Shown here: positions 1 to 64,000 of the stretch, one piece after another | Numbering within the stretch: position 1 is the stretch's first letter | How the letters are laid out: every line of letters begins with the position of its first letter | Source: Zeimonas sediminis | GTDB taxonomy: Bacteria; Pseudomonadota; Gammaproteobacteria; Burkholderiales; Burkholderiaceae_E | DNA length: 64,000 nt | Assembly (NCBI RefSeq): GCF_023721795.1 | Contig: NZ_JAMQYE010000001.1 | Span: 1,860,001 to 1,924,000, forward strand | Reading direction: 5' to 3' | Notes under the pieces: generated by a model | Databases searched by the model: none | What the model was told of the DNA's origin: nothing | Seen by the model: the letters and a program-made list of their open reading frames with translations, nothing else | Position numbers and translations under genes: made by a program

Positions 1-1437
1 GCCGTCGATCTCGAAGCGGGTCGCCGCGTGGCCCGCGAGCACCCGGACGCCCTCGGCGGCGAAGCGCTTCGCGACGATCTCCGATACCTCCGGGTCCTCG
101 CGCGCCATGATCCGCGGCAGCATCTCGACCTGGGTGACCTGCGAGCCCAGGCGCGCGAAGGCCTGGGTCAGCTCGCAGCCGATCGGCCCGCCGCCGATCA
201 CGACCAGCCTCTTCGGCAGCTCGCGCAGCTCCCACAGCGTGTCCGACGTGAGATAGCCGACCTGATCGATGCCGGGAATCGGCGGCACGAAGGGCCGCGC
301 GCCGGTTGCCACGACGATGCTGCGGGTGGTGAGCCGCTGCACGCTGCCGTCATGGCGCTCGATCTCGACCTCCCAGGGCGAAACGATCCGAGCGCTGCCC
401 TCGACCACGTCGACGCCCAGGCCCGTGTAGCGCTCGATCGAGTCGTGCGGCTCGATCTCCCCGATCACCCGCTTCACGCGGTCCATCAGGTCGGCGAACT
501 CGAACTCGGCCTCTGCGTGCCGCACGCCGAACTCATTCGCGCGGGCAACGTGCGAGAGCAGCTTCGCCGAGCGGATCAGGGCCTTGGACGGCACGCAGCC
601 GGTGTTCAGGCAATCGCCCCCCATCCGGTGCTTCTCGACGAGCGTCACCTTCGCTCGCACCGCCGCCGCGATGTACGCGGTGACCAGGCCCGCCGAACCC
701 GCGCCGATCACCACCAGGTTCCGGTCGAACCGGGCGGGCCGCTGCCAGCGCGCGTAGACCCGGCGGGCCTGGAAGAAGTCGAGCGCCTTGCGGGCGACCA
801 GCGGGAACACGCCGAGCAGCGCGAACGAGCCCAGCAGCCCAGGCGACGCGATGCCGGCCAGCGAGTCGACCTGCGCGAGCTGCGTGCCCGCGTTCACGTA
901 GACCACCGTGCCCGCCAGCATGCCGACCTGGCTGACCCAGTAGAAGGTCGACGCCCGGATCGGCGTCAATCCCATTGCCAGGTTGATCAGGAAGAACGGG
1001 AAGGCCGGGACCAGCCGCAGCGTGAACAGGTAGAACGCGCCGTCGCGCTCGACGCCGGCGTTCACCGCCCGCAGCCGATCGCCGAAGCGCGCCTGGACCC
1101 AGCCCCGGAACAGCGTGCGCGAGGCCAGGAAGGCCAGCGTCGCGCCGATCGTCGACGCGAACGAAACGATCAACAGGCCCCAGCCCAGCCCGAAGATCGC
1201 GCCGGCGGCCAGCGTCATGATCGTGGCGCCCGGCAACGAGACCGCGGTCACCGCCACGTAGACCAGGAAGAAGGCGGCAGCAGCGGCCAGCGGCCGCGAA
1301 GCCCGCCAGGCTTCGAGCTCGGCCTGCCGGGACTTGACGAAGTCCAGGCTCAGGTAGCTGCCGAGATCGAACCAGTAGTACGCGCCCGCGACGGCCGCGA
1401 GGGCGATGACGACGATCCAGCGCTTGTCGAGAGACAT
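1..1437 (-). CDS. TVP38/DedA-like membrane domain fused to FAD-dependent pyridine nucleotide-disulfide oxidoreductase (3' end outside window)
   Basis: The gene starts at 1437 and is still open at base 1, so its C-terminus is missing (479 codons seen). Residues about 7-24 form a membrane segment. Residues about 50-220 look like a TVP38/TMEM64 (VTT) domain, with the glycine-rich AAGAIFGLGWG stretch near 78-87 and further hydrophobic helices. After about residue 235 comes a mercuric-reductase/lipoamide-dehydrogenase-like flavoenzyme: FAD motif GAGSAG at 245-250 and redox pair CLNTGC (Cys276, Cys281). The later GGGPIGCELAQAF stretch is the NAD(P)H-binding motif. This fusion architecture is known in proteobacteria; its substrate is not established. 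It is the last visible gene of a minus-strand operon, 85 bases after glutathione reductase, so a thiol or metal redox role at the inner membrane is an inference. Confidence 0.85.
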   Translation of the reverse strand, partial: MSLDKRWIVVIALAAVAGAYYWFDLGSYLSLDFVKSRQAELEAWRASRPLAAAAAFFLVYVAVTAVSLPGATIMTLAAGAIFGLGWGLLIVSFASTIGATLAFLASRTLFRGWVQARFGDRLRAVNAGVERDGAFYLFTLRLVPAFPFFLINLAMGLTPIRASTFYWVSQVGMLAGTVVYVNAGTQLAQVDSLAGIASPGLLGSFALLGVFPLVARKALDFFQARRVYARWQRPARFDRNLVVIGAGSAGLVTAYIAAAVRAKVTLVEKHRMGGDCLNTGCVPSKALIRSAKLLSHVARANEFGVRHAEAEFEFADLMDRVKRVIGEIEPHDSIERYTGLGVDVVEGSARIVSPWEVEIERHDGSVQRLTTRSIVVATGARPFVPPIPGIDQVGYLTSDTLWELRELPKRLVVIGGGPIGCELTQAFARLGSQVTQVEMLPRIMAREDPEVSEIVAKRFAAEGVRVLAGHAATRFEIDG

Positions 1438-1522
1438 GGAGTCGGTTCCTGGGAGTCTGCGAATCGCGAATGCGCCGCCGAAGCGGCGCGCTCTCCATCA
1501 GACGCGATCGGCGCCGGCGGGA

Positions 1523-2878
1523 TTACAGCAGGCGCCGCGCCGGCTCGCGCATCAGCACGAATTCCTCGGCGGCGGTCGGATGCACCGCGATCGTGCGGTC
1601 GAAATCGCGCTTGGTCGCGCCGCAGGTCAGCGCCACCGACAGGCTCTGCACGATCTCGGGCGCGTCGGCGCCCAGCATGTGCGCGCCCAGCACCCGGCCG
1701 CTCAGGCCGTCGACCAACAGCTTCATGTAGGCCCGCTGCTGGCCGCCCGAGAACGCGGTCTTCATCGGCCGGAATTCCGACTCGTAGACGTCGACCGGCC
1801 CCTGGGCGGCGGCCTGCTCCTCGGTGAGCCCGACGGTGCCGATCGGCGGGTCGGTGAACACCGCCGCGGCCACGACCCGGTGGTCGACCCGCACCGGCGC
1901 GCCGCCGAACTCTGTGTCGGCGAAGGCCCTGCCCTCGGCGATCGCGACCGGCGTCAGGTTGCGGCGATTGGTCAGGTCGCCGATCGCCCAGACGCCGGGC
2001 ACCGAGCTGCGGCTGTCGGCGTCGACGACCACCGCGCCGGCGCGATCGGTCGCCACGCCGAGCGCCTCGAGCCCGAGGCCCTTCGTGTTCGGCCGGCGAC
2101 CGGTGGCGTTGAGCACCGCGGCGGCACCGATCACGGAGCCGTCGATCCGCGACAGCTCGAAGCCGCCGGCCACGCGGTGCAGCTCGGCGAAACCGACGCC
2201 CGCGGCCAGCGTGACCCCACGGGCGGCGAGCGCGTCGGCCAGCCGCCGCCGCAGGTCCGCGTCGAAGCCGCGCAGCGGCAGCACGTCGCGATACGCGAGC
2301 GTGACCTTCACGCCCAGCCCCGCGAAGATGCTCGCGAACTCGACCGCGATGAAACCGCCGCCGATCACCAGCAACGACTGGGGAACCTCGGCCAGGTCGA
2401 GCACCTCATTCGAGGTCATCGCCTGCTCCAGCCCCGGGAAGGCATCGCGCGCCGGGCTTCCGCCAGTGGCCAGCAGGATGCGCGGGGCGCGGAAGCGCCG
2501 GCCGTCCACTTCCACCTCGCCCGGCGCGACCAGCCTGGCCCAGCCGCTCTCACGCGCGACACCGGAGCCCTCCAGCAGCTGGCGGTAGATGCCCTCGAGG
2601 CGATCGATCTCGGCCGCCTTGGCGCCCGCCCAATGCGCCATGTCGAAGCGCCCGCCGACCTCCTTCCACCCGAAGCCCTCGGCCTCGCGGAAGACCTGCG
2701 CGAAACCCGCCGCGTACATCATCAGCTTCTTCGGCACGCAGCCGCGGATCACGCAGGTGCCGCCGACGCGGTCGCCCTCGACGATCAGCACCTTCGCGCC
2801 GTGCGCGGCGGCGCGCCGCGAGGCGGCCACGCCGCCCGAACCCGCGCCGATCGTGATCAGGTCGTAATCGGTCTCCAC
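1523..2878 (-). CDS. gor: Glutathione-disulfide reductase
   Basis: A 451-residue cytosolic flavoenzyme that reduces glutathione disulfide with NADPH. The N-terminus has the FAD motif GAGSGG (11-16), followed by the family redox-active segment GGTCVIRGCVPKK with Cys42 and Cys47. A second nucleotide-binding motif, IGGGFIAVEFASIF, lies mid-protein. The C-terminal HPTAAEEF carries the His-Glu pair that acts as acid/base in this family. The redox segment with Arg-Gly before the second Cys is the glutathione-reductase form, which separates it from mercuric reductase and lipoamide dehydrogenase. It starts 16 bases after the upstream phosphoesterase-like gene, so it belongs to the sigma/arsS operon. 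That placement suggests induction under thiol or metal(loid) stress. Confidence 0.93.
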   Translation of the reverse strand: METDYDLITIGAGSGGVAASRRAAAHGAKVLIVEGDRVGGTCVIRGCVPKKLMMYAAGFAQVFREAEGFGWKEVGGRFDMAHWAGAKAAEIDRLEGIYRQLLEGSGVARESGWARLVAPGEVEVDGRRFRAPRILLATGGSPARDAFPGLEQAMTSNEVLDLAEVPQSLLVIGGGFIAVEFASIFAGLGVKVTLAYRDVLPLRGFDADLRRRLADALAARGVTLAAGVGFAELHRVAGGFELSRIDGSVIGAAAVLNATGRRPNTKGLGLEALGVATDRAGAVVVDADSRSSVPGVWAIGDLTNRRNLTPVAIAEGRAFADTEFGGAPVRVDHRVVAAAVFTDPPIGTVGLTEEQAAAQGPVDVYESEFRPMKTAFSGGQQRAYMKLLVDGLSGRVLGAHMLGADAPEIVQSLSVALTCGATKRDFDRTIAVHPTAAEEFVLMREPARRLL

Positions 2879-2894
2879 CCTTCCCTCCAGCTTG

Positions 2895-3719
2895 TCATGG
2901 CAAACCGGCAGGCGCGCCGGCCGCGATCCTGTCCGAGACCGGCAAGGCCGGCCCGAGCGCCTGATGGGGCTCGAAGCCCGGCCCGCGCGCGATGCGGTCG
3001 AAATACGAGAGCCAGGCGGCCGAGCCCTCCGGCCAGTTCGCGAGGAAGGCCGCCTGCCACAGCGACTCGGCGTAGCGCACCGGCACCAGGCTCACGTGGG
3101 CGCCCGCCACTTGCACCTCGGCCAGCGACTCGTGCGGCGAAGGCGACTCGCCGATACGCACGCACAGGCCGTGCAGCCGGCCGCGGAAGTTGGGCATGCC
3201 GGCCGCGCCGTTGTTGACGATCCAGCCAGCCGCGCCGCCCGGCAACGCGAAGCGGCGCAGCGCCGGCAGGCAGGTGTGGGTGCTGGCGAACAGGTCGACG
3301 ATCGCCGAATCGACCGAGTCCGGGTAGGCGCAACCGCAGCCGGCGTCGTCCGCCCCGGCGTCGAACTCGGCCTCCACATTGCCGAGCGTGGCGTCGTGGG
3401 CCAGCACCCTGGCGTTGACCTCGGCGAAAGCACCGTCGTCGACGTCGAACCAGTTGAAGTCGCCGTTGAAGCAGATGGTGGCGCCGGGTTCGGCGCGCGC
3501 CATCGCCTCTACCGCGTCGAGCGCGGGCAGGTTGCCGTAGAGTCCGCCGACCACGTAGAGCGCGCGGGCTCGCCGCTCGGGCGCCCGTGCGATCGCTCGC
3601 GGCCCGTAGCGATAGCGAAGCGGGCAGACGCGGCCCGGGCCGGGCGAGGCCTCGACGGCGGTCTCGTTCGCCCCGGCCACGGGTTCGCCTGCAACCGCGG
3701 CAGGTTCGTTCGAGATCAT
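2895..3719 (-). CDS. Degenerate calcineurin-like metallophosphoesterase family protein
   Basis: A 274-residue protein taken from the ATG at 3719, 37 bases after arsS. The frame stays open further upstream, but that would overlap arsS. From about residue 47 the layout follows the metallophosphoesterase fold: a strand then GGLYGNLPALDAVEA, then NGDFNWFD, then LGNVEAE, corresponding to the usual GDIHGN, GD and GN(H/V)E blocks. The first metal-binding block has lost both its Asp and its His (GGLYGN for GDIHGN), so ordinary two-metal catalysis is doubtful. A CGC motif sits mid-protein. The function is unknown. It is encoded directly after the radical SAM enzyme, so it may be a partner or hydrolase in that pathway (inference). 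Confidence 0.75.
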   Translation of the reverse strand: MISNEPAAVAGEPVAGANETAVEASPGPGRVCPLRYRYGPRAIARAPERRARALYVVGGLYGNLPALDAVEAMARAEPGATICFNGDFNWFDVDDGAFAEVNARVLAHDATLGNVEAEFDAGADDAGCGCAYPDSVDSAIVDLFASTHTCLPALRRFALPGGAAGWIVNNGAAGMPNFRGRLHGLCVRIGESPSPHESLAEVQVAGAHVSLVPVRYAESLWQAAFLANWPEGSAAWLSYFDRIARGPGFEPHQALGPALPVSDRIAAGAPAGLP

Positions 3720-3756
3720 CCGGGCTTCGTCGATCCGCGGGCGGGGGAAGGCGCGA

Positions 3757-4752
3757 TCAGGCGGCGCGCGACTCGGCCTCGGGCGCGTCGGCCAGCGCCC
3801 CGCCGCAGCTGGAGCCCTGCCCGGCGGTACAGCCGAAGCAGTGGTCGGCGATCCGAATCGGGTTTCCGTCGAGCGTGCCCCGCCCCAGCTCGCTGATGTG
3901 GATCCGCGACTCACCGGCGCCGCGAATCTGCAGGCCGAGCTGCTGGTTGAAGTCGCAGTCGTACAGCCAGCCCTGCCAGTCGACGCTGACCAGGCTGCGG
4001 CACATCACCTGCTCCAGGTTCTCGTCCCGGTGCGCGCCGCGCAGCAACTGCATGTAATCGTCGAACTGGCCCTTGGAAACCAGCGTCGAGCCGAAGCGCT
4101 GGATCGGCATGTTCGCCAGCGTGAACAGGTCGTCGAAGACCACGCCGTGATGCTGGAGAAGATGGGCCCGGTAAGCCTGCTCGAGCGAAGCCTGGGGCGG
4201 CGGCAGCACAGGGCCCTGGGGATTGAACACGAGGTTGAGCCGCAGGCCCGAGCCGGGCCGCCCGTACCCAAGCGAGTTCAGCCGCTTCAGGCCGCGGATG
4301 CTCGCGTCGAAGACACCCTTGCCGCGCTGGCGGTCGACGTTGTCCTCGAGATAGCAGGGCATGGACGCCACCACCTCGACCCGGTGTTCGGCGAGAAATT
4401 CAGCCAGGTCGTCCTGGCCGGGTTCCTCGAGGATGGTCAGGTTGCAGCGGTCGATCACCGTCACGCCGCGCGACCTCGCGGCGATCACGAGACGCCGGAA
4501 GTGCGGATTCAGCTCGGGCGCCCCGCCCGTCAGGTCCAGCGTCGTGATCGCCGGCTCGCGATCCAGGCAGGCGATGACCTCGTCGACCGTCTCGGCCGAC
4601 ATCTCCTCGGTCCGGTTGGGGCCGGCATTGACGTGGCAGTGCACGCAGCTCTGGTTGCAGCGGTAGCCGAGGTTCACCTGCAGCGTGGAAACCTCGCGCC
4701 GGCGCAGCGCAGGGAAATCGGTCTTGGCGAGAAGGGCCAGGGTCGGGCGCAT
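3757..4752 (-). CDS. arsS: ArsS-family radical SAM protein (arsenosugar biosynthesis type)
   Basis: A 331-residue radical SAM enzyme. The ATG at 4752 is chosen because an AGGAG sits ten bases before it; a TTG start eight codons upstream is possible. The 4Fe-4S/SAM motif CNQSCVHC gives Cys32, Cys36 and Cys39, followed by LTGGAPEL, the GGEP-like motif. The C-terminal half matches the Cys-rich domain of the family, ending in HCFGCTAGQGSSCGG. Characterised ArsS proteins form deoxyadenosyl-dimethylarsine on the way to arsenosugars, using dimethylarsenite made by ArsM. No arsM lies in this window, and many family members sit in genomes without known arsenosugars, so the substrate here is uncertain. 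It lies between an anti-sigma gene and a phosphoesterase-like gene. Confidence 0.85.
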   Translation of the reverse strand: MRPTLALLAKTDFPALRRREVSTLQVNLGYRCNQSCVHCHVNAGPNRTEEMSAETVDEVIACLDREPAITTLDLTGGAPELNPHFRRLVIAARSRGVTVIDRCNLTILEEPGQDDLAEFLAEHRVEVVASMPCYLEDNVDRQRGKGVFDASIRGLKRLNSLGYGRPGSGLRLNLVFNPQGPVLPPPQASLEQAYRAHLLQHHGVVFDDLFTLANMPIQRFGSTLVSKGQFDDYMQLLRGAHRDENLEQVMCRSLVSVDWQGWLYDCDFNQQLGLQIRGAGESRIHISELGRGTLDGNPIRIADHCFGCTAGQGSSCGGALADAPEAESRAA

Positions 4753-4777
4753 CGAAAAGGGTCTCCTCTTGGTCAAT

Positions 4778-5005
4778 TCACGGTTCGACGCGCGGCCCGG
4801 CCGGATGCTTACACGGTCGGTCGGGTCCCGGATACTTCCGGATCGCCGACCGCAGCATCTCCATCTGCCCGGAGAAGTTGGTGCAGCTCGCGCACATCCA
4901 CAGGTGGACGCGAATCCGCATCCGCTCGACAGGCCGCAAGGACCGGTCCATGCCCTCGGCGACCAGCCTGTGGGTTTCCTTGCAGTCCGGCATCAACCAG
5001 CTCAT
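4778..5005 (-). CDS. Small zinc-finger anti-sigma factor (zf-HC2 type)
   Basis: A 75-residue protein with Cys8 and a His34-x3-Cys38-x2-Cys41 motif. This is the zinc-binding pattern of ZAS/zf-HC2 anti-sigma factors, which hold an ECF sigma factor inactive. There is no transmembrane segment, so it should act as a soluble cytoplasmic sensor in which oxidation or metal binding at the cysteines releases the sigma factor (family knowledge). It begins seven bases after the sigma gene stop and ends 25 bases before arsS, the standard sigma then anti-sigma order. It probably regulates the whole operon. Confidence 0.82.
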   Translation of the reverse strand: MSWLMPDCKETHRLVAEGMDRSLRPVERMRIRVHLWMCASCTNFSGQMEMLRSAIRKYPGPDRPCKHPAGPRVEP

Positions 5006-5012
5006 TCGCCGC

Positions 5013-5627
5013 TCATCCTTTGCCTGCGTCGTGGCGGGCGCCGAACCAGTTCAGCGTCAGGCACTCGCGAAGTCGCATCCTGGCTCGATACAGAATCACC
5101 CAGCAATTCGACGGGGAAATCCCGGTTTCATGACAGATCTCCTCGGTCGACATCTCCAGCCACTCCCGCATCAGGAACACCCTGGCGGTCTGCGCAGGCA
5201 GCTTCTCGACGCAGGCTTCGAGCGTCTCGAAGAACTGTCGCTCCGACAGCGTGGCTTCCGGATCGCTCGCCCAATCGGCCGGCCGTTCCCGGAAATGCCC
5301 CGTCTCGTCGAAAAGCTCGTCGAAGCCGATGGCGTCCTCGACGCTGTCGTCAGCGTCGAGCCGGACCTCGCGCCGCAGGCGCCGAAAGTGATCGATGATT
5401 CGATTGCGAAGGATCGTCGTGACCCAGGTTCGAAGCGACGATCGACCCGCGAACTGGTGAGCTTGCTCCATCGCCGCCAGGATCGCCTCCTGCACGGCGT
5501 CTTCCGCGGCATGCGCATCCCGCAACTGGAGCCTGGCGAAGCGCAGCAGATTCGGGCGCATCGCCGCGAGTTCCTCGAGGAACGCGGAAGGCAGGCCGGC
5601 GGAGGGACCCGAAGTCATGCTTGCCAT
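5013..5627 (-). CDS. ECF-type RNA polymerase sigma-70 family factor
   Basis: A 204-residue sigma factor with region 2 at about residues 20-95 (AEDAVQEAILAAMEQAHQF, then TWVTTILRNRIIDHFRR) and region 4 at about 140-195. The region-4 helix-turn-helix spans MSTEEICHETGISPSNCWVILYRARMRL. A 25-30-residue acidic linker (DADDSVEDAIGFDELFDE) joins the two. There is no region 1 or 3, as expected for an ECF factor. No clear Shine-Dalgarno precedes either the ATG at 5627 or the ATG at 5618. It heads a minus-strand operon with its anti-sigma, arsS, the phosphoesterase-like gene, gor and the TVP38-FAD gene, and ECF factors usually transcribe their own operon. The inducing signal is not visible, but the gene set points to thiol or arsenical stress. 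Confidence 0.9.
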   Translation of the reverse strand: MASMTSGPSAGLPSAFLEELAAMRPNLLRFARLQLRDAHAAEDAVQEAILAAMEQAHQFAGRSSLRTWVTTILRNRIIDHFRRLRREVRLDADDSVEDAIGFDELFDETGHFRERPADWASDPEATLSERQFFETLEACVEKLPAQTARVFLMREWLEMSTEEICHETGISPSNCWVILYRARMRLRECLTLNWFGARHDAGKG

Positions 5628-5784
5628 GCTGCGAAATCCGATGGACGCGCGGCGCGAGGGGGGCGGCGCGCGCCGGCCTCCAGATCGAACGAGGCTCGAA
5701 CAGGCGCAGCGGGCGCGCGCGAAACCTTAACAGATCCGCACACGCCCGCTGGAGCATCCCGGCGAGAATCCCGGGATCGGCAGA

Positions 5785-5842
5785 CAGGGCGCGAACGCGC
5801 CCTGGAGAAGGCCCTGGACCGGGGCGGAGCATCCCGCCCCGG
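5785..5842 (-). terminator. Two strong GC hairpins between the exported-protein gene and the sigma operon
   Basis: The first hairpin pairs 5819-5827 with 5834-5842, a perfect 9-bp stem around a six-base loop. It lies 12 bases past the stop of the 98-residue exported protein. The second pairs 5785-5793 with 5796-5804, another perfect 9-bp arm pair. Neither is followed by a T run on the minus strand, so they could be rho-independent-like terminators, RNA-stabilising structures or both. They separate the exported-protein transcript from the sigma operon. The rest of 5628-5784 shows no further clear element; an AT-richer GTTAAGG near 5725-5731 (minus) is the only candidate promoter patch. Confidence 0.45.
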
Positions 5843-5854
5843 CCCCGGCAGCCA

Positions 5855-6151
5855 TCAGGCCGAGTGGCCCGGGCTCGGCACGCGGACGATCGCGTCGGCG
5901 GCAACTTCCTCACGCGACAGCATGCTGGCCTGCTCATAGGCCGAGTTCACGCGCACGCCTTCGGCGTTCGACTGGATCAGGAACGGCGTCGCATCGGACG
6001 AAGGCGCCGACGCGGCCTGCGCGGGGGCGGTCACCGCCGCGCCGACCGTGCCGGTGACGACCGGGTAGTCGGTCTCGACCGTCTGGGCGCTGACACCGGC
6101 GGCACCGAGGGCGAGGGCAGCGGGAACGAGGATGCGTGCGATCTTGATCAT
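5855..6151 (-). CDS. Small exported protein of unknown function
   Basis: A 98-residue protein with an excellent ribosome site: AAGGAG six bases before the ATG at 6151. The first 22 residues are a signal peptide (basic MIKIAR, a hydrophobic ALALGAAG core, cleavage near VSA-Q), so the mature product is a periplasmic or secreted peptide of about 76 residues. The mature part is Ala/Val/Pro-rich with an AAVTAPAQAASAPSS linker. It ends in SREEVAADAIVRVPSPGHSA, loosely like the SREEV segment of small DUF4148-type exported proteins of Burkholderiales, but I cannot assign it firmly. It sits alone between tRNA-Leu and a double hairpin, on the same strand as both neighbours. Confidence 0.75.
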   Translation of the reverse strand: MIKIARILVPAALALGAAGVSAQTVETDYPVVTGTVGAAVTAPAQAASAPSSDATPFLIQSNAEGVRVNSAYEQASMLSREEVAADAIVRVPSPGHSA

Positions 6152-6327
6152 GACTAGCTCCTTGAGGACTTGGTGATGGGTCGACAGCACCGCGCTGCCG
6201 ATGACCGAAGTCTGAAGGGGCGAAATTGCGCATCCGTGGCGGGATGATCGACAGAAGGGATCGTGTAGATAACGATCCTGTCTCGCGCAGGTGCTGCGCT
6301 CTCCGGGGCTGGCGCCCGCGAAATTCT

Positions 6328-6414
6328 TGGTGCCGGAGGCGGGAATCGAACCCGCACGCCCTTTCGGGCACCGGATTTTGAGTCCGGCGCGTCTACCAGT
6401 TCCACCACTCCGGC
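6328..6414 (-). tRNA. tRNA-Leu (anticodon CAA)
   Basis: An 87-base tRNA reading right to left. The acceptor stem GCCGGAG (6414-6408) pairs with CTCCGGC (6338-6332), followed by an encoded ACCA end (6331-6328). The anticodon arm is CCGGA-CTCAAAA-TCCGG, with anticodon CAA reading UUG leucine codons. A long class-II variable arm (TGCCCGAAAGGGCG) precedes the T arm GCGGG-TTCGATT-CCCGC. All arms pair well and nothing suggests a pseudogene. Confidence 0.97.
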
Positions 6415-6453
6415 AAGGAGCGCCGGGCCCTGTCCCCGGCGAAGCGGACACGC

Positions 6454-6482
6454 ATTATCTGCAATCGCCGGGCCGCGGGCAA
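6454..6482 (-). promoter_or_regulatory. Sigma-70 promoter for tRNA-Leu
   Basis: On the minus strand TTGCCC (6482-6477) is followed by a 17-base spacer and GATAAT (6459-6454). Transcription would start near 6447, about 33 bases before the mature tRNA 5' end, a normal leader for a tRNA. The element lies just past the stop codon of the upstream carbamoylase gene, so the tRNA has its own promoter and need not be read through from that operon. Confidence 0.65.
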
Positions 6483-6500
6483 ACGGCGCCCGGTCGCGGC

Positions 6501-7757
6501 TCAGCTCGTCTCGAAACGCCTGACGAAGTCGAGGAACACCTCGGCCGCGACGCCGGCGTCGGCGGCGGTCATCGTCTCGAGCGGATTGTGGCTGATGCCG
6601 CCGTTGCCGCAGCGTACGAAGAGCATGCAGACGTCGGTCAGCCGGGCGATCATCATCGCGTCGTGACCGGCGCCGCTGGGCAGCCGGAACGGGGCCACGC
6701 CTGCTCTCGCCACGCAGGCCTCGAGCAGATCGGCCAGGCGAGGCGCGCACGGCGCGCAGGGCACCTGCATCGTCGTCGCCAGGTCGAGCGTCACCCCGCG
6801 CCTCTCGGCGATCGCGCGGCACTCGCGAACCACGTCCGCGACAGCCGCGTCGCGCGTGGCATCGTCCGCCGCGCGGACGTCGAGGCTGAAATCGCACCGG
6901 CCCGGCACGACGTTGGCCGAGCCGTTCGGCACCGACAGCATCCCGACCGTGCCGACCAGCGTCGGCGCCTGACTGCAGCGCCGCTCGACCGCGAGGACCA
7001 TCTCCGCTGCTGCGGCCGCCGCATCCTTGCGCATGGTCATCGGCGTGGTGCCGGCATGCCCCGCGACGCCGGTCACCGTCGCGGTCATCCGCACGCTGCC
7101 GGCGATCGACGTGACGATGCCGACCGGAAGGCCCCGCTCCAGCAGCACCGGCCCCTGCTCGATGTGCACCTCGATGTAGCCGGCCGGCCGCCCGCGGTCA
7201 CGGGCAAGTGCCTGGATCGACGCTTCGGTGCCGGGCAGGCCGGCCGCGCGGATCGCATCGCGCAACGAGATGCCATCGGCGTCCGTCCGATCGAGAACGC
7301 CCATGTCGAAAGCGCCCGCGATCGCGCTCGACGACAGGAAGCTCGTCCGGAATCGCAGCCCCTCCTCTTCGGCAAAGCCGACGATCTCGATCGCGCATCC
7401 GAGGCGCTCGCCGCGCGCGTGCAGCGCGGCGACGACCGCGATCGGCAGCAGGATGCCCAGCCGTCCGTCGTACTTGCCGCCGTTGCGCACGGTGTCGAAG
7501 TGCGAGCCGGTCATCAGCACCGGCGCGTCGGGCGCCGCGCCCGCGTAGCGGCCGACGACGTTGCCCAGCGCATCGATCTCGGCCTCCATGCCGGCCTCGC
7601 GCATCCAGCCGGCCAGGTCGCGGGCGGCGGCGCGGTGCGCCGCGCCCAGGTAGGAGACGGTCAGGCCGTCGGGCTGGTCGGAGTGACGGGCCAGCGCCTC
7701 GGCCATCTCCAGGATCCGGGCGCCCAGCGATTCGGGCGAAGTCGGGGTGACGTTCAT
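6501..7757 (-). CDS. M20-family Zn-dependent amidase (hydantoinase/carbamoylase, allantoate amidohydrolase type)
   Basis: A 418-residue metal-dependent hydrolase of the HyuC/AllC family, which removes the carbamoyl group of N-carbamoyl amino acids or hydrolyses allantoate or ureidoglycolate-type ureides. Metal ligands are recognisable: GSHFD (His86), KYDGRLG (Asp97), AEEEGLRF (Glu131/Glu132) and HIEQGP. The inserted dimerisation domain carries GHAGTTPM. It is the last gene of a four-gene minus operon and its ATG overlaps the stop of the M20 gene upstream by four bases. Context (PuuE-like enzyme, hydantoin-type racemase, amidase, ABC importer) favours a ring-opened ureide or N-carbamoyl amino acid as substrate. 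Which of these it is cannot be told from sequence alone. Confidence 0.88.
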   Translation of the reverse strand: MNVTPTSPESLGARILEMAEALARHSDQPDGLTVSYLGAAHRAAARDLAGWMREAGMEAEIDALGNVVGRYAGAAPDAPVLMTGSHFDTVRNGGKYDGRLGILLPIAVVAALHARGERLGCAIEIVGFAEEEGLRFRTSFLSSSAIAGAFDMGVLDRTDADGISLRDAIRAAGLPGTEASIQALARDRGRPAGYIEVHIEQGPVLLERGLPVGIVTSIAGSVRMTATVTGVAGHAGTTPMTMRKDAAAAAAEMVLAVERRCSQAPTLVGTVGMLSVPNGSANVVPGRCDFSLDVRAADDATRDAAVADVVRECRAIAERRGVTLDLATTMQVPCAPCAPRLADLLEACVARAGVAPFRLPSGAGHDAMMIARLTDVCMLFVRCGNGGISHNPLETMTAADAGVAAEVFLDFVRRFETS

Positions 7758-9004
7758 CGGGCGGCATCCTCCGTGCCGGGGCTCGCCCCGAGCAGGTCGT
7801 GCAGCGCGCAGGCGACCACCTTGGTGGCCGTGCGCAGGTCCTCCAGAAGCAGGTTCTCGTCGGCGCGCTTGGCGTTCGCCTCCAGGATCGTCCGCGGCCC
7901 CGCGCCGTAGAGCACGATCGGCACGCCGGCCTCGCAGTAGAGTCTCGCATCGGTGTAGAGCGGCGTGCCGGTGACCGGCACCTGCTCGCCGAGCAGCCGC
8001 TCCGCATGGCGCTTCAGGGCCCCGACCAGGCGCTCGTGCCCCGGCAGCGGCGTGAGCGCGCGCGCCAGCAGCAACCTGCGGATTTCCACGCGGCAACCCG
8101 CCGGTGCGGACGCCTCGATCAGCCGGCGCAGCGAGGCCTCGACCTCGGCCGGATCCTCCTCGGGAATCATCCTGCGGTCGAGCCGGAAGCCGACCCGGTC
8201 CGGCACCACGTTCGTGTTGATGCCGCCCTCGATCCGCCCGACGTTGATCGTCGGGCATCCGATCCCCGGCACCTGCGAACGCATCCGCGCGTAGGCGTCC
8301 CGCTCGCCGTACAGCGCCTCGATGACCGCGATCGCGCCCGCGAGCGCATCGACACCGGTCTCCGGCATCGCCGCGTGGGCCGCCACGCCCCGCACGGTCA
8401 CCTCGAGCTGAAGGCAGCCGTTGTGCGCGGTGACGATCCCGTAGGAGAAGCCTGCACCGATCGCCAGGTCGGGCTTGCTCAGGCCGCGGGCCAGGATCCA
8501 GCCGGGACCCAGCTCGCCGCCGAACTCCTCGTCGTAGGTGAAGTGCAGCTCGACGGTGCCGGCCAGCGGCAGCCCGGTCTCGCGCAGCGCCCGAAGCGCG
8601 AACGCATAGGTCGCGAAGTCGCTCTTGGAAACCGCCACGCCGCGACCGTACATCCGACCGTCGACGATCTCGCCGCCGTAGGGCGGGTGGGTCCAGCCAT
8701 CGCCCGGCGGCACCACGTCGCCGTGCGCGTTCAGCGCGACGACGGGGCCGTCTCCGAACCGGTGGCGGACCAGCAGGTTGGTCAGCGACTTCAGCCCGCC
8801 GGCGGCCACCTCATGCGCCGGCACCGGATGGCGCTCGGCCGGAAAGCCCATCGCTTCGAGCAACTCTGCGGCACGCGCCGCATGCGGGGCGTTGTCGCCC
8901 GGCGGCGTGTCCGTCGGCACCCGCACCATCTCTCGCAGGAAGACGACCTGCTCTTCGAAGGCGCGGTCGACTGCGCGACAGATCGCGTCGTGCTGTTCGT
9001 TCAT
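7754..9004 (-). CDS. M20-family deacylase/peptidase (ArgE/DapE-like)
   Basis: A 416-residue member of the ArgE/DapE/ACY1 family of metal hydrolases that cleave N-acyl or peptide bonds. Visible metal-site motifs are LNAHGDVV (His94, Asp96), VSKSDF (Asp129), YDEEFGG (Glu159/Glu160) and a C-terminal ADENLL segment. The dimerisation domain holds GVAAHAAMPETG. There is no signal peptide, so it is cytosolic. It is coupled at both ends by ATGA overlaps with the PuuE-like gene before it and the carbamoylase after it. Its job is probably an amide cleavage in the same catabolic route; the exact substrate is not identifiable. Confidence 0.88.
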   Translation of the reverse strand: MNEQHDAICRAVDRAFEEQVVFLREMVRVPTDTPPGDNAPHAARAAELLEAMGFPAERHPVPAHEVAAGGLKSLTNLLVRHRFGDGPVVALNAHGDVVPPGDGWTHPPYGGEIVDGRMYGRGVAVSKSDFATYAFALRALRETGLPLAGTVELHFTYDEEFGGELGPGWILARGLSKPDLAIGAGFSYGIVTAHNGCLQLEVTVRGVAAHAAMPETGVDALAGAIAVIEALYGERDAYARMRSQVPGIGCPTINVGRIEGGINTNVVPDRVGFRLDRRMIPEEDPAEVEASLRRLIEASAPAGCRVEIRRLLLARALTPLPGHERLVGALKRHAERLLGEQVPVTGTPLYTDARLYCEAGVPIVLYGAGPRTILEANAKRADENLLLEDLRTATKVVACALHDLLGASPGTEDAAR

Positions 9005-9960
9005 CGTTGGGGGCCCAGGTCGATCGTCGGGGGATGGGTGGCGTGCCAGTGTCGGGCGATGTCGACCCGTCTGCAGACCCAGACGTCCCGATGGCCCTGC
9101 AGGTGGTCCAGGAAGCGCGCCAGCGCGGCAACGCGGCCTGGCCGCCCGGCCAGGCGGCAGTGCAGGCCGATCGACAGCATCTTGGGGGCGTCGAGGCCGT
9201 CGGGATCGCCTTCTCGATACAGCGTGTCGAACGCGTCGCGAAGATAGTCGAAGAACTGGCTGCCGCTGTTGAAGCCTTGCGCGGTGGCGAAGCGCATGTC
9301 GTTGCTGTCGAGCGCATACGGGATCACCAGGTGCCGGCTGGCGGGCGCGAGGCCCTCGACCCAGTACGGCAGGTCGTCCGCGTAGGAGTCCGAGTCGTAG
9401 AGGAAGCCGCCGTGCTCGAGAACCAGCCGGCGGGTGCGCGGTGAGTCGCGACCGGTGTACCAGCCGAGCGGGGGGCTGCCGGTGAGCTCGCGCAGGATCC
9501 CGACCGCCTCGCCGATGTGCGCGCGCTCGGTGGCCTCGTCGACCGACTGGTAGGAGATCCAGCGCAGCCCGTGGCAAGCGATCTCGTGACCGAGCTCGAC
9601 GAAGGCCGACGCGACATCGGGATGCCGCCTCAGCGCCATCGCGACGCCGAATATCGTGAGCGGCAGGCCGCGCTCCTCGAACAGCCGCAACAGCCGCCAG
9701 ACCCCGGCGCGCGAGCCGTACTCGTAGATCGACTCCATCGAAAGGTGGCGGTCCGCGAAGGCCTGCGCGCCGATGATCTCGGACAGGAAGGTCTCCGAGG
9801 CCGGGTCGCCGTGCAGCACGCAGTTCTCGCCGCCCTCCTCGTAGTTCAGCACGAACGAGACCGCGACGCGCGCGCCGCCCGGCCAGCGCGGATGCGGCGG
9901 CCTGCGTCCATAGCCGATCAGGTCGCGCGGGTAGGCGGACGAATTCGCGTCGAGGCTCAT
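9001..9960 (-). CDS. puuE: PuuE-like allantoinase / polysaccharide-deacetylase-fold cyclic amidohydrolase
   Basis: A 319-residue protein of the NodB-fold branch containing the cofactor-independent allantoinase PuuE, which opens the allantoin ring. Visible motifs are SFVLNYEEGGE near residue 35-45, ESIYEYGSRAGVWR, GHEIACHGLRWISYQSV and GWYTGRDSPRTRRL. These are typical of PuuE and its uncharacterised relatives rather than of peptidoglycan or chitin deacetylases. It lies second in the GntR-led operon, with ATGA overlaps on both sides. No urate hydroxylase, transthyretin-like hydrolase or allantoicase is in the window, so true allantoin may not be its substrate; another hydantoin or cyclic ureide is possible. 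Confidence 0.8.
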   Translation of the reverse strand: MSLDANSSAYPRDLIGYGRRPPHPRWPGGARVAVSFVLNYEEGGENCVLHGDPASETFLSEIIGAQAFADRHLSMESIYEYGSRAGVWRLLRLFEERGLPLTIFGVAMALRRHPDVASAFVELGHEIACHGLRWISYQSVDEATERAHIGEAVGILRELTGSPPLGWYTGRDSPRTRRLVLEHGGFLYDSDSYADDLPYWVEGLAPASRHLVIPYALDSNDMRFATAQGFNSGSQFFDYLRDAFDTLYREGDPDGLDAPKMLSIGLHCRLAGRPGRVAALARFLDHLQGHRDVWVCRRVDIARHWHATHPPTIDLGPQR

Positions 9961-10790
9961 GGCTTCTTCCTGGATGAGGCAGGAGCCCTCTTCGGCGCCG
10001 GCGCGGCCGCCCGGGCCGGCCTGCGGCCCGGCTTCGGGCCGCGCGCCGCGCCGAACAGGCGCAGGAAATCGATCTCGGGGCGGGCGGACCGCTCCCGAAG
10101 CTTCATCTCGCAGTGCTCGAGGTGATGCCCCATCAGCCGCGCCGCGGCCGCCATGTCGCCCGCGCGGATCGCGTCGAGGATCTCGCGGTGCTCGTCGAAG
10201 GAGCACACGCCGTGCCCGGGGGTTTCGTAGAGGGCGATCATCAGCGAGGTGCGGGCGACCAGCCCGCGCAGCAGGGACACCAGTTCCCGGTTGCCGAAGG
10301 CTCCGACCAGCCGCAGGTGGAATTCGCCCGACAGCCGGATCAGGCGGGACCGCTCCCCTTCGCGATGGGCTCGCTCCTCTTCGTCCACGAGCGCGGCCAG
10401 CGCCTGCTGCATCCGGGGCTCGGGCGCCGCGTGCGCCTGCAGCAGCGCGGTCTCGATCAGCCGGCGCGCCTCGAACACTTCCCGCGTTTCCCTGGGCGAG
10501 GCCTGGGCGATCAGCGCGCCGCGGTTGTGATGAAGCTCGATCACCTTCTCGCTCGCCAGCCGCACCAGCACCCGCCGCAGCAACGAGCGGTTGACACCGA
10601 AGGCCTCGCAGAGCGGCATCTCGACGAGACGGGTGCCCGGCGGCAGCTGATGGGACATGACCGCCTCGAGGATCGCCGCGTGCACGCGATCCTCCTCGGC
10701 GCGCTCGTGGCGCGCCGCATCGGCCGGATCGGCGCTGACCCGGCCAGGCGGTGCGGACCGCGGCGAAGGGGATGTCGAAGTGGAACGCAT
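9957..10790 (-). CDS. GntR-family transcriptional regulator (FCD domain)
   Basis: A 277-residue regulator with a winged helix at about residues 33-97 (LCEAFGVNRSLLRRVLVRLASEK) and an all-helical FCD effector domain at about 103-230 (VFEARRLIETALL, EFHLRLVGAFGN, DEHREILDAIRAGD). A basic Lys/Arg/Pro/Ala-rich tail (about 245-277) is unusual. The ATG at 10790 is preferred, although no Shine-Dalgarno precedes it; TTG at 10844 and GTG at 10814 are alternative in-frame starts. It heads the minus operon and faces the transporter operon, so it probably controls both, binding an acid or ureide intermediate. It is coupled to the PuuE-like gene by an ATGA overlap. Confidence 0.85.
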   Translation of the reverse strand: MRSTSTSPSPRSAPPGRVSADPADAARHERAEEDRVHAAILEAVMSHQLPPGTRLVEMPLCEAFGVNRSLLRRVLVRLASEKVIELHHNRGALIAQASPRETREVFEARRLIETALLQAHAAPEPRMQQALAALVDEEERAHREGERSRLIRLSGEFHLRLVGAFGNRELVSLLRGLVARTSLMIALYETPGHGVCSFDEHREILDAIRAGDMAAAARLMGHHLEHCEMKLRERSARPEIDFLRLFGAARGPKPGRRPARAAAPAPKRAPASSRKKP

Positions 10791-10809
10791 GGTGACGCGG
10801 GACAGGGCT

Positions 10810-10825
10810 AGCACGAGGCATGCCA
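10810..10825 (-). promoter_or_regulatory. Weaker sigma-54-like -24/-12 element facing the GntR operon
   Basis: On the minus strand the order is TGGCATG-CCTC-GTGC-T. The essential GG and GC dinucleotides are kept with the correct ten-base gap, and two other consensus positions differ. The start would fall near 10799, only about nine bases before the chosen GntR ATG. So either that transcript is almost leaderless, or the element is fortuitous. It uses the same CCTC spacer as the stronger opposite-facing promoter. Confidence 0.35.
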
Positions 10826-10835
10826 GCCGAGAAGA

Positions 10836-10844
10836 TTGTGACAA
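10836..10844. promoter_or_regulatory. Candidate GntR operator palindrome
   Basis: TTGTGACAA is a perfect palindrome about its central G, 46 bases upstream of the regulator start and just upstream of the minus-strand -24 element. Many FCD-type GntR proteins bind short palindromes of this general size next to their own gene. No second copy is seen in the gap, so the assignment is tentative. Confidence 0.3.
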
Positions 10845-11084
10845 ACCGTGCGTCGATTGTACCCGTCACCATGCTCGAAGGCGGGCCGGTGCACGCTCGA
10901 GTCGCCAACTGGCCCTCGCCCGCTTCCAAGGCGGAGAGCGCGTCCGAATGCCGCATCGCCCGGAGTACCGTCCACGATCCCCACAGCGGTGCGACAGGCA
11001 CGAAGCGCTTGCGCTGGCATCCCAACTTGGTGCGAATGGGTGTCGGATCGTTACAAAAATTGCGCCGATCCCGGGGCAGCGCCC

Positions 11085-11099
11085 TGGCACGCCTCTTGC
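11085..11099 (+). promoter_or_regulatory. Sigma-54 (RpoN) promoter of the ABC transporter operon
   Basis: TGGCACG-CCTC-TTGC matches every fixed position of the sigma-54 consensus TGGCACG-N4-TTGC, with GG at 11086-11087 and GC at 11098-11099 separated by ten bases. Transcription should begin near 11111, leaving a leader of about 40 bases that contains the AGGAGG ribosome site of the binding-protein gene. Sigma-54 promoters need an activator (for example NtrC), so the operon is probably induced by nitrogen limitation or by a dedicated activator. Confidence 0.75.
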
Positions 11100-11151
11100 C
11101 TGAGTCCCTGCGGTTTCACTGTCCCTCATTCGCGTGAACAAGGAGGCTCGA

Positions 11152-12819
11152 ATGGCTCGGAATCGATGGCACCTGAAGAAGCTGGCGCTGGCCGCGACGA
11201 CCGTGGTGGCGCTGGCGGCAGGCTTGAGCGGGCCCGCCACCGCCCAGGAGAAGGTCCTGCGGATCGGCATGACCGCTGCGGACATCCCGCGCACCCTCGG
11301 CCAGCCCGACCAGGGATTCGAGGGCAATCGCTTCACCGGGATCCCGATGTACGACGCGCTGACTCACTGGGACCTGTCGAAGCGCGACGAGCCGAGCGTG
11401 CTGGTTCCCGGCCTCGCCACCTCGTGGTCGGTCGACGCCAGCGACAAGACCAAGTGGGTCTTCAAGCTGCGCCCCGGCGTCAAGTTCCACGATGGCTCGC
11501 CGTTCAATGCGGACGCGGTCGTCTGGAACGTCCGGAAGGTGCTGGACAAATCTGCGCCGCACTTCGACGCCAGCCAGGTAGGCGTGACAGCGTCTCGGAT
11601 GCCCACGTTGCGCAGCGCCAGGAAGATCGACGACATGACCGTCGAGCTCACGACGAGCGAGCCCGACTCCTTCCTGCCGCTGAACCTGACCAACCTGTTC
11701 ATGGCCTCGCCGGCGCACTGGGAGGCCAAGCTGAAGGCGGTTCCCGCCAGCGTCACCGATCCGGCCGAGCGCGCCAAGCAGGCGTGGACCGCCTTCGCCG
11801 CCGACGCCTCGGGCTCGGGTCCGTTCAAGATGGCCCGCTTCGTGCCGCGCGAGCGTCTGGAACTGGTGGCGAACAAGGACTACTGGGATCCGAAGCGCGT
11901 GCCGAAGATCGACCGCGTGGTGATGCTGCCGATTCCCGAGGCGAACGCCCGCACGGCCGCCCTGCTGTCGGGCCAGGTCGACTGGATCGAGGCCCCCGCC
12001 CCCGATGCGATGCCCCAGATCCGCAGCCGCGGGTTCGTCATCCACAGCAATCCGCAGCCCCACGTCTGGCCCTGGCAACTCTCCTTCGCCGAGGGCTCGC
12101 CCTGGCTCAACCGGGACGTTCGCCACGCAGCGAATCTCTGCGTCGATCGCGAGGGCCTCTCGCAGTTCCTGGGCGGCATGATGGGCGTCCCGAAAGGCAC
12201 AGTGCCGCCCGGCCATCCCTGGTGGGGCGACCCGAAGTTCGACATCCGCTACGACCCGAAGGCCGCGCAGGCGCTGATGGCCAAGGCCGGTCACTCGGCC
12301 CAGAAGCCGCTGAAGGTCAAGGTCCAGATCTCGGCCTCCGGATCGGGCCAGATGCAGCCCCTGCCGATGAACGAGTTCGTCCAGCAGTCGCTCAAGCAGT
12401 GCTACTTCGACGTCGAGTTCGACGTCATCGAGTGGAACACGCTGTTCACGAACTGGCGGCGCGGCGCCAAGGACCCGACGGCCAACGGCGCCCACGCGAT
12501 CAACGTCAGCTTCGCGGCGATGGATCCGTTCTTCGCGATGGTGCGCTTCACCAGCACGAAGGCCTTTCCGCCCGTCTCGAACAACTGGGGCTACTTCGGC
12601 AACGAGGAGTTCGACAAGCTGATCGCCGATGCGCGGAACACCTTCGAAGACAAGGCCCGCGACGCGGCCCTCGCGAAGCTGCACGCCCGGATCGTCGAGG
12701 AAGCGCCGTTCGTCTGGATCGCCCACGACGTCGGCCCGCGCGCGATGAGCGCGAAGGTCAAGAACGTGGTGCAGCCCAAGAGCTGGTTCATCGACATCGC
12801 CCCGATGACGATCGAATGA
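11152..12819 (+). CDS. ABC transporter substrate-binding protein, peptide/nickel family (SBP family 5)
   Basis: A 555-residue periplasmic binding protein. The ATG at 11152 is chosen because a perfect AGGAGG lies five bases upstream; a GTG 18 bases earlier is unlikely. Residues 1-32 form a Sec signal peptide ending PATAQ. The mature protein begins EKVLRIGMTAADIPRTLGQPDQG and shows family-5 features: the LVPGLATSWSVD and WVFKLRPGVKFHDG blocks near the N-terminus, then DKLIADARNTF and ARIVEEAPFVWIAHD near the end. It is the first gene of an operon with two permeases and two ATPases. The family binds peptides, opines, nickel or sugars; neighbouring amidohydrolases suggest an amide- or ureide-containing ligand. 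Confidence 0.92.
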   Translation: MARNRWHLKKLALAATTVVALAAGLSGPATAQEKVLRIGMTAADIPRTLGQPDQGFEGNRFTGIPMYDALTHWDLSKRDEPSVLVPGLATSWSVDASDKTKWVFKLRPGVKFHDGSPFNADAVVWNVRKVLDKSAPHFDASQVGVTASRMPTLRSARKIDDMTVELTTSEPDSFLPLNLTNLFMASPAHWEAKLKAVPASVTDPAERAKQAWTAFAADASGSGPFKMARFVPRERLELVANKDYWDPKRVPKIDRVVMLPIPEANARTAALLSGQVDWIEAPAPDAMPQIRSRGFVIHSNPQPHVWPWQLSFAEGSPWLNRDVRHAANLCVDREGLSQFLGGMMGVPKGTVPPGHPWWGDPKFDIRYDPKAAQALMAKAGHSAQKPLKVKVQISASGSGQMQPLPMNEFVQQSLKQCYFDVEFDVIEWNTLFTNWRRGAKDPTANGAHAINVSFAAMDPFFAMVRFTSTKAFPPVSNNWGYFGNEEFDKLIADARNTFEDKARDAALAKLHARIVEEAPFVWIAHDVGPRAMSAKVKNVVQPKSWFIDIAPMTIE

Positions 12820-12877
12820 GCAGGTAGATCCGCGCGCCGCCCGTCCGCGGGCGGGCGGCGCCTCCGGAACCCCGACG

Positions 12878-13831
12878 ATGCTCACTTATCTGTTCCACCG
12901 GATCCTCTACACGCTGCCGATCATGCTCGGCGTGGCGCTGGTCTGCTTCGCGCTGGTCCACCTGGCGCCCGGCGACCCGCTCGTGTCGGTGCTGCCGCCG
13001 GACGCCTCGGCCGATCTGCAGCAACAACTCCGCGTGCTCTACGGCTTCGACCGCAGCTACCCGGAGCAGTTCGCGAGCTGGATCTGGCGCGCCATGCAGG
13101 GCGACCTCGGCACCTCGATCGCGGCAGGACGGCCGGTGGCCGACGAGGTCCTCAGGGCCGTCGGCAACACGCTGATCCTCGCCGGCATCGCAACGCTGAT
13201 CGGCTTCTTCCTCGGCAGCCTGTTCGGCTTCGTCGCCGGCTACTTCCGCGACTCCTGGGTCGACAAGCTCGCCTCGCTCCTCTCCACGGTCGGCGTCAGC
13301 GTTCCGCACTACTGGCTGGGCATGGTCCTGGTGATCGTGTTCGCCTCACAGCTGAACTGGCTGCCGGCGACCGGCGCCGGGCCAGGCGGCTCGTCGGAAT
13401 GGGCCTGGGACTGGGAGCACATGCGCCACCTGATCCTTCCGGCAATCACGATGAGCGTGATCCCGATGGGCATCATCAGCCGAACGGTGCGTGCCCTGGT
13501 GGCCGAGATCCTCGCCCAGGAATTCGTCGTCGGCCTGCGCGCGAAGGGGCTGACCAACCTGGGGATCTTCCGCCACGTGGTGAAGAACGTCGCCCCGACC
13601 GCGCTGGCCGTCATGGGCCTGCAGCTGGGCTACCTGCTCGGCGGATCGATCCTGATCGAGACCGTGTTTTCCTGGCCCGGCACCGGGTTCCTTCTCAACA
13701 GCGCGATCTTCCAGCGCGACCTGCCGCTGCTGCAGGGAACGATCCTGGTGCTGGCGATGTTCTTCGTGCTGCTCAACCTGATCGTGGACATCCTCCAGAG
13801 CCTGCTCGACCCGAGGATGTCGAGGACATGA
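12878..13831 (+). CDS. ABC transporter permease, DppB/OppB type
   Basis: A 317-residue inner-membrane permease. The N-terminus is the classic first helix of DppB proteins (LTYLFHRILYTLPIMLGVALVCFALVHLAPGDP), followed by five further hydrophobic segments. The coupling loop EFVVGLRAKGLTNLGIFRHVVKNVAP (about 211-236) is the EAA motif that contacts the ATPase. It lies 58 bases after the binding-protein gene, and its stop overlaps the next permease start by four bases (ATGA). It forms the transmembrane channel with the DppC-like partner. Confidence 0.93.
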   Translation: MLTYLFHRILYTLPIMLGVALVCFALVHLAPGDPLVSVLPPDASADLQQQLRVLYGFDRSYPEQFASWIWRAMQGDLGTSIAAGRPVADEVLRAVGNTLILAGIATLIGFFLGSLFGFVAGYFRDSWVDKLASLLSTVGVSVPHYWLGMVLVIVFASQLNWLPATGAGPGGSSEWAWDWEHMRHLILPAITMSVIPMGIISRTVRALVAEILAQEFVVGLRAKGLTNLGIFRHVVKNVAPTALAVMGLQLGYLLGGSILIETVFSWPGTGFLLNSAIFQRDLPLLQGTILVLAMFFVLLNLIVDILQSLLDPRMSRT

Positions 13832-14721
13832 TGACGACCGCGATCGACGCTTCGAAAGTGCCGGCGCCCGCCTTCGACCGCAGCCCGGGCTACTGGACGA
13901 CGGTCGGCCGCCGCTTCATGCGCGACCCGGTCGCCGTGACGGCCGCCGCGGTCGTGCTGCTGCTGATCCTGCTCGCCGTGTTCGGTGGCTACCTGACGCC
14001 TGCCGACCCGTACAAGGCCTCGATGCTCAGCCGCCTGAAGCCGATCGGCACGCCCGGCTTCCTGCTGGGAACCGACGAGCTGGGCCGCGACATGCTGTCC
14101 CGGCTGATGGTCGGCGCGAGGCTCTCGCTGTTCATGGGGATCACGCCGGTGGTCGCTGCCTTCGTGATCGGCTCGGCGCTCGGGATCCTCGCCGGCTATG
14201 CGGGCGGCTACGTGAACACGGTGATCATGCGCACGATCGACGTGTTCTACGCCTTCCCGTCGGTGCTGCTGGCGATCGCGCTGTCGGGCGCGCTCGGCGC
14301 GGGGATCTTCAACGCGCTGCTCAGCCTGACGATCGTCTTCGTCCCGCCGATCGCAAGGGTCGCCGAGAGCGTGACGACACAGGTGCGCGCGCGCGACTTC
14401 GTCGAGGCGGCGCGCGCCTCGGGCGCCGGCGCCTTCACGATCGTGCGGGTGCACGTGCTCGGCAACGTCCTGGGCCCCATCTTCGTGTACTCGACGAGCC
14501 TGATCGCGGTCTCGATGATCCTGGCCTCGGGCTTGTCGTTCCTCGGACTGGGCGTCAAGCCGCCCGAGCCGGAGTGGGGGCTGATGCTCAACACGCTGCG
14601 CACCGCGATCTACACCCAGCCGTGGATCGCCGCCCTGCCGGGCGTGATGATCTTCGTCACCTCGATCTCCTTCAACATGCTTTCCGACGGACTGCGCTCC
14701 GCGATGGACGTCAAGCAATGA
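13828..14721 (+). CDS. ABC transporter permease, DppC/OppC type
   Basis: A 297-residue partner permease. The start at 13828 overlaps the stop of the upstream permease; the frame is open much further left, but that part is shadow sequence. The N-terminal cytoplasmic segment precedes [24 protein letters not shown], then the family motif [23 protein letters not shown]. The EAA loop ([26 protein letters not shown]) lies near residue 190-215. The C-terminus [23 protein letters not shown] is typical. Its stop overlaps the start of the first ATPase gene. Confidence 0.93.
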
Positions 14722-15758
14722 GCGCGACCCGGCACCACGACGTGGGCGGGCCCGCCCAGCCACTGCTGACCGTGCGCGGCCTGTTCAAGCACTTCCCGCT
14801 GAAGTCCCGCCTCGCCGGCAAGGGCGCGGTGGTCCGCGCGGTCGACGGCGTCGACTTCACCGTGCTCAAGGGCGAGACGCTCGGCGTGGTCGGCGAGTCC
14901 GGCTGCGGCAAGAGCACCACCGCCCGGCTGCTGATGCACCTGATCGAGCCCGACCGCGGCGAGATCGTCTTCGACGGCCGGATCGTGGGCTCGCGCGACC
15001 TGCCGCTCAAGGAGTTCCGGCGCCAGGTGCAGATGGTCTTCCAGGACAGCTACTCGTCGCTGAACCCGAGGCTCACGATCGAGGACTCGATCGCCTTCGC
15101 CCCCCGCGTGCACGGCGTGCCGCACCGCGAGTCGGTCGAGCGTGCCCGCGATCTGCTCGCGCGGGTCGGCCTCGAGCCCGCGCGCTTCGCCGAGCGCTAC
15201 CCTCACGAGCTCTCGGGCGGCCAGCGCCAGCGGGTCAACATCGCGCGCGCGCTCGCCCTGCAGCCCCGGCTGATCATCCTCGACGAGGCGGTTTCGGCGC
15301 TGGACAAGTCGGTCGAGGCCCAGGTGCTGAACCTGCTGCTGGACCTCAAGGAGGAGTTCGGGCTCACCTATGTCTTCATCAGTCACGACCTGCACGTCGT
15401 ACGCTACGTGTCCGACCAGGTGATGGTGATGTACCTGGGCCGCGTGGCCGAGGTGGGCCCGACCGAATCGCTGTTCGACGCGCCGCTGCATCCGTACACG
15501 CGGGCGCTGCTTTCGTCGATGCCGTCGATGGATCCCGATCGGCGCACGACCGAGGCGCCGCTCAGCGGCGACCCGCCGAACCCGATCGATCCGCCGCCCG
15601 GATGCCGATTCCACACCCGCTGCGCGCTCGCCGAGGCGGTCTGCAGTGAACGCACGCCGGCCCTGCCCGGCACCGCCGCCGGTCACTACGTCTCCTGCCT
15701 GGTCCACGAGGCCGGTTCCGGGCACTCGCGCGCCCCGCATCCGACGGTAGTCCGATGA
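14718..15758 (+). CDS. ABC transporter ATP-binding protein, DppF/OppF type
   Basis: A 346-residue ATPase. Walker A is [10 protein letters not shown] (59-68), the Q-loop is [13 protein letters not shown], the signature is LSGGQRQR and Walker B is [12 protein letters not shown], followed by the switch His in FISHDLHVV. The C-terminal oligopeptide-transporter extension has [11 protein letters not shown], a Cys cluster found in Dpp/Opp ATPases. It is coupled by ATGA overlaps to the permease before it and the second ATPase after it. With that second ATPase it should form the heterodimeric motor of the importer. Confidence 0.92.
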
Positions 15759-16795
15759 ACGACACGCCCCCGACATCGATGCCCAACTCCCCCCTGGTCA
15801 GTGTCCGCGGCCTGCAGGTCCTCTTCCAGGGCGGGCGGCGCCCCGTTCAGGCGGTCAACGGCGTGGACCTCGACGTGGCGCGCGGCCAGACCGTCGCGCT
15901 GATCGGGGAGTCCGGCTCCGGCAAGAGCGTCACGCTGCGCACCCTGCTCCGGCTTCACGACGCGAAGCGCACCCGGGTGACCGGCGAGATCCGGGTCGCC
16001 GGGCTCGACGTCCTGGGCCTGGACGGCCGGGCACTTGCCGATTACCGCGGCAAGGTCACCTCGATGATCTTCCAGGAGCCCCTGCTGGCCCTGGACCCGG
16101 TCTACACGGTCGGCAGCCAGATCGTCGAGAGCATCCGGCGACACGAGCGGGTTTCGGTGGCCGACGCGCGCCGGCGCGCCCTCGAGCTTTTCGAGCGCGT
16201 GCGCATCCCGAGCCCCGAGCGCCGCCTCGATGCCTACCCGCACGAGATGAGCGGCGGCATGCGCCAGCGCGCGATGATCGCGCTCGCGCTCGCCTGCCGG
16301 CCGCAGCTTCTGCTGGCCGACGAGCCGACCACCGCCCTGGACGCGACCGTGCAGATCCAGATCCTGCTGCTGCTCAGGGAGTTGCAGAAGGACCTCGGGC
16401 TGTCGATCGTCTTCGTGACGCACGACATCGGCGCTGCGATCGAGGTGGCCGACAGGATCGCCGTCATGTACGCGGGCAGGATCGTCGAGGAAGGCCCGGC
16501 GGCAGCGATCGTCCGCCAGCCCCGCCATCCGTACACGATCGCCCTGCTGCAGGGACGCGCGAGCAGTGGTGCAGGACACGGGCTCGCACGCGGTGCAAGG
16601 CTCCGGACGATCGGCGGCTCGCCGCCCGACCTGTCGGACCTGCCGCCGGGTTGCGCGTTCGCCGCGCGCTGCGCCTACGCGCAGGCCGAATGCCGGCAGG
16701 TTCGACCCGATCCGGTGCGGATCGCGGCCGATCACGGCGTGCGCTGCCTGCGCACCGACGCCACGCTCGACGCGATGGCAGGCGCGCACGGATGA
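15755..16795 (+). CDS. ABC transporter ATP-binding protein, DppD/OppD type
   Basis: A 346-residue ATPase, the partner of the preceding one. Walker A is GESGSGKSVT (51-60), the Q-loop segment is MIFQEPLLALDPVYTVG, the signature is MSGGMRQR, Walker B is LLLADEPTTALD and the switch is VTHDIG. The DppD/OppD C-terminal motif PPGCAFAARCAYAQAECRQV is present. The order F-type then D-type is reversed from the usual dppDF. The stop overlaps the racemase start by four bases, so transport and catabolism are translationally linked. Confidence 0.92.
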   Translation: MNDTPPTSMPNSPLVSVRGLQVLFQGGRRPVQAVNGVDLDVARGQTVALIGESGSGKSVTLRTLLRLHDAKRTRVTGEIRVAGLDVLGLDGRALADYRGKVTSMIFQEPLLALDPVYTVGSQIVESIRRHERVSVADARRRALELFERVRIPSPERRLDAYPHEMSGGMRQRAMIALALACRPQLLLADEPTTALDATVQIQILLLLRELQKDLGLSIVFVTHDIGAAIEVADRIAVMYAGRIVEEGPAAAIVRQPRHPYTIALLQGRASSGAGHGLARGARLRTIGGSPPDLSDLPPGCAFAARCAYAQAECRQVRPDPVRIAADHGVRCLRTDATLDAMAGAHG

Positions 16796-17529
16796 AGATC
16801 GTCGTCGTCAACCCGAACACGACCGCGTCGATGACTCGCGCGATCGGCGAGACCGCCGCGCGGGTCGCCGCCGCCGGGACCGACATCGTGGCGGTCAACC
16901 CCGCCGACGGTCCGGCGTCGATCGAGGGCTTCTACGACGAGGCCTTCGCGGTGCCCGGGCTGTTGCGCGAGATCGCCCGCTTCGAGCGCGACGCGCCGGC
17001 CGATGCCTACGTGGTCGCCTGCTTCGACGACACCGGCCTCGAAGCCGCGCGCTGCCTCGCGCGCGCGCCGGTCGTCGGCATCGGCGAGGCCGCGTTCCAC
17101 ATGGCCTCGCTGCTCGCCGCCCGCTTCAGCGTCATCACCACGCTCGGTCGCTCGGTGGTGGCCCTCGAGCACAACCTGTCGAAGTACGGCCTGTCGAGTC
17201 GCTGCGCCCGGGTTCGCGCCGCCGAAGTTCCGGTTCTGTCGCTCGAGCAGCCCGGATCGCCGGCCCGCGCGCGAATCGACGCCGAGATCGCCCGCGCGCT
17301 GTCCGAGGACCGCGCCGAGGCGATCGTGCTGGGCTGCGCGGGCATGACATCGCTGGCGGCCTCGCTGTCGACGACCCACGGCGTTCCGGTGCTCGACGGC
17401 GTCGCCGCCGCAGTGAAACTCGCCGAGGGCCTGGCCGCGCTGGGACTACGGACCTCCAAGGCCTGCAGCTATGCGCCGCCGCTGGCGAAGACCTTCGACG
17501 GGGTTTTCGCAGGCGATGCGCCCCGCTGA
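16792..17529 (+). CDS. Asp/Glu/hydantoin racemase family protein
   Basis: A 245-residue cytosolic racemase-fold protein beginning MKIVVVNPNTTASMT, the usual N-terminus of the hydantoin/allantoin racemase branch. Two catalytic cysteines are in place: VVACFDDTG (Cys77) and VLGCAGMT (Cys182). The family epimerises hydantoins, allantoin or acidic amino acids without a cofactor. It is translationally coupled to the ABC ATPase gene and lies 17 bases before an amidase gene. With a PuuE-like enzyme and a carbamoylase in the opposite operon, a chiral cyclic ureide or hydantoin is a reasonable substrate guess. Confidence 0.87.
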   Translation: MKIVVVNPNTTASMTRAIGETAARVAAAGTDIVAVNPADGPASIEGFYDEAFAVPGLLREIARFERDAPADAYVVACFDDTGLEAARCLARAPVVGIGEAAFHMASLLAARFSVITTLGRSVVALEHNLSKYGLSSRCARVRAAEVPVLSLEQPGSPARARIDAEIARALSEDRAEAIVLGCAGMTSLAASLSTTHGVPVLDGVAAAVKLAEGLAALGLRTSKACSYAPPLAKTFDGVFAGDAPR

Positions 17530-17546
17530 ATAGAGGAGAGGCCACG

Positions 17547-18728
17547 ATGCTGCTGCCCGAGGATCCCGCCCACGCCTTCGTACCGTACCCGGCGGTGCCG
17601 GTGCCCCATGCCGGCGGAGGGCCGCTTGCCGGGCTGAGCTTCGCGGCGAAGGACCTGTTCGACGTCGCGGGATATCCGACCGGGGGCGGTTGCCCTACCG
17701 TGCTGGCCATGTCGGGCATCAAGACGAACAGCGCGCCGATCGTGCAGAGACTGCTCGACGCCGGCGCGCGATTCGTCGGCAAGACCCATACCGACGAACT
17801 CGCCTTCAGCATGAACGGCCGGAACGCCCACTTCGGCACGCCGCGCAACGGCGGCGCACCGGAGCGGATCCCGGGCGGCTCGTCGAGCGGCTCGGCATCG
17901 GCGGTCAGCAATGCGCTCTGCGACTTCGCGCTGGGCACCGACACCGGGGGCTCGGTCCGCGCCCCCGCCAGCCACTGTGGCCTTTTCGGCATTCGCCCGA
18001 CGCACGGCAGGGTGCCCCTGGAGGCTTGTCTCGATCTCTCGCCCAGCCTCGATACCTGCGGCTTCTTCACCCGGGATGCCGGGACCTTCGCGCGGGTCGC
18101 CGATGTGATCCTCGGCCCGGACCCGGCGCCGCTGCCGCGCGTGGTTCGACTGCTGCGGCCCGACGATGTCTGGCACCTGCTCGCACCCGAAGCGAGGGCG
18201 GCGCTCGAGCCGGCCCTCGCCCGCGTCGAGCAGGCCCTCGGCGAGGCGGCCCCCTGCAGGGTCGCGCGCGACGGATTCGACACGATGTACTGGAACTTCC
18301 GCTACATCCAGGGTCGCGAGGCCTGGGTGGCCGACGGACCGATGATCGATCGCCACGCGCCGCCGCTCGGGCCGGGGGTGGCCGAGCGATTCGAGTGGTC
18401 CAGGCGCGTCACCGACGCGCAGTTCGACGGAGCAACGGACTTCCGCAAGGCATTCTCGGCACAGCTCTCCGGCCTGCTCGGCGCCGACGGCATACTGGTC
18501 ATGCCGACCATGCCCGACGTTGCGCCGCTGCTGTCGGCCGACGAGAGCCGCCTCGAGGACTATCGCAACGCCGCGATCCGGATGCTCTGCATCGCCGGGC
18601 TGGCCGGCTTCCCGCAGGTATCGATGCCGCTCGCGCGCCGGCTCGGCGCGCCGCTCAGCCTCTCCCTGCTCGGCCCGGCCGGCAGCGACCGCTCGCTCGT
18701 CGCGCTGGTCGAGCGTATCGCGGGTTGA
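17547..18728 (+). CDS. Amidase signature family amidase
   Basis: A 393-residue enzyme of the amidase signature family (Ser-cisSer-Lys triad), preceded by AGAGGAGAG before the ATG at 17547. The triad is visible: SFAAKDLFDV (Lys35), PGGSSSGSAS (Ser about 112-114) and GTDTGGSVRAPA (Ser136 nucleophile). At 393 residues it is shorter than GatA (about 480) and close to small aryl or aliphatic amidases such as AtzE/biuret-hydrolase relatives. There is no neighbouring gatB or gatC, so a role in tRNA amidation is unlikely. It is the last gene of the sigma-54 operon and ends 18 bases from a convergent PAP2 gene. It probably releases ammonia from an imported amide. Confidence 0.88.
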   Translation: MLLPEDPAHAFVPYPAVPVPHAGGGPLAGLSFAAKDLFDVAGYPTGGGCPTVLAMSGIKTNSAPIVQRLLDAGARFVGKTHTDELAFSMNGRNAHFGTPRNGGAPERIPGGSSSGSASAVSNALCDFALGTDTGGSVRAPASHCGLFGIRPTHGRVPLEACLDLSPSLDTCGFFTRDAGTFARVADVILGPDPAPLPRVVRLLRPDDVWHLLAPEARAALEPALARVEQALGEAAPCRVARDGFDTMYWNFRYIQGREAWVADGPMIDRHAPPLGPGVAERFEWSRRVTDAQFDGATDFRKAFSAQLSGLLGADGILVMPTMPDVAPLLSADESRLEDYRNAAIRMLCIAGLAGFPQVSMPLARRLGAPLSLSLLGPAGSDRSLVALVERIAG

Positions 18729-18746
18729 CCGCGAATCGGCCACGCA

Positions 18747-19433
18747 TCACGCATTTCTCGTCGAGTCCGGGCCTGCGCAATCTCGTGCGGCAGGCCGGGC
18801 GCCGTCGACGGAAGAAGCTGGCCATTCGCCCATGACCAGCGTGCAAAGCACGAGCCAGGCGAGCCCCTCGGCAACGCCCGCGACCACGTCGGTCGGATAG
18901 TGCGCACCCAGCACGACGCGGCTGGCCGCCACGGCCAGCACCATCGCGACCGCGACGGCGGCGACCGTCGCGCGGACGGCCCTGTTCCTGGCCCGGCAGG
19001 CGAGGAGGACCACGATCGCGCCGTACAGCAGCGTGACGTTGGCGGCATGCCCGCTCGGGAACGCATAGTCGCCGACGCGCGGGGCCAGCGCGTCGAAGCT
19101 CGGCCGGGCCCGCTCGAACGCGTGCTTGAGCAGCGCGTTCAGCGCGGCGCCGCCGACCACCACGGCCAGCAGCCATCCGGTGGCGCGGAGTTCGCGCCGC
19201 CACGCGAGCGCGAGCGCCAGCACGCCGGCCGCACCCATGACCCACGGCGCGGCATGCGCCGCCGAAAGCGCCTCGAGCCAGCCCGTCCCGGCCGGCCCGA
19301 CCGCGGCTCGCGCCCAGGCGATGAGCCGCAACTCCGCGGCGGCGAAGGGCGCGCCCAGCGCCACGTACGACGCGAGCGCGGCCAGCACCGTGGCCGCGAC
19401 CGCGAACACCACGAGCGCGCCGCTCCGACTCAT
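18747..19433 (-). CDS. PAP2-superfamily membrane phosphatase
   Basis: A 228-residue membrane protein with about six hydrophobic helices. The three phosphatase motifs are intact: KHAFERARP, then PSGHA, then SRVVLGAHYPTD. These give the catalytic His pair and Asp for hydrolysing lipid phosphates such as undecaprenyl diphosphate or phosphatidic acid. The ATG at 19433 overlaps the FAD-enzyme stop by four bases, so it is coupled to the methyltransferase/FAD pair. That link points to a lipid substrate, possibly in membrane lipid remodelling (inference). Confidence 0.88.
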   Translation of the reverse strand: MSRSGALVVFAVAATVLAALASYVALGAPFAAAELRLIAWARAAVGPAGTGWLEALSAAHAAPWVMGAAGVLALALAWRRELRATGWLLAVVVGGAALNALLKHAFERARPSFDALAPRVGDYAFPSGHAANVTLLYGAIVVLLACRARNRAVRATVAAVAVAMVLAVAASRVVLGAHYPTDVVAGVAEGLAWLVLCTLVMGEWPASSVDGARPAARDCAGPDSTRNA

Positions 19434-20836
19434 GCCCGCAGCACACACTTCTCGTACAAGCCGAGCATGCGGCCCTGCGGGTCGTAGCGCGCCTTGAGCG
19501 CCGCGTAGTCGCGCGTGCCGTAGGCCCGATCGAACTCCTCGCGCGTGAAGAAGCTGTCCGAATACAGCGACTTGATGCCGCCCAGCCGCATCACCTCGCG
19601 CTCGACCAGCCGGTTGAAGTGGCCGGCCTCGCGCGGCGCATCGGTCTCGACGACGTCCCAGAACCCGAAGTTCACGTAGCGCACGCCGGGCTCGAGCGGG
19701 TACAGCGCGTGCCGGTGCGCGCCGTCCGCCGGCCGGATCGGGCAGGTCCACACCGGCAGGATGCCGATCTCGCGCAGCAGGAAATCGAGGAACTCGCCGG
19801 CCCGGTCCAGCGGGACGTCGACGTCCTGTATCACCGACTCGGTGAAGCGCCCGCGCAGCCGGGCCAGGCCGCGTGTGAGCCCCAGCCGCGAATTGAGCCG
19901 CATCACCCTCGTGTAGAAGCGCGAATTCAGGCGCTTGCGGCCGAGCAGTCGCCGCACGATCGGGTTCTGCGCGCCGAGGTTCCTCGAGCACCAGAACCAG
20001 TCGGTGTCCCAGCGCCAGATGTAGTCGTGCGTGCTCAGGTAGTCGGTGTCGCGCGCGCGCAGCGAGCGCCAGTAGATCCGCTCGTAGCCGTAGTCGCTGG
20101 TCCAGGGCGCCTCGTCGACGAAGCGGCCGACACTGAGCACCGCCTCCTTGCCCGAGAAGACGACCCCGTCGACGAAATCGGCGTCGCCCTCGCATTGCCG
20201 GGCCAGGTCATCGAAGAAGGCGACCGGCGTCGGGTGCCGGCGGTGCTCGACCCGCACGAAGGGACGGACCGGGATCGTCCTCAGCTTGAGCCGGATCGCG
20301 TAGCCGAGCGTGCCGTAAGAGTTCGGGAAGCCGAAGAACAGGTCGCGGTGCTCGTTGTCCGGCGAGCAGGCGACGATGCGGCCGTCTGGCAGCAGCACGT
20401 CGAAGTCGAGCAGCGTATCGTGCACCAGCCCCTGCCGGAACGAGGTGGCCTCGATGCCGACCCCGGCCGCCGCGCCGCCCGCGGTGATCGTCTTCAGCTG
20501 CGGCACCACCGCCGGCATCACGCCGTGCGGCAGCGTTGCGTCGACCAGCGCCTCGTAGCGGATCGTCCCCTCGACGTCGACCCAGCCGGCCGCCGGATCG
20601 ATCCCGAGAACGTTCGTGAACTCGCCCAGGTCGAGCCGTCGCTTCGGCCCGGCTGCGCGGTCGCGAAACAGATTGGACGTGCGCTTCGACAGGCCCAGCG
20701 GCGCCGCCTGTCCGGCGCCGTCCCCTCGAAGGTCGGCGAGGACCCGGGCCAGGCGCGCCTGGTGCGCCTGGCGGGCCGGCTGCCCCAATCGTGCCTCGTG
20801 CGCCGCGCCGCCGGCGGCCATCGGCTCAGTGCCCAT
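19430..20836 (-). CDS. FAD-binding oxidoreductase, DHCR24/Diminuto-like (TmsA/UfaD-like)
   Basis: A 468-residue protein with a vanillyl-alcohol-oxidase-type FAD-binding domain at about residues 65-200 (WVDVEGTIRYEALVDATLPHG, TAGGAAAGVGIEATSFRQG, then PNSYGTLGYAIRLKLRTI). The long C-terminal half (YWRSLRARDTDYLSTHDYIWRWDTDWFWCS, ILPVWTCPIRP) resembles delta-24 sterol reductase-like proteins. The ATG at 20836 has AGGGAG upstream. It overlaps the methyltransferase gene by 11 bases and the PAP2 gene by 4. Such FAD proteins paired with cyclopropane-synthase-like methyltransferases make 10-methyl (TmsA) or furan-type (UfaD) fatty acids in other bacteria; that role here is inferred from the pairing. 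Confidence 0.82.
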   Translation of the reverse strand: MGTEPMAAGGAAHEARLGQPARQAHQARLARVLADLRGDGAGQAAPLGLSKRTSNLFRDRAAGPKRRLDLGEFTNVLGIDPAAGWVDVEGTIRYEALVDATLPHGVMPAVVPQLKTITAGGAAAGVGIEATSFRQGLVHDTLLDFDVLLPDGRIVACSPDNEHRDLFFGFPNSYGTLGYAIRLKLRTIPVRPFVRVEHRRHPTPVAFFDDLARQCEGDADFVDGVVFSGKEAVLSVGRFVDEAPWTSDYGYERIYWRSLRARDTDYLSTHDYIWRWDTDWFWCSRNLGAQNPIVRRLLGRKRLNSRFYTRVMRLNSRLGLTRGLARLRGRFTESVIQDVDVPLDRAGEFLDFLLREIGILPVWTCPIRPADGAHRHALYPLEPGVRYVNFGFWDVVETDAPREAGHFNRLVEREVMRLGGIKSLYSDSFFTREEFDRAYGTRDYAALKARYDPQGRMLGLYEKCVLRA

Positions 20837-22073
20837 GCCCGCTCCCTTGCGCCTCGCCCTCGCCCGCATAGAGGAAGCCGCGCCCCATGGGATAGTTCTC
20901 GCGCGTGACGTTGCCCTTGCTGAACACGATCTGGAACAGGTGCGTGTAGCCGGCGGGCGAGCGGAACATCTCGGCACAGCCGATCAGGTAGGTCAGCCAG
21001 ATTCGCCGGAAGCGCTCGTCGAAGCGCCCGGGATCCAGCGCCCGGATCGCCTCCCAGTTCCGCTGGAAGCGCTCGGCCCAAGCGTCCAGCGTCGGGGCAT
21101 AGTGCCGGCGCAGGTTCTCGATGTCGACGATCTCCAGCCCGCAGCGCTCCATCTCGACGAGCACCTCGGCCAGCGACGGGATCCAGCCGCCCGGGAAGAC
21201 GTGCTTGCGGATGAAGAGCTCGGTGTCGTAGCGACCCACGTGGCCGATGAAGTGCAGCATGCCGAGCCCACCCGGCTTCAGGAAGCCTGCGTGCGCGCGA
21301 ACCACATCGGCCAGCTGGTCTCGCCCGGCATGCTCGAGCACGCCGATCGACACGACCTTGTCGTACTGCGCGTCGACCTCGCGGAAGTCGGCCTCGCGCA
21401 CCGCGAGCCGGTCCTGCAGGCCGCGCCGGTCGATCTCGCCGCGCAGCCAGTCCACCTGCTCGGTGGTCGTGTTCACGCCCACGCCGGTGGCGCCGGTGGT
21501 CTCGGCGGCTCGGAACATGAAGCCGCCGAAGCCGCAGCCGATGTCGACGAAGCGTTCGCCGGCCTCGAGCCGGATCTTGCGGCAGACGTGGTCGATCTTG
21601 TTGCGCTGCGCCTGCTCCAGCGTGGCGGTGCCCTCCGGCCAGTAGCCGCAGGTGTACATCATCAGCGGATCGTCGAGCCAGAGCCGGTAGAAGTCCGTGC
21701 CCAGCCCGTAGTGCGCGCGGGCGTTCGCCCTGGCGCGCGCCGGATCGCGGTTCGACGTCCGCCACTCGAGCAGGTCGTTCTCGACCTTGGTGACCGCATG
21801 GGACTCCAGTTGCTCGAAACCGGTCATCCCGGCGGCGAACAGCGCGCCCAGGTCGCCTTCGACGTCGATCTTCCCGTCGAACCAGGCCTCGAGCAGCCCG
21901 ATGTGACCGCGGGTGAAGGCCGCGACGAGCGCGGCCTCGCCGCGCAGCACGATCGAGAAGCGCGGCTCGCCGGCGCCGGTGCGGTGGCGGGCGCCGTCCG
22001 GCATGACCACTTCGAAGGGCGTGCCGGTCCGCTCGCCGATCGAATCGACGACCCCCTGGATCGAAAGTCGCAT
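20826..22073 (-). CDS. Cyclopropane-fatty-acyl-phospholipid synthase-like methyltransferase (TmsB/UfaM candidate)
   Basis: A 415-residue S-adenosylmethionine methyltransferase. GGAGGAG lies five bases before the ATG at 22073. The family block [25 protein letters not shown] (about 121-145) is the lipid-binding signature, followed by the SAM motif [10 protein letters not shown] (176-185), [11 protein letters not shown] and [10 protein letters not shown]. Members add a methylene or methyl group to a double bond in phospholipid acyl chains at the membrane surface. The immediate overlap with an FAD oxidoreductase gene suggests methyl-branched or furan fatty acids rather than plain cyclopropanation. 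The cfa-type alternative remains open. Confidence 0.87.
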
Positions 22074-22126
22074 CGGTTCTCCTCCGTGCGGCAAGGCCGC
22101 TGCCTCAATCCTGCCTCCCGAGCCCA

Positions 22127-22132
22127 TAGAAT
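22127..22132 (+). promoter_or_regulatory. -10 element of a near-leaderless queA transcript
   Basis: TAGAAT ends nine bases before the queA ATG at 22141, so transcription would begin at or a base or two before the start codon. No -35 match and no Shine-Dalgarno are seen in the 67-base gap to the divergent methyltransferase gene. This fits a leaderless or nearly leaderless message. Confidence 0.4.
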
Positions 22133-22140
22133 TCCAGCCC

Positions 22141-24352
<2,212 letters not shown>

Positions 24353-24374
24353 ACGTCGCCGGCGCCCGCGCGGC

Positions 24375-25952
24375 TCATCGGCCCGTGGCGCGGGACCAGC
24401 GCGACGCGCGCCGTTCGAGCAGCGCGAAGCCTCCCTCGACCAGGAAGGCGAGCGCGGCCGAGGGCAACGCCCCGGCGAGCAGCAGGCGGTGGTCGTTCAG
24501 CGCCAGCCCGGTCGCGATCCGTTCGCCGAATCCGCCCGCGCCGATGAAGGCGGCGATCGTCGCGGTGCCCACGCTTATGACGGCGGCGGTCCGGATGCCC
24601 GCCAGCAGCGTCGGCAGCGCGATCGGCAGGTCGACGAGCAGGATCCGCTGGCCGGGCCGAAGGCCGAGCGCGCTCGCAGCCTCGCGCAGTGCGACCGGCA
24701 CCTGCGCGACGCCCACGCAGGTGTTTCGAACCACCGGCAGCAGCGCGTACGCAAACAGCGCGACGAGCGCCGGCAGCGTGCCGATCGCGCCGATGGCCGA
24801 GATCAGCAGGGCCAACAGCGCGAGCGAAGGGATCGTCTGCAGCGCGCCGACCCCCGCGAGCAAGGCCGCCCCGAAGCGCGGCCTGAACGCGGCCGCCACG
24901 CCGGCGGGCACCCCGACCGCCACCGCGCAGAGCACCGACACCAGGACCAGCGCGACGTGCTGGCGCGCGAGCCGCCAGAAGTCGTCGGCGAACAGGGCCT
25001 GCCACAGGCCCCCTCGTCCCGTGTCTACCCCCTTGCCTTCCCCCGTGTCTGCCCCCTTGCCTGCCCCCGTTTCGGCCCCCGCCCCGGCGCCGCCCGACAC
25101 CCCGCTCTCGGCAGCCACGAAGGCCGCCGCGATTTCGTCGAAGGATCGTCCCCGCAGCTCGGCGGCTGCGTTGAGCTCGATCATCCGCCGCTCGTCGATC
25201 CTTCCGGCGAGCCGCTCGAGCGCGCGCCAGGCCTCGGGAAAGCGCGCCGGCACGTCGGCACGGTGCAGGATCAACGCGTCGTAGCGCGGGAAGTAGCCCA
25301 GCTCGTCGCGCAGCACGACGAGACCGTAGCGGCCGATCTTCGCGTCGGTCGAGTAGACGTCGGTCAGGTCGATCGAGCCGGCGGCGAGCGCCTCGTAGGC
25401 GAGGCCGTGGTCGAGGCCGGCCGGCCGTTGCGGCAGGCGGTAGCGGTCCCTGAGGCCGGCCCAGCCATCGGCGCGACCCAGGAACTCGTGCGACAAGCCG
25501 AAGCGCAGGCCCGGGTGTGCGGCGAGCGCGCCGATCGAATCGAGCCGGAGCGCCGCGGCCGTTTCGGCGCGGACCGCGAGCGCATAGCTGTTGTTGAAGC
25601 CGAAGGGGACCGACGCCACCAGGCCCAGCGGCGCCAGCTCGCGGTTGACGGCCTCGAGCGAGCCGGTCGCCACGGGCCGCTTCAGGATCTCCAGCTCGAT
25701 CGTGCCCAGGTATTCCGGGTAGAGGTCGATGCTGCCGGCGCGCAGCGCCTCGAACAGGATCGCCGTGTTGCCCATGCCGGGCAGGTGCTCGACCTCGGCG
25801 CGCCCCGCCGCGGTGGCGGCCAGGATGCCGGCGAGCACATAGGATTCGGTGAAGCGCTTGGAGCCGATCCGAAGTGCGTCGCCGGCGCTCGCCGGAACCG
25901 CGATCGACAGTCCGCCCAGGATCGCCAGCGCAACTGCCAGTCGCCAAAGCAT
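24375..25952 (-). CDS. Fused glycine-betaine/choline-type substrate-binding protein and ABC permease
   Basis: A 525-residue fusion. The ATG at 25952 is chosen for the signal peptide that follows (MLWRLAVALAILGG to PASAG); an ATG 39 bases upstream is also possible. Residues about 24-285 are an OpuAC/OsmF-like binding domain (LRIGSKRFTESYVLAGIL, LPGMGNTAILFEALRAGSIDLYPEY). A Gly/Asp/Lys-rich repeat linker follows (about 290-315), then an OpuAB-type permease domain with EAA loop LREAASALGLRPGQRILLVDLPIALPT. Both halves are complete. No ATPase gene lies beside it, since it is flanked by tgt and yajC on the other strand, so its motor must be encoded elsewhere. Confidence 0.87.
   Translation of the reverse strand: MLWRLAVALAILGGLSIAVPASAGDALRIGSKRFTESYVLAGILAATAAGRAEVEHLPGMGNTAILFEALRAGSIDLYPEYLGTIELEILKRPVATGSLEAVNRELAPLGLVASVPFGFNNSYALAVRAETAAALRLDSIGALAAHPGLRFGLSHEFLGRADGWAGLRDRYRLPQRPAGLDHGLAYEALAAGSIDLTDVYSTDAKIGRYGLVVLRDELGYFPRYDALILHRADVPARFPEAWRALERLAGRIDERRMIELNAAAELRGRSFDEIAAAFVAAESGVSGGAGAGAETGAGKGADTGEGKGVDTGRGGLWQALFADDFWRLARQHVALVLVSVLCAVAVGVPAGVAAAFRPRFGAALLAGVGALQTIPSLALLALLISAIGAIGTLPALVALFAYALLPVVRNTCVGVAQVPVALREAASALGLRPGQRILLVDLPIALPTLLAGIRTAAVISVGTATIAAFIGAGGFGERIATGLALNDHRLLLAGALPSAALAFLVEGGFALLERRASRWSRATGR
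25018..25089. repeat. 24-base tandem repeat inside the betaine-type transporter linker
   Basis: Three units of 24 bases begin at 25018, 25042 and 25066. The first two differ at few positions and the third is more diverged. They encode eight-residue units of the form G-K-G-(A/V)-D-T-G-(E/R) joining the binding domain to the permease domain. The unit is a multiple of three, so copy-number change would keep the frame and simply alter linker length. Confidence 0.7.
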
Positions 25953-26145
25953 CGAATCGCCCCCTCGGCCGTCTTGCGGCGCCCTTTGCATCGGTCCGCG
26001 CGAGGAGAATAATTGGCGATCGGCTTCGCGCGCAAAGCGCCCCGCCTCCGCCAGAGTCTCGCCTGAGCCCTTCGCCGCGGCGCCCGGGACCGGCGCCGCA
26101 GCCGGCCTCCGCGGGCGATTGCGCCTGCAAGGGCGCCGGAAAGCG

Positions 26146-26161
26146 GCGGGTATAATCCCGC
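26146..26161 (+). promoter_or_regulatory. Consensus -10 box of the yajC-secDF operon within an inverted repeat
   Basis: TATAAT at 26151-26156 is a perfect sigma-70 -10 hexamer, flanked exactly by GCGGG and CCCGC, a five-base inverted repeat with the hexamer as its loop. Transcription would start near 26163, about 20 bases before the GTG start of yajC and just ahead of its AAGGGAG ribosome site. No good -35 hexamer is seen at 16-18 bases. Confidence 0.6.
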
Positions 26162-26183
26162 GTTCGCTAAAAGGGAGACTTTC

Positions 26184-26528
26184 GTGTTCATTTCAACGGC
26201 TTACGCACAGGCTGCAGGCGGTTCCACCGAGCAGCTGGTCGGCTTCCTGCCGATCATCCTGATGTTCGTGGTGCTGTACTTCCTGATGATCCGGCCCCAG
26301 ATGAAGCGCGCCAAGGAGCACAAGGCGATGCTCGAGGCCCTGAAGAAGGGCGACGAGGTGATCACCGCCGGCGGCGTGGTCGGTCGCATCACCAAGGTCG
26401 GCGAGGGCTACGTGACCCTCGAGGTCGCGCGCAGCGAAGGCAAGGGCGGCGACGCCGCGATCGAGATGCACTTCCAGAAATCGGCCGTGCAGACGCTGCT
26501 GCCCAACGGCACGATCAAGGCGATCTGA
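26184..26528 (+). CDS. yajC: Sec translocon accessory protein YajC
   Basis: A 114-residue inner-membrane protein with a GTG start and AAGGGAG six bases upstream. A short periplasmic N-terminus (FISTAYAQAAGGSTEQ) precedes one membrane helix, LVGFLPIILMFVVLYFLMI (about 19-37). The conserved cytoplasmic block RPQMKRAKEHKAMLEALKKGDEVITAGGVVGRI follows. YajC associates with SecDF and SecYEG. It is the first gene of the yajC-secD-secF operon, with secD beginning four bases after its stop. Confidence 0.96.
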   Translation: MFISTAYAQAAGGSTEQLVGFLPIILMFVVLYFLMIRPQMKRAKEHKAMLEALKKGDEVITAGGVVGRITKVGEGYVTLEVARSEGKGGDAAIEMHFQKSAVQTLLPNGTIKAI

Positions 26529-26532
26529 GCGC

Positions 26533-28389
26533 ATGAACCGATACCCGGTCTGGAAATACGCGATCCTGGCGATCGCGGTCGTATTCGGCCTGCTCTACAC
26601 GCTGCCGAACTTCTTCGGCGAGGCGCCGGCGATCCAGGTCTCCAGCGGCAAGGCCACGGTCCGGCTCGAGCCGGCCATGGCGGGCCGGGTCGAATCGGCG
26701 CTTCGCGGGGCCGGGATCGAGCACACCGGGCTGTTCGTCGACGCGAACTCGGTCAAGGTGCGCTTCCGCGACACCGACACGCAACTCAAGGCCAAGGACG
26801 TCGTCAGCGGCGCGCTGAACCCGGACCCGGCCGACCCGACCTGGATCGTCGCGCTGAACCTGCTGTCGAACTCGCCCAACTGGCTGACCAGCATCGGCGC
26901 GCTGCCGATGTACCTGGGCCTCGACCTGCGCGGCGGCGTGCACTTCCTGCTGCAGGTCGACATGAAGGAAGCGCTCAGCAAGCGGGTCGACGCCACGGTC
27001 GGCGACCTGCGCACGCTGATGCGCGACCGCAACATCCGCCACGCCGGCATCGCGCGGGTGGGCGACAACGTCGAGATCCGCTTCCGCGACGCCCAGGCCC
27101 GCGACCGGGCGCGCACCCTGATCACCGACAGCCTGCCGGACCTGGCCGCGGTCGACGCAGGCGAGGCCGACGCGCTGAAGCTGGTCGCTTCGTTCCGCCC
27201 CGAGGCCGCCCGCCGCATCCAGGACAGCGCGCTCAAGCAGAACATCACCACGCTCAGCAACCGGATCAACGAACTCGGCGTGGCCGAGCCGGTCATCCAG
27301 CAGCAGGGCGCGGACCGCGTCGTCGTGCAGCTGCCGGGCGTGCAGGACACCGCGAAGGCCAAGGACATCCTCGGCCGCACGGCCACGCTCGAGGTCCGCA
27401 TGGTCTGCGAGTCGCCCGAGGAGCTGGCCGCGCTGAACGCCGGCACGGTTCCCTTCGGCTGCGAGCGCTACAGCGAGCGCGGCGGCCGGCCGATCCTGGT
27501 GCGCCGCCAGGTCATCCTGACCGGCGAGAACCTGAACGACGCGCAGGCGGGCTTCGACTCGCAGACGCAGGAACCGGCGGTCCACCTGAACCTCGACGCC
27601 AAGGGCGCCCGGATCTTCCGCGACGTGACCCGCGAGAACGTCGGCAAGCGGATGGCGATCCTGCTGTTCGAGAAGGGCAAGGGCGAGGTCGTGACCGCCC
27701 CGGTGATCCGCTCCGAGATCGGCGGCGGACGCGTGCAGATCAGCGGCCAGATGAACACGCAGGAGGCCAACGACGTCGCTCTGCTTCTGCGCGCCGGCTC
27801 GCTCGCCGCGCCGATGGAGATCATCGAGGAGCGCACGATCGGGCCCAGCCTGGGCGCCGAGAACATCGCGAAGGGCTTCCTGTCCACCGTCTGGGGCTTC
27901 GTGGCGGTGGCGGTGTTCATGTCGCTGTACTACATGCTGTTCGGCCTGATCTCGTCGATCGCGCTGTCGGTCAACCTGTTGCTGCTGGTCGCCCTGCTGT
28001 CGCTGCTGCAGGCCACGCTGACGCTGCCGGGCATCGCGGCGATGGCGCTGGCGCTGGGCATGGCGATCGACGCCAACGTGCTGATCAACGAGCGCGTGCG
28101 CGAGGAGCTTCGCAGCGGCGCCACGCCGCAGGCGGCGATCGCCGCAGGCTACGACCGCGCGTGGGCCACCATCCTCGACTCGAACATCACCACGCTGATC
28201 GCCGGCGTCGCGCTGCTCGTGTTCGGCTCGGGCCCGGTGCGCGGCTTCGCGGTCGTGCACTGCCTGGGCATCCTGACCTCGATGTTCTCGGCGGTCTTCT
28301 TCTCGCGCGGCCTGGTCAACCTCTGGTACGGCGGGCGGCGCAAGCTGGCGAAGATCTCGATCGGCCAGGTCTGGAAACCGACTACCTGA
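26533..28389 (+). CDS. secD: Protein translocase subunit SecD
   Basis: A 618-residue membrane protein that uses the proton gradient to pull exported proteins through SecYEG. It has an N-terminal helix (about 8-27), the DLRGGVHFLLQVDM motif (about 135-148), a large periplasmic P1 region, and a C-terminal block of helices starting near residue 455 with AMALGMAIDANVLINERVREE. Length matches beta- and gammaproteobacterial SecD. It sits between yajC and secF in one operon, with secF 18 bases downstream. Confidence 0.97.
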   Translation: MNRYPVWKYAILAIAVVFGLLYTLPNFFGEAPAIQVSSGKATVRLEPAMAGRVESALRGAGIEHTGLFVDANSVKVRFRDTDTQLKAKDVVSGALNPDPADPTWIVALNLLSNSPNWLTSIGALPMYLGLDLRGGVHFLLQVDMKEALSKRVDATVGDLRTLMRDRNIRHAGIARVGDNVEIRFRDAQARDRARTLITDSLPDLAAVDAGEADALKLVASFRPEAARRIQDSALKQNITTLSNRINELGVAEPVIQQQGADRVVVQLPGVQDTAKAKDILGRTATLEVRMVCESPEELAALNAGTVPFGCERYSERGGRPILVRRQVILTGENLNDAQAGFDSQTQEPAVHLNLDAKGARIFRDVTRENVGKRMAILLFEKGKGEVVTAPVIRSEIGGGRVQISGQMNTQEANDVALLLRAGSLAAPMEIIEERTIGPSLGAENIAKGFLSTVWGFVAVAVFMSLYYMLFGLISSIALSVNLLLLVALLSLLQATLTLPGIAAMALALGMAIDANVLINERVREELRSGATPQAAIAAGYDRAWATILDSNITTLIAGVALLVFGSGPVRGFAVVHCLGILTSMFSAVFFSRGLVNLWYGGRRKLAKISIGQVWKPTT

Positions 28390-28407
28390 AAACCGGCGGC
28401 AGAGACC

Positions 28408-29352
28408 ATGGAATTCTTCCGGATCAAGCGCGACATCCCGTTCATGCGGCACGCGCTGCTGCTGAACGCGATCTCGATCGCGACCTTCCTGCTGGCGGTG
28501 TTCTTCCTCGCCACCCGGGGCCTCAACCTGTCGATCGAGTTCACCGGCGGCACGGTCATGGAGGTGTCCACGCAACAGGCGGCACAGCTCGAGGACATGC
28601 GCGGGGCGATCGGCGGGCTCGGGTACGCCGACGCGCAGGTGCAGAACTTCGGCACTTCCCGCGACGTGATGATCCGCCTGCCGTTGAAGGACGGCAGCAA
28701 CGCGGCCGCCACGAAGCAGAGCGAGCAGGTGATGCAGGCCCTGAAGGGCGTGGACCCTTCCGCGGAGCTGCGCCGGGTCGAGTTCGTCGGCCCGCAGATC
28801 GGCGAGGAGCTGTTCACCGACGGCGCGATGGCGCTGCTGTTCGTGATCGTCGGCATCATGATCTACCTGGCGATCCGCTTCGAGTGGAAGTTCTCGATCG
28901 CGGCGATCGTCGCCAACCTGCACGACGTCGTCATCATCCTGGGCTTCTTCGCCTTCTTCCAGTGGGAGTTCTCGCTGTCGGTGCTGGCGGCGGTGCTGGC
29001 GGTGCTCGGCTACTCGGTCAACGAGTCGGTGGTCATCTTCGACCGGATCCGCGAGTACTTCCGCAAGATCCGCAAGGCCGAGCCGCGCGAGATCATCGAC
29101 AAGGCGATCACCAGCACGATCTCGCGCACGATCATCACCCACGGATCGACCCAGATCGTCGTGCTGTCGATGCTGATCTTCGGCGGCCCGACGCTGCACT
29201 ACTTCGCGCTGGCGCTCACGATCGGCATCCTGTTCGGCATCTACTCGTCGGTCTTCGTGGCCGCCGCGGTCGCGATGTGGCTCGGCATCCGGCGCGAGGA
29301 CCTGGTCAAGCCGCAGAAGAAGAAGGACGACGGGCAGCCCGAGCTGCCCTGA
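28408..29352 (+). CDS. secF: Protein translocase subunit SecF
   Basis: A 314-residue partner of SecD. It begins MEFFRIKRDIPFMRH with a first helix near 15-35, then the conserved NLSIEFTGGTVMEV block. The C-terminal helices start around residue 130 and include AAVLAVLGYSVNESVVIFDRIREYFRK, which holds the essential Asp-Arg of the proton pathway. The C-terminus is Lys-rich. It closes the yajC-secDF operon, and a cytochrome b gene follows after about 40 bases. Confidence 0.97.
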   Translation: MEFFRIKRDIPFMRHALLLNAISIATFLLAVFFLATRGLNLSIEFTGGTVMEVSTQQAAQLEDMRGAIGGLGYADAQVQNFGTSRDVMIRLPLKDGSNAAATKQSEQVMQALKGVDPSAELRRVEFVGPQIGEELFTDGAMALLFVIVGIMIYLAIRFEWKFSIAAIVANLHDVVIILGFFAFFQWEFSLSVLAAVLAVLGYSVNESVVIFDRIREYFRKIRKAEPREIIDKAITSTISRTIITHGSTQIVVLSMLIFGGPTLHYFALALTIGILFGIYSSVFVAAAVAMWLGIRREDLVKPQKKKDDGQPELP

Positions 29353-29394
29353 GCCGGCGCGACCGGCCTTCGACCCGCAAGGCTTTCACGCGCG

Positions 29395-30087
29395 ATGCAG
29401 GCCCCGAACAGCCAGCCCGGAAGGACCGCGACGGCCCGTGTGTGGGACCTCCCCACCCGCCTGTTCCACTGGAGCCTCGCCGCCTGCATCGTCGGCTCGC
29501 TGGTGTCGGTGAACCTGGGCGGCAACGCGGTCGCCTGGCATTTCCGCTTCGGCTACGCGATCCTGGCGCTGCTGCTGTTCCGGCTGGCCTGGGGCTTCGT
29601 GGGCCCGCGCTACGCGCGCTTCTCGTCCTTCCCGCCGAATCCGATGGCCGCGCTGCGCTACCTGCGCGGCGCCGAGGCCCCCGCGGCCGGCCACAGCCCG
29701 CTCGGCGCGCTGTCGGTCTACGCGCTGCTGCTGTCGCTCGCCTTCCAGGCCGGCACCGGGCTGTTCGCCAACGACGCGATCATGTGGGACGGGCCGCTGC
29801 GCAACCTGGTGTCGAACGCCAGCAGCGACTTCATCACGAAGCTGCACAAGCTCAATCGGATCGTGCTGCTGTCGCTGATCCTGCTGCACCTGTGCGCGAT
29901 CGCCTTCTACGCACTGAAGCGCCGCCGTTCGCTGGTGAAGCCGATGATCGTGGGCGACGCCGAGCTGCCCGCCGAGATCGCCGCCGGCGCGGCGGCGGCC
30001 GACGGTTGGCGCGAGCGGCTGCTCGCGCTGGCGGTGCTCGCCGCCGCGGCGGCGATCGTGTGGGCAGTGGTCACGCTGCTGCCCTGA
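29395..30087 (+). CDS. Cytochrome b561-family membrane protein
   Basis: A 230-residue inner-membrane b-type cytochrome of the bacterial b561 group. Likely haem-ligand histidines lie in RLFHWSL (about residue 25), VAWHFRFGY (about 49) and the KLHKLNRIVLLSLILLHLCA helix (about 145-165). Four main helices are visible, plus a C-terminal hydrophobic anchor. Such proteins pass quinol electrons to small c-type cytochromes. A cytochrome c' gene lies convergent and only 90 bases away, so the two may be an electron-transfer pair despite opposite strands. Confidence 0.88.
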   Translation: MQAPNSQPGRTATARVWDLPTRLFHWSLAACIVGSLVSVNLGGNAVAWHFRFGYAILALLLFRLAWGFVGPRYARFSSFPPNPMAALRYLRGAEAPAAGHSPLGALSVYALLLSLAFQAGTGLFANDAIMWDGPLRNLVSNASSDFITKLHKLNRIVLLSLILLHLCAIAFYALKRRRSLVKPMIVGDAELPAEIAAGAAAADGWRERLLALAVLAAAAAIVWAVVTLLP

Positions 30088-30177
30088 GCGCGGGCGACGG
30101 CCCGTCGGCAGGTCGCCTGGCCGGCCCTCTTGCCGGCACTGCTGCCGGCCCCGTTGCCGGGACCGGCGGTGCCGCGG

Positions 30178-30636
30178 TCACTGCGCGCGATACTTGTCGT
30201 GACAGGCCTTGCAGGAGGCGCCGGTCGCGCCGAGCTGCTTGCGCAACGTTTCCAGGCTGCCGGCCGACTCGGGCAGCTTGGCGGTCTCGCCCATCAGACG
30301 GTCCTGCAGCGACTTGAAGTCGGCCGCGTTCTTCCAGGGATCGCCCTTCACGTTGGCGAAGCCGCCGTCCGAGCCCGGCGTGAACGCTTCCCAAGGGAGC
30401 TTCGACATCGTCGCGATCAGCTGCGCCGAGGCCTGCGCGGCAGCGGCATCGAAAGGCTTCTCGCCCTTCGCCATCGCCGACAGGCGGCCCATGTGGTTGG
30501 CCATCACGGTGAAGGCCGACTGGCGATAGTCGATCGCGTCCTCGGCCTTGGCGAACTGGGCGAGCGCCGGCGTGGCGACGAGAGCGCCGCCGGCAAGGGC
30601 GGCGGCGGTTGCGAATGCTGCGAGCTTCCGGTGCAT
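30178..30636 (-). CDS. Cytochrome c' (class II c-type cytochrome)
   Basis: A 152-residue periplasmic cytochrome. The start at 30636 is supported by AGGAG ten bases upstream and a clean signal peptide (MHRKLAAFATAAALAGGALVATPALAQ). The mature protein has the four-helix pattern of cytochrome c', with the haem site CKACH (Cys142, Cys145, His146) close to the C-terminus. It may bind NO or transfer electrons. The 219-base gap to purB upstream shows only an AATAAT at 30762-30757 (minus) as a possible -10 element. Confidence 0.9.
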   Translation of the reverse strand: MHRKLAAFATAAALAGGALVATPALAQFAKAEDAIDYRQSAFTVMANHMGRLSAMAKGEKPFDAAAAQASAQLIATMSKLPWEAFTPGSDGGFANVKGDPWKNAADFKSLQDRLMGETAKLPESAGSLETLRKQLGATGASCKACHDKYRAQ

Positions 30637-30855
30637 GAACGAGGTCTCCTGCGAAGGCATCGGTGGGAACCGGCCCGACGATCGGGGCCAGCCGACGGAG
30701 GGGTGCCGCGCCGCGCGCACGCCCCTCGCCTGCACGCAAACGCGCGCAGCACGCCGATTATTCCCTACAAGGCTTATCCCCGTGTCCCGGTCGGAATCCG
30801 GGTCATTGGCGGGACAGCGCCCCGCCCCGCATCGGTGCCACCGGGGCCGCCCGGC

Positions 30856-32368
<1,513 letters not shown>

Positions 32369-32400
32369 GCCCTCCGCCCTCAACCTCCGGCGGTTGCCAG

Positions 32401-33009
32401 ATGAAGCTCCTCGGATCGAATACGAGCCCTTACGTTCGCAAGGTCCGCGTCGTCATGGCCGAGAAGAAGATCGAGGCGCAATACGAGCTGGTCGACGTCA
32501 ACGCCCCCGACTCGCCGATCAACGACTCCAACCCGCTGGGCAAGATCCCCTGCCTGATCATGGACGACGGCGGCGCCGTGTTCGACTCGCGGGTCATCGT
32601 CGAATACCTCGACAACCTCACCCCGGTCCACCGCCTGATCCCGCCCAACGGACGCTCCCGCGTCGAGGTCCGTACCTGGGAGGCTCTGGCCGACGGCCTG
32701 CTCGATGCCGCGCTGCTGGTGCGTGCCGAGCAGACCCAGCGCGCCGAGGGCCAGCGCAGCCCCGCCGTGATCGCCCGCCAGATGGGCAAGATCGAGCGCG
32801 CGCTCGCCGCGATGTCCGCCGGTCTCGCCGACAAGCCCTGGTGCGCCGACGGCAAGTACTCGCTGGCCGACATCGCGGTAGGCTGCGCGCTGGGCTACCT
32901 GGACTTCCGCTTCCCGCAGCTCGGCTGGCGCGCGCAGTTCTCGAACCTCTCCGCGCACGCGGACAAGCTGTTCGCGCGCCCCAGCTTCGCCGACACCCGC
33001 CCGGCCTGA
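32401..33009 (+). CDS. Glutathione S-transferase family protein
   Basis: A 202-residue cytosolic GST. The thioredoxin-like N-terminal domain begins MKLLGSNTSPYVRKVRVVM with Ser9 at the usual catalytic position. The cis-proline block SNPLGKIPCLI (Pro50) and the glutathione gamma-glutamyl contact VFDSRVIVEYLD follow. The helical C-terminal domain includes YSLADIAVGCALGYLDFRFP. It resembles the YibF-like group. The substrate is unknown; the gene stands alone between divergent purB and convergent mnmA. Confidence 0.92.
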   Translation: MKLLGSNTSPYVRKVRVVMAEKKIEAQYELVDVNAPDSPINDSNPLGKIPCLIMDDGGAVFDSRVIVEYLDNLTPVHRLIPPNGRSRVEVRTWEALADGLLDAALLVRAEQTQRAEGQRSPAVIARQMGKIERALAAMSAGLADKPWCADGKYSLADIAVGCALGYLDFRFPQLGWRAQFSNLSAHADKLFARPSFADTRPA

Positions 33010-33025
33010 ACGCCCGAATCAATCT

Positions 33026-33044
33026 GCTGCGCGGCCTGCGCAGC
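33026..33044. terminator. Bidirectional hairpin between convergent GST and mnmA genes
   Basis: GCTGCGC (33026-33032) pairs perfectly with GCGCAGC (33038-33044) around a five-base loop in the 43-base gap between two convergent stops. It lacks a T run, but its position suits a shared terminator. Confidence 0.45.
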
Positions 33045-33052
33045 GCGGCGAA

Positions 33053-34189
33053 TCACGCCTCGGCGTCGGCCGCGGCGATGATGCCGCCCCCCAGGCAGAC
33101 CTCGCCCCGGTAGAGCACCGCGCTCTGACCCGGCGTGACCGCCCACTGCGGCGACGCGAAGCGCAGGCGGAAACGGTCGGCGTCCGCCCGCTCGAACGCG
33201 CAAGGCGCGTCGGTCTGCCGGTAGCGGGTCTTGGCGCCCAGCCTGCCGTCGTCGACCGGAGGCTCGCCGGCGATCCAGCTGGCGCTGTCGGCCTGCAGCC
33301 CGTCGCTCATCAGCCAGGGGTGATCGTGCCCCTGCACGACCACCAGCGTGTTGCGCGCGAGGTCCTTGCGCGCGACGAACCAGGGCTCGCCGCTGCCCTC
33401 GCGAAGGCCGCCCACGCCCAGCCCCTTGCGCTGCCCGAGCGTGTAGAAGGACAGGCCGACGTGCTCGCCGACGACCCTGCCCTCGTCGGTGACGATCGGG
33501 CCGGGCTGCGTGGGCAGGTAGCGGTTCAGGAACTCGCGGAACGGCCGCTCGCCGATGAAGCAGATGCCCGTGGAGTCCTTCTTCGCCGCGTTCGGCAGGC
33601 CGATCCGGCGCGCGATCTCGCGCACCTCGCGCTTGTGCAGGTGGCCGATCGGGAACATGGCGCGCGAGAGCTGCGCCTGGCTGAGCCGGTGCAGGAAGTA
33701 GCTCTGGTCCTTTCCCGGGTCGACGCCGCGCAGCAGCTCGAAGCGGCCGTCGGCTTCGCGGACCCGCGCGTAGTGGCCGGTGGCGATCCGCTCGGCGCCC
33801 AGCGCGATCGCATGGTCCAGAAAGGCCTTGAACTTGATCTCGGCATTGCACAGCACGTCGGGGTTCGGCGTGCGGCCGGCGGAATATTCCCGCAGGAACT
33901 CGGCGAAGACCCGGTCCTTGTACTCGGCGGCGAAGTTCACCGCCTCGAGCTCGACGCCGACCACGTCGGCGGCGCTGGCCGCGTCGATCAGGTCCTGCCG
34001 CGTGGAGCAGTATTCGCCGTCGTCGTCGTCCTCCCAGTTCTTCATGAACAGGCCGATCACCTCCCAGCCCTGCTGCTTGAGCAGCCAGGCGGTGACCGAG
34101 GAGTCGACGCCGCCGGACATGCCGACGACGACGCGACCGCGCGAGCCGGGGGCAGGCCCGGCAGCGCCGGAAGCGATATCGGAGGCCAT
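33053..34189 (-). CDS. mnmA: tRNA 2-thiouridylase MnmA
   Basis: A 378-residue enzyme that thiolates uridine-34 of Lys, Glu and Gln tRNAs. The ATP pyrophosphatase loop is MSGGVDSSV (24-32). The catalytic cysteines are Cys114 ([12 protein letters not shown]) and Cys210 ([12 protein letters not shown]). The C-terminal beta-barrel includes [30 protein letters not shown]. The roughly 17 residues before the PP-loop region are an Ala/Gly-rich extension. It follows the Nudix gene by 43 bases on the same strand and probably shares its transcript. Confidence 0.96.
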
Positions 34190-34232
34190 TTCGGCGGCTC
34201 GTGGCTCGGAGGTTCTCGCCCTGCTCAGCGGC

Positions 34233-34706
34233 TCAGCGCAGGCAGGACGGGTCGGTGTGGATCAGCTCGAGCGGGAAGCGCCGGCCGGCCAGCCAGTCGT
34301 CCACCGTGCGCATGACCAGCGGGCTGCGGTGGCGGTCGCCCGCCGCGCGCAGCTCGTCGGGGCTCAGCCAAAGCGTGCGGACGATGCCGGCGTCGAGCGC
34401 CCGGCCCGGCTCCTCGGCGAGCAGCCGGCAGTCGAAGGCGAAGCGCAGGTAGCTGACGTCGATGCCCAGCGCCGGACGATGGAAGCGGGTCATGTAGACG
34501 CCGACCAGCGCGCGCGGCTCGACGCGGCAGGCGGTCTCTTCGAGCGCCTCGCGGGCGACCGCCTGCGGCAGCGACTCGCCGGGGTCGAGATGGCCGGCGG
34601 GCTGGTTCAGGCGCAGGCCGTCGGGGGTCTCTTCCTCGACGAGAAGGAAGCGGCCGTCGCGCTCGACGACGGCGGCGACCGTGGTGCTGGGCTTCCAGAT
34701 GCTCAT
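34233..34706 (-). CDS. Nudix hydrolase (NudJ-like)
   Basis: A 157-residue Nudix pyrophosphohydrolase beginning [26 protein letters not shown]. The Nudix box [25 protein letters not shown] fits G-x5-E-x7-REU-x-EE. The [15 protein letters not shown] stretch is typical of NudJ, which acts on thiamine pyrophosphate and nucleoside di/triphosphates. It is upstream of mnmA, an arrangement (nudJ-mnmA) also seen in gammaproteobacteria. It is divergent from pntAA. Confidence 0.88.
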
Positions 34707-34780
34707 GCCGCGAGGATACCGCAGCCCGCGCGGCGCCGGCCGGGCAACTGTCCCGGCCGTGATATAAAGAAAGGTTGATG

Positions 34781-34793
34781 AGCCCTCTGGGCT
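34781..34793 (+). terminator. Short hairpin with pyrimidine tract in the pntAA leader
   Basis: AGCCC-TCT-GGGCT is followed directly by TTCTTCCTTTCC, and a TATAAA -10-like hexamer lies upstream at 34763-34768. The arrangement could be a weak attenuator before the pnt operon, though the stem is only five base pairs. The rest of the 147-base gap holds only the GGAGGG ribosome site of pntAA. Confidence 0.3.
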
Positions 34794-34853
34794 TCTTCCT
34801 TTCCAGGAACAGGATCGTCTGGGCCCCCTGCCGGGCCCGCCAACGGAGGGTGC

Positions 34854-35969
34854 ATGCGCATCGGCATTCCCGCGGAAACCCGGGCCGGAGAGACCCGGGT
34901 CGCCGCCACGGCGGAAACCGTCAAGAAACTCGTGGCTGCCGGCCACCAGGTCGTCGTCGAGCGCAACGCCGGCGTGCGCGCCAGCCAGACCGACGACGCG
35001 TACGCCGCCGCCGGCGCCTCGATCGGCAGCGCATCCGACGCGCTCGGCGCCGAACTGGTGCTGAAGGTTCGCGCGCCCGGCGAGCAGGAGCTCGCCGCCA
35101 TGCAGCGCGGCGCCGCGCTGGTCGGCATGCTGAACCCCTTCGATCGCGAAGGGCTCGAGCGCCTGGCCGCCGCCGGGCTCACCGCGTTCGCGCTCGAGGC
35201 GGCCCCCCGCACCACCCGCGCGCAGAGCATGGACGTGCTCTCGTCGCAGGCCAACATCGCCGGCTACAAGGCGGTGCTGCTCGCGGCCAACGTCTACCAG
35301 CGCTTCTTCCCGATGATGATGACCGCCGCGGGCACCGCCAAGGCGGCCCGCGTGGTGATCCTCGGCGCCGGCGTCGCCGGCCTGCAGGCGATCGCCACCG
35401 CCAAGCGCCTCGGCGCCGTCATCGAGGCCTCCGACGTGCGGCCGGCGGTCAAGGAGCAGGTCGAGTCGCTGGGCGCCAAGTTCATCGACGTGCCCTTCGA
35501 GACCGAGGAAGAGCGCGAGATCGCCCAGGGCGTGGGCGGTTACGCCCGGCCGATGCCCGAGAGCTGGATGAAGCGCCAGGCCGCGCTGGTGGCCGAACGG
35601 ATCCGCCAGGCCGACATCGTCATCACCACCGCGCTGATCCCGGGCCGCAAGGCGCCGGTGCTGGTCACCGAGGAGATGGTCAAGTCGATGAAGCCCGGCT
35701 CGGTCATCGTCGACATGGCGGTCGAGCAGGGCGGCAACTGCCCGCTGTCCGAGGCCGGGCGCACCGTCGTCAAGCACGGCGTTTCGCTGGTCGGCGAGAC
35801 CAACCTGCCGGCGATGGTCGCGGCCGACGCCTCCGCGCTGTATGCGCGCAACGTGTTCGACTTCCTGAAGCTGATCGTCACGAAGGAAGGCGCGCTGAGC
35901 GTCGACATGGCCGACGACATCGTCGCCGCCTGCCTGATGACCCGCGACGGCCAGCTGTTGCGCCAGTGA
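34854..35969 (+). CDS. pntAA: NAD(P) transhydrogenase subunit alpha, part 1 (NAD-binding domain I)
   Basis: A 371-residue soluble subunit that binds NAD(H) in the proton-pumping transhydrogenase. GGAGGG sits three to four bases before the ATG. It begins MRIGIPAETRAGETRVAATAETVKKL and contains the dinucleotide fold VVILGAGVAGLQAIATAKRLGA and the mobile-loop region QGVGGYARPMPESWMKRQ. The C-terminus lacks the membrane helices present in single-chain PntA, which are encoded by the next gene. Working with PntAB and PntB it makes NADPH from NADH at the expense of the proton gradient. Confidence 0.95.
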   Translation: MRIGIPAETRAGETRVAATAETVKKLVAAGHQVVVERNAGVRASQTDDAYAAAGASIGSASDALGAELVLKVRAPGEQELAAMQRGAALVGMLNPFDREGLERLAAAGLTAFALEAAPRTTRAQSMDVLSSQANIAGYKAVLLAANVYQRFFPMMMTAAGTAKAARVVILGAGVAGLQAIATAKRLGAVIEASDVRPAVKEQVESLGAKFIDVPFETEEEREIAQGVGGYARPMPESWMKRQAALVAERIRQADIVITTALIPGRKAPVLVTEEMVKSMKPGSVIVDMAVEQGGNCPLSEAGRTVVKHGVSLVGETNLPAMVAADASALYARNVFDFLKLIVTKEGALSVDMADDIVAACLMTRDGQLLRQ

Positions 35970-36045
35970 CCCCGCAGGGCGGCCGGCCGCGCGCGAAGCG
36001 CGCATGGCCGGACGCCGCAGACGAGCACTTCACCGAGGACATCCG

Positions 36046-36366
36046 ATGGAAGCCATCTCCCCCACCATCGTCAACCTGATCATCTTCGTGCTGGCGATCT
36101 ACGTCGGCTACCACGTGGTCTGGAACGTCACGCCGGCGCTCCACACGCCGCTGATGGCGGTCACCAACGCGATCTCCGCGATCGTCATCGTCGGCGCGAT
36201 GCTCGCCGCCGCGCTGACCGAGACCGGGCTCGGCAAGACCATGGGCGTGCTGGCGGTGGCGCTCGCCGCGGTCAACGTCTTCGGCGGCTTCCTGGTCACG
36301 CGCCGGATGCTCGAGATGTTCAGGAAGAAAGAGCCCAAGGCCAAGGCGGAAGCCTCGAAGGCATGA
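36046..36366 (+). CDS. pntAB: NAD(P) transhydrogenase subunit alpha, part 2 (membrane domain)
   Basis: A 106-residue membrane protein carrying the domain-II helices of the alpha subunit. It begins EAISPTIVNLIIFVLAIYVGYHVVWNVTPALHTPLMAVTNAISAIVIVGAM, the standard PntAB opening, then two further helices and a Lys-rich tail (FRKKEPKAKAEASKA). It lies 76 bases after pntAA. Its stop overlaps the start of an extra small gene by four bases rather than leading directly to pntB. Confidence 0.93.
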   Translation: MEAISPTIVNLIIFVLAIYVGYHVVWNVTPALHTPLMAVTNAISAIVIVGAMLAAALTETGLGKTMGVLAVALAAVNVFGGFLVTRRMLEMFRKKEPKAKAEASKA

Positions 36367-36620
36367 CCCGCAACGGCTTCATCCTGCTGATGCTCACGAC
36401 GGTCGTGGCGATCTTCATCGGCGCCGAGATCGCCGAGCGCTACACCGACGAAGGCTTCGGCCGCACCCTGATGGTCGGCGCGATCGCCGCGGCGATCGTG
36501 TTCCCCGTTTCCTGGCTGGCCGAGAAGTTCGGCCTGGTCAAGGGAAAGTTCGATCCCTCCAAGCTCGGAGCGCCGCGTGACGGCGATGGCCGCGATGCGC
36601 GCGGCGGAGACCAAAAATGA
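36363..36620 (+). CDS. 85-residue two-helix membrane protein within the pnt operon, unknown function
   Basis: An 85-residue protein with two hydrophobic helices, NGFILLMLTTVVAIFIGAEIA (about 4-24) and GRTLMVGAIAAAIVFPVSWLA (about 33-53), then a charged tail ending GDGRDARGGDQK. Its ATG overlaps the pntAB stop (ATGA) and its own stop overlaps the pntB start (ATGA). It is therefore translationally coupled on both sides and very likely expressed. I do not recognise a family. It is not part of the standard PntA/PntB fold, so it may be an accessory or assembly subunit of the transhydrogenase. Confidence 0.8.
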   Translation: MTRNGFILLMLTTVVAIFIGAEIAERYTDEGFGRTLMVGAIAAAIVFPVSWLAEKFGLVKGKFDPSKLGAPRDGDGRDARGGDQK

Positions 36621-38047
36621 GCCTGAATCTCGTCGTACTCCTCTACCTCGTCGCATCGGTCTGCTTCATCCAGGCGCTGAAGGGCCTGTCGCACCCGACC
36701 ACCTCGCGGCTTGGCAACACCTTCGGCATGGTCGGCATGGCGATCGCGGTGCTCACCACGATCGCCCTGATCGTCGAGCTCTCCGGCGAGGCCGGCGCGC
36801 TCGGGCTCGGCTGGGTGATCCTCGGCGTGGCGATCGGCGGCACCGCGGGCACGATCATGGCCAAGCGGGTCGAGATGACCAAGATGCCCGAGCTGGTCGC
36901 TTTCATGCACTCGATGATCGGCCTGGCCGCGGTGTTCATCGCGATCGCCGCGGTGGCCGAGCCCTGGGCCTTCGGCATCGCCGAGAAGGGCCAGCCGATC
37001 CCGCTGGGCAACCGGCTCGAGCTGTTCATCGGCACCTTCGTCGGCGCGATCACCTTCTCGGGCTCGGTGATCGCCTTCGGCAAGCTGTCGGGCAAGTACA
37101 AGTTCCGGCTGTTCCAGGGCGCGCCGGTGGTCTTCGCCGGCCAGCACATGCTGAACCTGGCGCTGGCGCTGGCCATGCTCGGCTTCGGCCTGTGGTTCTT
37201 CCTGACCCAGCAGTGGACGCCGTTCTGGATCATGACGATCCTGGCCTTCGTGCTGGGCGTGCTGATCATCATCCCGATCGGCGGCGCCGACATGCCGGTG
37301 GTGGTGTCGATGCTGAACAGCTACTCGGGCTGGGCGGCGGCCGGCATCGGCTTCTCGCTGAACAACAGCATGCTGATCATCGCCGGCTCTCTGGTCGGCT
37401 CGTCGGGCGCGATCCTGTCGTACATCATGTGCAAGGCGATGAACCGGTCGTTCTTCAACGTGATCCTCGGCGGCTTCGGCGGCGATGCCGGCGCGGCCGC
37501 CGCGGGCGGCGCGGCCGAGCAGCGCCCGGTCAAGTCGGGCTCGGCCGACGACGCGGCCTTCCTGCTCGGCAACGCGGACAGCGTGATCATCGTGCCGGGC
37601 TATGGCCTGGCAGTGGCGCGCGCCCAGCATCCGCTGAAGGAGCTGACCGACAAGCTGATCGAGCGCGGCATCTCGGTGAAGTACGCGATCCACCCGGTGG
37701 CGGGCCGCATGCCCGGTCACATGAACGTGCTGCTGGCCGAGGCCGAGGTGCCCTACGACCAGGTCTTCGAGATGGAGGACATCAACAGCGAGTTCGGCGA
37801 CACCGACGTGGTGCTGGTGCTCGGCGCCAACGACGTGGTGAACCCGGCCGCCAAGGACCCGAAGTCGCCGATCGCCGGCATGCCGATCCTCGAGGCCTAC
37901 AAGGCCCGCCAGGTCATCGTGAACAAGCGCTCGATGGCCTCCGGTTACGCGGGTCTGGACAACGAGCTGTTCTACATGGACAAGACGATGATGGTCTTCG
38001 GCGACGCGAAGAAGGTCGTCGAGGACATGGTCAAGGCGATCGAGTGA
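36617..38047 (+). CDS. pntB: NAD(P) transhydrogenase subunit beta
   Basis: A 476-residue membrane subunit. About nine hydrophobic helices occupy residues 1-270, including LVAFMHSMIGLAAVFIAIAAVAEP and the conserved GGADMPVVVSMLNSYSGWAAAGIGFSLNN. A Gly/Ala-rich linker (about 295-305) leads to the soluble NADP-binding domain III with VIIVPGYGLAVARAQHPLKEL, AIHPVAGRMPGHMNVLLAEA and MASGYAGLDNELFY. It ends the pnt operon, and a MarC gene follows 25 bases later. Confidence 0.96.
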   Translation: MSLNLVVLLYLVASVCFIQALKGLSHPTTSRLGNTFGMVGMAIAVLTTIALIVELSGEAGALGLGWVILGVAIGGTAGTIMAKRVEMTKMPELVAFMHSMIGLAAVFIAIAAVAEPWAFGIAEKGQPIPLGNRLELFIGTFVGAITFSGSVIAFGKLSGKYKFRLFQGAPVVFAGQHMLNLALALAMLGFGLWFFLTQQWTPFWIMTILAFVLGVLIIIPIGGADMPVVVSMLNSYSGWAAAGIGFSLNNSMLIIAGSLVGSSGAILSYIMCKAMNRSFFNVILGGFGGDAGAAAAGGAAEQRPVKSGSADDAAFLLGNADSVIIVPGYGLAVARAQHPLKELTDKLIERGISVKYAIHPVAGRMPGHMNVLLAEAEVPYDQVFEMEDINSEFGDTDVVLVLGANDVVNPAAKDPKSPIAGMPILEAYKARQVIVNKRSMASGYAGLDNELFYMDKTMMVFGDAKKVVEDMVKAIE

Positions 38048-38072
38048 CCGGCGCAGCCAGTATCATCGGCCG

Positions 38073-38726
38073 ATGATCTGGCTGTTCTCGGACATCTTCG
38101 CGACCTTCTTCCTGGGCTCGTTCGTGAGCCTGGTCACGATCATCAACCCGCCGTCGGCGATCCCGCTGTTCAATTCGCTGAGCGCGGACCTCGACGACGA
38201 CGAGACGGAAAGGCTCGCCCGGCGCGGCCCGCTATATGCGTTCGCGATCCTCACGGTGAGCCTGTTCGCCGGCTCGCTGATCCTCAACACCTTCGGCATC
38301 TCGCACGCCGCGCTAAGGGTCGCCGGCGGCATCGTGGTCGCGCTGCTCGGCCACGAGATGCTGTTCCGCCGCGAGCAGCGCCGCGGCGACCCGGCCGTCG
38401 AAAGGCCGCACAATCCGGCCTTCTTCCCGCTCGCCCTGCCCGGCATCAGCGGTCCCGGCACGATCGCGGTGGTCATCGGCATCTCCACCGAGATCCAGGA
38501 GCTGGGCGGCTGGGGCGGCGTCGCGATCGCGTCGATCGCCACCGTCGCCGCAATGGCCCTCACCTGCGTTCTCAGCTGGCTCACGCTGCGCAGCGCCCGG
38601 CAGATATCGAATAGACTCGGTCGCAGCGGCATCGAGGCGATGACCCGGCTGATGGGCTTCCTGCTGATCTGCATCGGCGTGCAGTTCATCGCCTCGGGCA
38701 TCCGCAGCTTCGTCTCCGGCATCTGA
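38073..38726 (+). CDS. MarC/SNARE-like family membrane protein
   Basis: A 217-residue inner-membrane protein with about six helices, matching the MarC (UPF0056) family. The N-terminal FLGSFVSLVTIINPPSAIPLFNSLS and the mid-protein FFPLALPGISGPGTIAVVIGI are the two family repeats with conserved Asn-Pro and Pro-Gly. The molecular function of MarC is not established; the early link to multiple antibiotic resistance was not confirmed. It starts 25 bases after pntB and may be read from the pnt operon. Confidence 0.9.
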   Translation: MIWLFSDIFATFFLGSFVSLVTIINPPSAIPLFNSLSADLDDDETERLARRGPLYAFAILTVSLFAGSLILNTFGISHAALRVAGGIVVALLGHEMLFRREQRRGDPAVERPHNPAFFPLALPGISGPGTIAVVIGISTEIQELGGWGGVAIASIATVAAMALTCVLSWLTLRSARQISNRLGRSGIEAMTRLMGFLLICIGVQFIASGIRSFVSGI

Positions 38727-38789
38727 ACCCGCGGCCCGCGCGCGTCAGGTTCCCCGCCGTCGCCGCGACGCAGCCTGCAAGGAGAAGGA

Positions 38790-39137
38790 ATGAACCGCGC
38801 AGTCACCGTCCGCTCGGCCGAAGAGGAGTCGCTTCGCAAGTACGCGATGCTCGGCTACGCGATGCACCTGTTCGGCCTCGTGTCGATCGTGGGCTTCGTC
38901 GTCGGCCTGATCGTGGCCTGGATCAAGCGCGACGACGCCGCCGGCACCGTGTACTACAGCCACTTCGCCTGGCAGAGCCGCTCGTTCTGGTGGTTCCTGC
39001 TCTGGTTCGTGCTGCTGCTGGTGCCCACGCTGATCACCGTCGGCTTCGTTCCGTTCTTCGTGCTCGCCCAGATCTGGTTCGCCTACAGGATGATCAAGGG
39101 ATGGATGCGCCTGAACGACGACCGCGAGGTGGCCTGA
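38790..39137 (+). CDS. Small DUF4870-like membrane protein
   Basis: A 115-residue protein with three hydrophobic segments, at about 23-44, 66-87 and 88-102. The middle of the protein, IVAWIKRDDAAGTVYYSHFAWQSRSFWW, resembles the YSHFxWQ-type central part of DUF4870/YIP-like small membrane proteins common in Burkholderiales. AAGGAGAAGG precedes the ATG at 38790. The function is unknown. The following gene overlaps its 3' end by 37 bases. Confidence 0.82.
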   Translation: MNRAVTVRSAEEESLRKYAMLGYAMHLFGLVSIVGFVVGLIVAWIKRDDAAGTVYYSHFAWQSRSFWWFLLWFVLLLVPTLITVGFVPFFVLAQIWFAYRMIKGWMRLNDDREVA

Positions 39138-39898
39138 CCGTCGTCCGGGCCAAGGACGCGCCGACGGCATTCGAGCCGCCGGCGAGCACCGGCTCCCCGG
39201 GCGACTCGCCGTCGCGGCTGCGCCGGCTGCTGCTGGCCGGCGCAGCGGTCCTGCCCGCCGCCTGCGCCGCGCCGCCCCGGCTGCCGGCGCCTGCCGTGCC
39301 GCCGCCGCGCCCGAGCGTGGCGGTCGGCCAGCGCTGGCGCTACGAAACGATCGACCTGTACCGGCGCGAGCGCATCGGCGAGCTGGTCGCCACGGTGAGC
39401 GGCGCCTCTCCCCTGCTCGTCGCGCTCGCCGGCGCCGACGGCGCGCCGATCGGCGAGGAGCGCTGGGCCCGCCCCTGGGACGTCGAGCTCGAGCTGGCCT
39501 TCGACATGCCGCAGCGCTACGAAAGGCCGATGCCGCTTCTGCCCGACCGGCTCGAGCCGGGAGCGACCCGCAGCGACACCACCTATTTCCGCGTGCCGGG
39601 CTCCGACGACCGGCTCTACTGGCAGCAGCGGGTCAAGGCGATCCGCTGGGAGCGGATCGAGGTGCCGGCCGGCGGCTTCGACACGCTGCGCATCGAGCGC
39701 TTCGTCAACTTCCGGCACGTGGACATCTGGCGCGAGTACCCGTGGCGGCTCGACACGCTGTGGTACGCGCCGGCGGTCGGCCGATGGGTGCAACGGGAGT
39801 GGACCGGCGAGTACCGCTGGCCGGGCGGGCGCTCGCCGGCGATCCTGCGCGAGGACTGGGTGGCCTGGCGGCTGCTCGACTGGCAGCGCGGCGCCTGA
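39101..39898 (+). CDS. Hypothetical exported protein or lipoprotein
   Basis: A 265-residue protein if the ATG at 39101, inside the preceding gene, is used. No other ATG lies ahead of the export signal. Residues about 32-50 (SPSRLRRLLLAGAAVLPAACAAPP) look like a signal sequence with a twin-arginine and an imperfect lipobox (LPAAC). The mature part contains VGQRWRYETIDLYRRERIGE, YWQQRVKAIRWERIEVPAGGFDTLRIERFVNF and LDTLWYAPAVGRWVQREWTG, a pattern like DUF3108-type outer envelope proteins. The true start could be later at a non-ATG codon. Its stop abuts the convergent pilY1 stop with no gap. Confidence 0.7.
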   Translation: MDAPERRPRGGLTVVRAKDAPTAFEPPASTGSPGDSPSRLRRLLLAGAAVLPAACAAPPRLPAPAVPPPRPSVAVGQRWRYETIDLYRRERIGELVATVSGASPLLVALAGADGAPIGEERWARPWDVELELAFDMPQRYERPMPLLPDRLEPGATRSDTTYFRVPGSDDRLYWQQRVKAIRWERIEVPAGGFDTLRIERFVNFRHVDIWREYPWRLDTLWYAPAVGRWVQREWTGEYRWPGGRSPAILREDWVAWRLLDWQRGA

Positions 39899-42800
39899 TC
39901 AGGACTTGTCGATCCTCTGGTAGCGGAAGACCGGCTTGCGGTCCGGCCGGACCTTGGGCACGACCTTCGTCGGCGACAAGGGCGTCGGCCCCGGGCCCCC
40001 GATCACGAAGGGCACCAGCTTGCCGTCGACCAGCACCACGCCGCCGACCGGCGACGGCGGGATGCCCTGCGACACGAAGGTCGTCACCAGAGGCTTGTCG
40101 GGAAGCCGCGCGCCGGTCTGGAAGTCGATCTGGTAGGCACGCGCCGTGCCCAGGTTCAGGCACGAACTCGCGGCGGACTTCGCCTGGAAGGTGCTGAAGT
40201 AGGTGACGCCCGCCAGCGTGAGCGGAGCGGTGACGACCTGCTCGTAGGGCTCGACCGTCGTCGACAGGTCGCGGAACCAGCCCTTGAAGCTCGCGATCGT
40301 CGTCGGATCGATCGGATCCATGTCGGTGACGTTCTTCAGGTCGGCAAGGTCGATGCCGCCGGCGCTGCTGCCGTAGCCCCGCGCGGCCACCACCCCGGAC
40401 GTCACCGCCACGTTGTCGCGGATGCCGTAGAAGCGGTTCAGCACCTTCGCCGCGTTCGACGATGAGGTCGGCTTCTCACGATCGCCGGTGCCCACCAGCA
40501 CGGTGACCTGGTTGCCCAGCACGACCGTGCTCGGCGCGTACATGAACTTCCGGCGCTCGGACAAGTCGCCGCCCCACTGCGACACCTCGGCGATCTTCAC
40601 CATCGGCCAGTCGGCCACGCCGCCCGGATAGGCCCGGTAGCCGTCTGCCGGATTGCTGGTGTTGATCCGCCAGACGTTGCCTCGCGTGTCGACCGCATAG
40701 AGCGCATCGACGAAGCCGTCGCGGTTCACGTCGACCGCGGCGACGTCCGCCGCGAAGCGGCCGCCGTCCGCGCCCGGATCGAAGAAACGCAGGTGGGACG
40801 GGCTGGACGCCGCCGCGTCGCGGACCACTACGCCGCGCCCGCGGGTGACGCCGGCGCAGGCGGCGGCCGGGTCCTCGCTGTCCTCGCAGCTGTCGTAACC
40901 GGCCCCGAAGACGACCAGGGGCTCGGTGATGCCCTTGACGCGGAAGGCCGTCGGCGTCGACCAGCTCTGGCCCATCCGGGGTTCGTTGGCGTCGCTGTAG
41001 CGCCACATCAGCGTCGGCTGGTTCGCGCCGGTGCCCGGCTTCTTCGACACGTCGAAGGCGTAGACGGCCCGGCCGCCGCGGCGCATCGTCGGGAAGACGT
41101 AGACCTTGTCCACCGAGCTCGCGCTGCGCTCCTGGTAGCCGCCGATCGAACCGTCGAAGAAATAGGTCTTCGGCTTGGGCGCCGGCGTCAGGTCCGGGTC
41201 CACGTTCGGGAAGGAGACCAGCGGCGAGTTGCTGCGCAGCCGGGTCAGGCCGCTCCAGTGTTCCGGCGCCACGAAGGCCCACAGCTCGTTGCCGTCGGCG
41301 GCCCCCTGGTTCCCGTTGATCGCGCGCAGCATGCCGTCGCCGGCGCCGTAGAACACGACCACGTCGTCGACGCCGTTCACGCCGTAGTTGACCGCCAGCG
41401 GCCTCGAGTGGACGACCTCGCCGTGGACCGTCGGGCGCGTCGCGCTGGCCGCCAGGCCATAGGCGGTGTAGTCGCTTGCGCCGGTCCCGGCGTTGTAGAC
41501 GCCGTCGCCGCGGTTCTCGCCGCGCACCCACTTGACCAGGTCCTCGCTGAGCCCGAAGGCGCCGCCGCTTCCCGAGGTGAAGTCGACGATCGAGGCGCAG
41601 GTCGCGTTCGAGCAGGTCCGGATGTTGCGCGCGGCGTGCCCGAGCGCCCGCAGCCGCTGCGCGGCCCCGCCGCGCTCGACCATCGGCCCGTCGGGGCGGT
41701 CGGACCACGGCGACAGCGCCGAGGTCTCGCACGCGCTCGGCAGGTTCATGCCGGTGATGCTCTCCCAGTACGTGCCGCTGTCGCTGGTCCAGTAGCTGAC
41801 CGCGCAGTTCTGGATGAAGCCGGTGTTCACCGCGTCGACGGCGACGGCCCCGAGCGAATCCGCCAGGTACATCGTGCCGCCGTCGAGGCCGAAGCGGTAC
41901 TGCTTCAGGTTGCCCTGCCAGCGCTGCTGGGCGTTCGCGTCGGGCCGGAACACGCCCATGAACACCTGGTTCAGGAAGGTGCCCTGCGTGTTCACGCTGA
42001 CCGGCAGCGAGGCCGAGGCGAACACGCTGTTGACCGACGCGATCTGGGTCAGGATGTTCGTGAAGGCCGAGACCAGCGCGTAGAGGTCGCCGCCGACGGT
42101 GAAGTAGCCGCCGACCCCGCTCTGGTCGGCCATCGACTTCAGCAGCGCGGACTGCTTCAGGTCCTGCGCCTTGTTGAAGACGTCGATCGTGAACAGCCGG
42201 ACGTTCTGCGCGCCGGGCGCATCGCTCACATCTGTCGTGTACAGGAACTTCGCCCACTCGTCGCCGAAGCGCACGTCGCTCTTGTCCCTGTTCAGCAGCG
42301 GCTTCGGGTAGATCTGCGGGCCCGGGTCGTGGCCCAGGCGGCTCATCAGCGTGTTGCTCGGGTACGGCGACGCGTTCGCGTTCGTGCCGTAGTCCGAGTT
42401 CGGCCAGGTGTTGCCGACCAGCACCATGTAGTTGTTGCCGCAGGAGGCGTCGCCGGTCAGCGGGCTCCGGTAGGTCATCCGCGAGCCGTCGGTGAAGGCA
42501 TCCGGGTCGTCCGCCGGCGTCGGGTCGCCGTAGCGCTCGGGCCCGTAGCCGGTGCGGCCGACCGGCGTGCCCGGCGTGCCCGATGCGTAGCCGCCCGGGC
42601 TGGTCCAGCCGCCGAAGTACTTGAAGGCCTCGTACATGCCGTTGCCGTAGCCGGCCGACGACGAGGTCTTCAGGCTGCTGTCGGTCGGGTTGCTCGCCAT
42701 CCACTCCAGGTCGGCGAGCATCGTCGCGCAGCGCGCCGCGGTCATCGGGGCCACCCGATGCCGGATGTAGGTGCTGGTGACCGAGCTGCCGTCCGCCGCG

Positions 42801-43201
42801 CCGACGTTCGAAGGCGAGAACATCATGATGCCGACGTTCACCGACAGCTTCTTGTCGGCGCCGCAGACGAGCTCGTTGAGCACCAGCTTCAGCGCCCGGG
42901 CCTCGACCGCGCCCTGCACCAGCGACGAGTTGGCGCCGAAGACCTGGTCGACGTAGCCGCTGCACACCGCGGCCTTGGTCGGATCGGCGAGCGCGCTGCA
43001 CTTGGCCAGGACGTCCGACTTCTTCCAGGCCTGGTTGTTGGCCGACCAGTTCGAGGTGTTGTCCAGATAGAACAGCACGTTCGGCGCCACCGCGCCGCCG
43101 TCGACGCCGGCGTACAGGTCGATGTCCTCGGCCGACGCGGGAAGGATGGCCGCCGCGGCCAGCGCCGCGAGCAGGCACGACTTCGATCGATTCTTCTTCA
43201 T
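39899..43201 (-). CDS. pilY1: PilY1-like type IV pilus tip/biogenesis protein
   Basis: A 1100-residue exported protein with a signal peptide (MKKNRSKSCLLAALAAAAILPASA). The N-terminal third holds a vWA-like region opening NVLFYLDNTSNW, whose metal site is degenerate (D-x-T-x-N). The C-terminal half is the PilC/PilY1 beta-propeller (VVFYGAGDGMLRAINGNQ, ELWAFVAPEHW, VYVFPTMRRGGRAVYAFDVS). An EF-hand-like calcium loop DVNRDGFVD lies at 824-832. In studied species PilY1 controls pilus extension, adhesion and surface sensing. It is the last gene of the minor-pilin operon, 49 bases after pilX. Confidence 0.92.
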   Translation of the reverse strand: MKKNRSKSCLLAALAAAAILPASAEDIDLYAGVDGGAVAPNVLFYLDNTSNWSANNQAWKKSDVLAKCSALADPTKAAVCSGYVDQVFGANSSLVQGAVEARALKLVLNELVCGADKKLSVNVGIMMFSPSNVGAADGSSVTSTYIRHRVAPMTAARCATMLADLEWMASNPTDSSLKTSSSAGYGNGMYEAFKYFGGWTSPGGYASGTPGTPVGRTGYGPERYGDPTPADDPDAFTDGSRMTYRSPLTGDASCGNNYMVLVGNTWPNSDYGTNANASPYPSNTLMSRLGHDPGPQIYPKPLLNRDKSDVRFGDEWAKFLYTTDVSDAPGAQNVRLFTIDVFNKAQDLKQSALLKSMADQSGVGGYFTVGGDLYALVSAFTNILTQIASVNSVFASASLPVSVNTQGTFLNQVFMGVFRPDANAQQRWQGNLKQYRFGLDGGTMYLADSLGAVAVDAVNTGFIQNCAVSYWTSDSGTYWESITGMNLPSACETSALSPWSDRPDGPMVERGGAAQRLRALGHAARNIRTCSNATCASIVDFTSGSGGAFGLSEDLVKWVRGENRGDGVYNAGTGASDYTAYGLAASATRPTVHGEVVHSRPLAVNYGVNGVDDVVVFYGAGDGMLRAINGNQGAADGNELWAFVAPEHWSGLTRLRSNSPLVSFPNVDPDLTPAPKPKTYFFDGSIGGYQERSASSVDKVYVFPTMRRGGRAVYAFDVSKKPGTGANQPTLMWRYSDANEPRMGQSWSTPTAFRVKGITEPLVVFGAGYDSCEDSEDPAAACAGVTRGRGVVVRDAAASSPSHLRFFDPGADGGRFAADVAAVDVNRDGFVDALYAVDTRGNVWRINTSNPADGYRAYPGGVADWPMVKIAEVSQWGGDLSERRKFMYAPSTVVLGNQVTVLVGTGDREKPTSSSNAAKVLNRFYGIRDNVAVTSGVVAARGYGSSAGGIDLADLKNVTDMDPIDPTTIASFKGWFRDLSTTVEPYEQVVTAPLTLAGVTYFSTFQAKSAASSCLNLGTARAYQIDFQTGARLPDKPLVTTFVSQGIPPSPVGGVVLVDGKLVPFVIGGPGPTPLSPTKVVPKVRPDRKPVFRYQRIDKS

Positions 43202-43250
43202 CGCAGGAATCTCCCGGCCTGTTTCGAGGCTGGCCCGTTGCCCGGTCGCG

Positions 43251-43868
43251 TCAGTCGCATGAATCGAGTTCGTCGACGCCGCGCCGGACCGCGACGCCCT
43301 GCCTGACCGCGACCGACGCGGCCAGCAGCTGGTCGTCGCTCGCGGCGGCCTCGAGCTGGTAGAGCACGTCGGCGCACAGCGATTCGTCGTTGGCCGAGCC
43401 GAGCGCGGTCGGATCGACGATCGTCAGCGGCGTCCCGCCCCCGCCGAAGCACGACGAGTCGCTGGCCGCCACGTAGGAAACGCCGGCGCCGGTCGTCTTG
43501 ATCAGCTCGCCGTTCTTCAGCACCCTCGAGCGCACGCAGCGCATGTTCCTGACGCTGACGTCGATCGAGGCCGCGGTGCCGTCGGCGGAAGTGGACAGCC
43601 CGAGGTTCACCGGCAGGACAGCGCCGGCGCCGCGATAGACGTCCCAGGTGTCGGCCGGTGAGTTCAGCACCAGGTCCAGCGCATAGTTGGCGGCGGTGGT
43701 CGCCTCGCTGCGGACCTGCTCGTTGCCGACGACCTGCGTGTGCCGCATCGACAGCCGGATGACGCCCACCGCGATCAGCATGACCATCAGCAGCATCACC
43801 ATGCCGACCAGCAGGGTGGCGCCGCGCTGGCCGGGGCGGGATCCCGCAAAGTGCCCGTTCGCGCTCAT
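43251..43868 (-). CDS. pilX: Minor pilin PilX
   Basis: A 205-residue minor pilin with a short leader cut at about Gly16 (RPGQRG-ATLLVG). A long hydrophobic helix LLVGMVMLLMVMLIAVGVIRLSMRHTQVVGNEQ follows. Position 5 of the mature chain is Val rather than Glu, as is common for PilX/GspK-type tip pilins. The globular part carries several Cys. The start codon shares one base with the pilW stop (TGATG). PilX, PilV, PilW, FimT and PilE should form the priming tip complex with PilY1. Confidence 0.87.
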   Translation of the reverse strand: MSANGHFAGSRPGQRGATLLVGMVMLLMVMLIAVGVIRLSMRHTQVVGNEQVRSEATTAANYALDLVLNSPADTWDVYRGAGAVLPVNLGLSTSADGTAASIDVSVRNMRCVRSRVLKNGELIKTTGAGVSYVAASDSSCFGGGGTPLTIVDPTALGSANDESLCADVLYQLEAAASDDQLLAASVAVRQGVAVRRGVDELDSCD

Positions 43869-44839
43869 CACTGCTCCCGCCGCGATTTCGGCGTCACGAA
43901 TGGGACGTAGGTGCTGTACACCCGGCGCTTCACGTTGCCGGAGGCGACGGCGGGCACGTCGAGCGTCACGTCGTCCATCACGAACTGCATGGCCGCGCCG
44001 GTGTTCCGGCTCGCGACGTCGGAGCGCGCCAGCAGCCAGACCTTCGCGCCCACGACCTGCGGCCACTGCGCGCCGGCACAGCCGGCCAGCTTGGCCGCGA
44101 AGCAGTCGGCAGTGCCGTCCCCGTCGGCGTCGAACCCGTAGCTGACCTGCATCTGCTCGATGCCCTCGACCAGCGGCGCCGCCGCGGCCGGCCCGGCGGG
44201 AAGGATGTCCACCCGGGTCAGCACGTCGTTGCCGTCGACGTAGTAGAAGCGCCGGATCAGCTTTCGCTTCTCGGCGAGCACGCCGCCGCAGTCCTTGTCC
44301 CTCAGCGGGAAGGAGCCTCCGCCGACCGCCAGGACGAAGGGCGTCGTGCTGTACTCGGGACCGCACTCGGACACCTGCAGGTAGGCATTGGTCGCGGCCT
44401 CGGCCTCGCACGCCGCCTCGCCGACCGCGCAGGTGCTGGCGCGCTGGATGAAGATCGCGTCGGTGCCGGCCTTGCGGACCACGCACCCGGGATCGGCTTC
44501 GTCGTTGTTGATGCCCACCGCGTGAACGGCCAGGGAGTCCGCCCAGTCGGCCAGGTCGACCGAGCACACGGAAGCGTTGCTGCCGATCGGCTGGGCCAGC
44601 GTGCCCAGGAAGCCGGCCTGAGACAGCTCCCGGGCCAGCAGGTCGGTCGCGTAGCGACCGTTCTCGATGACGTCGGCGCTGAGCTGGACCTCTCGGCGCG
44701 ACGAGGAGCTGCCGACGAAGATCGCGGTCATCGCGACCAGGATCAGCAGGCCGATCGTCATCGAGATCATCAGCTCGACGAGGGTCAGGCCGAACTGCCG
44801 GCGCGGGCGAGCGAAGCGTTGCGGGCGATGCGGTCTCAT
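43868..44839 (-). CDS. pilW: Minor pilin PilW
   Basis: A 323-residue minor pilin. The prepilin motif QFG-LTLVELMISM is cut after Gly17, keeping Glu5 (Glu22), and is followed by the hydrophobic ISMTIGLLILVAMTAIFVGSSSSRREVQLSADVIENGRYATDLLARELSQAGFLG region. The segment from the repeated Ser residues through ENGRYA is typical of PilW. The globular domain is Cys-rich. It lies 11 bases after pilV and overlaps pilX by one base. Confidence 0.88.
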   Translation of the reverse strand: MRPHRPQRFARPRRQFGLTLVELMISMTIGLLILVAMTAIFVGSSSSRREVQLSADVIENGRYATDLLARELSQAGFLGTLAQPIGSNASVCSVDLADWADSLAVHAVGINNDEADPGCVVRKAGTDAIFIQRASTCAVGEAACEAEAATNAYLQVSECGPEYSTTPFVLAVGGGSFPLRDKDCGGVLAEKRKLIRRFYYVDGNDVLTRVDILPAGPAAAAPLVEGIEQMQVSYGFDADGDGTADCFAAKLAGCAGAQWPQVVGAKVWLLARSDVASRNTGAAMQFVMDDVTLDVPAVASGNVKRRVYSTYVPFVTPKSRREQ

Positions 44840-44850
44840 GCGGCCGGCCC

Positions 44851-45504
44851 TCAGAGCGTCAGCTTCAGGTCGGGCACGAGCACGCGCAGCGAGACGCCGC
44901 GCCGAAGCCCCGCGCCGAAGTCCACGCCCGACGCGCAGCGGTTCGCCCCCGCCGGAGAGTCCGCCGGCGGCTCGGCGCCTGCCTGCAGGCCCTGCCAGAC
45001 GACGACCAGGAAGACGTCGGCCAGCGCATTGGCCTGCGGCGGCTCGACGCGGATCAGGCAGCCGCGGGCGCCGATCATCGCGCCGACCTTGCTGCCGCCC
45101 TCGATCGCCGCCGCACCTTCCAGCGAGCGAGACCATTCGCACAGCTGCGCCTTCGCGCCCGCCGGGGCGCCGGAGCAGTCGAGCAGCCCGGCCTCGCCGG
45201 CTGCGCCGCCGCCCACGTGGACGCTGCCGTCGGTCGAGCTGAGATCCGCCGCGAGGAACTCGTCGATCACGCCGCGCGAGCTCGCGAGTCGCGATTCCAT
45301 CTCGCGCAGCAGCGACAGCGCCTGGCCGCGCTGGTAGGACTCGAACTCCACGCTGGCGGCGCGCGTCTGCATCGCGACCACGCCGAGCAGCCCGATCGAG
45401 ACGACGACGATGGTGACCAGCACCTCGATCAGCGTGAAACCGCCGGACGCGAGCCGCGCCCGCGCGAGGCGGGATTCGCCGCGCGGCATCCGCCTGGCTA
45501 GCAT
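44851..45504 (-). CDS. pilV: Minor pilin PilV
   Basis: A 217-residue minor pilin. The leader is cut at Gly22 (SGG-FTLIEVLVTIVVVSIGLLGVVAMQ), and Glu27 is the conserved Glu5. The helix end GLLGVVAMQTRAASVEFESYQRGQALSLLREMESRL is the PilV hallmark. The ATG at 45504 overlaps the fimT stop by seven bases; an ATG at 45489 would also leave a full leader. It is third in the operon. Confidence 0.86.
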   Translation of the reverse strand: MLARRMPRGESRLARARLASGGFTLIEVLVTIVVVSIGLLGVVAMQTRAASVEFESYQRGQALSLLREMESRLASSRGVIDEFLAADLSSTDGSVHVGGGAAGEAGLLDCSGAPAGAKAQLCEWSRSLEGAAAIEGGSKVGAMIGARGCLIRVEPPQANALADVFLVVVWQGLQAGAEPPADSPAGANRCASGVDFGAGLRRGVSLRVLVPDLKLTL

Positions 45505-45995
45505 TCGCCGTCCTCCGCCGACGTGCGGCCGGTCGAGGTGACCGTCACGCACTGCGCGACCCCCGCATTCGACACCTCGACCGTGAGCGGAACGCCATCG
45601 CGCTCGGTCAGGCGACCGTAGCCGTTGAACACGAAGCGGGCCGCCCCCGAGGCGACGCCGGAGAACGGATCCTGGGTGTGCAGCGTGGCGCCGCCCGACT
45701 GGATGGTCCAGCCGTCGGCGACGTCGTCGAATTCGAATGCAACGTCGGCGTTGCGCTTGATCGCCTCGCTGCGCGCGAGCCAAAGCGACTCGTTGAGCGC
45801 GGACACCGCCGAGCGCACCTTCTGGGTCGCTGTCAGCTCCCTGAAGGACGGGCCCGCGAGCGACGCGAAGATCGCGACGACCGCGAGCACGATCATCAGC
45901 TCGACGAGCGTGAAGCCGCGCGCGCCTGCTGCGGCCCGCGCGGCGCGGGCGCCGGTTGCGGGCCGAGGATGCGCGACGCGTCCCGGAGCCGTCAT
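45498..45995 (-). CDS. fimT: Minor pilin FimT/GspH family
   Basis: A 165-residue pseudopilin. The prepilin site is ARG-FTLVELMIVLAVVAIFASLAGPSFRELTATQKVRSAVSALNESLWLARSEAIKRN; cleavage falls after Gly27 and Glu32 is Glu5. The block from SEAIKRN on is the GspH/FimT domain signature. The ATG at 45995 shares one base with the pilE stop; a GTG one codon earlier is possible. It ends with a Cys-containing tail. Confidence 0.86.
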   Translation of the reverse strand: MTAPGRVAHPRPATGARAARAAAGARGFTLVELMIVLAVVAIFASLAGPSFRELTATQKVRSAVSALNESLWLARSEAIKRNADVAFEFDDVADGWTIQSGGATLHTQDPFSGVASGAARFVFNGYGRLTERDGVPLTVEVSNAGVAQCVTVTSTGRTSAEDGEC

Positions 45996-46429
45996 CACTT
46001 GCCCCAGTAGCCGCTGGTATCGGCCGGCGTCTTCGCCCCGGTCTCGTCGACGGTCAGAGACTGCTCGCCGTGCGCCTGCAGCGCGGCCGAGGGCGTGGCC
46101 TGCACGGTGAACTGCGGCGGCACCGCCGTCGAGTCGAAGCCGGGGAAACTGAAGGTGTAGTCGCTGGCGATCTCGGAGGGCACGGCGAATCCGAGCGCCG
46201 ACAGGTCGCTCGTGTAGACGCGCCGGTCCAGCAGGTAGGCCTGCTGCCGGCTCGCGATCTCCATCAGCGCCGCCTGGGCGGTCGCGCGCTTGCCCTTGCG
46301 GATGTAGTCCACGTACGACGGGTAGGCCACGGCAGCGAGGATCGCGACGATCGCCACCGCGATCATCGCCTCGATCAACGTGAAACCGGCATTGCCCGGC
46401 GGTCCGGATGGTCGGCGATAGGGGTTCAT
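45995..46429 (-). CDS. pilE: Type IV pilin-like protein PilE
   Basis: A 144-residue pilin-like protein, taking the ATG at 46429; an ATG at 46444 would add five residues. The cleavage site is GNAG-FTLIEAMIAVAIVAILAAVAYPSYVDYIRKGKRATAQAALMEIASRQQAYLLDRR, with Glu20 as Glu5. This long conserved helix matches the PilE of minor-pilin clusters. The product ends SGYWGK without a C-terminal disulfide loop, so it is probably a minor rather than the major pilin. It is first in the operon, whose promoter should lie in the 94-base gap to glcF. Confidence 0.85.
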   Translation of the reverse strand: MNPYRRPSGPPGNAGFTLIEAMIAVAIVAILAAVAYPSYVDYIRKGKRATAQAALMEIASRQQAYLLDRRVYTSDLSALGFAVPSEIASDYTFSFPGFDSTAVPPQFTVQATPSAALQAHGEQSLTVDETGAKTPADTSGYWGK

Positions 46430-46523
46430 CTCGGGCCCTGTCATGGAATGCCCCGATTGGACCCCGTGCGCGCCGCCGCTGTCCGGGTCGACCGGACGAG
46501 CGGCGGCGCAGGCCCGGTGAACG

Positions 46524-47768
46524 TCAGCCGGGCGCCGCCATCGCCTCGTCCAGCCACTCGATCCAGTGGCGCACCGGGGTGCCGGTCCCGGCCTGCAGGT
46601 GGGCCAGGCAGCCGATGTTGGCCGACAGGATCAGGTCGGGCTGGCCCGCCTGCAGGTTGGCCAGCTTGCGCTCGCGCAGTTGTTTCGACAGCGCCGGCTG
46701 CAGCACCGAGTAGGTGCCGGCCGAGCCGCAGCACAGGTGCGAATCCGCCACCGGCAGCGACTGCACGCCCAGCGAGGCGAGCAGCTTCTCGACCGCGCCG
46801 CGCACCTGCTGGCCGTGCTGCAGCGTGCACGGCGGATGGAAGGCGACCTTCGGGGCGCCGCGGGCGGCGAGCTTCTCGCGCAGGGCCGGCGCCGCATCGG
46901 CGATCACGGCGGGCAGCCACTCGGCGAGGTCGCGGGTCAGCGACACGATGCGCAAGGCCTTCGGACCCCACTCGGGATCGTCGCGCAGCAGGTGGGCGTA
47001 ATCCTTGACCATCGCGCCGCAACCCGACGCGTTGATCACGATCGCCTCGGCACCGGCCTCGACGTGCGGCCACCAGGCCGCGATGTTGCGCCGCGCGTCG
47101 GCCAGCGCGCCGTCGGGGTCGTTCAGGTGCTGCCGGATCGCGCCGCAGCAGCCCGAGCGCGGCTCGACCACGACCTGCACGCCCAGGCGGTCGAGCACGC
47201 GCGCGGTGGCCGCGTCGATCGACGGCATCATCGCCGGCTGCGTGCAGCCGTTCAGGATCAGCACGCGGCGCTCGTGCCGGGCGGTCGGCCAGGCGCCGGC
47301 CGGACGGCGCGCCGGCACCTTGTCGCGCAGCGTGGCCGGCAGCAGCGGCCGCACCGCCTGCCCGACCCGCATCGCCGGGTCGAACAGCCAGCGCCGCGTG
47401 AGCCCCTCGCGCAGCGCGGTGCGGACGATCCGCTCGCCCAGCGGGCGCTTCACCTGGCGCTCGACCAGCTTGCGGCCGACGTCGACCAGGTGGCCGTATT
47501 GCACGCCCGACGGACAGGTGCTCTCGCAGTTGCGGCAGGTCAGGCAGCGATCGAGGTGGCTCATCGTGGCCGCGGTGGCCGGCTTGCCCTCGACCACCTG
47601 CTTGATCAGGTAGATGCGCCCGCGCGGGCCGTCGAGCTCGTCGCCGAGCAGCTGGTAGGTCGGGCAGGTCGCGGTGCAGAAGCCGCAATGCACGCACTTG
47701 CGCAGGATCGCTTCGGCCTCTTCGCCATCGGGCGTTCCCTTCAGCCAGTCAGCGAGATGGGTTTCCAT
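46524..47768 (-). CDS. glcF: Glycolate oxidase iron-sulfur subunit GlcF
   Basis: A 414-residue subunit of glycolate dehydrogenase. Two 4Fe-4S clusters are encoded at CVHCGFCTATCP (Cys25, 28, 31, 35) and CLTCRNCESTCP (Cys75, 78, 81, 85). Two CCG domains follow (SGCCGAIRQHLND and CCGSAGTYSVL), as in heterodisulfide-reductase-like subunits. It passes electrons from the GlcD/GlcE flavins to quinone at the inner membrane. It is last in the glcDEF operon, 21 bases after glcE. Confidence 0.95.
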   Translation of the reverse strand: METHLADWLKGTPDGEEAEAILRKCVHCGFCTATCPTYQLLGDELDGPRGRIYLIKQVVEGKPATAATMSHLDRCLTCRNCESTCPSGVQYGHLVDVGRKLVERQVKRPLGERIVRTALREGLTRRWLFDPAMRVGQAVRPLLPATLRDKVPARRPAGAWPTARHERRVLILNGCTQPAMMPSIDAATARVLDRLGVQVVVEPRSGCCGAIRQHLNDPDGALADARRNIAAWWPHVEAGAEAIVINASGCGAMVKDYAHLLRDDPEWGPKALRIVSLTRDLAEWLPAVIADAAPALREKLAARGAPKVAFHPPCTLQHGQQVRGAVEKLLASLGVQSLPVADSHLCCGSAGTYSVLQPALSKQLRERKLANLQAGQPDLILSANIGCLAHLQAGTGTPVRHWIEWLDEAMAAPG

Positions 47769-47789
47769 GTTCGGCGCGTCCGGTTCGGA

Positions 47790-48929
47790 TCAGAGGTCGG
47801 GGTACATCCGACCGGGGTTGAAGATGCCCTTCGGGTCGAGCTCGGCCTTCAGCCTGCGGTGCAGGGCCATCAGCGCCGGCGACAGCGGCGCGAACACGCC
47901 GGCCGACCGGTCGCCGCCGCGGAACAGCGTCGCGTGGCCGCCCACCCGCGCCGCCGCCTCGCGGACGGCCCTCGGCTCGGCATCGCTGCGCCACCAGCGC
48001 AGCGCGCCACCCCATTCGATCAGCTCCTCGCCCGGCAACGCGAGCGGCGGCGCGACCGAGGGCACCGACACCCGCCACAGCGGCAGCGAGGCCGCGCCGC
48101 CAGCGCCCGGTTCGGCGCCGGCGCTTCCAGCGCCGGGCAGCCCGTCGAAGAAGGGCAGCGTCTGCTCGCGCACCGCCGCCCAGAAGCGGTGAACCTCGCC
48201 GTCGAGCTGCTGGGCGCCGTGCTCGCGCGCGAAGAAGGCCACCGCCGCGTCGACCGCCGCGCGCGCGCCGGCCAGCCGCAGCGCGAGCGTGCCGCCCAGC
48301 CACGCGCTGGCCGAGATCGGCAGCGGCCTGCCGGCCCACTCGTTGAGCAGGCGCAGCGCGGCCGGCCGATCGAGCGGCATGCTCACGGTGGCGGTCGCCG
48401 CCGGCCGCGGCAGCACCTTCAGAGAAACCTCGGCGACCACGCCCAGCATGCCGAGCGAGCCGCACAGCAGCCGGGACACGTCGTAGCCGGCCACGTTCTT
48501 CATGACCTGCCCGCCGAAGTTCAGCGCCCTGCCCTGGGCGTCGAGCATCGCCGCGCCGAGGACGAAATCCCGGACAGCGCCGGCGGACTGGCGCCCCGGG
48601 CCCGACAGGCCGGCCGCGACCATGCCGCCGACCGTGGCGCCTTCACCGAAGGACGGCGGCTCGAAGGGCAGCCACTGCCCCTTTTCGGCCAGCGCCGCCT
48701 CGATCTCGGCCAGCGGCGTGCCGCAGCGGGCGGTGATCACCAGTTCGGTCGGCTCGTAGGCCACGATGCCCCGGTACTCGCGCGTGTCGAGCGAATCGCC
48801 GCGCGGCTCGCAGCCGTAGAAGCCCTTGGTGTCGCCGCCGCGGATCCGCAGCGCCTTGCCCGCCTCGTGCGCGGCAAGGACCTGCTCGCGCAGCCGGGCC
48901 AGCGCCGCCTGCGAGGAAGAATCGCTCAT
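47790..48929 (-). CDS. glcE: Glycolate oxidase FAD-binding subunit GlcE
   Basis: A 379-residue subunit with an N-terminal FAD-binding-4 domain: LRIRGGDTKGFYG, IVAYEPTELVITARCGTPL, FGEGATVGGMVAAGLSGPGRQ and NFGGQVMKNVAGYDVSRLLCGSLGMLGV. The C-terminal part is shorter than in GlcD, as usual, and contains a Gly/Ala-rich insert near residue 270 (GAGSAGAEPGAGGAA). It works with GlcD and GlcF, oxidising glycolate to glyoxylate. It starts four bases after the glcD stop. Confidence 0.95.
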   Translation of the reverse strand: MSDSSSQAALARLREQVLAAHEAGKALRIRGGDTKGFYGCEPRGDSLDTREYRGIVAYEPTELVITARCGTPLAEIEAALAEKGQWLPFEPPSFGEGATVGGMVAAGLSGPGRQSAGAVRDFVLGAAMLDAQGRALNFGGQVMKNVAGYDVSRLLCGSLGMLGVVAEVSLKVLPRPAATATVSMPLDRPAALRLLNEWAGRPLPISASAWLGGTLALRLAGARAAVDAAVAFFAREHGAQQLDGEVHRFWAAVREQTLPFFDGLPGAGSAGAEPGAGGAASLPLWRVSVPSVAPPLALPGEELIEWGGALRWWRSDAEPRAVREAAARVGGHATLFRGGDRSAGVFAPLSPALMALHRRLKAELDPKGIFNPGRMYPDL

Positions 48930-48933
48930 CGTT

Positions 48934-50442
48934 TCAGAACCTCGGCAGGTCGGGGAAGGCGAGCCGCCCCGCGTGGACGTGCATCTTCCCGTACTCGGCG
49001 CAGCGCGCGAGCGTGGGAATGCCCTTGCCCGGGTTCAGCAGCCCCGGCGGATCGAAGGCGCGCTTGACCGCGAAGAACGCCGCGCGCTCCTCGGGCGAGA
49101 ACTGCACGCACATCGAATTGATCTTCTCGATGCCCACGCCGTGCTCGCCGGTGACGGTGCCGCCGTATTCGACGCAGAGCTCGAGGATCTCGGCGCCGAA
49201 GAGCTCGGCCCGGTGCCATTCGTCGGGATCGTTCGCGTCGAACAGGATCAGCGGGTGCATGTTGCCGTCGCCGGCATGGAACACGTTCATGCAGCGCAGC
49301 CGGTACTTGTCCTCCATCGCCGCGATGTCGGCGAGCAGACGGCCGATGTTCTTGCGCGGGATCGTCCCGTCCATGCAGTAGTAGTCGGGCGACACGCGGC
49401 CGGCGGCCGGGAACGCGTTCTTGCGCCCCGACCAGAACAGCAGCCGCTGGGCCTCGGACTCGGAGACCTGGATGCGGGTGGCGCCCGATTCGCGCAGCAC
49501 CGTCTCCATCCGCACGATCTCCTCGGCGACTTCCTCGGGCGTGCCGTCGGACTCGGCCAGCAGGATCGCCTGGGCGTCCAGGTCGTAGCCGGCGTGGACG
49601 AACTCCTCGACCGCGACCGTGGCCTTGCGGTCCATCATCTCCAGCCCCGCAGGGATGATGCCGGCGGCGATGATGCCTGCCACCGCGTCGCCGGCCTTGA
49701 CCACGTCGTCGAACGAGGCCATGACCACGCGCGCCAGCTGCGGCTTGGGCACCAGCTTCAGCGTGGCCTCCATCGTGACCGCCAGCATGCCCTCCGAGCC
49801 GATGACCAGCGACAGCAGGTCCAGCCCGGGCGAGTCGAGCGCCTCGCTGCCGAACTCGACCGGCTCGCCGTCCACCGTGTAGCCGCGCACCCGCAGCACG
49901 TTGTGCACCGTGAGGCCGTACTTCAGGCAGTGCACGCCACCGGAGTTCTCGGCGAGGTTGCCGCCGATCGAGCAGGCGATCTGCGAGGACGGGTCCGGCG
50001 CGTAATAGAGATCGTAGGGCGCCGCCGCCTCGGAAACCGCCAGGTTGCGCACGCCGGGCTGCACCCGCGCGGTGCGGGCCACCGGGTCGATCGCGAGGAT
50101 GCGGTTGAACTTGGCCAGCGAGAGCACGACGCCGGCCGCGTGCGGCATCGAGCCGCCCGACAGGCTGGTGCCGGCGCCTCGGGCGACGATCGGGACCTCG
50201 AGCTCGTGGCAGGCCTTCAGGATGCCGACGACCTGCTCCTCGGTCTCGGGCAGGGCCACGACCATCGGCAGCTGCCGGAAGGCCGACAGCGCGTCGCATT
50301 CGTAGGGGCGGACGTCTTCCTCGCGAAACAGCAGGGCGTGCGGGGGCAGGAGCGCCTTCAGGCGCTCGACGACCTGCTGCTGTCGGCCCGGCGCCGGCGC
50401 AGCGGCCAGGTCCGCGAAGCGGTCCTCGTAGACGGTGCTCAT
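48934..50442 (-). CDS. glcD: Glycolate oxidase subunit GlcD
   Basis: A 502-residue flavoprotein. The ATG at 50442 has GGGAG nine bases upstream. The FAD domain includes VVALPETEEQVVGILKACHELEVPIVARGAGTSLSGGS and QIACSIGGNLAENSGGVHCLKYG. The FAD-oxidase C domain has MNVFHAGDGNMHPLILFD, GEHGVGIEKINSM and a closing FDPPGLLNPGKG. It catalyses glycolate to glyoxylate with GlcE and GlcF. It heads glcDEF and is divergent from the EamA gene by 92 bases; no glcC regulator is adjacent. Confidence 0.95.
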   Translation of the reverse strand: MSTVYEDRFADLAAAPAPGRQQQVVERLKALLPPHALLFREEDVRPYECDALSAFRQLPMVVALPETEEQVVGILKACHELEVPIVARGAGTSLSGGSMPHAAGVVLSLAKFNRILAIDPVARTARVQPGVRNLAVSEAAAPYDLYYAPDPSSQIACSIGGNLAENSGGVHCLKYGLTVHNVLRVRGYTVDGEPVEFGSEALDSPGLDLLSLVIGSEGMLAVTMEATLKLVPKPQLARVVMASFDDVVKAGDAVAGIIAAGIIPAGLEMMDRKATVAVEEFVHAGYDLDAQAILLAESDGTPEEVAEEIVRMETVLRESGATRIQVSESEAQRLLFWSGRKNAFPAAGRVSPDYYCMDGTIPRKNIGRLLADIAAMEDKYRLRCMNVFHAGDGNMHPLILFDANDPDEWHRAELFGAEILELCVEYGGTVTGEHGVGIEKINSMCVQFSPEERAAFFAVKRAFDPPGLLNPGKGIPTLARCAEYGKMHVHAGRLAFPDLPRF

Positions 50443-50534
50443 GTTCGATTTCTCCCGATTCCCGACAGTATCGCCGCAGGCGGCGCCGGGGAAGATACCC
50501 GATCGTCGAAGATCTTTTACACTGGCCGGCCGAT

Positions 50535-51467
50535 ATGCCGCCCGACTCCCCGTCGACCCGCCGCCTGCAAGGCTACGCCCTGCTCTTCTCCGGCATGGCG
50601 CTGGTCGGCACCTACGTGGCGCTGAGCAAGCCGCTGACCGGCGCGTTTCCGGTCTTCCTGCTGGCCTGGCTGCGCTTCGCGATCGCGGCGGCGGCGATGC
50701 TCCCCTGGCTGCGCCGCCGGCCGGGCGAGGCCCCGCTGGACGGCCGGCTGCTCGGCACGATCTTCGTGCAGTCGCTGTTCGGCAACTTCCTGTTCTCGAT
50801 CCTGATGCTGACCGGCGTGTCGATGACCTCGGCCGCCGCGGCCGGCGTGATCCTGGCGATGCTGCCGGCGGCCGTCGCGCTGCTGTCCTGGCTCGTGCTG
50901 CGCGAGCGCCTGGGGCCGCGTACCTGGACGGCGGTCGCACTGGCCGTGGGCGGCGTCGTGGTGCTCACGCTCGGCCGCAGCAGCGGCGGGGGCGCGCATT
51001 CGGTCGTCGGCAACCTGCTCGTGCTGGGCTGCGTGTTCTGCGAGGCAGTCTACGTGATCCTCGGCAAGCGCCTGACCGCCAGCCTGTCCGCCAAGCGGAT
51101 CTCCGCGCTGCTGAACCTCTGGGGGCTCGCGCTGATGACGCCGCTCGGCCTGTGGCAGGCAGCCGGCTTCGACTTCGGCGCGGTGGGCGCCCGGGTCTGG
51201 TCCCTGCTGCTCTTCTACGCGCTGGCCGCCAGCATGTTCTCGACCTGGCTGTGGCTGAGCGGGCTGCGGCACGTGCCGGCCAACCACAGCGGCGTTTTCA
51301 CGATCGCGATGCCGCTGGCCGCGAGCGCGGTCGCCGCGACCTTCCTCGGCGAGAGCCTGGGCCCGGCGCACGCGGTGGCCTTCGCCTGCGCCGCCGGCGG
51401 CATCCTGCTGATCGCCGTTCCGGCTCGGGCCGCCTCGGCGTCGACGCGCAACGGCCCGGACATTTGA
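50535..51467 (+). CDS. EamA/DMT-family transporter
   Basis: A 310-residue inner-membrane protein with ten predicted helices in two EamA repeats (LLFSGMALVGTYVALSKPLTGAFPVFLLAWLRF and VGNLLVLGCVFCEAVYVILGKRLTA). It belongs to the drug/metabolite transporter superfamily; family members often export amino acids or metabolites, but the substrate is unpredictable. TACACT at 50518-50523 is a possible -10 box only 11 bases before the ATG. The -35 hexamer for the following riboswitch promoter overlaps its stop codon. Confidence 0.9.
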   Translation: MPPDSPSTRRLQGYALLFSGMALVGTYVALSKPLTGAFPVFLLAWLRFAIAAAAMLPWLRRRPGEAPLDGRLLGTIFVQSLFGNFLFSILMLTGVSMTSAAAAGVILAMLPAAVALLSWLVLRERLGPRTWTAVALAVGGVVVLTLGRSSGGGAHSVVGNLLVLGCVFCEAVYVILGKRLTASLSAKRISALLNLWGLALMTPLGLWQAAGFDFGAVGARVWSLLLFYALAASMFSTWLWLSGLRHVPANHSGVFTIAMPLAASAVAATFLGESLGPAHAVAFACAAGGILLIAVPARAASASTRNGPDI

Positions 51468-51492
51468 CATCGCCCCGCCCGGTTGGCATCCT
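51464..51492 (+). promoter_or_regulatory. Promoter of the glycine riboswitch-gcvHPT operon
   Basis: A perfect -35 TTGACA (51464-51469) is followed after 17 bases by CATCCT (51487-51492), a weak -10. Transcription would start near 51499, just ahead of the first aptamer stem at 51507. The -35 box overlaps the EamA stop codon, so the two transcription units abut directly. Confidence 0.55.
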
Positions 51493-51506
51493 CCCGCGAG
51501 CCGAAC

Positions 51507-51718
51507 AACCGCTGTGGAAGAGATCGCGCAGGCCCCGCAGGCCCCGCGCGGCGCCGAAGGTGTATCGCCCCGGAAACTCTCAGGCAAAAGGACTTCAGCG
51601 GTTCGGCGCTCTGGAGAGAAGCCGCGCCCCGTGGTGAACGGGTCCCGGCTCGCCGAAGGAAACAGGCGGCGCGCCTCGCGGCGCGCAGCTGAATGTCTCA
51701 GGCAAACGGACAGAGGGG
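51507..51718 (+). promoter_or_regulatory. Tandem glycine riboswitch
   Basis: Two glycine aptamers lie back to back. In the first, P1 pairs 51507-51514 with 51596-51603 and encloses GCCGAAGG and the hallmark AAACTCTCAGGCAAAAGGAC. In the second, CTCTG (51609-51613) pairs with CAGAG (51711-51715) and encloses GCCGAAGG and GTCTCAGGCAAACGGAC. The linker between them is about five bases, as in cooperative tandem glycine switches. About 90 bases separate it from the gcvH start. By family precedent it turns on glycine cleavage genes when glycine binds. It occupies most of the 342-base gap after the EamA gene; the remainder (51719-51809) shows only the gcvH ribosome site. Confidence 0.93.
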
Positions 51719-51809
51719 GCTCCCGGCCGGCTCGTTGCGGCCGCCCTTCGTCTTTTCCGCTTTCGCATCCGCTCGATCCGCCCGAGCACGAACGCCCCAG
51801 GAGCCAGCC

Positions 51810-52196
51810 TTGGACAACCCCACCGACCTGAAATACACCGCCTCGCACGAGTGGCTTCGCCGCGAAGGCGACGGCACCGCCACCGTCGGCATCACCGACC
51901 ACGCCCAGGACGCGCTCGGCGAGCTCGTCTACGTCGAACTGCCCGAGGTCGGCCGCCGGGTCGAGCAGGGCGAGGCCTGCGTCGTGGTCGAGTCGACCAA
52001 GGCGGCCTCCGACGTGTACGCGCCGGTGGCCGGCGAGATCGTCGCGGTCAACGAGGCGCTGTCCGACGCGCCGCAGACGGTCAACGAGGCTCCGTTCGCC
52101 GGCGGCTGGCTGTTCCGGATCAAGCCCGACGACGCGGCGCAGGTGGACGGCCTGCTCGACGCCGCAGCCTACGCCGCCGGTCCCGGCGCGGCCTGA
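51810..52196 (+). CDS. gcvH: Glycine cleavage system H protein
   Basis: A 128-residue lipoyl carrier. The start is the TTG at 51810: an AGGAG six bases upstream and the conserved opening [15 protein letters not shown] fix it. The frame is open back to an ATG at 51693, but that lies inside the second riboswitch aptamer. The lipoylation site is Lys64 in [17 protein letters not shown] shuttles the aminomethyl group between the P, T and L proteins. It is first in the gcvHPT operon, 22 bases before gcvP. Confidence 0.95.
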
Positions 52197-52218
52197 CCCC
52201 GGCAGGAGCGATCACACG

Positions 52219-55196
<2,978 letters not shown>

Positions 55197-55200
<4 letters not shown>

Positions 55201-56333
55201 CCGAGACCCGACGCGTCCCGCTCGATGCGATGCACCGCGCCGCCGGCGCGAAGATGGGCCCCTTCGCCGGCTGGGAGATGCCGATCCAGTACCCTGCCGG
55301 GCTGAAGGCCGAGCACCTTCACACCCGCGAGGCGGCGAGCCTGTTCGACGTCTCGCACATGGGGCAGCTGCGGGTCGTGGCCGCCGACGGGCGGGCGTCG
55401 ACGCTGTACGCGCAGCTCGAGGCCGCGCTGCCGGTCGATTTCGAGGGCTGGCAGAGCGGGCAGCAAAAGTACTCGTACCTGCTGAACGACACGGGCGGCA
55501 TCGAGGACGACCTGATGCTGGTGCACCTGACCGACGGCAGCCAGGCCGAGGTCCGGATCGTGGTCAACGCCGGCAATCGCGATGCCGACCTGAAGTGGTT
55601 CCACGACCATTGCCCGAAGCTGCGCTTCGAGTGGATCCCGGCAGCGCTGGTCGCGCTACAGGGCCCGCAGGCCGAGCAGGCGCTCGCGGCGCTGGACCCT
55701 GAGGCCGCGACGCTGCGGTTCATGCAGTCGGCCACGCTGCACCTGCTCGGAGCGGCCTGCTTCACGACGCGCTCGGGCTACACCGGCGAGGACGGCTACG
55801 AAATCTCGATACCGCTCGACAAGGCCGAGGCGGTGGCCGGGCGCCTGCTCGAGATCGACGAGGTCCGCTGGGCCGGGCTCGGCGCGCGCGACACGCTGAG
55901 GCTCGAGGCCGGCCTGCCGCTGCACGGCAACGACATCGGGCCCCAGACTTCGCCGGTCGAGGCCGGGCTCTCGTTCGCGATCCCGAAGTCGCGCCGCGCC
56001 GGCGGCCTCAAGGCGGGCGGATTTCCTGGCGCCGACACGATCCTGCGGCAGTTCGCCGAGGGGCCGCGCCGCCGCCTGGTAGGCCTGGTGTCGCACGACC
56101 CGGTGCCGATCCGGGCGCACGCAGCGATCGTCGACGCTCGCGACCGGCAGGTGGGCGAGGTCAGCAGCGGCACCGTGTCGCCCACCCTCGGGCACCCGGT
56201 GATGCTGGCCTGGATCGAGCGGCAGGCGCTCGAGCACGAGGCCACCGAGCCCCTGCGGGCGGTGGTCCGCGACAAGCGGTTGGCGGTCCAGGTGACCGGC
56301 CTGCCCTTCGTGCCCAAGCGCTACAAGCGCTGA
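55197..56333 (+). CDS. gcvT: Glycine cleavage system aminomethyltransferase, T protein
   Basis: A 378-residue enzyme transferring the one-carbon unit from H protein to tetrahydrofolate. It begins [54 protein letters not shown], whose DVSHM block and later [12 protein letters not shown] are T-protein hallmarks. The order here is H-P-T rather than the more usual T-H-P. It is coupled to gcvP by an ATGA overlap and is followed by a perfect hairpin. Confidence 0.95.
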
Positions 56334-56341
56334 CCGTCTCT

Positions 56342-56368
56342 CCGCGAGCGGCTGCCGGTCGCTCGCGG
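56342..56368 (+). terminator. Hairpin after gcvT
   Basis: CCGCGAGCG (56342-56350) pairs perfectly with CGCTCGCGG (56360-56368) across a nine-base loop, eight bases past the gcvT stop. There is no T run behind it, so termination may depend on other factors. A small 11-base direct repeat follows at 56405-56426; nothing else is evident until the aap promoter. Confidence 0.5.
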
Positions 56369-56438
56369 CTCCCGGCCGCGGCGCGTCGCGCGTCGCGGCG
56401 GCCGCCCCTCGGTGGCCCCTCGGTGGCCCACGTCTTGC

Positions 56439-56468
56439 TTGTCCAATCCACGGATATCTGGCTAGACT
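56439..56468 (+). promoter_or_regulatory. Candidate promoter of the aapJQMP operon
   Basis: TTGTCC (56439-56444), an 18-base spacer and TAGACT (56463-56468) form a moderate sigma-70 promoter. The leader down to the ATG at 56533 can fold, with CGGGACC (56475-56481) pairing with GGTCCCG (56509-56515), ahead of the GGAG ribosome site. Confidence 0.45.
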
Positions 56469-56532
56469 GCGCGCCGGGACCTCCAGACGCCCCGTCAGGA
56501 GGGCGCGCGGTCCCGACCTTGGAGACGACCGA

Positions 56533-57549
56533 ATGACCCGACGCTTTCTCATCGGCCTGGCGACCGCCACGGCCCTGCTCGCCCCCACGCTCGCCTCGGC
56601 GGGCCCTACCATCGATTCGATCAAGCAGCGCGGCGCGCTGCGCTGCGCGGTCAACACCGGCCTGCTCGGCTTCTCGGCGCCCGACAGCACCGGCAAGTGG
56701 ACCGGCATCGACGCGGACTTCTGCCGCGCGGTGGCGGCTGCCATCCTGGGCGACCCCGACAAGGTGCAGTACGTGGGCACCAACGCCCAGAACCGGTTCA
56801 CCGTGCTGCAGTCCGGTGAAGTCGACATGCTGTCGCGCAACACCACCTGGACCTCGTCGCGCGACTCGACGCTGGGCTCGGTGTTCGCCGGCGTGCTCTT
56901 CTACGACGGCCAGGGCTTCATGGTGCCGAAGAAGCTCGGCGTGAAGAGCGCCAAGGAGCTCGACGGCGCGACGATCTGCGTGCAGCCCGGCACCACGACC
57001 GAGCTGAACGTCAGTGACTACTTCCGCTCGCGCAAGATGAACTTCAAGCCGGTGGTGATCGCCGAGCTGAACCAGATCGAGCAGGCCTTCTTCGCCGGCC
57101 GCTGCGACGTCTACACGACCGACATCTCGGGCCTGGCGGCCACCCGCCTGAAGGCGCCCAACAAGGACGACTACGTGATCCTGCCCGAGGCGATCTCGAA
57201 GGAGCCGCTCGGCCCGATGGTCCGCCGCGGCGACTGGGAGTTCTTCACGATCGTCAAGTGGACGCTTTTCGGCCTGCTCGAGGCCGAGGAGATGGGCGTC
57301 ACCAAGGCGAACGTCGACGCGAAGAAGGGCGAAGCCGGCAACAATCCGCCGCTTCAGCGCCTGCTCGGCCTGTCGGGCGACGCCGGCAAGGGCCTGGGCC
57401 TGGACAACGACTGGATGGTCCGGGCGATCAAGGCCGTCGGCAACTACGGCGAGATGTACGAGCGCAACATCGGCCCGCTCGGCATCCCGCGCGGCCTGAA
57501 CGCCCAGTGGACCCAGGGCGGCCTGATGTACGCGCCGCCGATCCGCTGA
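56533..57549 (+). CDS. aapJ: General L-amino acid ABC transporter substrate-binding protein
   Basis: A 338-residue periplasmic protein with a signal peptide (MTRRFLIGLATATALLAPTLASAG). The mature chain shows the AapJ/BztA pattern: IKQRGALRCAVNTGLLGFSAPDSTGKWTGIDADFCRAVAAAILG, GEVDMLSRNTTWTSSRDSTLG and LPEAISKEPLGPMVRRGDWEFF. It binds a broad range of L-amino acids. It is first in aapJQMP, with the permease gene 85 bases downstream. Confidence 0.94.
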   Translation: MTRRFLIGLATATALLAPTLASAGPTIDSIKQRGALRCAVNTGLLGFSAPDSTGKWTGIDADFCRAVAAAILGDPDKVQYVGTNAQNRFTVLQSGEVDMLSRNTTWTSSRDSTLGSVFAGVLFYDGQGFMVPKKLGVKSAKELDGATICVQPGTTTELNVSDYFRSRKMNFKPVVIAELNQIEQAFFAGRCDVYTTDISGLAATRLKAPNKDDYVILPEAISKEPLGPMVRRGDWEFFTIVKWTLFGLLEAEEMGVTKANVDAKKGEAGNNPPLQRLLGLSGDAGKGLGLDNDWMVRAIKAVGNYGEMYERNIGPLGIPRGLNAQWTQGGLMYAPPIR

Positions 57550-57634
57550 TTCCGCGCACTCCCCGGGGAAGGGGCCGGCCGGTCCCTTTCCCTTCCTTCC
57601 AGACCCTCACCGTACCTGGCACAGGAGACCGCCC

Positions 57635-58777
57635 ATGCTCTCCAGCGAGCGCGCACGCGGCATCTTCTACCAGTTCCTGCTGCTCGCCGCGGTCTTCGGC
57701 CTGGGCTGGTACCTAGTCGGCAACACGCTGCACAATCTGTCCACCCGGCAGATCCAGGTCGGCTTCGAATTCCTGGGGCGCGAGGCCGGCTTCGAGATCG
57801 CCGAGTCGCAGATCGCCTACGCGCCGAGCGACTCCTACTTCCGCGCCTTCCTTGTCGGCCTGTTCAACACGCTGCACGTCGCCCTCCTCGGCATCGTGCT
57901 CGCCACCGTGCTCGGCACGCTGGTCGGCATCGCCAGGCTGTCGTCGAACTGGCTGATGTCCCGGCTCGCCTCGGCCTACGTCGAGACTATGCGCAACATC
58001 CCGCTGCTGCTGCAGCTGTTCGTCTGGTACGGACTGTTCACCGAGCTGATGCCGCCGGTGCGCCAGGCGATCGAGCTCGGCGGCGGCATCTTCGTGACCC
58101 AGCGCGGCCTCTACTATCCGTGGCCCGAGCCGCACGCCGCCTGGAGCGCGGCGGGCTGGGCGCTGCTGGCCGGCGCGGCGCTGGCCTTCGCCTGGCGCGG
58201 GCACGCGCGCAGGGTGCAGGAGCGCACCGGCAGGCAGCTGCCGGTCGGCCTGGTGGCTGCGGCGCTGCTCGCCGGCCTGCCGCTGGCGGCGTGGTTAGCG
58301 CTCGGCGCGCCGACCCAGCTCGTTTACCCGGAACTGCGCGGCTTCAATTTCCGGGGCGGCAAGGTCCTGTCGCCCGAGTTCCTCGCGCTGCTGATCGGCC
58401 TGTCCACCTACACCGCCGCCTTCGTCGCCGAGATCGTGCGGGCCGGCATCCTGGCAGTGGACAAGGGGCAGACCGAGGCCGCGATGTCGCTCGGGCTGAC
58501 CCGCGGCCAGGACCTCCGGCTGGTCACGCTGCCGCAGGCGTTGCGGGTGATCATCCCGCCGATGACCAGCCAGTACCTGAACCTGACCAAGAACTCGTCG
58601 CTGGCGGTGGCGATCGGCTATCCGGACCTGGTGGCAGTGGCCAACACCACGATGAACCAGACCGGCCAGGCGATCGAGGCGATCGCGATCCTGATGGCCG
58701 TCTACCTGACGATCAGCCTGCTGATCTCGCTGTTCATGAACTGGTACAACAACCGCGTGCGCCTGGTGGAGCGATAG
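57635..58777 (+). CDS. aapQ: General L-amino acid ABC transporter permease
   Basis: A 380-residue membrane protein of the His/Glu/Gln permease group. After an N-terminal helix it has [58 protein letters not shown] long insert with extra helices follows, typical of AapQ/BztB, and the EAA loop [35 protein letters not shown] lies near the C-terminus. AGGAG lies ten bases upstream. It pairs with AapM, whose gene starts three bases after this stop. Confidence 0.93.
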
Positions 58778-58780
58778 CCG

Positions 58781-59887
58781 ATGGCCGATCCCGCGACCCG
58801 AGCCGCTGCCTCCGCCAAGCCGCCCGCCTCGCGCGGCGGGCCGTTCGCCTGGATGCGCACGAACCTGTTCGCGACGCCGTTCGACGCGGCGCTGACCGTG
58901 CTGCTGCTCGCGGCGCTGGCCTGGCTGGTGCCGAAGGCCTCGGGCTGGCTGTTCGTCGACGCGGTCTGGGGGCGGCAGCCGCTCGAGGCCTGCGACGCGG
59001 TGCGCGGCCAGGGCGCCTGCTGGGCCGTGGTGTGGGAGAAGTTCCGCTTCATGATGTTCGGGGTCTACCCGTTCGACGAGCAGTGGCGGCCGGCGCTCGC
59101 GATCCTGGTGCTGACGGGACTGCTGGTCGTCTCGGCCTTCCGCGCGTTCTGGAACAAGCGGCTCGCGCTGATCTGGACCGCCGGCATCGCGCTCACCTTC
59201 TGGCTGATGGGCGGCGGCCTGGGCCTCACCCCGGTGCGCGCCGAGCAGTGGGGCGGGCTGCCGGTCACGCTGATCCTGGCGATCTTCGGGATCGCCTTCG
59301 CGTTCCCACTGGGCGTGCTGCTGGCGCTCGGCCGTCGCTCGCAGCTGCCGCTGGTGCGCGCCTTCTGCGTCGTCTACATCGAGGTGATACGCGGCGTTCC
59401 GCTGATCACCGTGCTGTTCATGGCCTCGGTGATGTTCGCGCTGTTCATGCCGGAGGGCATGCGCATCGAGCAGCTGCTGCGCGCGCAGATCGCGATCATC
59501 CTGTTCGTGGCGGCCTACCTGGCCGAGGCGGTGCGCGGCGGCCTGCAGGCGGTGCCCAAGGGCCAGTACGAAGCCGCCGAGGCGCTCGGCCTGCCCTACT
59601 GGAAGTCGATGGGGCTGATCGTGCTGCCGCAGGCGCTGAGGATCTCGATCCCGCCGATCGTGAACAGCTTCATCTCGCTGTTCAAGGACACCTCGCTGGT
59701 CGTGATCATCGGCATCTACGACTTCGCCTACGCGGTCAAGAAGTCGGTCGAGACCGATTTCGCCTGGAAGAAGTACTTCATCGAGGCCTTCCTGTTCTCG
59801 ATCGTCATCTACTGGATCTACTGCTTCGCGATGTCGAAATACAGCCAGAAGCTGGAACGCGACTTCGCGCGCGGCCACCACCGCTGA
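58781..59887 (+). CDS. aapM: General L-amino acid ABC transporter permease
   Basis: A 368-residue partner permease. It has a cytoplasmic Ala/Pro-rich N-terminus, then helices including [60 protein letters not shown]. The coupling loop [44 protein letters not shown] follows near residue 260-305. The gene order Q-M-P and the close spacing are standard for this importer. Confidence 0.93.
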
Positions 59888-59943
59888 GCGCCGCCCGCGC
59901 GACGCGAGACACCGACGAAGCCCCTGCGAACGGAGCCCGACAC

Positions 59944-60738
59944 GTGAACCAGAACGCCCAGGCCGGCGCCCAGCCGGTGCCTCACCGGGTCGAGGCCGGC
60001 GGTCCGCCGGCCATCGTCATCGAGAAGCTGAACAAGTGGTACGGCGACTTCCACGTGCTCAAGGACATCGACCTGAAGGTGTCGCGCGGCGAGCGGATCG
60101 TCGTCTGCGGGCCGTCGGGATCGGGCAAGTCGACGCTGATCCGCTGCATCAACCGGCTCGAGACCCACCAGCAGGGCACGATCACGGTCAACGGGATCGC
60201 GCTGACCGACAACCTGAAGAACATCGACCAGGTCCGCTCCGACGTGGGCATGGTCTTCCAGCACTTCAACCTGTTCCCGCACCTGACCGTGCTCGACAAC
60301 TGCACGCTGGCGCCGATCTGGGTGCGCAAGAAGCCGCGCGCCGAGGCCGAGGCCATGGCGATGCAGTTCCTCGAGCGGGTCCGGATCGCGGACCAGGCCC
60401 GGAAGTACCCAGGGCAGCTGTCGGGCGGCCAGCAGCAGCGGGTCGCGATCGCCCGGGCGCTGTGCATGACGCCGTCGATCATGCTGTTCGACGAGCCGAC
60501 CTCGGCGCTCGACCCCGAGATGGTCAAGGAGGTGCTCGACACGATGATCATGCTGGCCGGCGAGGGGATGACGATGCTCTGCGTGACCCACGAAATGGGC
60601 TTCGCGCGCGCGGTCGCCGACCGCGTGATCTTCATGGACCGCGGCGAGATCGTCGAACAGAACGCGCCCGAGGCCTTCTTCGACGCCCCGCAGAACGAGC
60701 GGACCCGCCAGTTCCTCGGGCAGATCCTGCACCGCTAG
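59944..60738 (+). CDS. aapP: General L-amino acid ABC transporter ATP-binding protein
   Basis: A 264-residue ATPase started at GTG 59944 with CGGAG about ten bases upstream; in-frame sequence before it is not conserved. Walker A is GPSGSGKS (56-63), the Q-loop is [11 protein letters not shown], the signature LSGGQQQR, Walker [15 protein letters not shown] and the switch CVTHEMGFA. All are characteristic of polar amino-acid ATPases (AapP/GlnQ). It closes the operon, convergent with a hemerythrin gene. Confidence 0.94.
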
Positions 60739-60816
60739 GTCACGAGGGGGCGCAGCAGGGCCGGCCCCGGCCACCGGGCAGCATGTTCCCGGCGCAACGG
60801 GCCTTCCCGGGACCCC

Positions 60817-61359
60817 TCAGATGTGCGCGACCACCTTGTCCAGCGCGTGGCGCAGGTGCAGCGTGAGCCCCAGCGCGGCCATGTCGTTGGGCTTCAGGAT
60901 GCGCTCCGACAGCGGCAGCCAGACGGTTTCCTCGAAGTGCGCGTGCTCGCCGTAGGCGCGGCAGAGCCGATCGACCGCCTTCGCGTCGATCTCGACCGTC
61001 TTGCCCCGGGCAAGGTTCTTCATGGCGGGCTCGAGCCCGGCCCACAGCGCCTCGAGCTCGCGGTGCTCGCGGGTCAGCCGGGCGACGAGCGAATCGACGA
61101 GCTGGCGCTCGTCGCCGGCCGCAGCGCTGCGGGCGACCGCCGGAAACAAGGCCTGCTCCTCCTCGGCGTGGTGCTCGAAGACCGCGTCGCGAACGAAGCG
61201 GACCATCCCGTCGGCGAACTGGCGGGCGGCCGGAAGGTCGGCCGGATCGGCGAGCAGCTGCGGCAGGCGCCGCAGGCGCTCGAAGCGCGACAGGATGCCG
61301 GCATGGCAGTTCGAGAAGCCGGCGATCGGCTCCGGCGTGGGGACGTTCTTGGCGTTCAT
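60817..61359 (-). CDS. Hemerythrin HHE-domain protein
   Basis: A 180-residue cytosolic four-helix protein with the HHE cation-binding pattern. Likely di-iron ligands are His19 (NCHAGIL), His63/His64 with Glu67 (FEHHAEEEQALFP), His99 (REHRELEALW) and His139/His141 with Glu144 (EHAHFEETVWLP). Such proteins bind or sense O2, NO or iron; the exact role cannot be read from sequence. It stands between the convergent aapP gene and the lactate-type dehydrogenase gene on the same strand. Confidence 0.9.
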   Translation of the reverse strand: MNAKNVPTPEPIAGFSNCHAGILSRFERLRRLPQLLADPADLPAARQFADGMVRFVRDAVFEHHAEEEQALFPAVARSAAAGDERQLVDSLVARLTREHRELEALWAGLEPAMKNLARGKTVEIDAKAVDRLCRAYGEHAHFEETVWLPLSERILKPNDMAALGLTLHLRHALDKVVAHI

Positions 61360-61432
61360 GGTCGGCGGGCCCGGACGGAAAGTTCGGGCCAGTCTGACCT
61401 CATGCCGCCGGCATGGTCTTGACGCAGGACAA

Positions 61433-61447
61433 GCCCCCCGCGGGGGC
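61433..61447 (-). terminator. Hairpin downstream of the D-lactate-type dehydrogenase gene
   Basis: GCCCCC (61433-61438) pairs with GGGGGC (61442-61447) over a CGC loop, about 34 bases past the dehydrogenase stop on the minus strand and followed there by TTGTCC. It probably ends that transcript before the hemerythrin gene. Confidence 0.35.
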
Positions 61448-61480
61448 CGCGCCGCGCCGCGGCCACGGAGGCCGCCGCTT

Positions 61481-62896
61481 TCACTCGAGCCGGAAGATCT
61501 TGCCCGGGTTCAGGATGTTGTCGGGGTCGAGGGCTCGCTTGATCCGCCGCATCAGGTCGATCGCGTCGGCGCCGGCCTCTTCCTCGAGGAATCCGATCTT
61601 GTGCAGGCCCACCCCGTGCTCGCCGGTGCAGGTGCCGTCCATCGACTGGGCGAGGCGGACGATCTCGTCGTTCAGGCGCTCGGCCTCCTCGGCCTCGTGC
61701 GCGTCGTTCGGGTCGATCAGCAGCACCGCGTGGAAGTTGCCGTCGCCGACGTGGCCGAGCAGCATCGTCGGGAACTTCGCCGTGTCGAGGATGCGGCGCG
61801 CGCCGGTGATCGAGTCGGCGAGCCGCGAGATCGGCACGCAGGTGTCGGTCGAGATCGCGCGGGAGCCGGGCCGCGCCTGCAAACAGGCGAAGTAGGCGTT
61901 GTGCCGGGCGTTCCACAGGCGGGTGCGGTCCTCGGGGCGGCTGGCCCATTCGAAGTCCTGTCCGCCGTGGTCGCGGGCCAGCTGCTGGACCAGCTCGGCC
62001 TGCTCCCTGACCGAGGACTCGGTGCCGTGGAACTCGAAGAACAGCGTGGGCGCCTCGCGCAGCGCGGTCTTGCTGTGCGCGTTGATCGCGCGGATCGTGT
62101 GCTCGCACAGGAACTCGCTGCGCGCGACCGGCACGCCGAGCTGGATCGTCTGGATCACCGTGTTGACCGCGTCGGCCATCGTCGGGAAGTTGACGACCGC
62201 CGCCGAGACCGCCTCGGGCACCGGATACAGCTTGACCGTGACCTCGGTGATCACGCCCAGCGTGCCCTCGGAACCGATGAACAGCCGGGTGAGGTCGTAG
62301 CCGGCCGAGGACTTCTTCGCGCGGGTCGCGGTGCGGATCACCTTGCCTTCGGCGGTGACCACGGTGAGCCCCAGCACGTTCTCGCGCATCGTGCCGTAGC
62401 GGACCGCGTTCGTGCCCGAGGCCCGCGTGGCGCTCATGCCGCCGATGCTGGCATCGGCGCCCGGGTCGATCGGGAAGAACAGGCCGGTGCTCTTGAGCTC
62501 CTCGTTGAGCTGCTTGCGGGTGACCCCGGCCTGCACGGTGACGGTCAGGTCCTCGGGGTTGACCGCCAGCACCTTGTTCATCTGCGACAGGTCGATCGTG
62601 AGGCCGCCCTGAACCGCCAGCAGGTGGCCCTCCAGCGAGGAGCCCACGCCGAACGGGATCAGCGGAACCTTGTGCGCGGCGCACAGCCTGACCACCTCGG
62701 CGACCTCGTCGGTGCCGTGCGCGTAGACGACCGCGTCGGGCGGAATGGCCGGGAACGGGGACTCGTCGCGGCCGTGGTGGTCGCGCACCGCCTGGGCGGT
62801 GCTGAAGCGATCGCCAAATCGCGCGCGCAGCGCGGCGACCATGGCGTCGGGCAGCGGGCGACGCAGCGCGTCGGTGAAGGCGTAGGGGTGGTTCAT
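61481..62896 (-). CDS. FAD-linked D-lactate/2-hydroxyacid dehydrogenase (LDHD type)
   Basis: A 471-residue flavoprotein with an FAD-binding-4 domain (VVRLCAAHKVPLIPFGVGSSLEGHLLAVQGG, DPGADASIGGMSATRASGTNAVRYGTM) and an FAD-oxidase C domain (LLGHVGDGNFHAVLLIDP, GTCTGEHGVGLHKIGFLEEE, ending LDPDNILNPGKIFRLE). GHVGDGN and GEHGVG supply the metal and active-site histidines. It resembles the mitochondrial-type D-lactate dehydrogenase more than GlcD, and no GlcE/GlcF partner is beside it. Electron acceptor and exact hydroxyacid are unknown. Confidence 0.9.
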   Translation of the reverse strand: MNHPYAFTDALRRPLPDAMVAALRARFGDRFSTAQAVRDHHGRDESPFPAIPPDAVVYAHGTDEVAEVVRLCAAHKVPLIPFGVGSSLEGHLLAVQGGLTIDLSQMNKVLAVNPEDLTVTVQAGVTRKQLNEELKSTGLFFPIDPGADASIGGMSATRASGTNAVRYGTMRENVLGLTVVTAEGKVIRTATRAKKSSAGYDLTRLFIGSEGTLGVITEVTVKLYPVPEAVSAAVVNFPTMADAVNTVIQTIQLGVPVARSEFLCEHTIRAINAHSKTALREAPTLFFEFHGTESSVREQAELVQQLARDHGGQDFEWASRPEDRTRLWNARHNAYFACLQARPGSRAISTDTCVPISRLADSITGARRILDTAKFPTMLLGHVGDGNFHAVLLIDPNDAHEAEEAERLNDEIVRLAQSMDGTCTGEHGVGLHKIGFLEEEAGADAIDLMRRIKRALDPDNILNPGKIFRLE

Positions 62897-62938
62897 CGCG
62901 GGTCTCCTGCGTTCCCGCGATTGTAGCCCCGCCGGCTC

Positions 62939-64000
62939 TCAGAACCGGTGCCGCATCCCCACCGCGACCACCCGCTCCTTCTGCCCGGCCGGCGCCTTCA
63001 GCGCGTCGCGGTAGAGCATCGCGTACAGGTCGGTGCGCTTGGACAGCCGATAGTCGTAGCCGACGGTCCAGGTGTCGCGATCGTCCGGCGTCAGCGGGTC
63101 GGCGTCGTCGAGGCTGGAGCTCGCCCAGGAGGCGAGCACGTTGCCCGCACCGAGCGGCACCGCGGCCCCGAGCTGCCAGGTGCGCACGTCCAGCGCGCTG
63201 GCCGGCCCCGCGCCGCTGTCGGCGATGTCCTGGTACTGGCCGAACAGCTTCGCCGCCTTCAGGTCGTAACTGGCGCCCAGCAGCCAGGCTTTCTGGTCGC
63301 GGCCGTCGGCCGGCGCGATCGTGCCCGACAGGTCGATCGAGCGGTAGGCGAGCGAGGCCTCGAAGGGGCCGGACGCATAGTGGATCGCCGCGTCGAAGGC
63401 GCGGCCGCGATGGCCGTCGGGCTCGGTGCCGCGCTCTTCGCCGGCCGACCAGAGCAGGTCGGCGCGCCAGGCGCCGCGGCCGGCCGCCTGCAGGCGGACC
63501 GAGTTGTCCATCGCGGTGTCGCCGGCCAGCGGCCCGCGGAAGGTGTGCGCGATCATCGGCCCGACGACGAATGAATCGGCGAGCGGATTGAACTTCAGCG
63601 TGGCCGCGAAGTACGGCGTCGTGTTCCGGCCGAAGGTGCTGCGCCCGAACTCGCCCTCGAAGCCGACGGCCGCGCTGCGCGCCCAGAAGGCGTCGCCGTC
63701 GAAACGGCCGGCCGCGCCGGCGTCGACGCGCAGGAAGGCCTCGAGCTGGAAGACCGCCTTCAGGCCGCCGCCGAGGTCCTCGGAGCCGGCGATGCCGACG
63801 AACGAGGTCTGCATCCCGCCCGAGTCGACGGCGGTGCGCGACGCGGCCGGGGCGCCGGGCGCCTCGGTCCGGATCGAGCCGGCGAAGGCGTCGAGCACGC
63901 CGTAGACGACGGCCTGTTGCGCGGCCGCGGACGTGGCCGCCAGCGCCAGGGTCGTCCCAAGCGCGAGGACCGCCACGCGGGGAGCGAATCGGTTCTTCTT
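62939..64000 (-). CDS. Gram-negative general porin (start lies beyond the window)
   Basis: At least 353 codons of an outer-membrane porin. The frame reads through the window edge without a start: KKNRFAPRVAVLALGTTLALAATSAAAQ is an intact signal peptide whose basic start is at 64000, so the initiating ATG should lie within a few codons outside. A GTG at 63976 would cut off the basic end and is unlikely. The mature part begins VVYGVLDAFAGSI, and contains SFVGIAGSEDLGGGLKAVFQLEAFL and GFEGEFGRSTFGRNTTPYF, the standard Burkholderiales trimeric porin pattern. It ends VGMRHRF with the C-terminal Phe needed for outer-membrane insertion. Confidence 0.93.
   Translation of the reverse strand, partial: KKNRFAPRVAVLALGTTLALAATSAAAQQAVVYGVLDAFAGSIRTEAPGAPAASRTAVDSGGMQTSFVGIAGSEDLGGGLKAVFQLEAFLRVDAGAAGRFDGDAFWARSAAVGFEGEFGRSTFGRNTTPYFAATLKFNPLADSFVVGPMIAHTFRGPLAGDTAMDNSVRLQAAGRGAWRADLLWSAGEERGTEPDGHRGRAFDAAIHYASGPFEASLAYRSIDLSGTIAPADGRDQKAWLLGASYDLKAAKLFGQYQDIADSGAGPASALDVRTWQLGAAVPLGAGNVLASWASSSLDDADPLTPDDRDTWTVGYDYRLSKRTDLYAMLYRDALKAPAGQKERVVAVGMRHRF

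Follow-up and report, generated by a model that had tools for sequence, protein, structure and literature searches.

Allantoin utilisation systems, whose genes we take to be named hpxSAB/hpxK in Klebsiella and allABC in E. coli, combine a GntR-type regulator, an allantoin racemase, a PuuE-type allantoinase and an allantoate amidohydrolase (AAH). Counterparts of all four are found in a locus of Zeimonas sediminis, within a 64,000-nucleotide stretch of DNA (the window). Unlike hpx/all-type systems, this locus also has a Dpp-type ABC importer, an M20 protein and an amidase, and AllA was not found. The Burkholderiales urate operon PuuD-UraH-UraD-PuuE-AAH-M20 shares with the window orthologous and adjacent PuuE, AAH and M20 genes, but the window is without the urate-to-allantoin genes and has the order PuuE-M20-AAH, as in genome G387 (locus L041), where the urate operon has PuuE-AAH-M20. 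Outside the order Burkholderiales, the one Aminobacter plasmid viewed (pMET1 of Aminobacter sp. NyZ550) likewise carries importer, racemase, PuuE, AAH and M20 in a row; unlike in the window, its importer carries a branched-chain amino acid annotation and no amidase was seen, and urea transport and urease genes come next, with UreC near M20.

Allantoin is a waste product of purines that is rich in nitrogen. We propose that the Z. sediminis locus probably imports allantoin or a closely related purine ureide and dismantles it for nitrogen, with the M20 protein cleaving ureidoglycolate. The preliminary description had suggested a nitrogen-scavenging locus that takes up a cyclic ureide and hydrolyses it in steps, and this is borne out as the probable reading. 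The genes present, their families, their repeated co-occurrence and the lack of a genome match for PuuD, UraD, allantoicase and AllA were observed directly; from them we infer every substrate, the sequence of reactions and what the M20 protein catalyses. The Dpp-type importer would take up the ureide, the racemase would convert (R)-allantoin to (S)-allantoin, PuuE would open the ring to give allantoate, AAH would take a carbamoyl group off allantoate to yield ureidoglycine/ureidoglycolate, and the M20 protein would turn ureidoglycolate into glyoxylate in place of AllA. The GntR protein probably senses a pathway intermediate.

Layout of the locus

Eleven genes in two operons occupy positions 6501 to 18728, as first described. 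Also as described, eight of the nine adjacent pairs within operons are short-spaced (seven 4-base overlaps and one 17-base gap), the exception being a 58-base gap between the substrate-binding protein (SBP) and permease genes. The operons had been called facing, whereas they are transcribed away from each other, the enzyme operon on the minus strand and the importer-racemase-amidase operon on the plus strand. The grouping is not a matter of chance, since related clusters recur in other genomes. A separate codon usage in the enzyme half was rejected: every gene has a third-position GC of 0.89-0.96, and the median of 40 other genes of the window is 0.95.

The first gene of the enzyme operon encodes a GntR/FCD-type regulator (9957..10844, minus strand; PF00392 and PF07729). 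Its start codon is uncertain, being either TTG at 10844 or GTG at 10685; the latter, chosen by the gene caller, would truncate the match to the GntR domain by its first residues.

Enzymes of the allantoin branch

Judged by its sequence, the ring-opening enzyme (319 aa; 9001..9960, minus strand) is a PuuE-type allantoinase and not a hydantoinase. It scores 514.8 bits against TIGR03212, above the curated allantoinase cut-off of 424.6, and 467 bits against the solved PuuE allantoinase 3CL6. The P. fluorescens enzyme is described as acting on (S)-allantoin (PMC6983136).

AAH (418 aa; 6501..7757, minus strand), of the hydantoinase/carbamoylase family, reaches 508.3 bits with NF006775 ('allantoate amidohydrolase'; cut-off 479), while the higher-scoring NF010373 (564.3) falls below its own cut-off of 1087. 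Its motifs GSHFD, KYDG, AEEEG, EVHIEQG and SHNP align with those of the L-carbamoylase 3N5F and presumably contain the metal ligands. Because 3N5F is its best solved relative (286.6 bits), ahead of AllC (178.4 bits), the name allantoate amidohydrolase stays a proposal.

The racemase (245 aa; 16792..17529, plus strand; PF01177) is proposed, from sequence similarity, to be of the allantoin-racemase type. Its best solved relative, 3QVJ (218 bits), is listed under the name putative hydantoin racemase, and we take it (3QVJ-L) to be HpxA; 5LFD, named 'Allantoin racemase', comes third (162 bits). Two Cys align at both positions that are Ser in the 3QVK chain, and none of the NCBIfam models matched. 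In L110 and L062, PuuE and an NCS1-type permease stand next to racemases from the same cluster, and matches to the window racemase sit with NCS1 and PuuE in L133, L147 and L187.

A racemase, a ring opener and a carbamoylase could also make up a hydantoin or N-carbamoyl amino acid degradation route in the style of hydantoinase operons. That AAH has an N-carbamoyl-L-amino acid hydrolase as its best solved relative would agree with this, as would the hydantoin racemases in the racemase's Pfam family, the 3QVJ record among them. We nevertheless regard such a route as very improbable, since the ring opener is a PuuE above the allantoinase cut-off, 5LFD is named an allantoin racemase, and relatives hold PuuE, AAH and M20 in urate operons. 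A hydantoin or pyrimidine pathway was set aside as the main reading because of the PuuE score and the urate operons of relatives, and the hydantoin-linked peptide or pyrimidine derivative considered earlier is unsupported as main substrate.

The cyclic ureide would therefore most likely be allantoin, to go by the enzyme families. When PuuD, UraD, allantoicase and the ureidoglycolate lyase AllA (PF04115) were sought in this genome, none matched, so the locus looks like salvage from allantoin. For PuuD, UraD and allantoicase, the search confirmed what was reported at the outset, namely that neither urate-to-allantoin enzymes nor allantoicase are present. To read that absence as a mismatch with purine breakdown was too cautious, PuuE itself being an allantoinase. 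Nor is allantoicase required, as AAH can open allantoate instead: among 80 PuuE-positive genomes of the order, AAH matched in 50 and allantoicase in 24, with both in none.

The M20 protein and the last step

The M20 protein (416 aa; 7754..9004, minus strand) is our candidate for the ureidoglycolate-cleaving enzyme, on account of its family (PF01546 above cut-off), its orthologues in urate operons and its altered metal site. M20 matches were found in 51 of the order's 399 genomes searched, its own counted, and first gene calls in 51 fetched neighbourhoods gave M20 in 48, AAH in 38, PuuE in 29, PuuD in 26 and HIU hydrolase in 22. The best-scoring 80 named M20 loci contained AAH (72), UraD (69), PuuE (69), UraH (56) and PuuD (42), and no allantoicase or AllA. 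A neighbourhood cluster guessed to be xanthine dehydrogenase proved to be malic enzyme and was rejected. Around 96 PuuE loci, M20 lay within 15 kb in 33, AllA in 28 and both in one.

We further compared gene presence across the 80 PuuE-positive genomes, taken from 95 with PuuE. M20 was present in 42 of the 50 AAH genomes versus 4 of the 30 without AAH (G119, G267, G352 and G381; E 1e-90 to the window AAH), and AllA in all 24 allantoicase genomes. M20 and AllA occurred together in 13 of the 95 PuuE genomes and in 9 of the 50 with AAH. The last step can also be done by something else, as 8 of the 50 AAH genomes had neither M20 nor AllA over 90 bits. The 42/50 figure would probably weaken in the full PuuE set because of g17 genomes without M20: this genus accounts for nine of the 15 genomes left out, with M20 in none and AllA in one (G330), and its two members kept in the set have AAH without M20.

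As a control for shared ancestry we used a PuuE tree built by a quick method, which does not stand in for a species tree. On it AAH is gained or lost no fewer than 12 times, and in seven independent pairs across supported branches M20 followed AAH in 5.8 on average and opposed it in 0.0, with one opposite case in 4 of 200 pairings (median p 0.03, range 0.016-0.22). Tests of allantoicase against M20 (median p 0.375), AllA against M20 (0.25) and allantoicase with AllA (0.0625) were not significant. The control agrees with M20 tracking AAH and is not significant for AllA.

The immediate product of AAH is ureidoglycine, which allantoicase does not make. The M20 protein might then act on ureidoglycine and not on ureidoglycolate, which would suit its tracking AAH more than allantoicase and the AAH-M20 pairs found without PuuE nearby (L042-L044, and outside the order on two Azospirillum plasmids and one Roseomonas plasmid viewed). 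We consider this unlikely, as in G352 and G267 M20 is the gene immediately after allantoicase, and as AllA, the complementary gene, acts on ureidoglycolate (PMC3793230, which also gives AllA as a cupin-fold family). The operon order in those two genomes, PuuE-allantoicase-M20, points to ureidoglycolate as the shared product, although M20 could be a relic there because AllA is present too. At some loci with M20 orthologues (L057, L071, L082 and L087) no purine gene was recognised; gene calls for L057 and L084 cover 62%.

The predicted M20 structure (pLDDT 93.7) has DapE chains 7uoi and 5vo3 as its best Foldseek matches, and TIGR01910 gives 217.3 bits, just below the cut-off of 217.6, in keeping with a DapE/ArgE-type fold. 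Unlike in those deacylases, three of the five metal ligands are replaced in the window protein: H94 and E160 are kept, while the bridging Asp has become V125, a Glu G185 and a His K379, with positions assigned by what we take to be the DapE numbering. Across the clade (131 loci) the bridging Asp is replaced by Val in 130 and Ala in one, and the second metal ligand, a Glu, is Gly, Ala or Ser throughout; the C-terminal His is Lys in 118 and retained in some. H94, D96, K127, D129, E159, E160, H194 and H210 are invariant in all 131.

Such losses might suggest a catalytically dead partner subunit or a regulator of AAH. We find this distinctly unlikely, for eight invariant residues neighbouring the active site are unlike a dead enzyme and M20 occurs in the four genomes without an AAH match. 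With Val in place of the bridging ligand in 130 of 131 loci, ordinary di-zinc hydrolysis does appear doubtful for the M20 protein. Given how far the di-metal site has been taken apart, we lean slightly to a urea-releasing lyase rather than an amidohydrolase. UreC, sought as a sign of urea release, matched in none of the 131 loci although it was seen on the Aminobacter plasmid, so urease does not decide between the two.

We tentatively propose, as a possibility to be taken seriously, that this clade is a new, non-homologous ureidoglycolate-cleaving enzyme replacing AllA in the AAH branch, an amidohydrolase fold without the bridging metal ligand and with different chemistry (either that of a lyase or a hydrolysis that uses no more than one metal). 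It would share its substrate and pathway position with AllA and plant UAH. Unlike them it is a DapE/ArgE-type protein, and neither AllA nor UAH chains were among its solved-structure matches, whereas UAH chains were among those of AAH. In the titles and abstract openings of the literature covered, with subscription journals mostly outside this scope, no such M20 protein was assigned to the ureidoglycolate step. If true, the last step of purine breakdown would be assigned in Burkholderiales and some Alphaproteobacteria that have AAH without AllA, and the M20 protein may carry it out in a good number of related bacteria. A protein publicly annotated only as 'ArgE/DapE family deacylase', 'M20/M25/M40 family metallo-hydrolase' or 'M20 family metallopeptidase' would gain a pathway role and be an unusual instance of an M20 fold that is active without its bridging metal ligand.

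The importer operon and its relatives

The five-part ABC importer proved complete, with all parts from Dpp/Opp-type families, four by Pfam and permease 2 by homology. On the plus strand follow one another the SBP (11134..12819; SBP_bac_5, 246 bits; probable start at ATG 11152, preceded by AAGGAGG and likelier than 11134), permease 1 (12878..13831; BPD_transp_1), permease 2 (13828..14721; outside the Pfam scan, with a 4-base overlap on both sides and 82-86% to permeases of cognate clusters) and two ATPases (14718..15758 and 15755..16795; ABC_tran and oligo_HPY in each). The racemase and an amidase-signature enzyme (393 aa; 17547..18728; NF006169/PRK08310, 533.8 bits, cut-off 391) complete the operon, and the amidase accompanies the importer in relatives' clusters. 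If our reading is true, Dpp-type importers are suggested as a ureide uptake route.

SBP matches were found in 18 of 239 genomes including its own, the others at 47-87% identity. Sixteen of the 18, its own included, also hold PuuE above cut-off, while SBP lies within 15 kb of PuuE in only five, again counting its own. An alternative is two neighbouring modules that only happen to be placed back to back, with the enzyme operon acting on allantoin and the importer-racemase-amidase operon on another amide or ureido compound (e.g., allantoate, an N-carbamoyl acid or a peptide-like amide). We judge this explanation less probable than not, while giving it real weight. Consistent with it, an importer-amidase cassette occurs with PuuE absent from the fetched stretch in L092, L093, L094, L099 and L101, adjoining a second carbamoylase-family enzyme (c8) and/or AllA. 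On a Klebsiella plasmid, the importer occurs together with a 56% c8 relative, and a 75% SBP relative lies on a Paracoccus plasmid inside a hexuronate locus. The halves also differ in their nearest relatives among fetched loci, G387 for PuuE, M20 and AAH and G228, G125, G152 and G377 for the importer half. The co-regulation of the two operons posited earlier was not borne out by a comparison of nine promoter regions, in which no shared operator or common palindrome involved the window: a FadR-like pattern appeared only in G171 and G377, and 11-base words, looked for in a region and two or more others, were common to G125, G152 and G228 only.

Other observations argue against two separate modules. 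By its sequence, the window racemase belongs with the allantoin racemases, and in G125 and G228 the same importer occurs with the amidase and a racemase of another clade within a urate cluster, beside GntR-PuuE. In G059, the importer is paired with AAH, M20, PuuE, UraD and UraH.

Content and probable starting compound of the proposed ureide locus

The Z. sediminis locus comprises eleven genes, and the gene coordinates confirm each position in the preliminary description, whose two operons stand but diverge rather than face each other. Seven of the nine within-operon pairs overlap by 4 bases, with gaps of 17 and 58 bases in the other two. Pfam and NCBIfam identify, on the minus strand, a carbamoylase-family enzyme (6501..7757), an M20 protein of DapE/ArgE type (7754..9004), PuuE (9001..9960) and a GntR/FCD regulator (9957..10844). 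On the plus strand are a peptide-type ABC importer, four of whose five parts were scanned (substrate-binding protein, SBP, 11134..12819; last gene ending at 16795), an Asp/Glu/hydantoin racemase (16792..17529) and an amidase (17547..18728).

PuuE scores 514.8 bits against TIGR03212 'allantoinase PuuE' (cut-off 424.6); compared with 3CL6, a PuuE allantoinase of solved structure, it reaches 467 bits. The carbamoylase-family enzyme keeps its metal motifs and passes NF006775 'allantoate amidohydrolase' (AAH; 508.3, cut-off 479), despite which its top solved relative is an L-carbamoylase. The solved structures closest to the racemase are 3QVJ/3QVK, recorded as a putative hydantoin racemase, which we take to be Klebsiella allantoin racemase HpxA, and 5LFD, recorded as an allantoin racemase; two Cys of the window protein align with positions occupied by Ser in the 3QVK chain. 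P. fluorescens PuuE is reported to be stereoselective for (S)-allantoin (PMC6983136), which offers a reason for a racemase in the locus.

Whole-genome searches of Z. sediminis gave no match for PuuD, OHCU decarboxylase (UraD), ureidoglycolate lyase (AllA) or allantoicase; a single PuuE exceeded its cut-off. The locus would accordingly begin at allantoin, not urate. In outline, the description of the locus as one for ureide salvage was right. As for the substrate and route, proposed as a cyclic ureide, hydantoin-linked peptide or pyrimidine derivative processed outside standard purine breakdown, the ureide holds, but allantoin is the likeliest compound, and up to the AAH step the route is an ordinary one.

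Because a tRNA-Leu (6328-6414) lies 86 bases past the end of the enzyme operon and neither PuuE nor M20 was matched in the two other sampled genomes of the genus, this may be an island. Elsewhere in the genome, three consecutive genes (L104:7770-10700; C1, about 2320770-2323700) form a paralogous trio: a PuuE-like deacetylase, which shares 30% with the window PuuE and scores below the TIGR03212 cut-off, followed by an amidase and a GntR regulator, each at 42%.

Association of the M20 protein with allantoate amidohydrolase

M20 matches occur in 51 of 399 Burkholderiales genomes, Z. sediminis included, the other full-length matches being 57-76% identical to the window protein. Gene calling across the 50 other genomes, at 51 M20 neighbourhoods and with cluster representatives named, gave M20 at 48 loci, AAH at 38, PuuE at 29, the PuuD cluster at 26 and the hydroxyisourate hydrolase cluster at 22. 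UraD stands on its own or is fused to AAH. The fusion is at the AAH N-terminus (L064:10695-12476, with relatives about 590 aa long), despite the UraD step lying two reactions upstream. No purine genes were recognised around the M20 orthologues of L057, L071, L082 and L087. Another collection, sharing at least one genome with the 399, supplied the best 80 of at least 586 confirmed M20 matches, a choice that favours close relatives: AAH was named at 72 loci, UraD and PuuE at 69 each, UraH at 56 and PuuD at 42, while AllA and allantoicase were each found in 0 of the 80 within the flanks (49 loci exceed 20 kb).

Plasmids contribute M20 matches in 36 records. Among five viewed, two from Azospirillum and one from Roseomonas pair AAH with M20 without PuuE nearby. 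The Aminobacter sp. NyZ550 plasmid has the order importer-racemase-PuuE-AAH-M20, and on a Burkholderia aenigmatica plasmid (L279:3791-12032) the orthologue is flanked by genes for an amidohydrolase, a carbon-nitrogen hydrolase and a racemase, with no AAH or PuuE annotated in that stretch. On Aminobacter plasmid pMET1 (L277:8963-25173), urea transport and urease genes follow the allantoin genes.

PuuE exceeded the cut-off at 96 loci in 95 of the 399 genomes. Within 15 kb, M20 accompanied 33 of these loci, AllA 28, and both one; by genome, 13 carried both, 34 M20 only, 28 AllA only and 20 neither. AAH and allantoicase were counted in 80 of the 95, the other 15 being left out for quality, as same-genus duplicates or to keep a maximum of 80. 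AAH was present in 50, allantoicase in 24 and both in none. M20 occurred in 42/50 genomes with AAH versus 4/30 without, and in 3/24 with allantoicase; AllA occurred in 24/24 with allantoicase and 9/50 with AAH. The 15 include nine members of one genus that lack M20, and that genus's two kept members have AAH; with all 95 counted, the AAH-M20 link would probably be weaker, still clear.

In a tree of PuuE sequences from these 80 genomes, built by a quick method, minimum changes were 12 for AAH, 14 for M20, 10 for allantoicase and 16 for AllA. Over seven independent pairs on supported branches (200 pairings), M20 changed in the same direction as AAH in 5.8 on average and in the opposite direction in 0.0 (one opposite case in 4 of 200 pairings), with a median p of 0.03 (range 0.016-0.22). 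The p values were 0.0625 for allantoicase with AllA, 0.25 for AllA against M20 and 0.375 for allantoicase against M20. The M20-AAH link is therefore the firm one, and the exclusion of AllA by M20, clear in the loci, is not significant with ancestry considered. Tempered by the 15 PuuE genomes outside the count, allantoin salvage is overall a reading we somewhat favour.

Metal site and candidate substrate of the M20 protein

Ligands were mapped by profile alignment to DapE and by aligning it in MAFFT to eight M20-family proteins from Z. sediminis itself, three of which carry the DapE/ArgE-type ADMK/GDMK motif. H67, D100, E135, E163 and H349, which we take to be the metal ligands in DapE numbering, correspond to H94, V125, E160, G185 and K379. 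Across 131 M20 loci, position 125 is Val in 130 and Ala in one, position 185 is Gly in 121, Ser in seven and Ala in three, and position 379 is Lys in 118 and His in 12, with one not aligned; H94, D96, K127, D129, E159, E160, H194 and H210 are invariant in all 131. Five plasmid copies read have Val at position 125, except for Thr in Aminobacter, and His at position 379. No copy examined keeps the bridging Asp, and most have also lost the C-terminal His; the remainder of the pocket does not vary. An AlphaFold model (pLDDT 93.7) has DapE as its best structural match. Such a site speaks against a deacylase of the ordinary di-zinc kind and, combined with the distribution of AllA, leaves a lyase conceivable.

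The last intermediate of the pathway is ureidoglycolate, split by AllA to urea or by ureidoglycolate amidohydrolase to ammonia (PMC3793230). Two genomes of the order (G352, G267) have an operon ordered PuuE-allantoicase-M20. Ureidoglycine is not a known product of allantoicase, so the shared intermediate in this operon would be ureidoglycolate. Since the two genomes carry AllA as well, their M20 might be a relic. What makes the M20 protein of interest is that it is a candidate enzyme for a purine catabolism step still unassigned in bacteria.

The importer and amidase

SBP matches occur in 18 of 239 genomes, Z. sediminis included; 16 of the 18 have PuuE over the cut-off (about 4 expected from 95/399), and in five, again including Z. 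sediminis, the two lie within 15 kb. The importer, the amidase and a racemase of another clade accompany a urate cluster in two genomes (G125, G228), and in a third (G059) the importer is together with AAH, M20, PuuE, UraD and UraH. Elsewhere, the importer-amidase cassette is joined by AllA, by a second carbamoylase-family protein or by both (L092, L093, L094, L099, L101). Since this second enzyme, of PRK09290.1-3 type, accompanies the cassette (L094:7320-10450, L093, L099, L101), with AllA in the same operon in L094, the association suggests another ureide pathway. A Klebsiella plasmid has the importer beside a relative of the second enzyme, and on a Dinoroseobacter plasmid a racemase comes after the importer. 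A 75% SBP relative in a hexuronate locus of Paracoccus aestuarii speaks against a ureide-only role. Two genomes from a single family have an additional binding protein, sharing 49% with the window SBP, between racemase and amidase (L095:9573-11200, L097:9613-11250).
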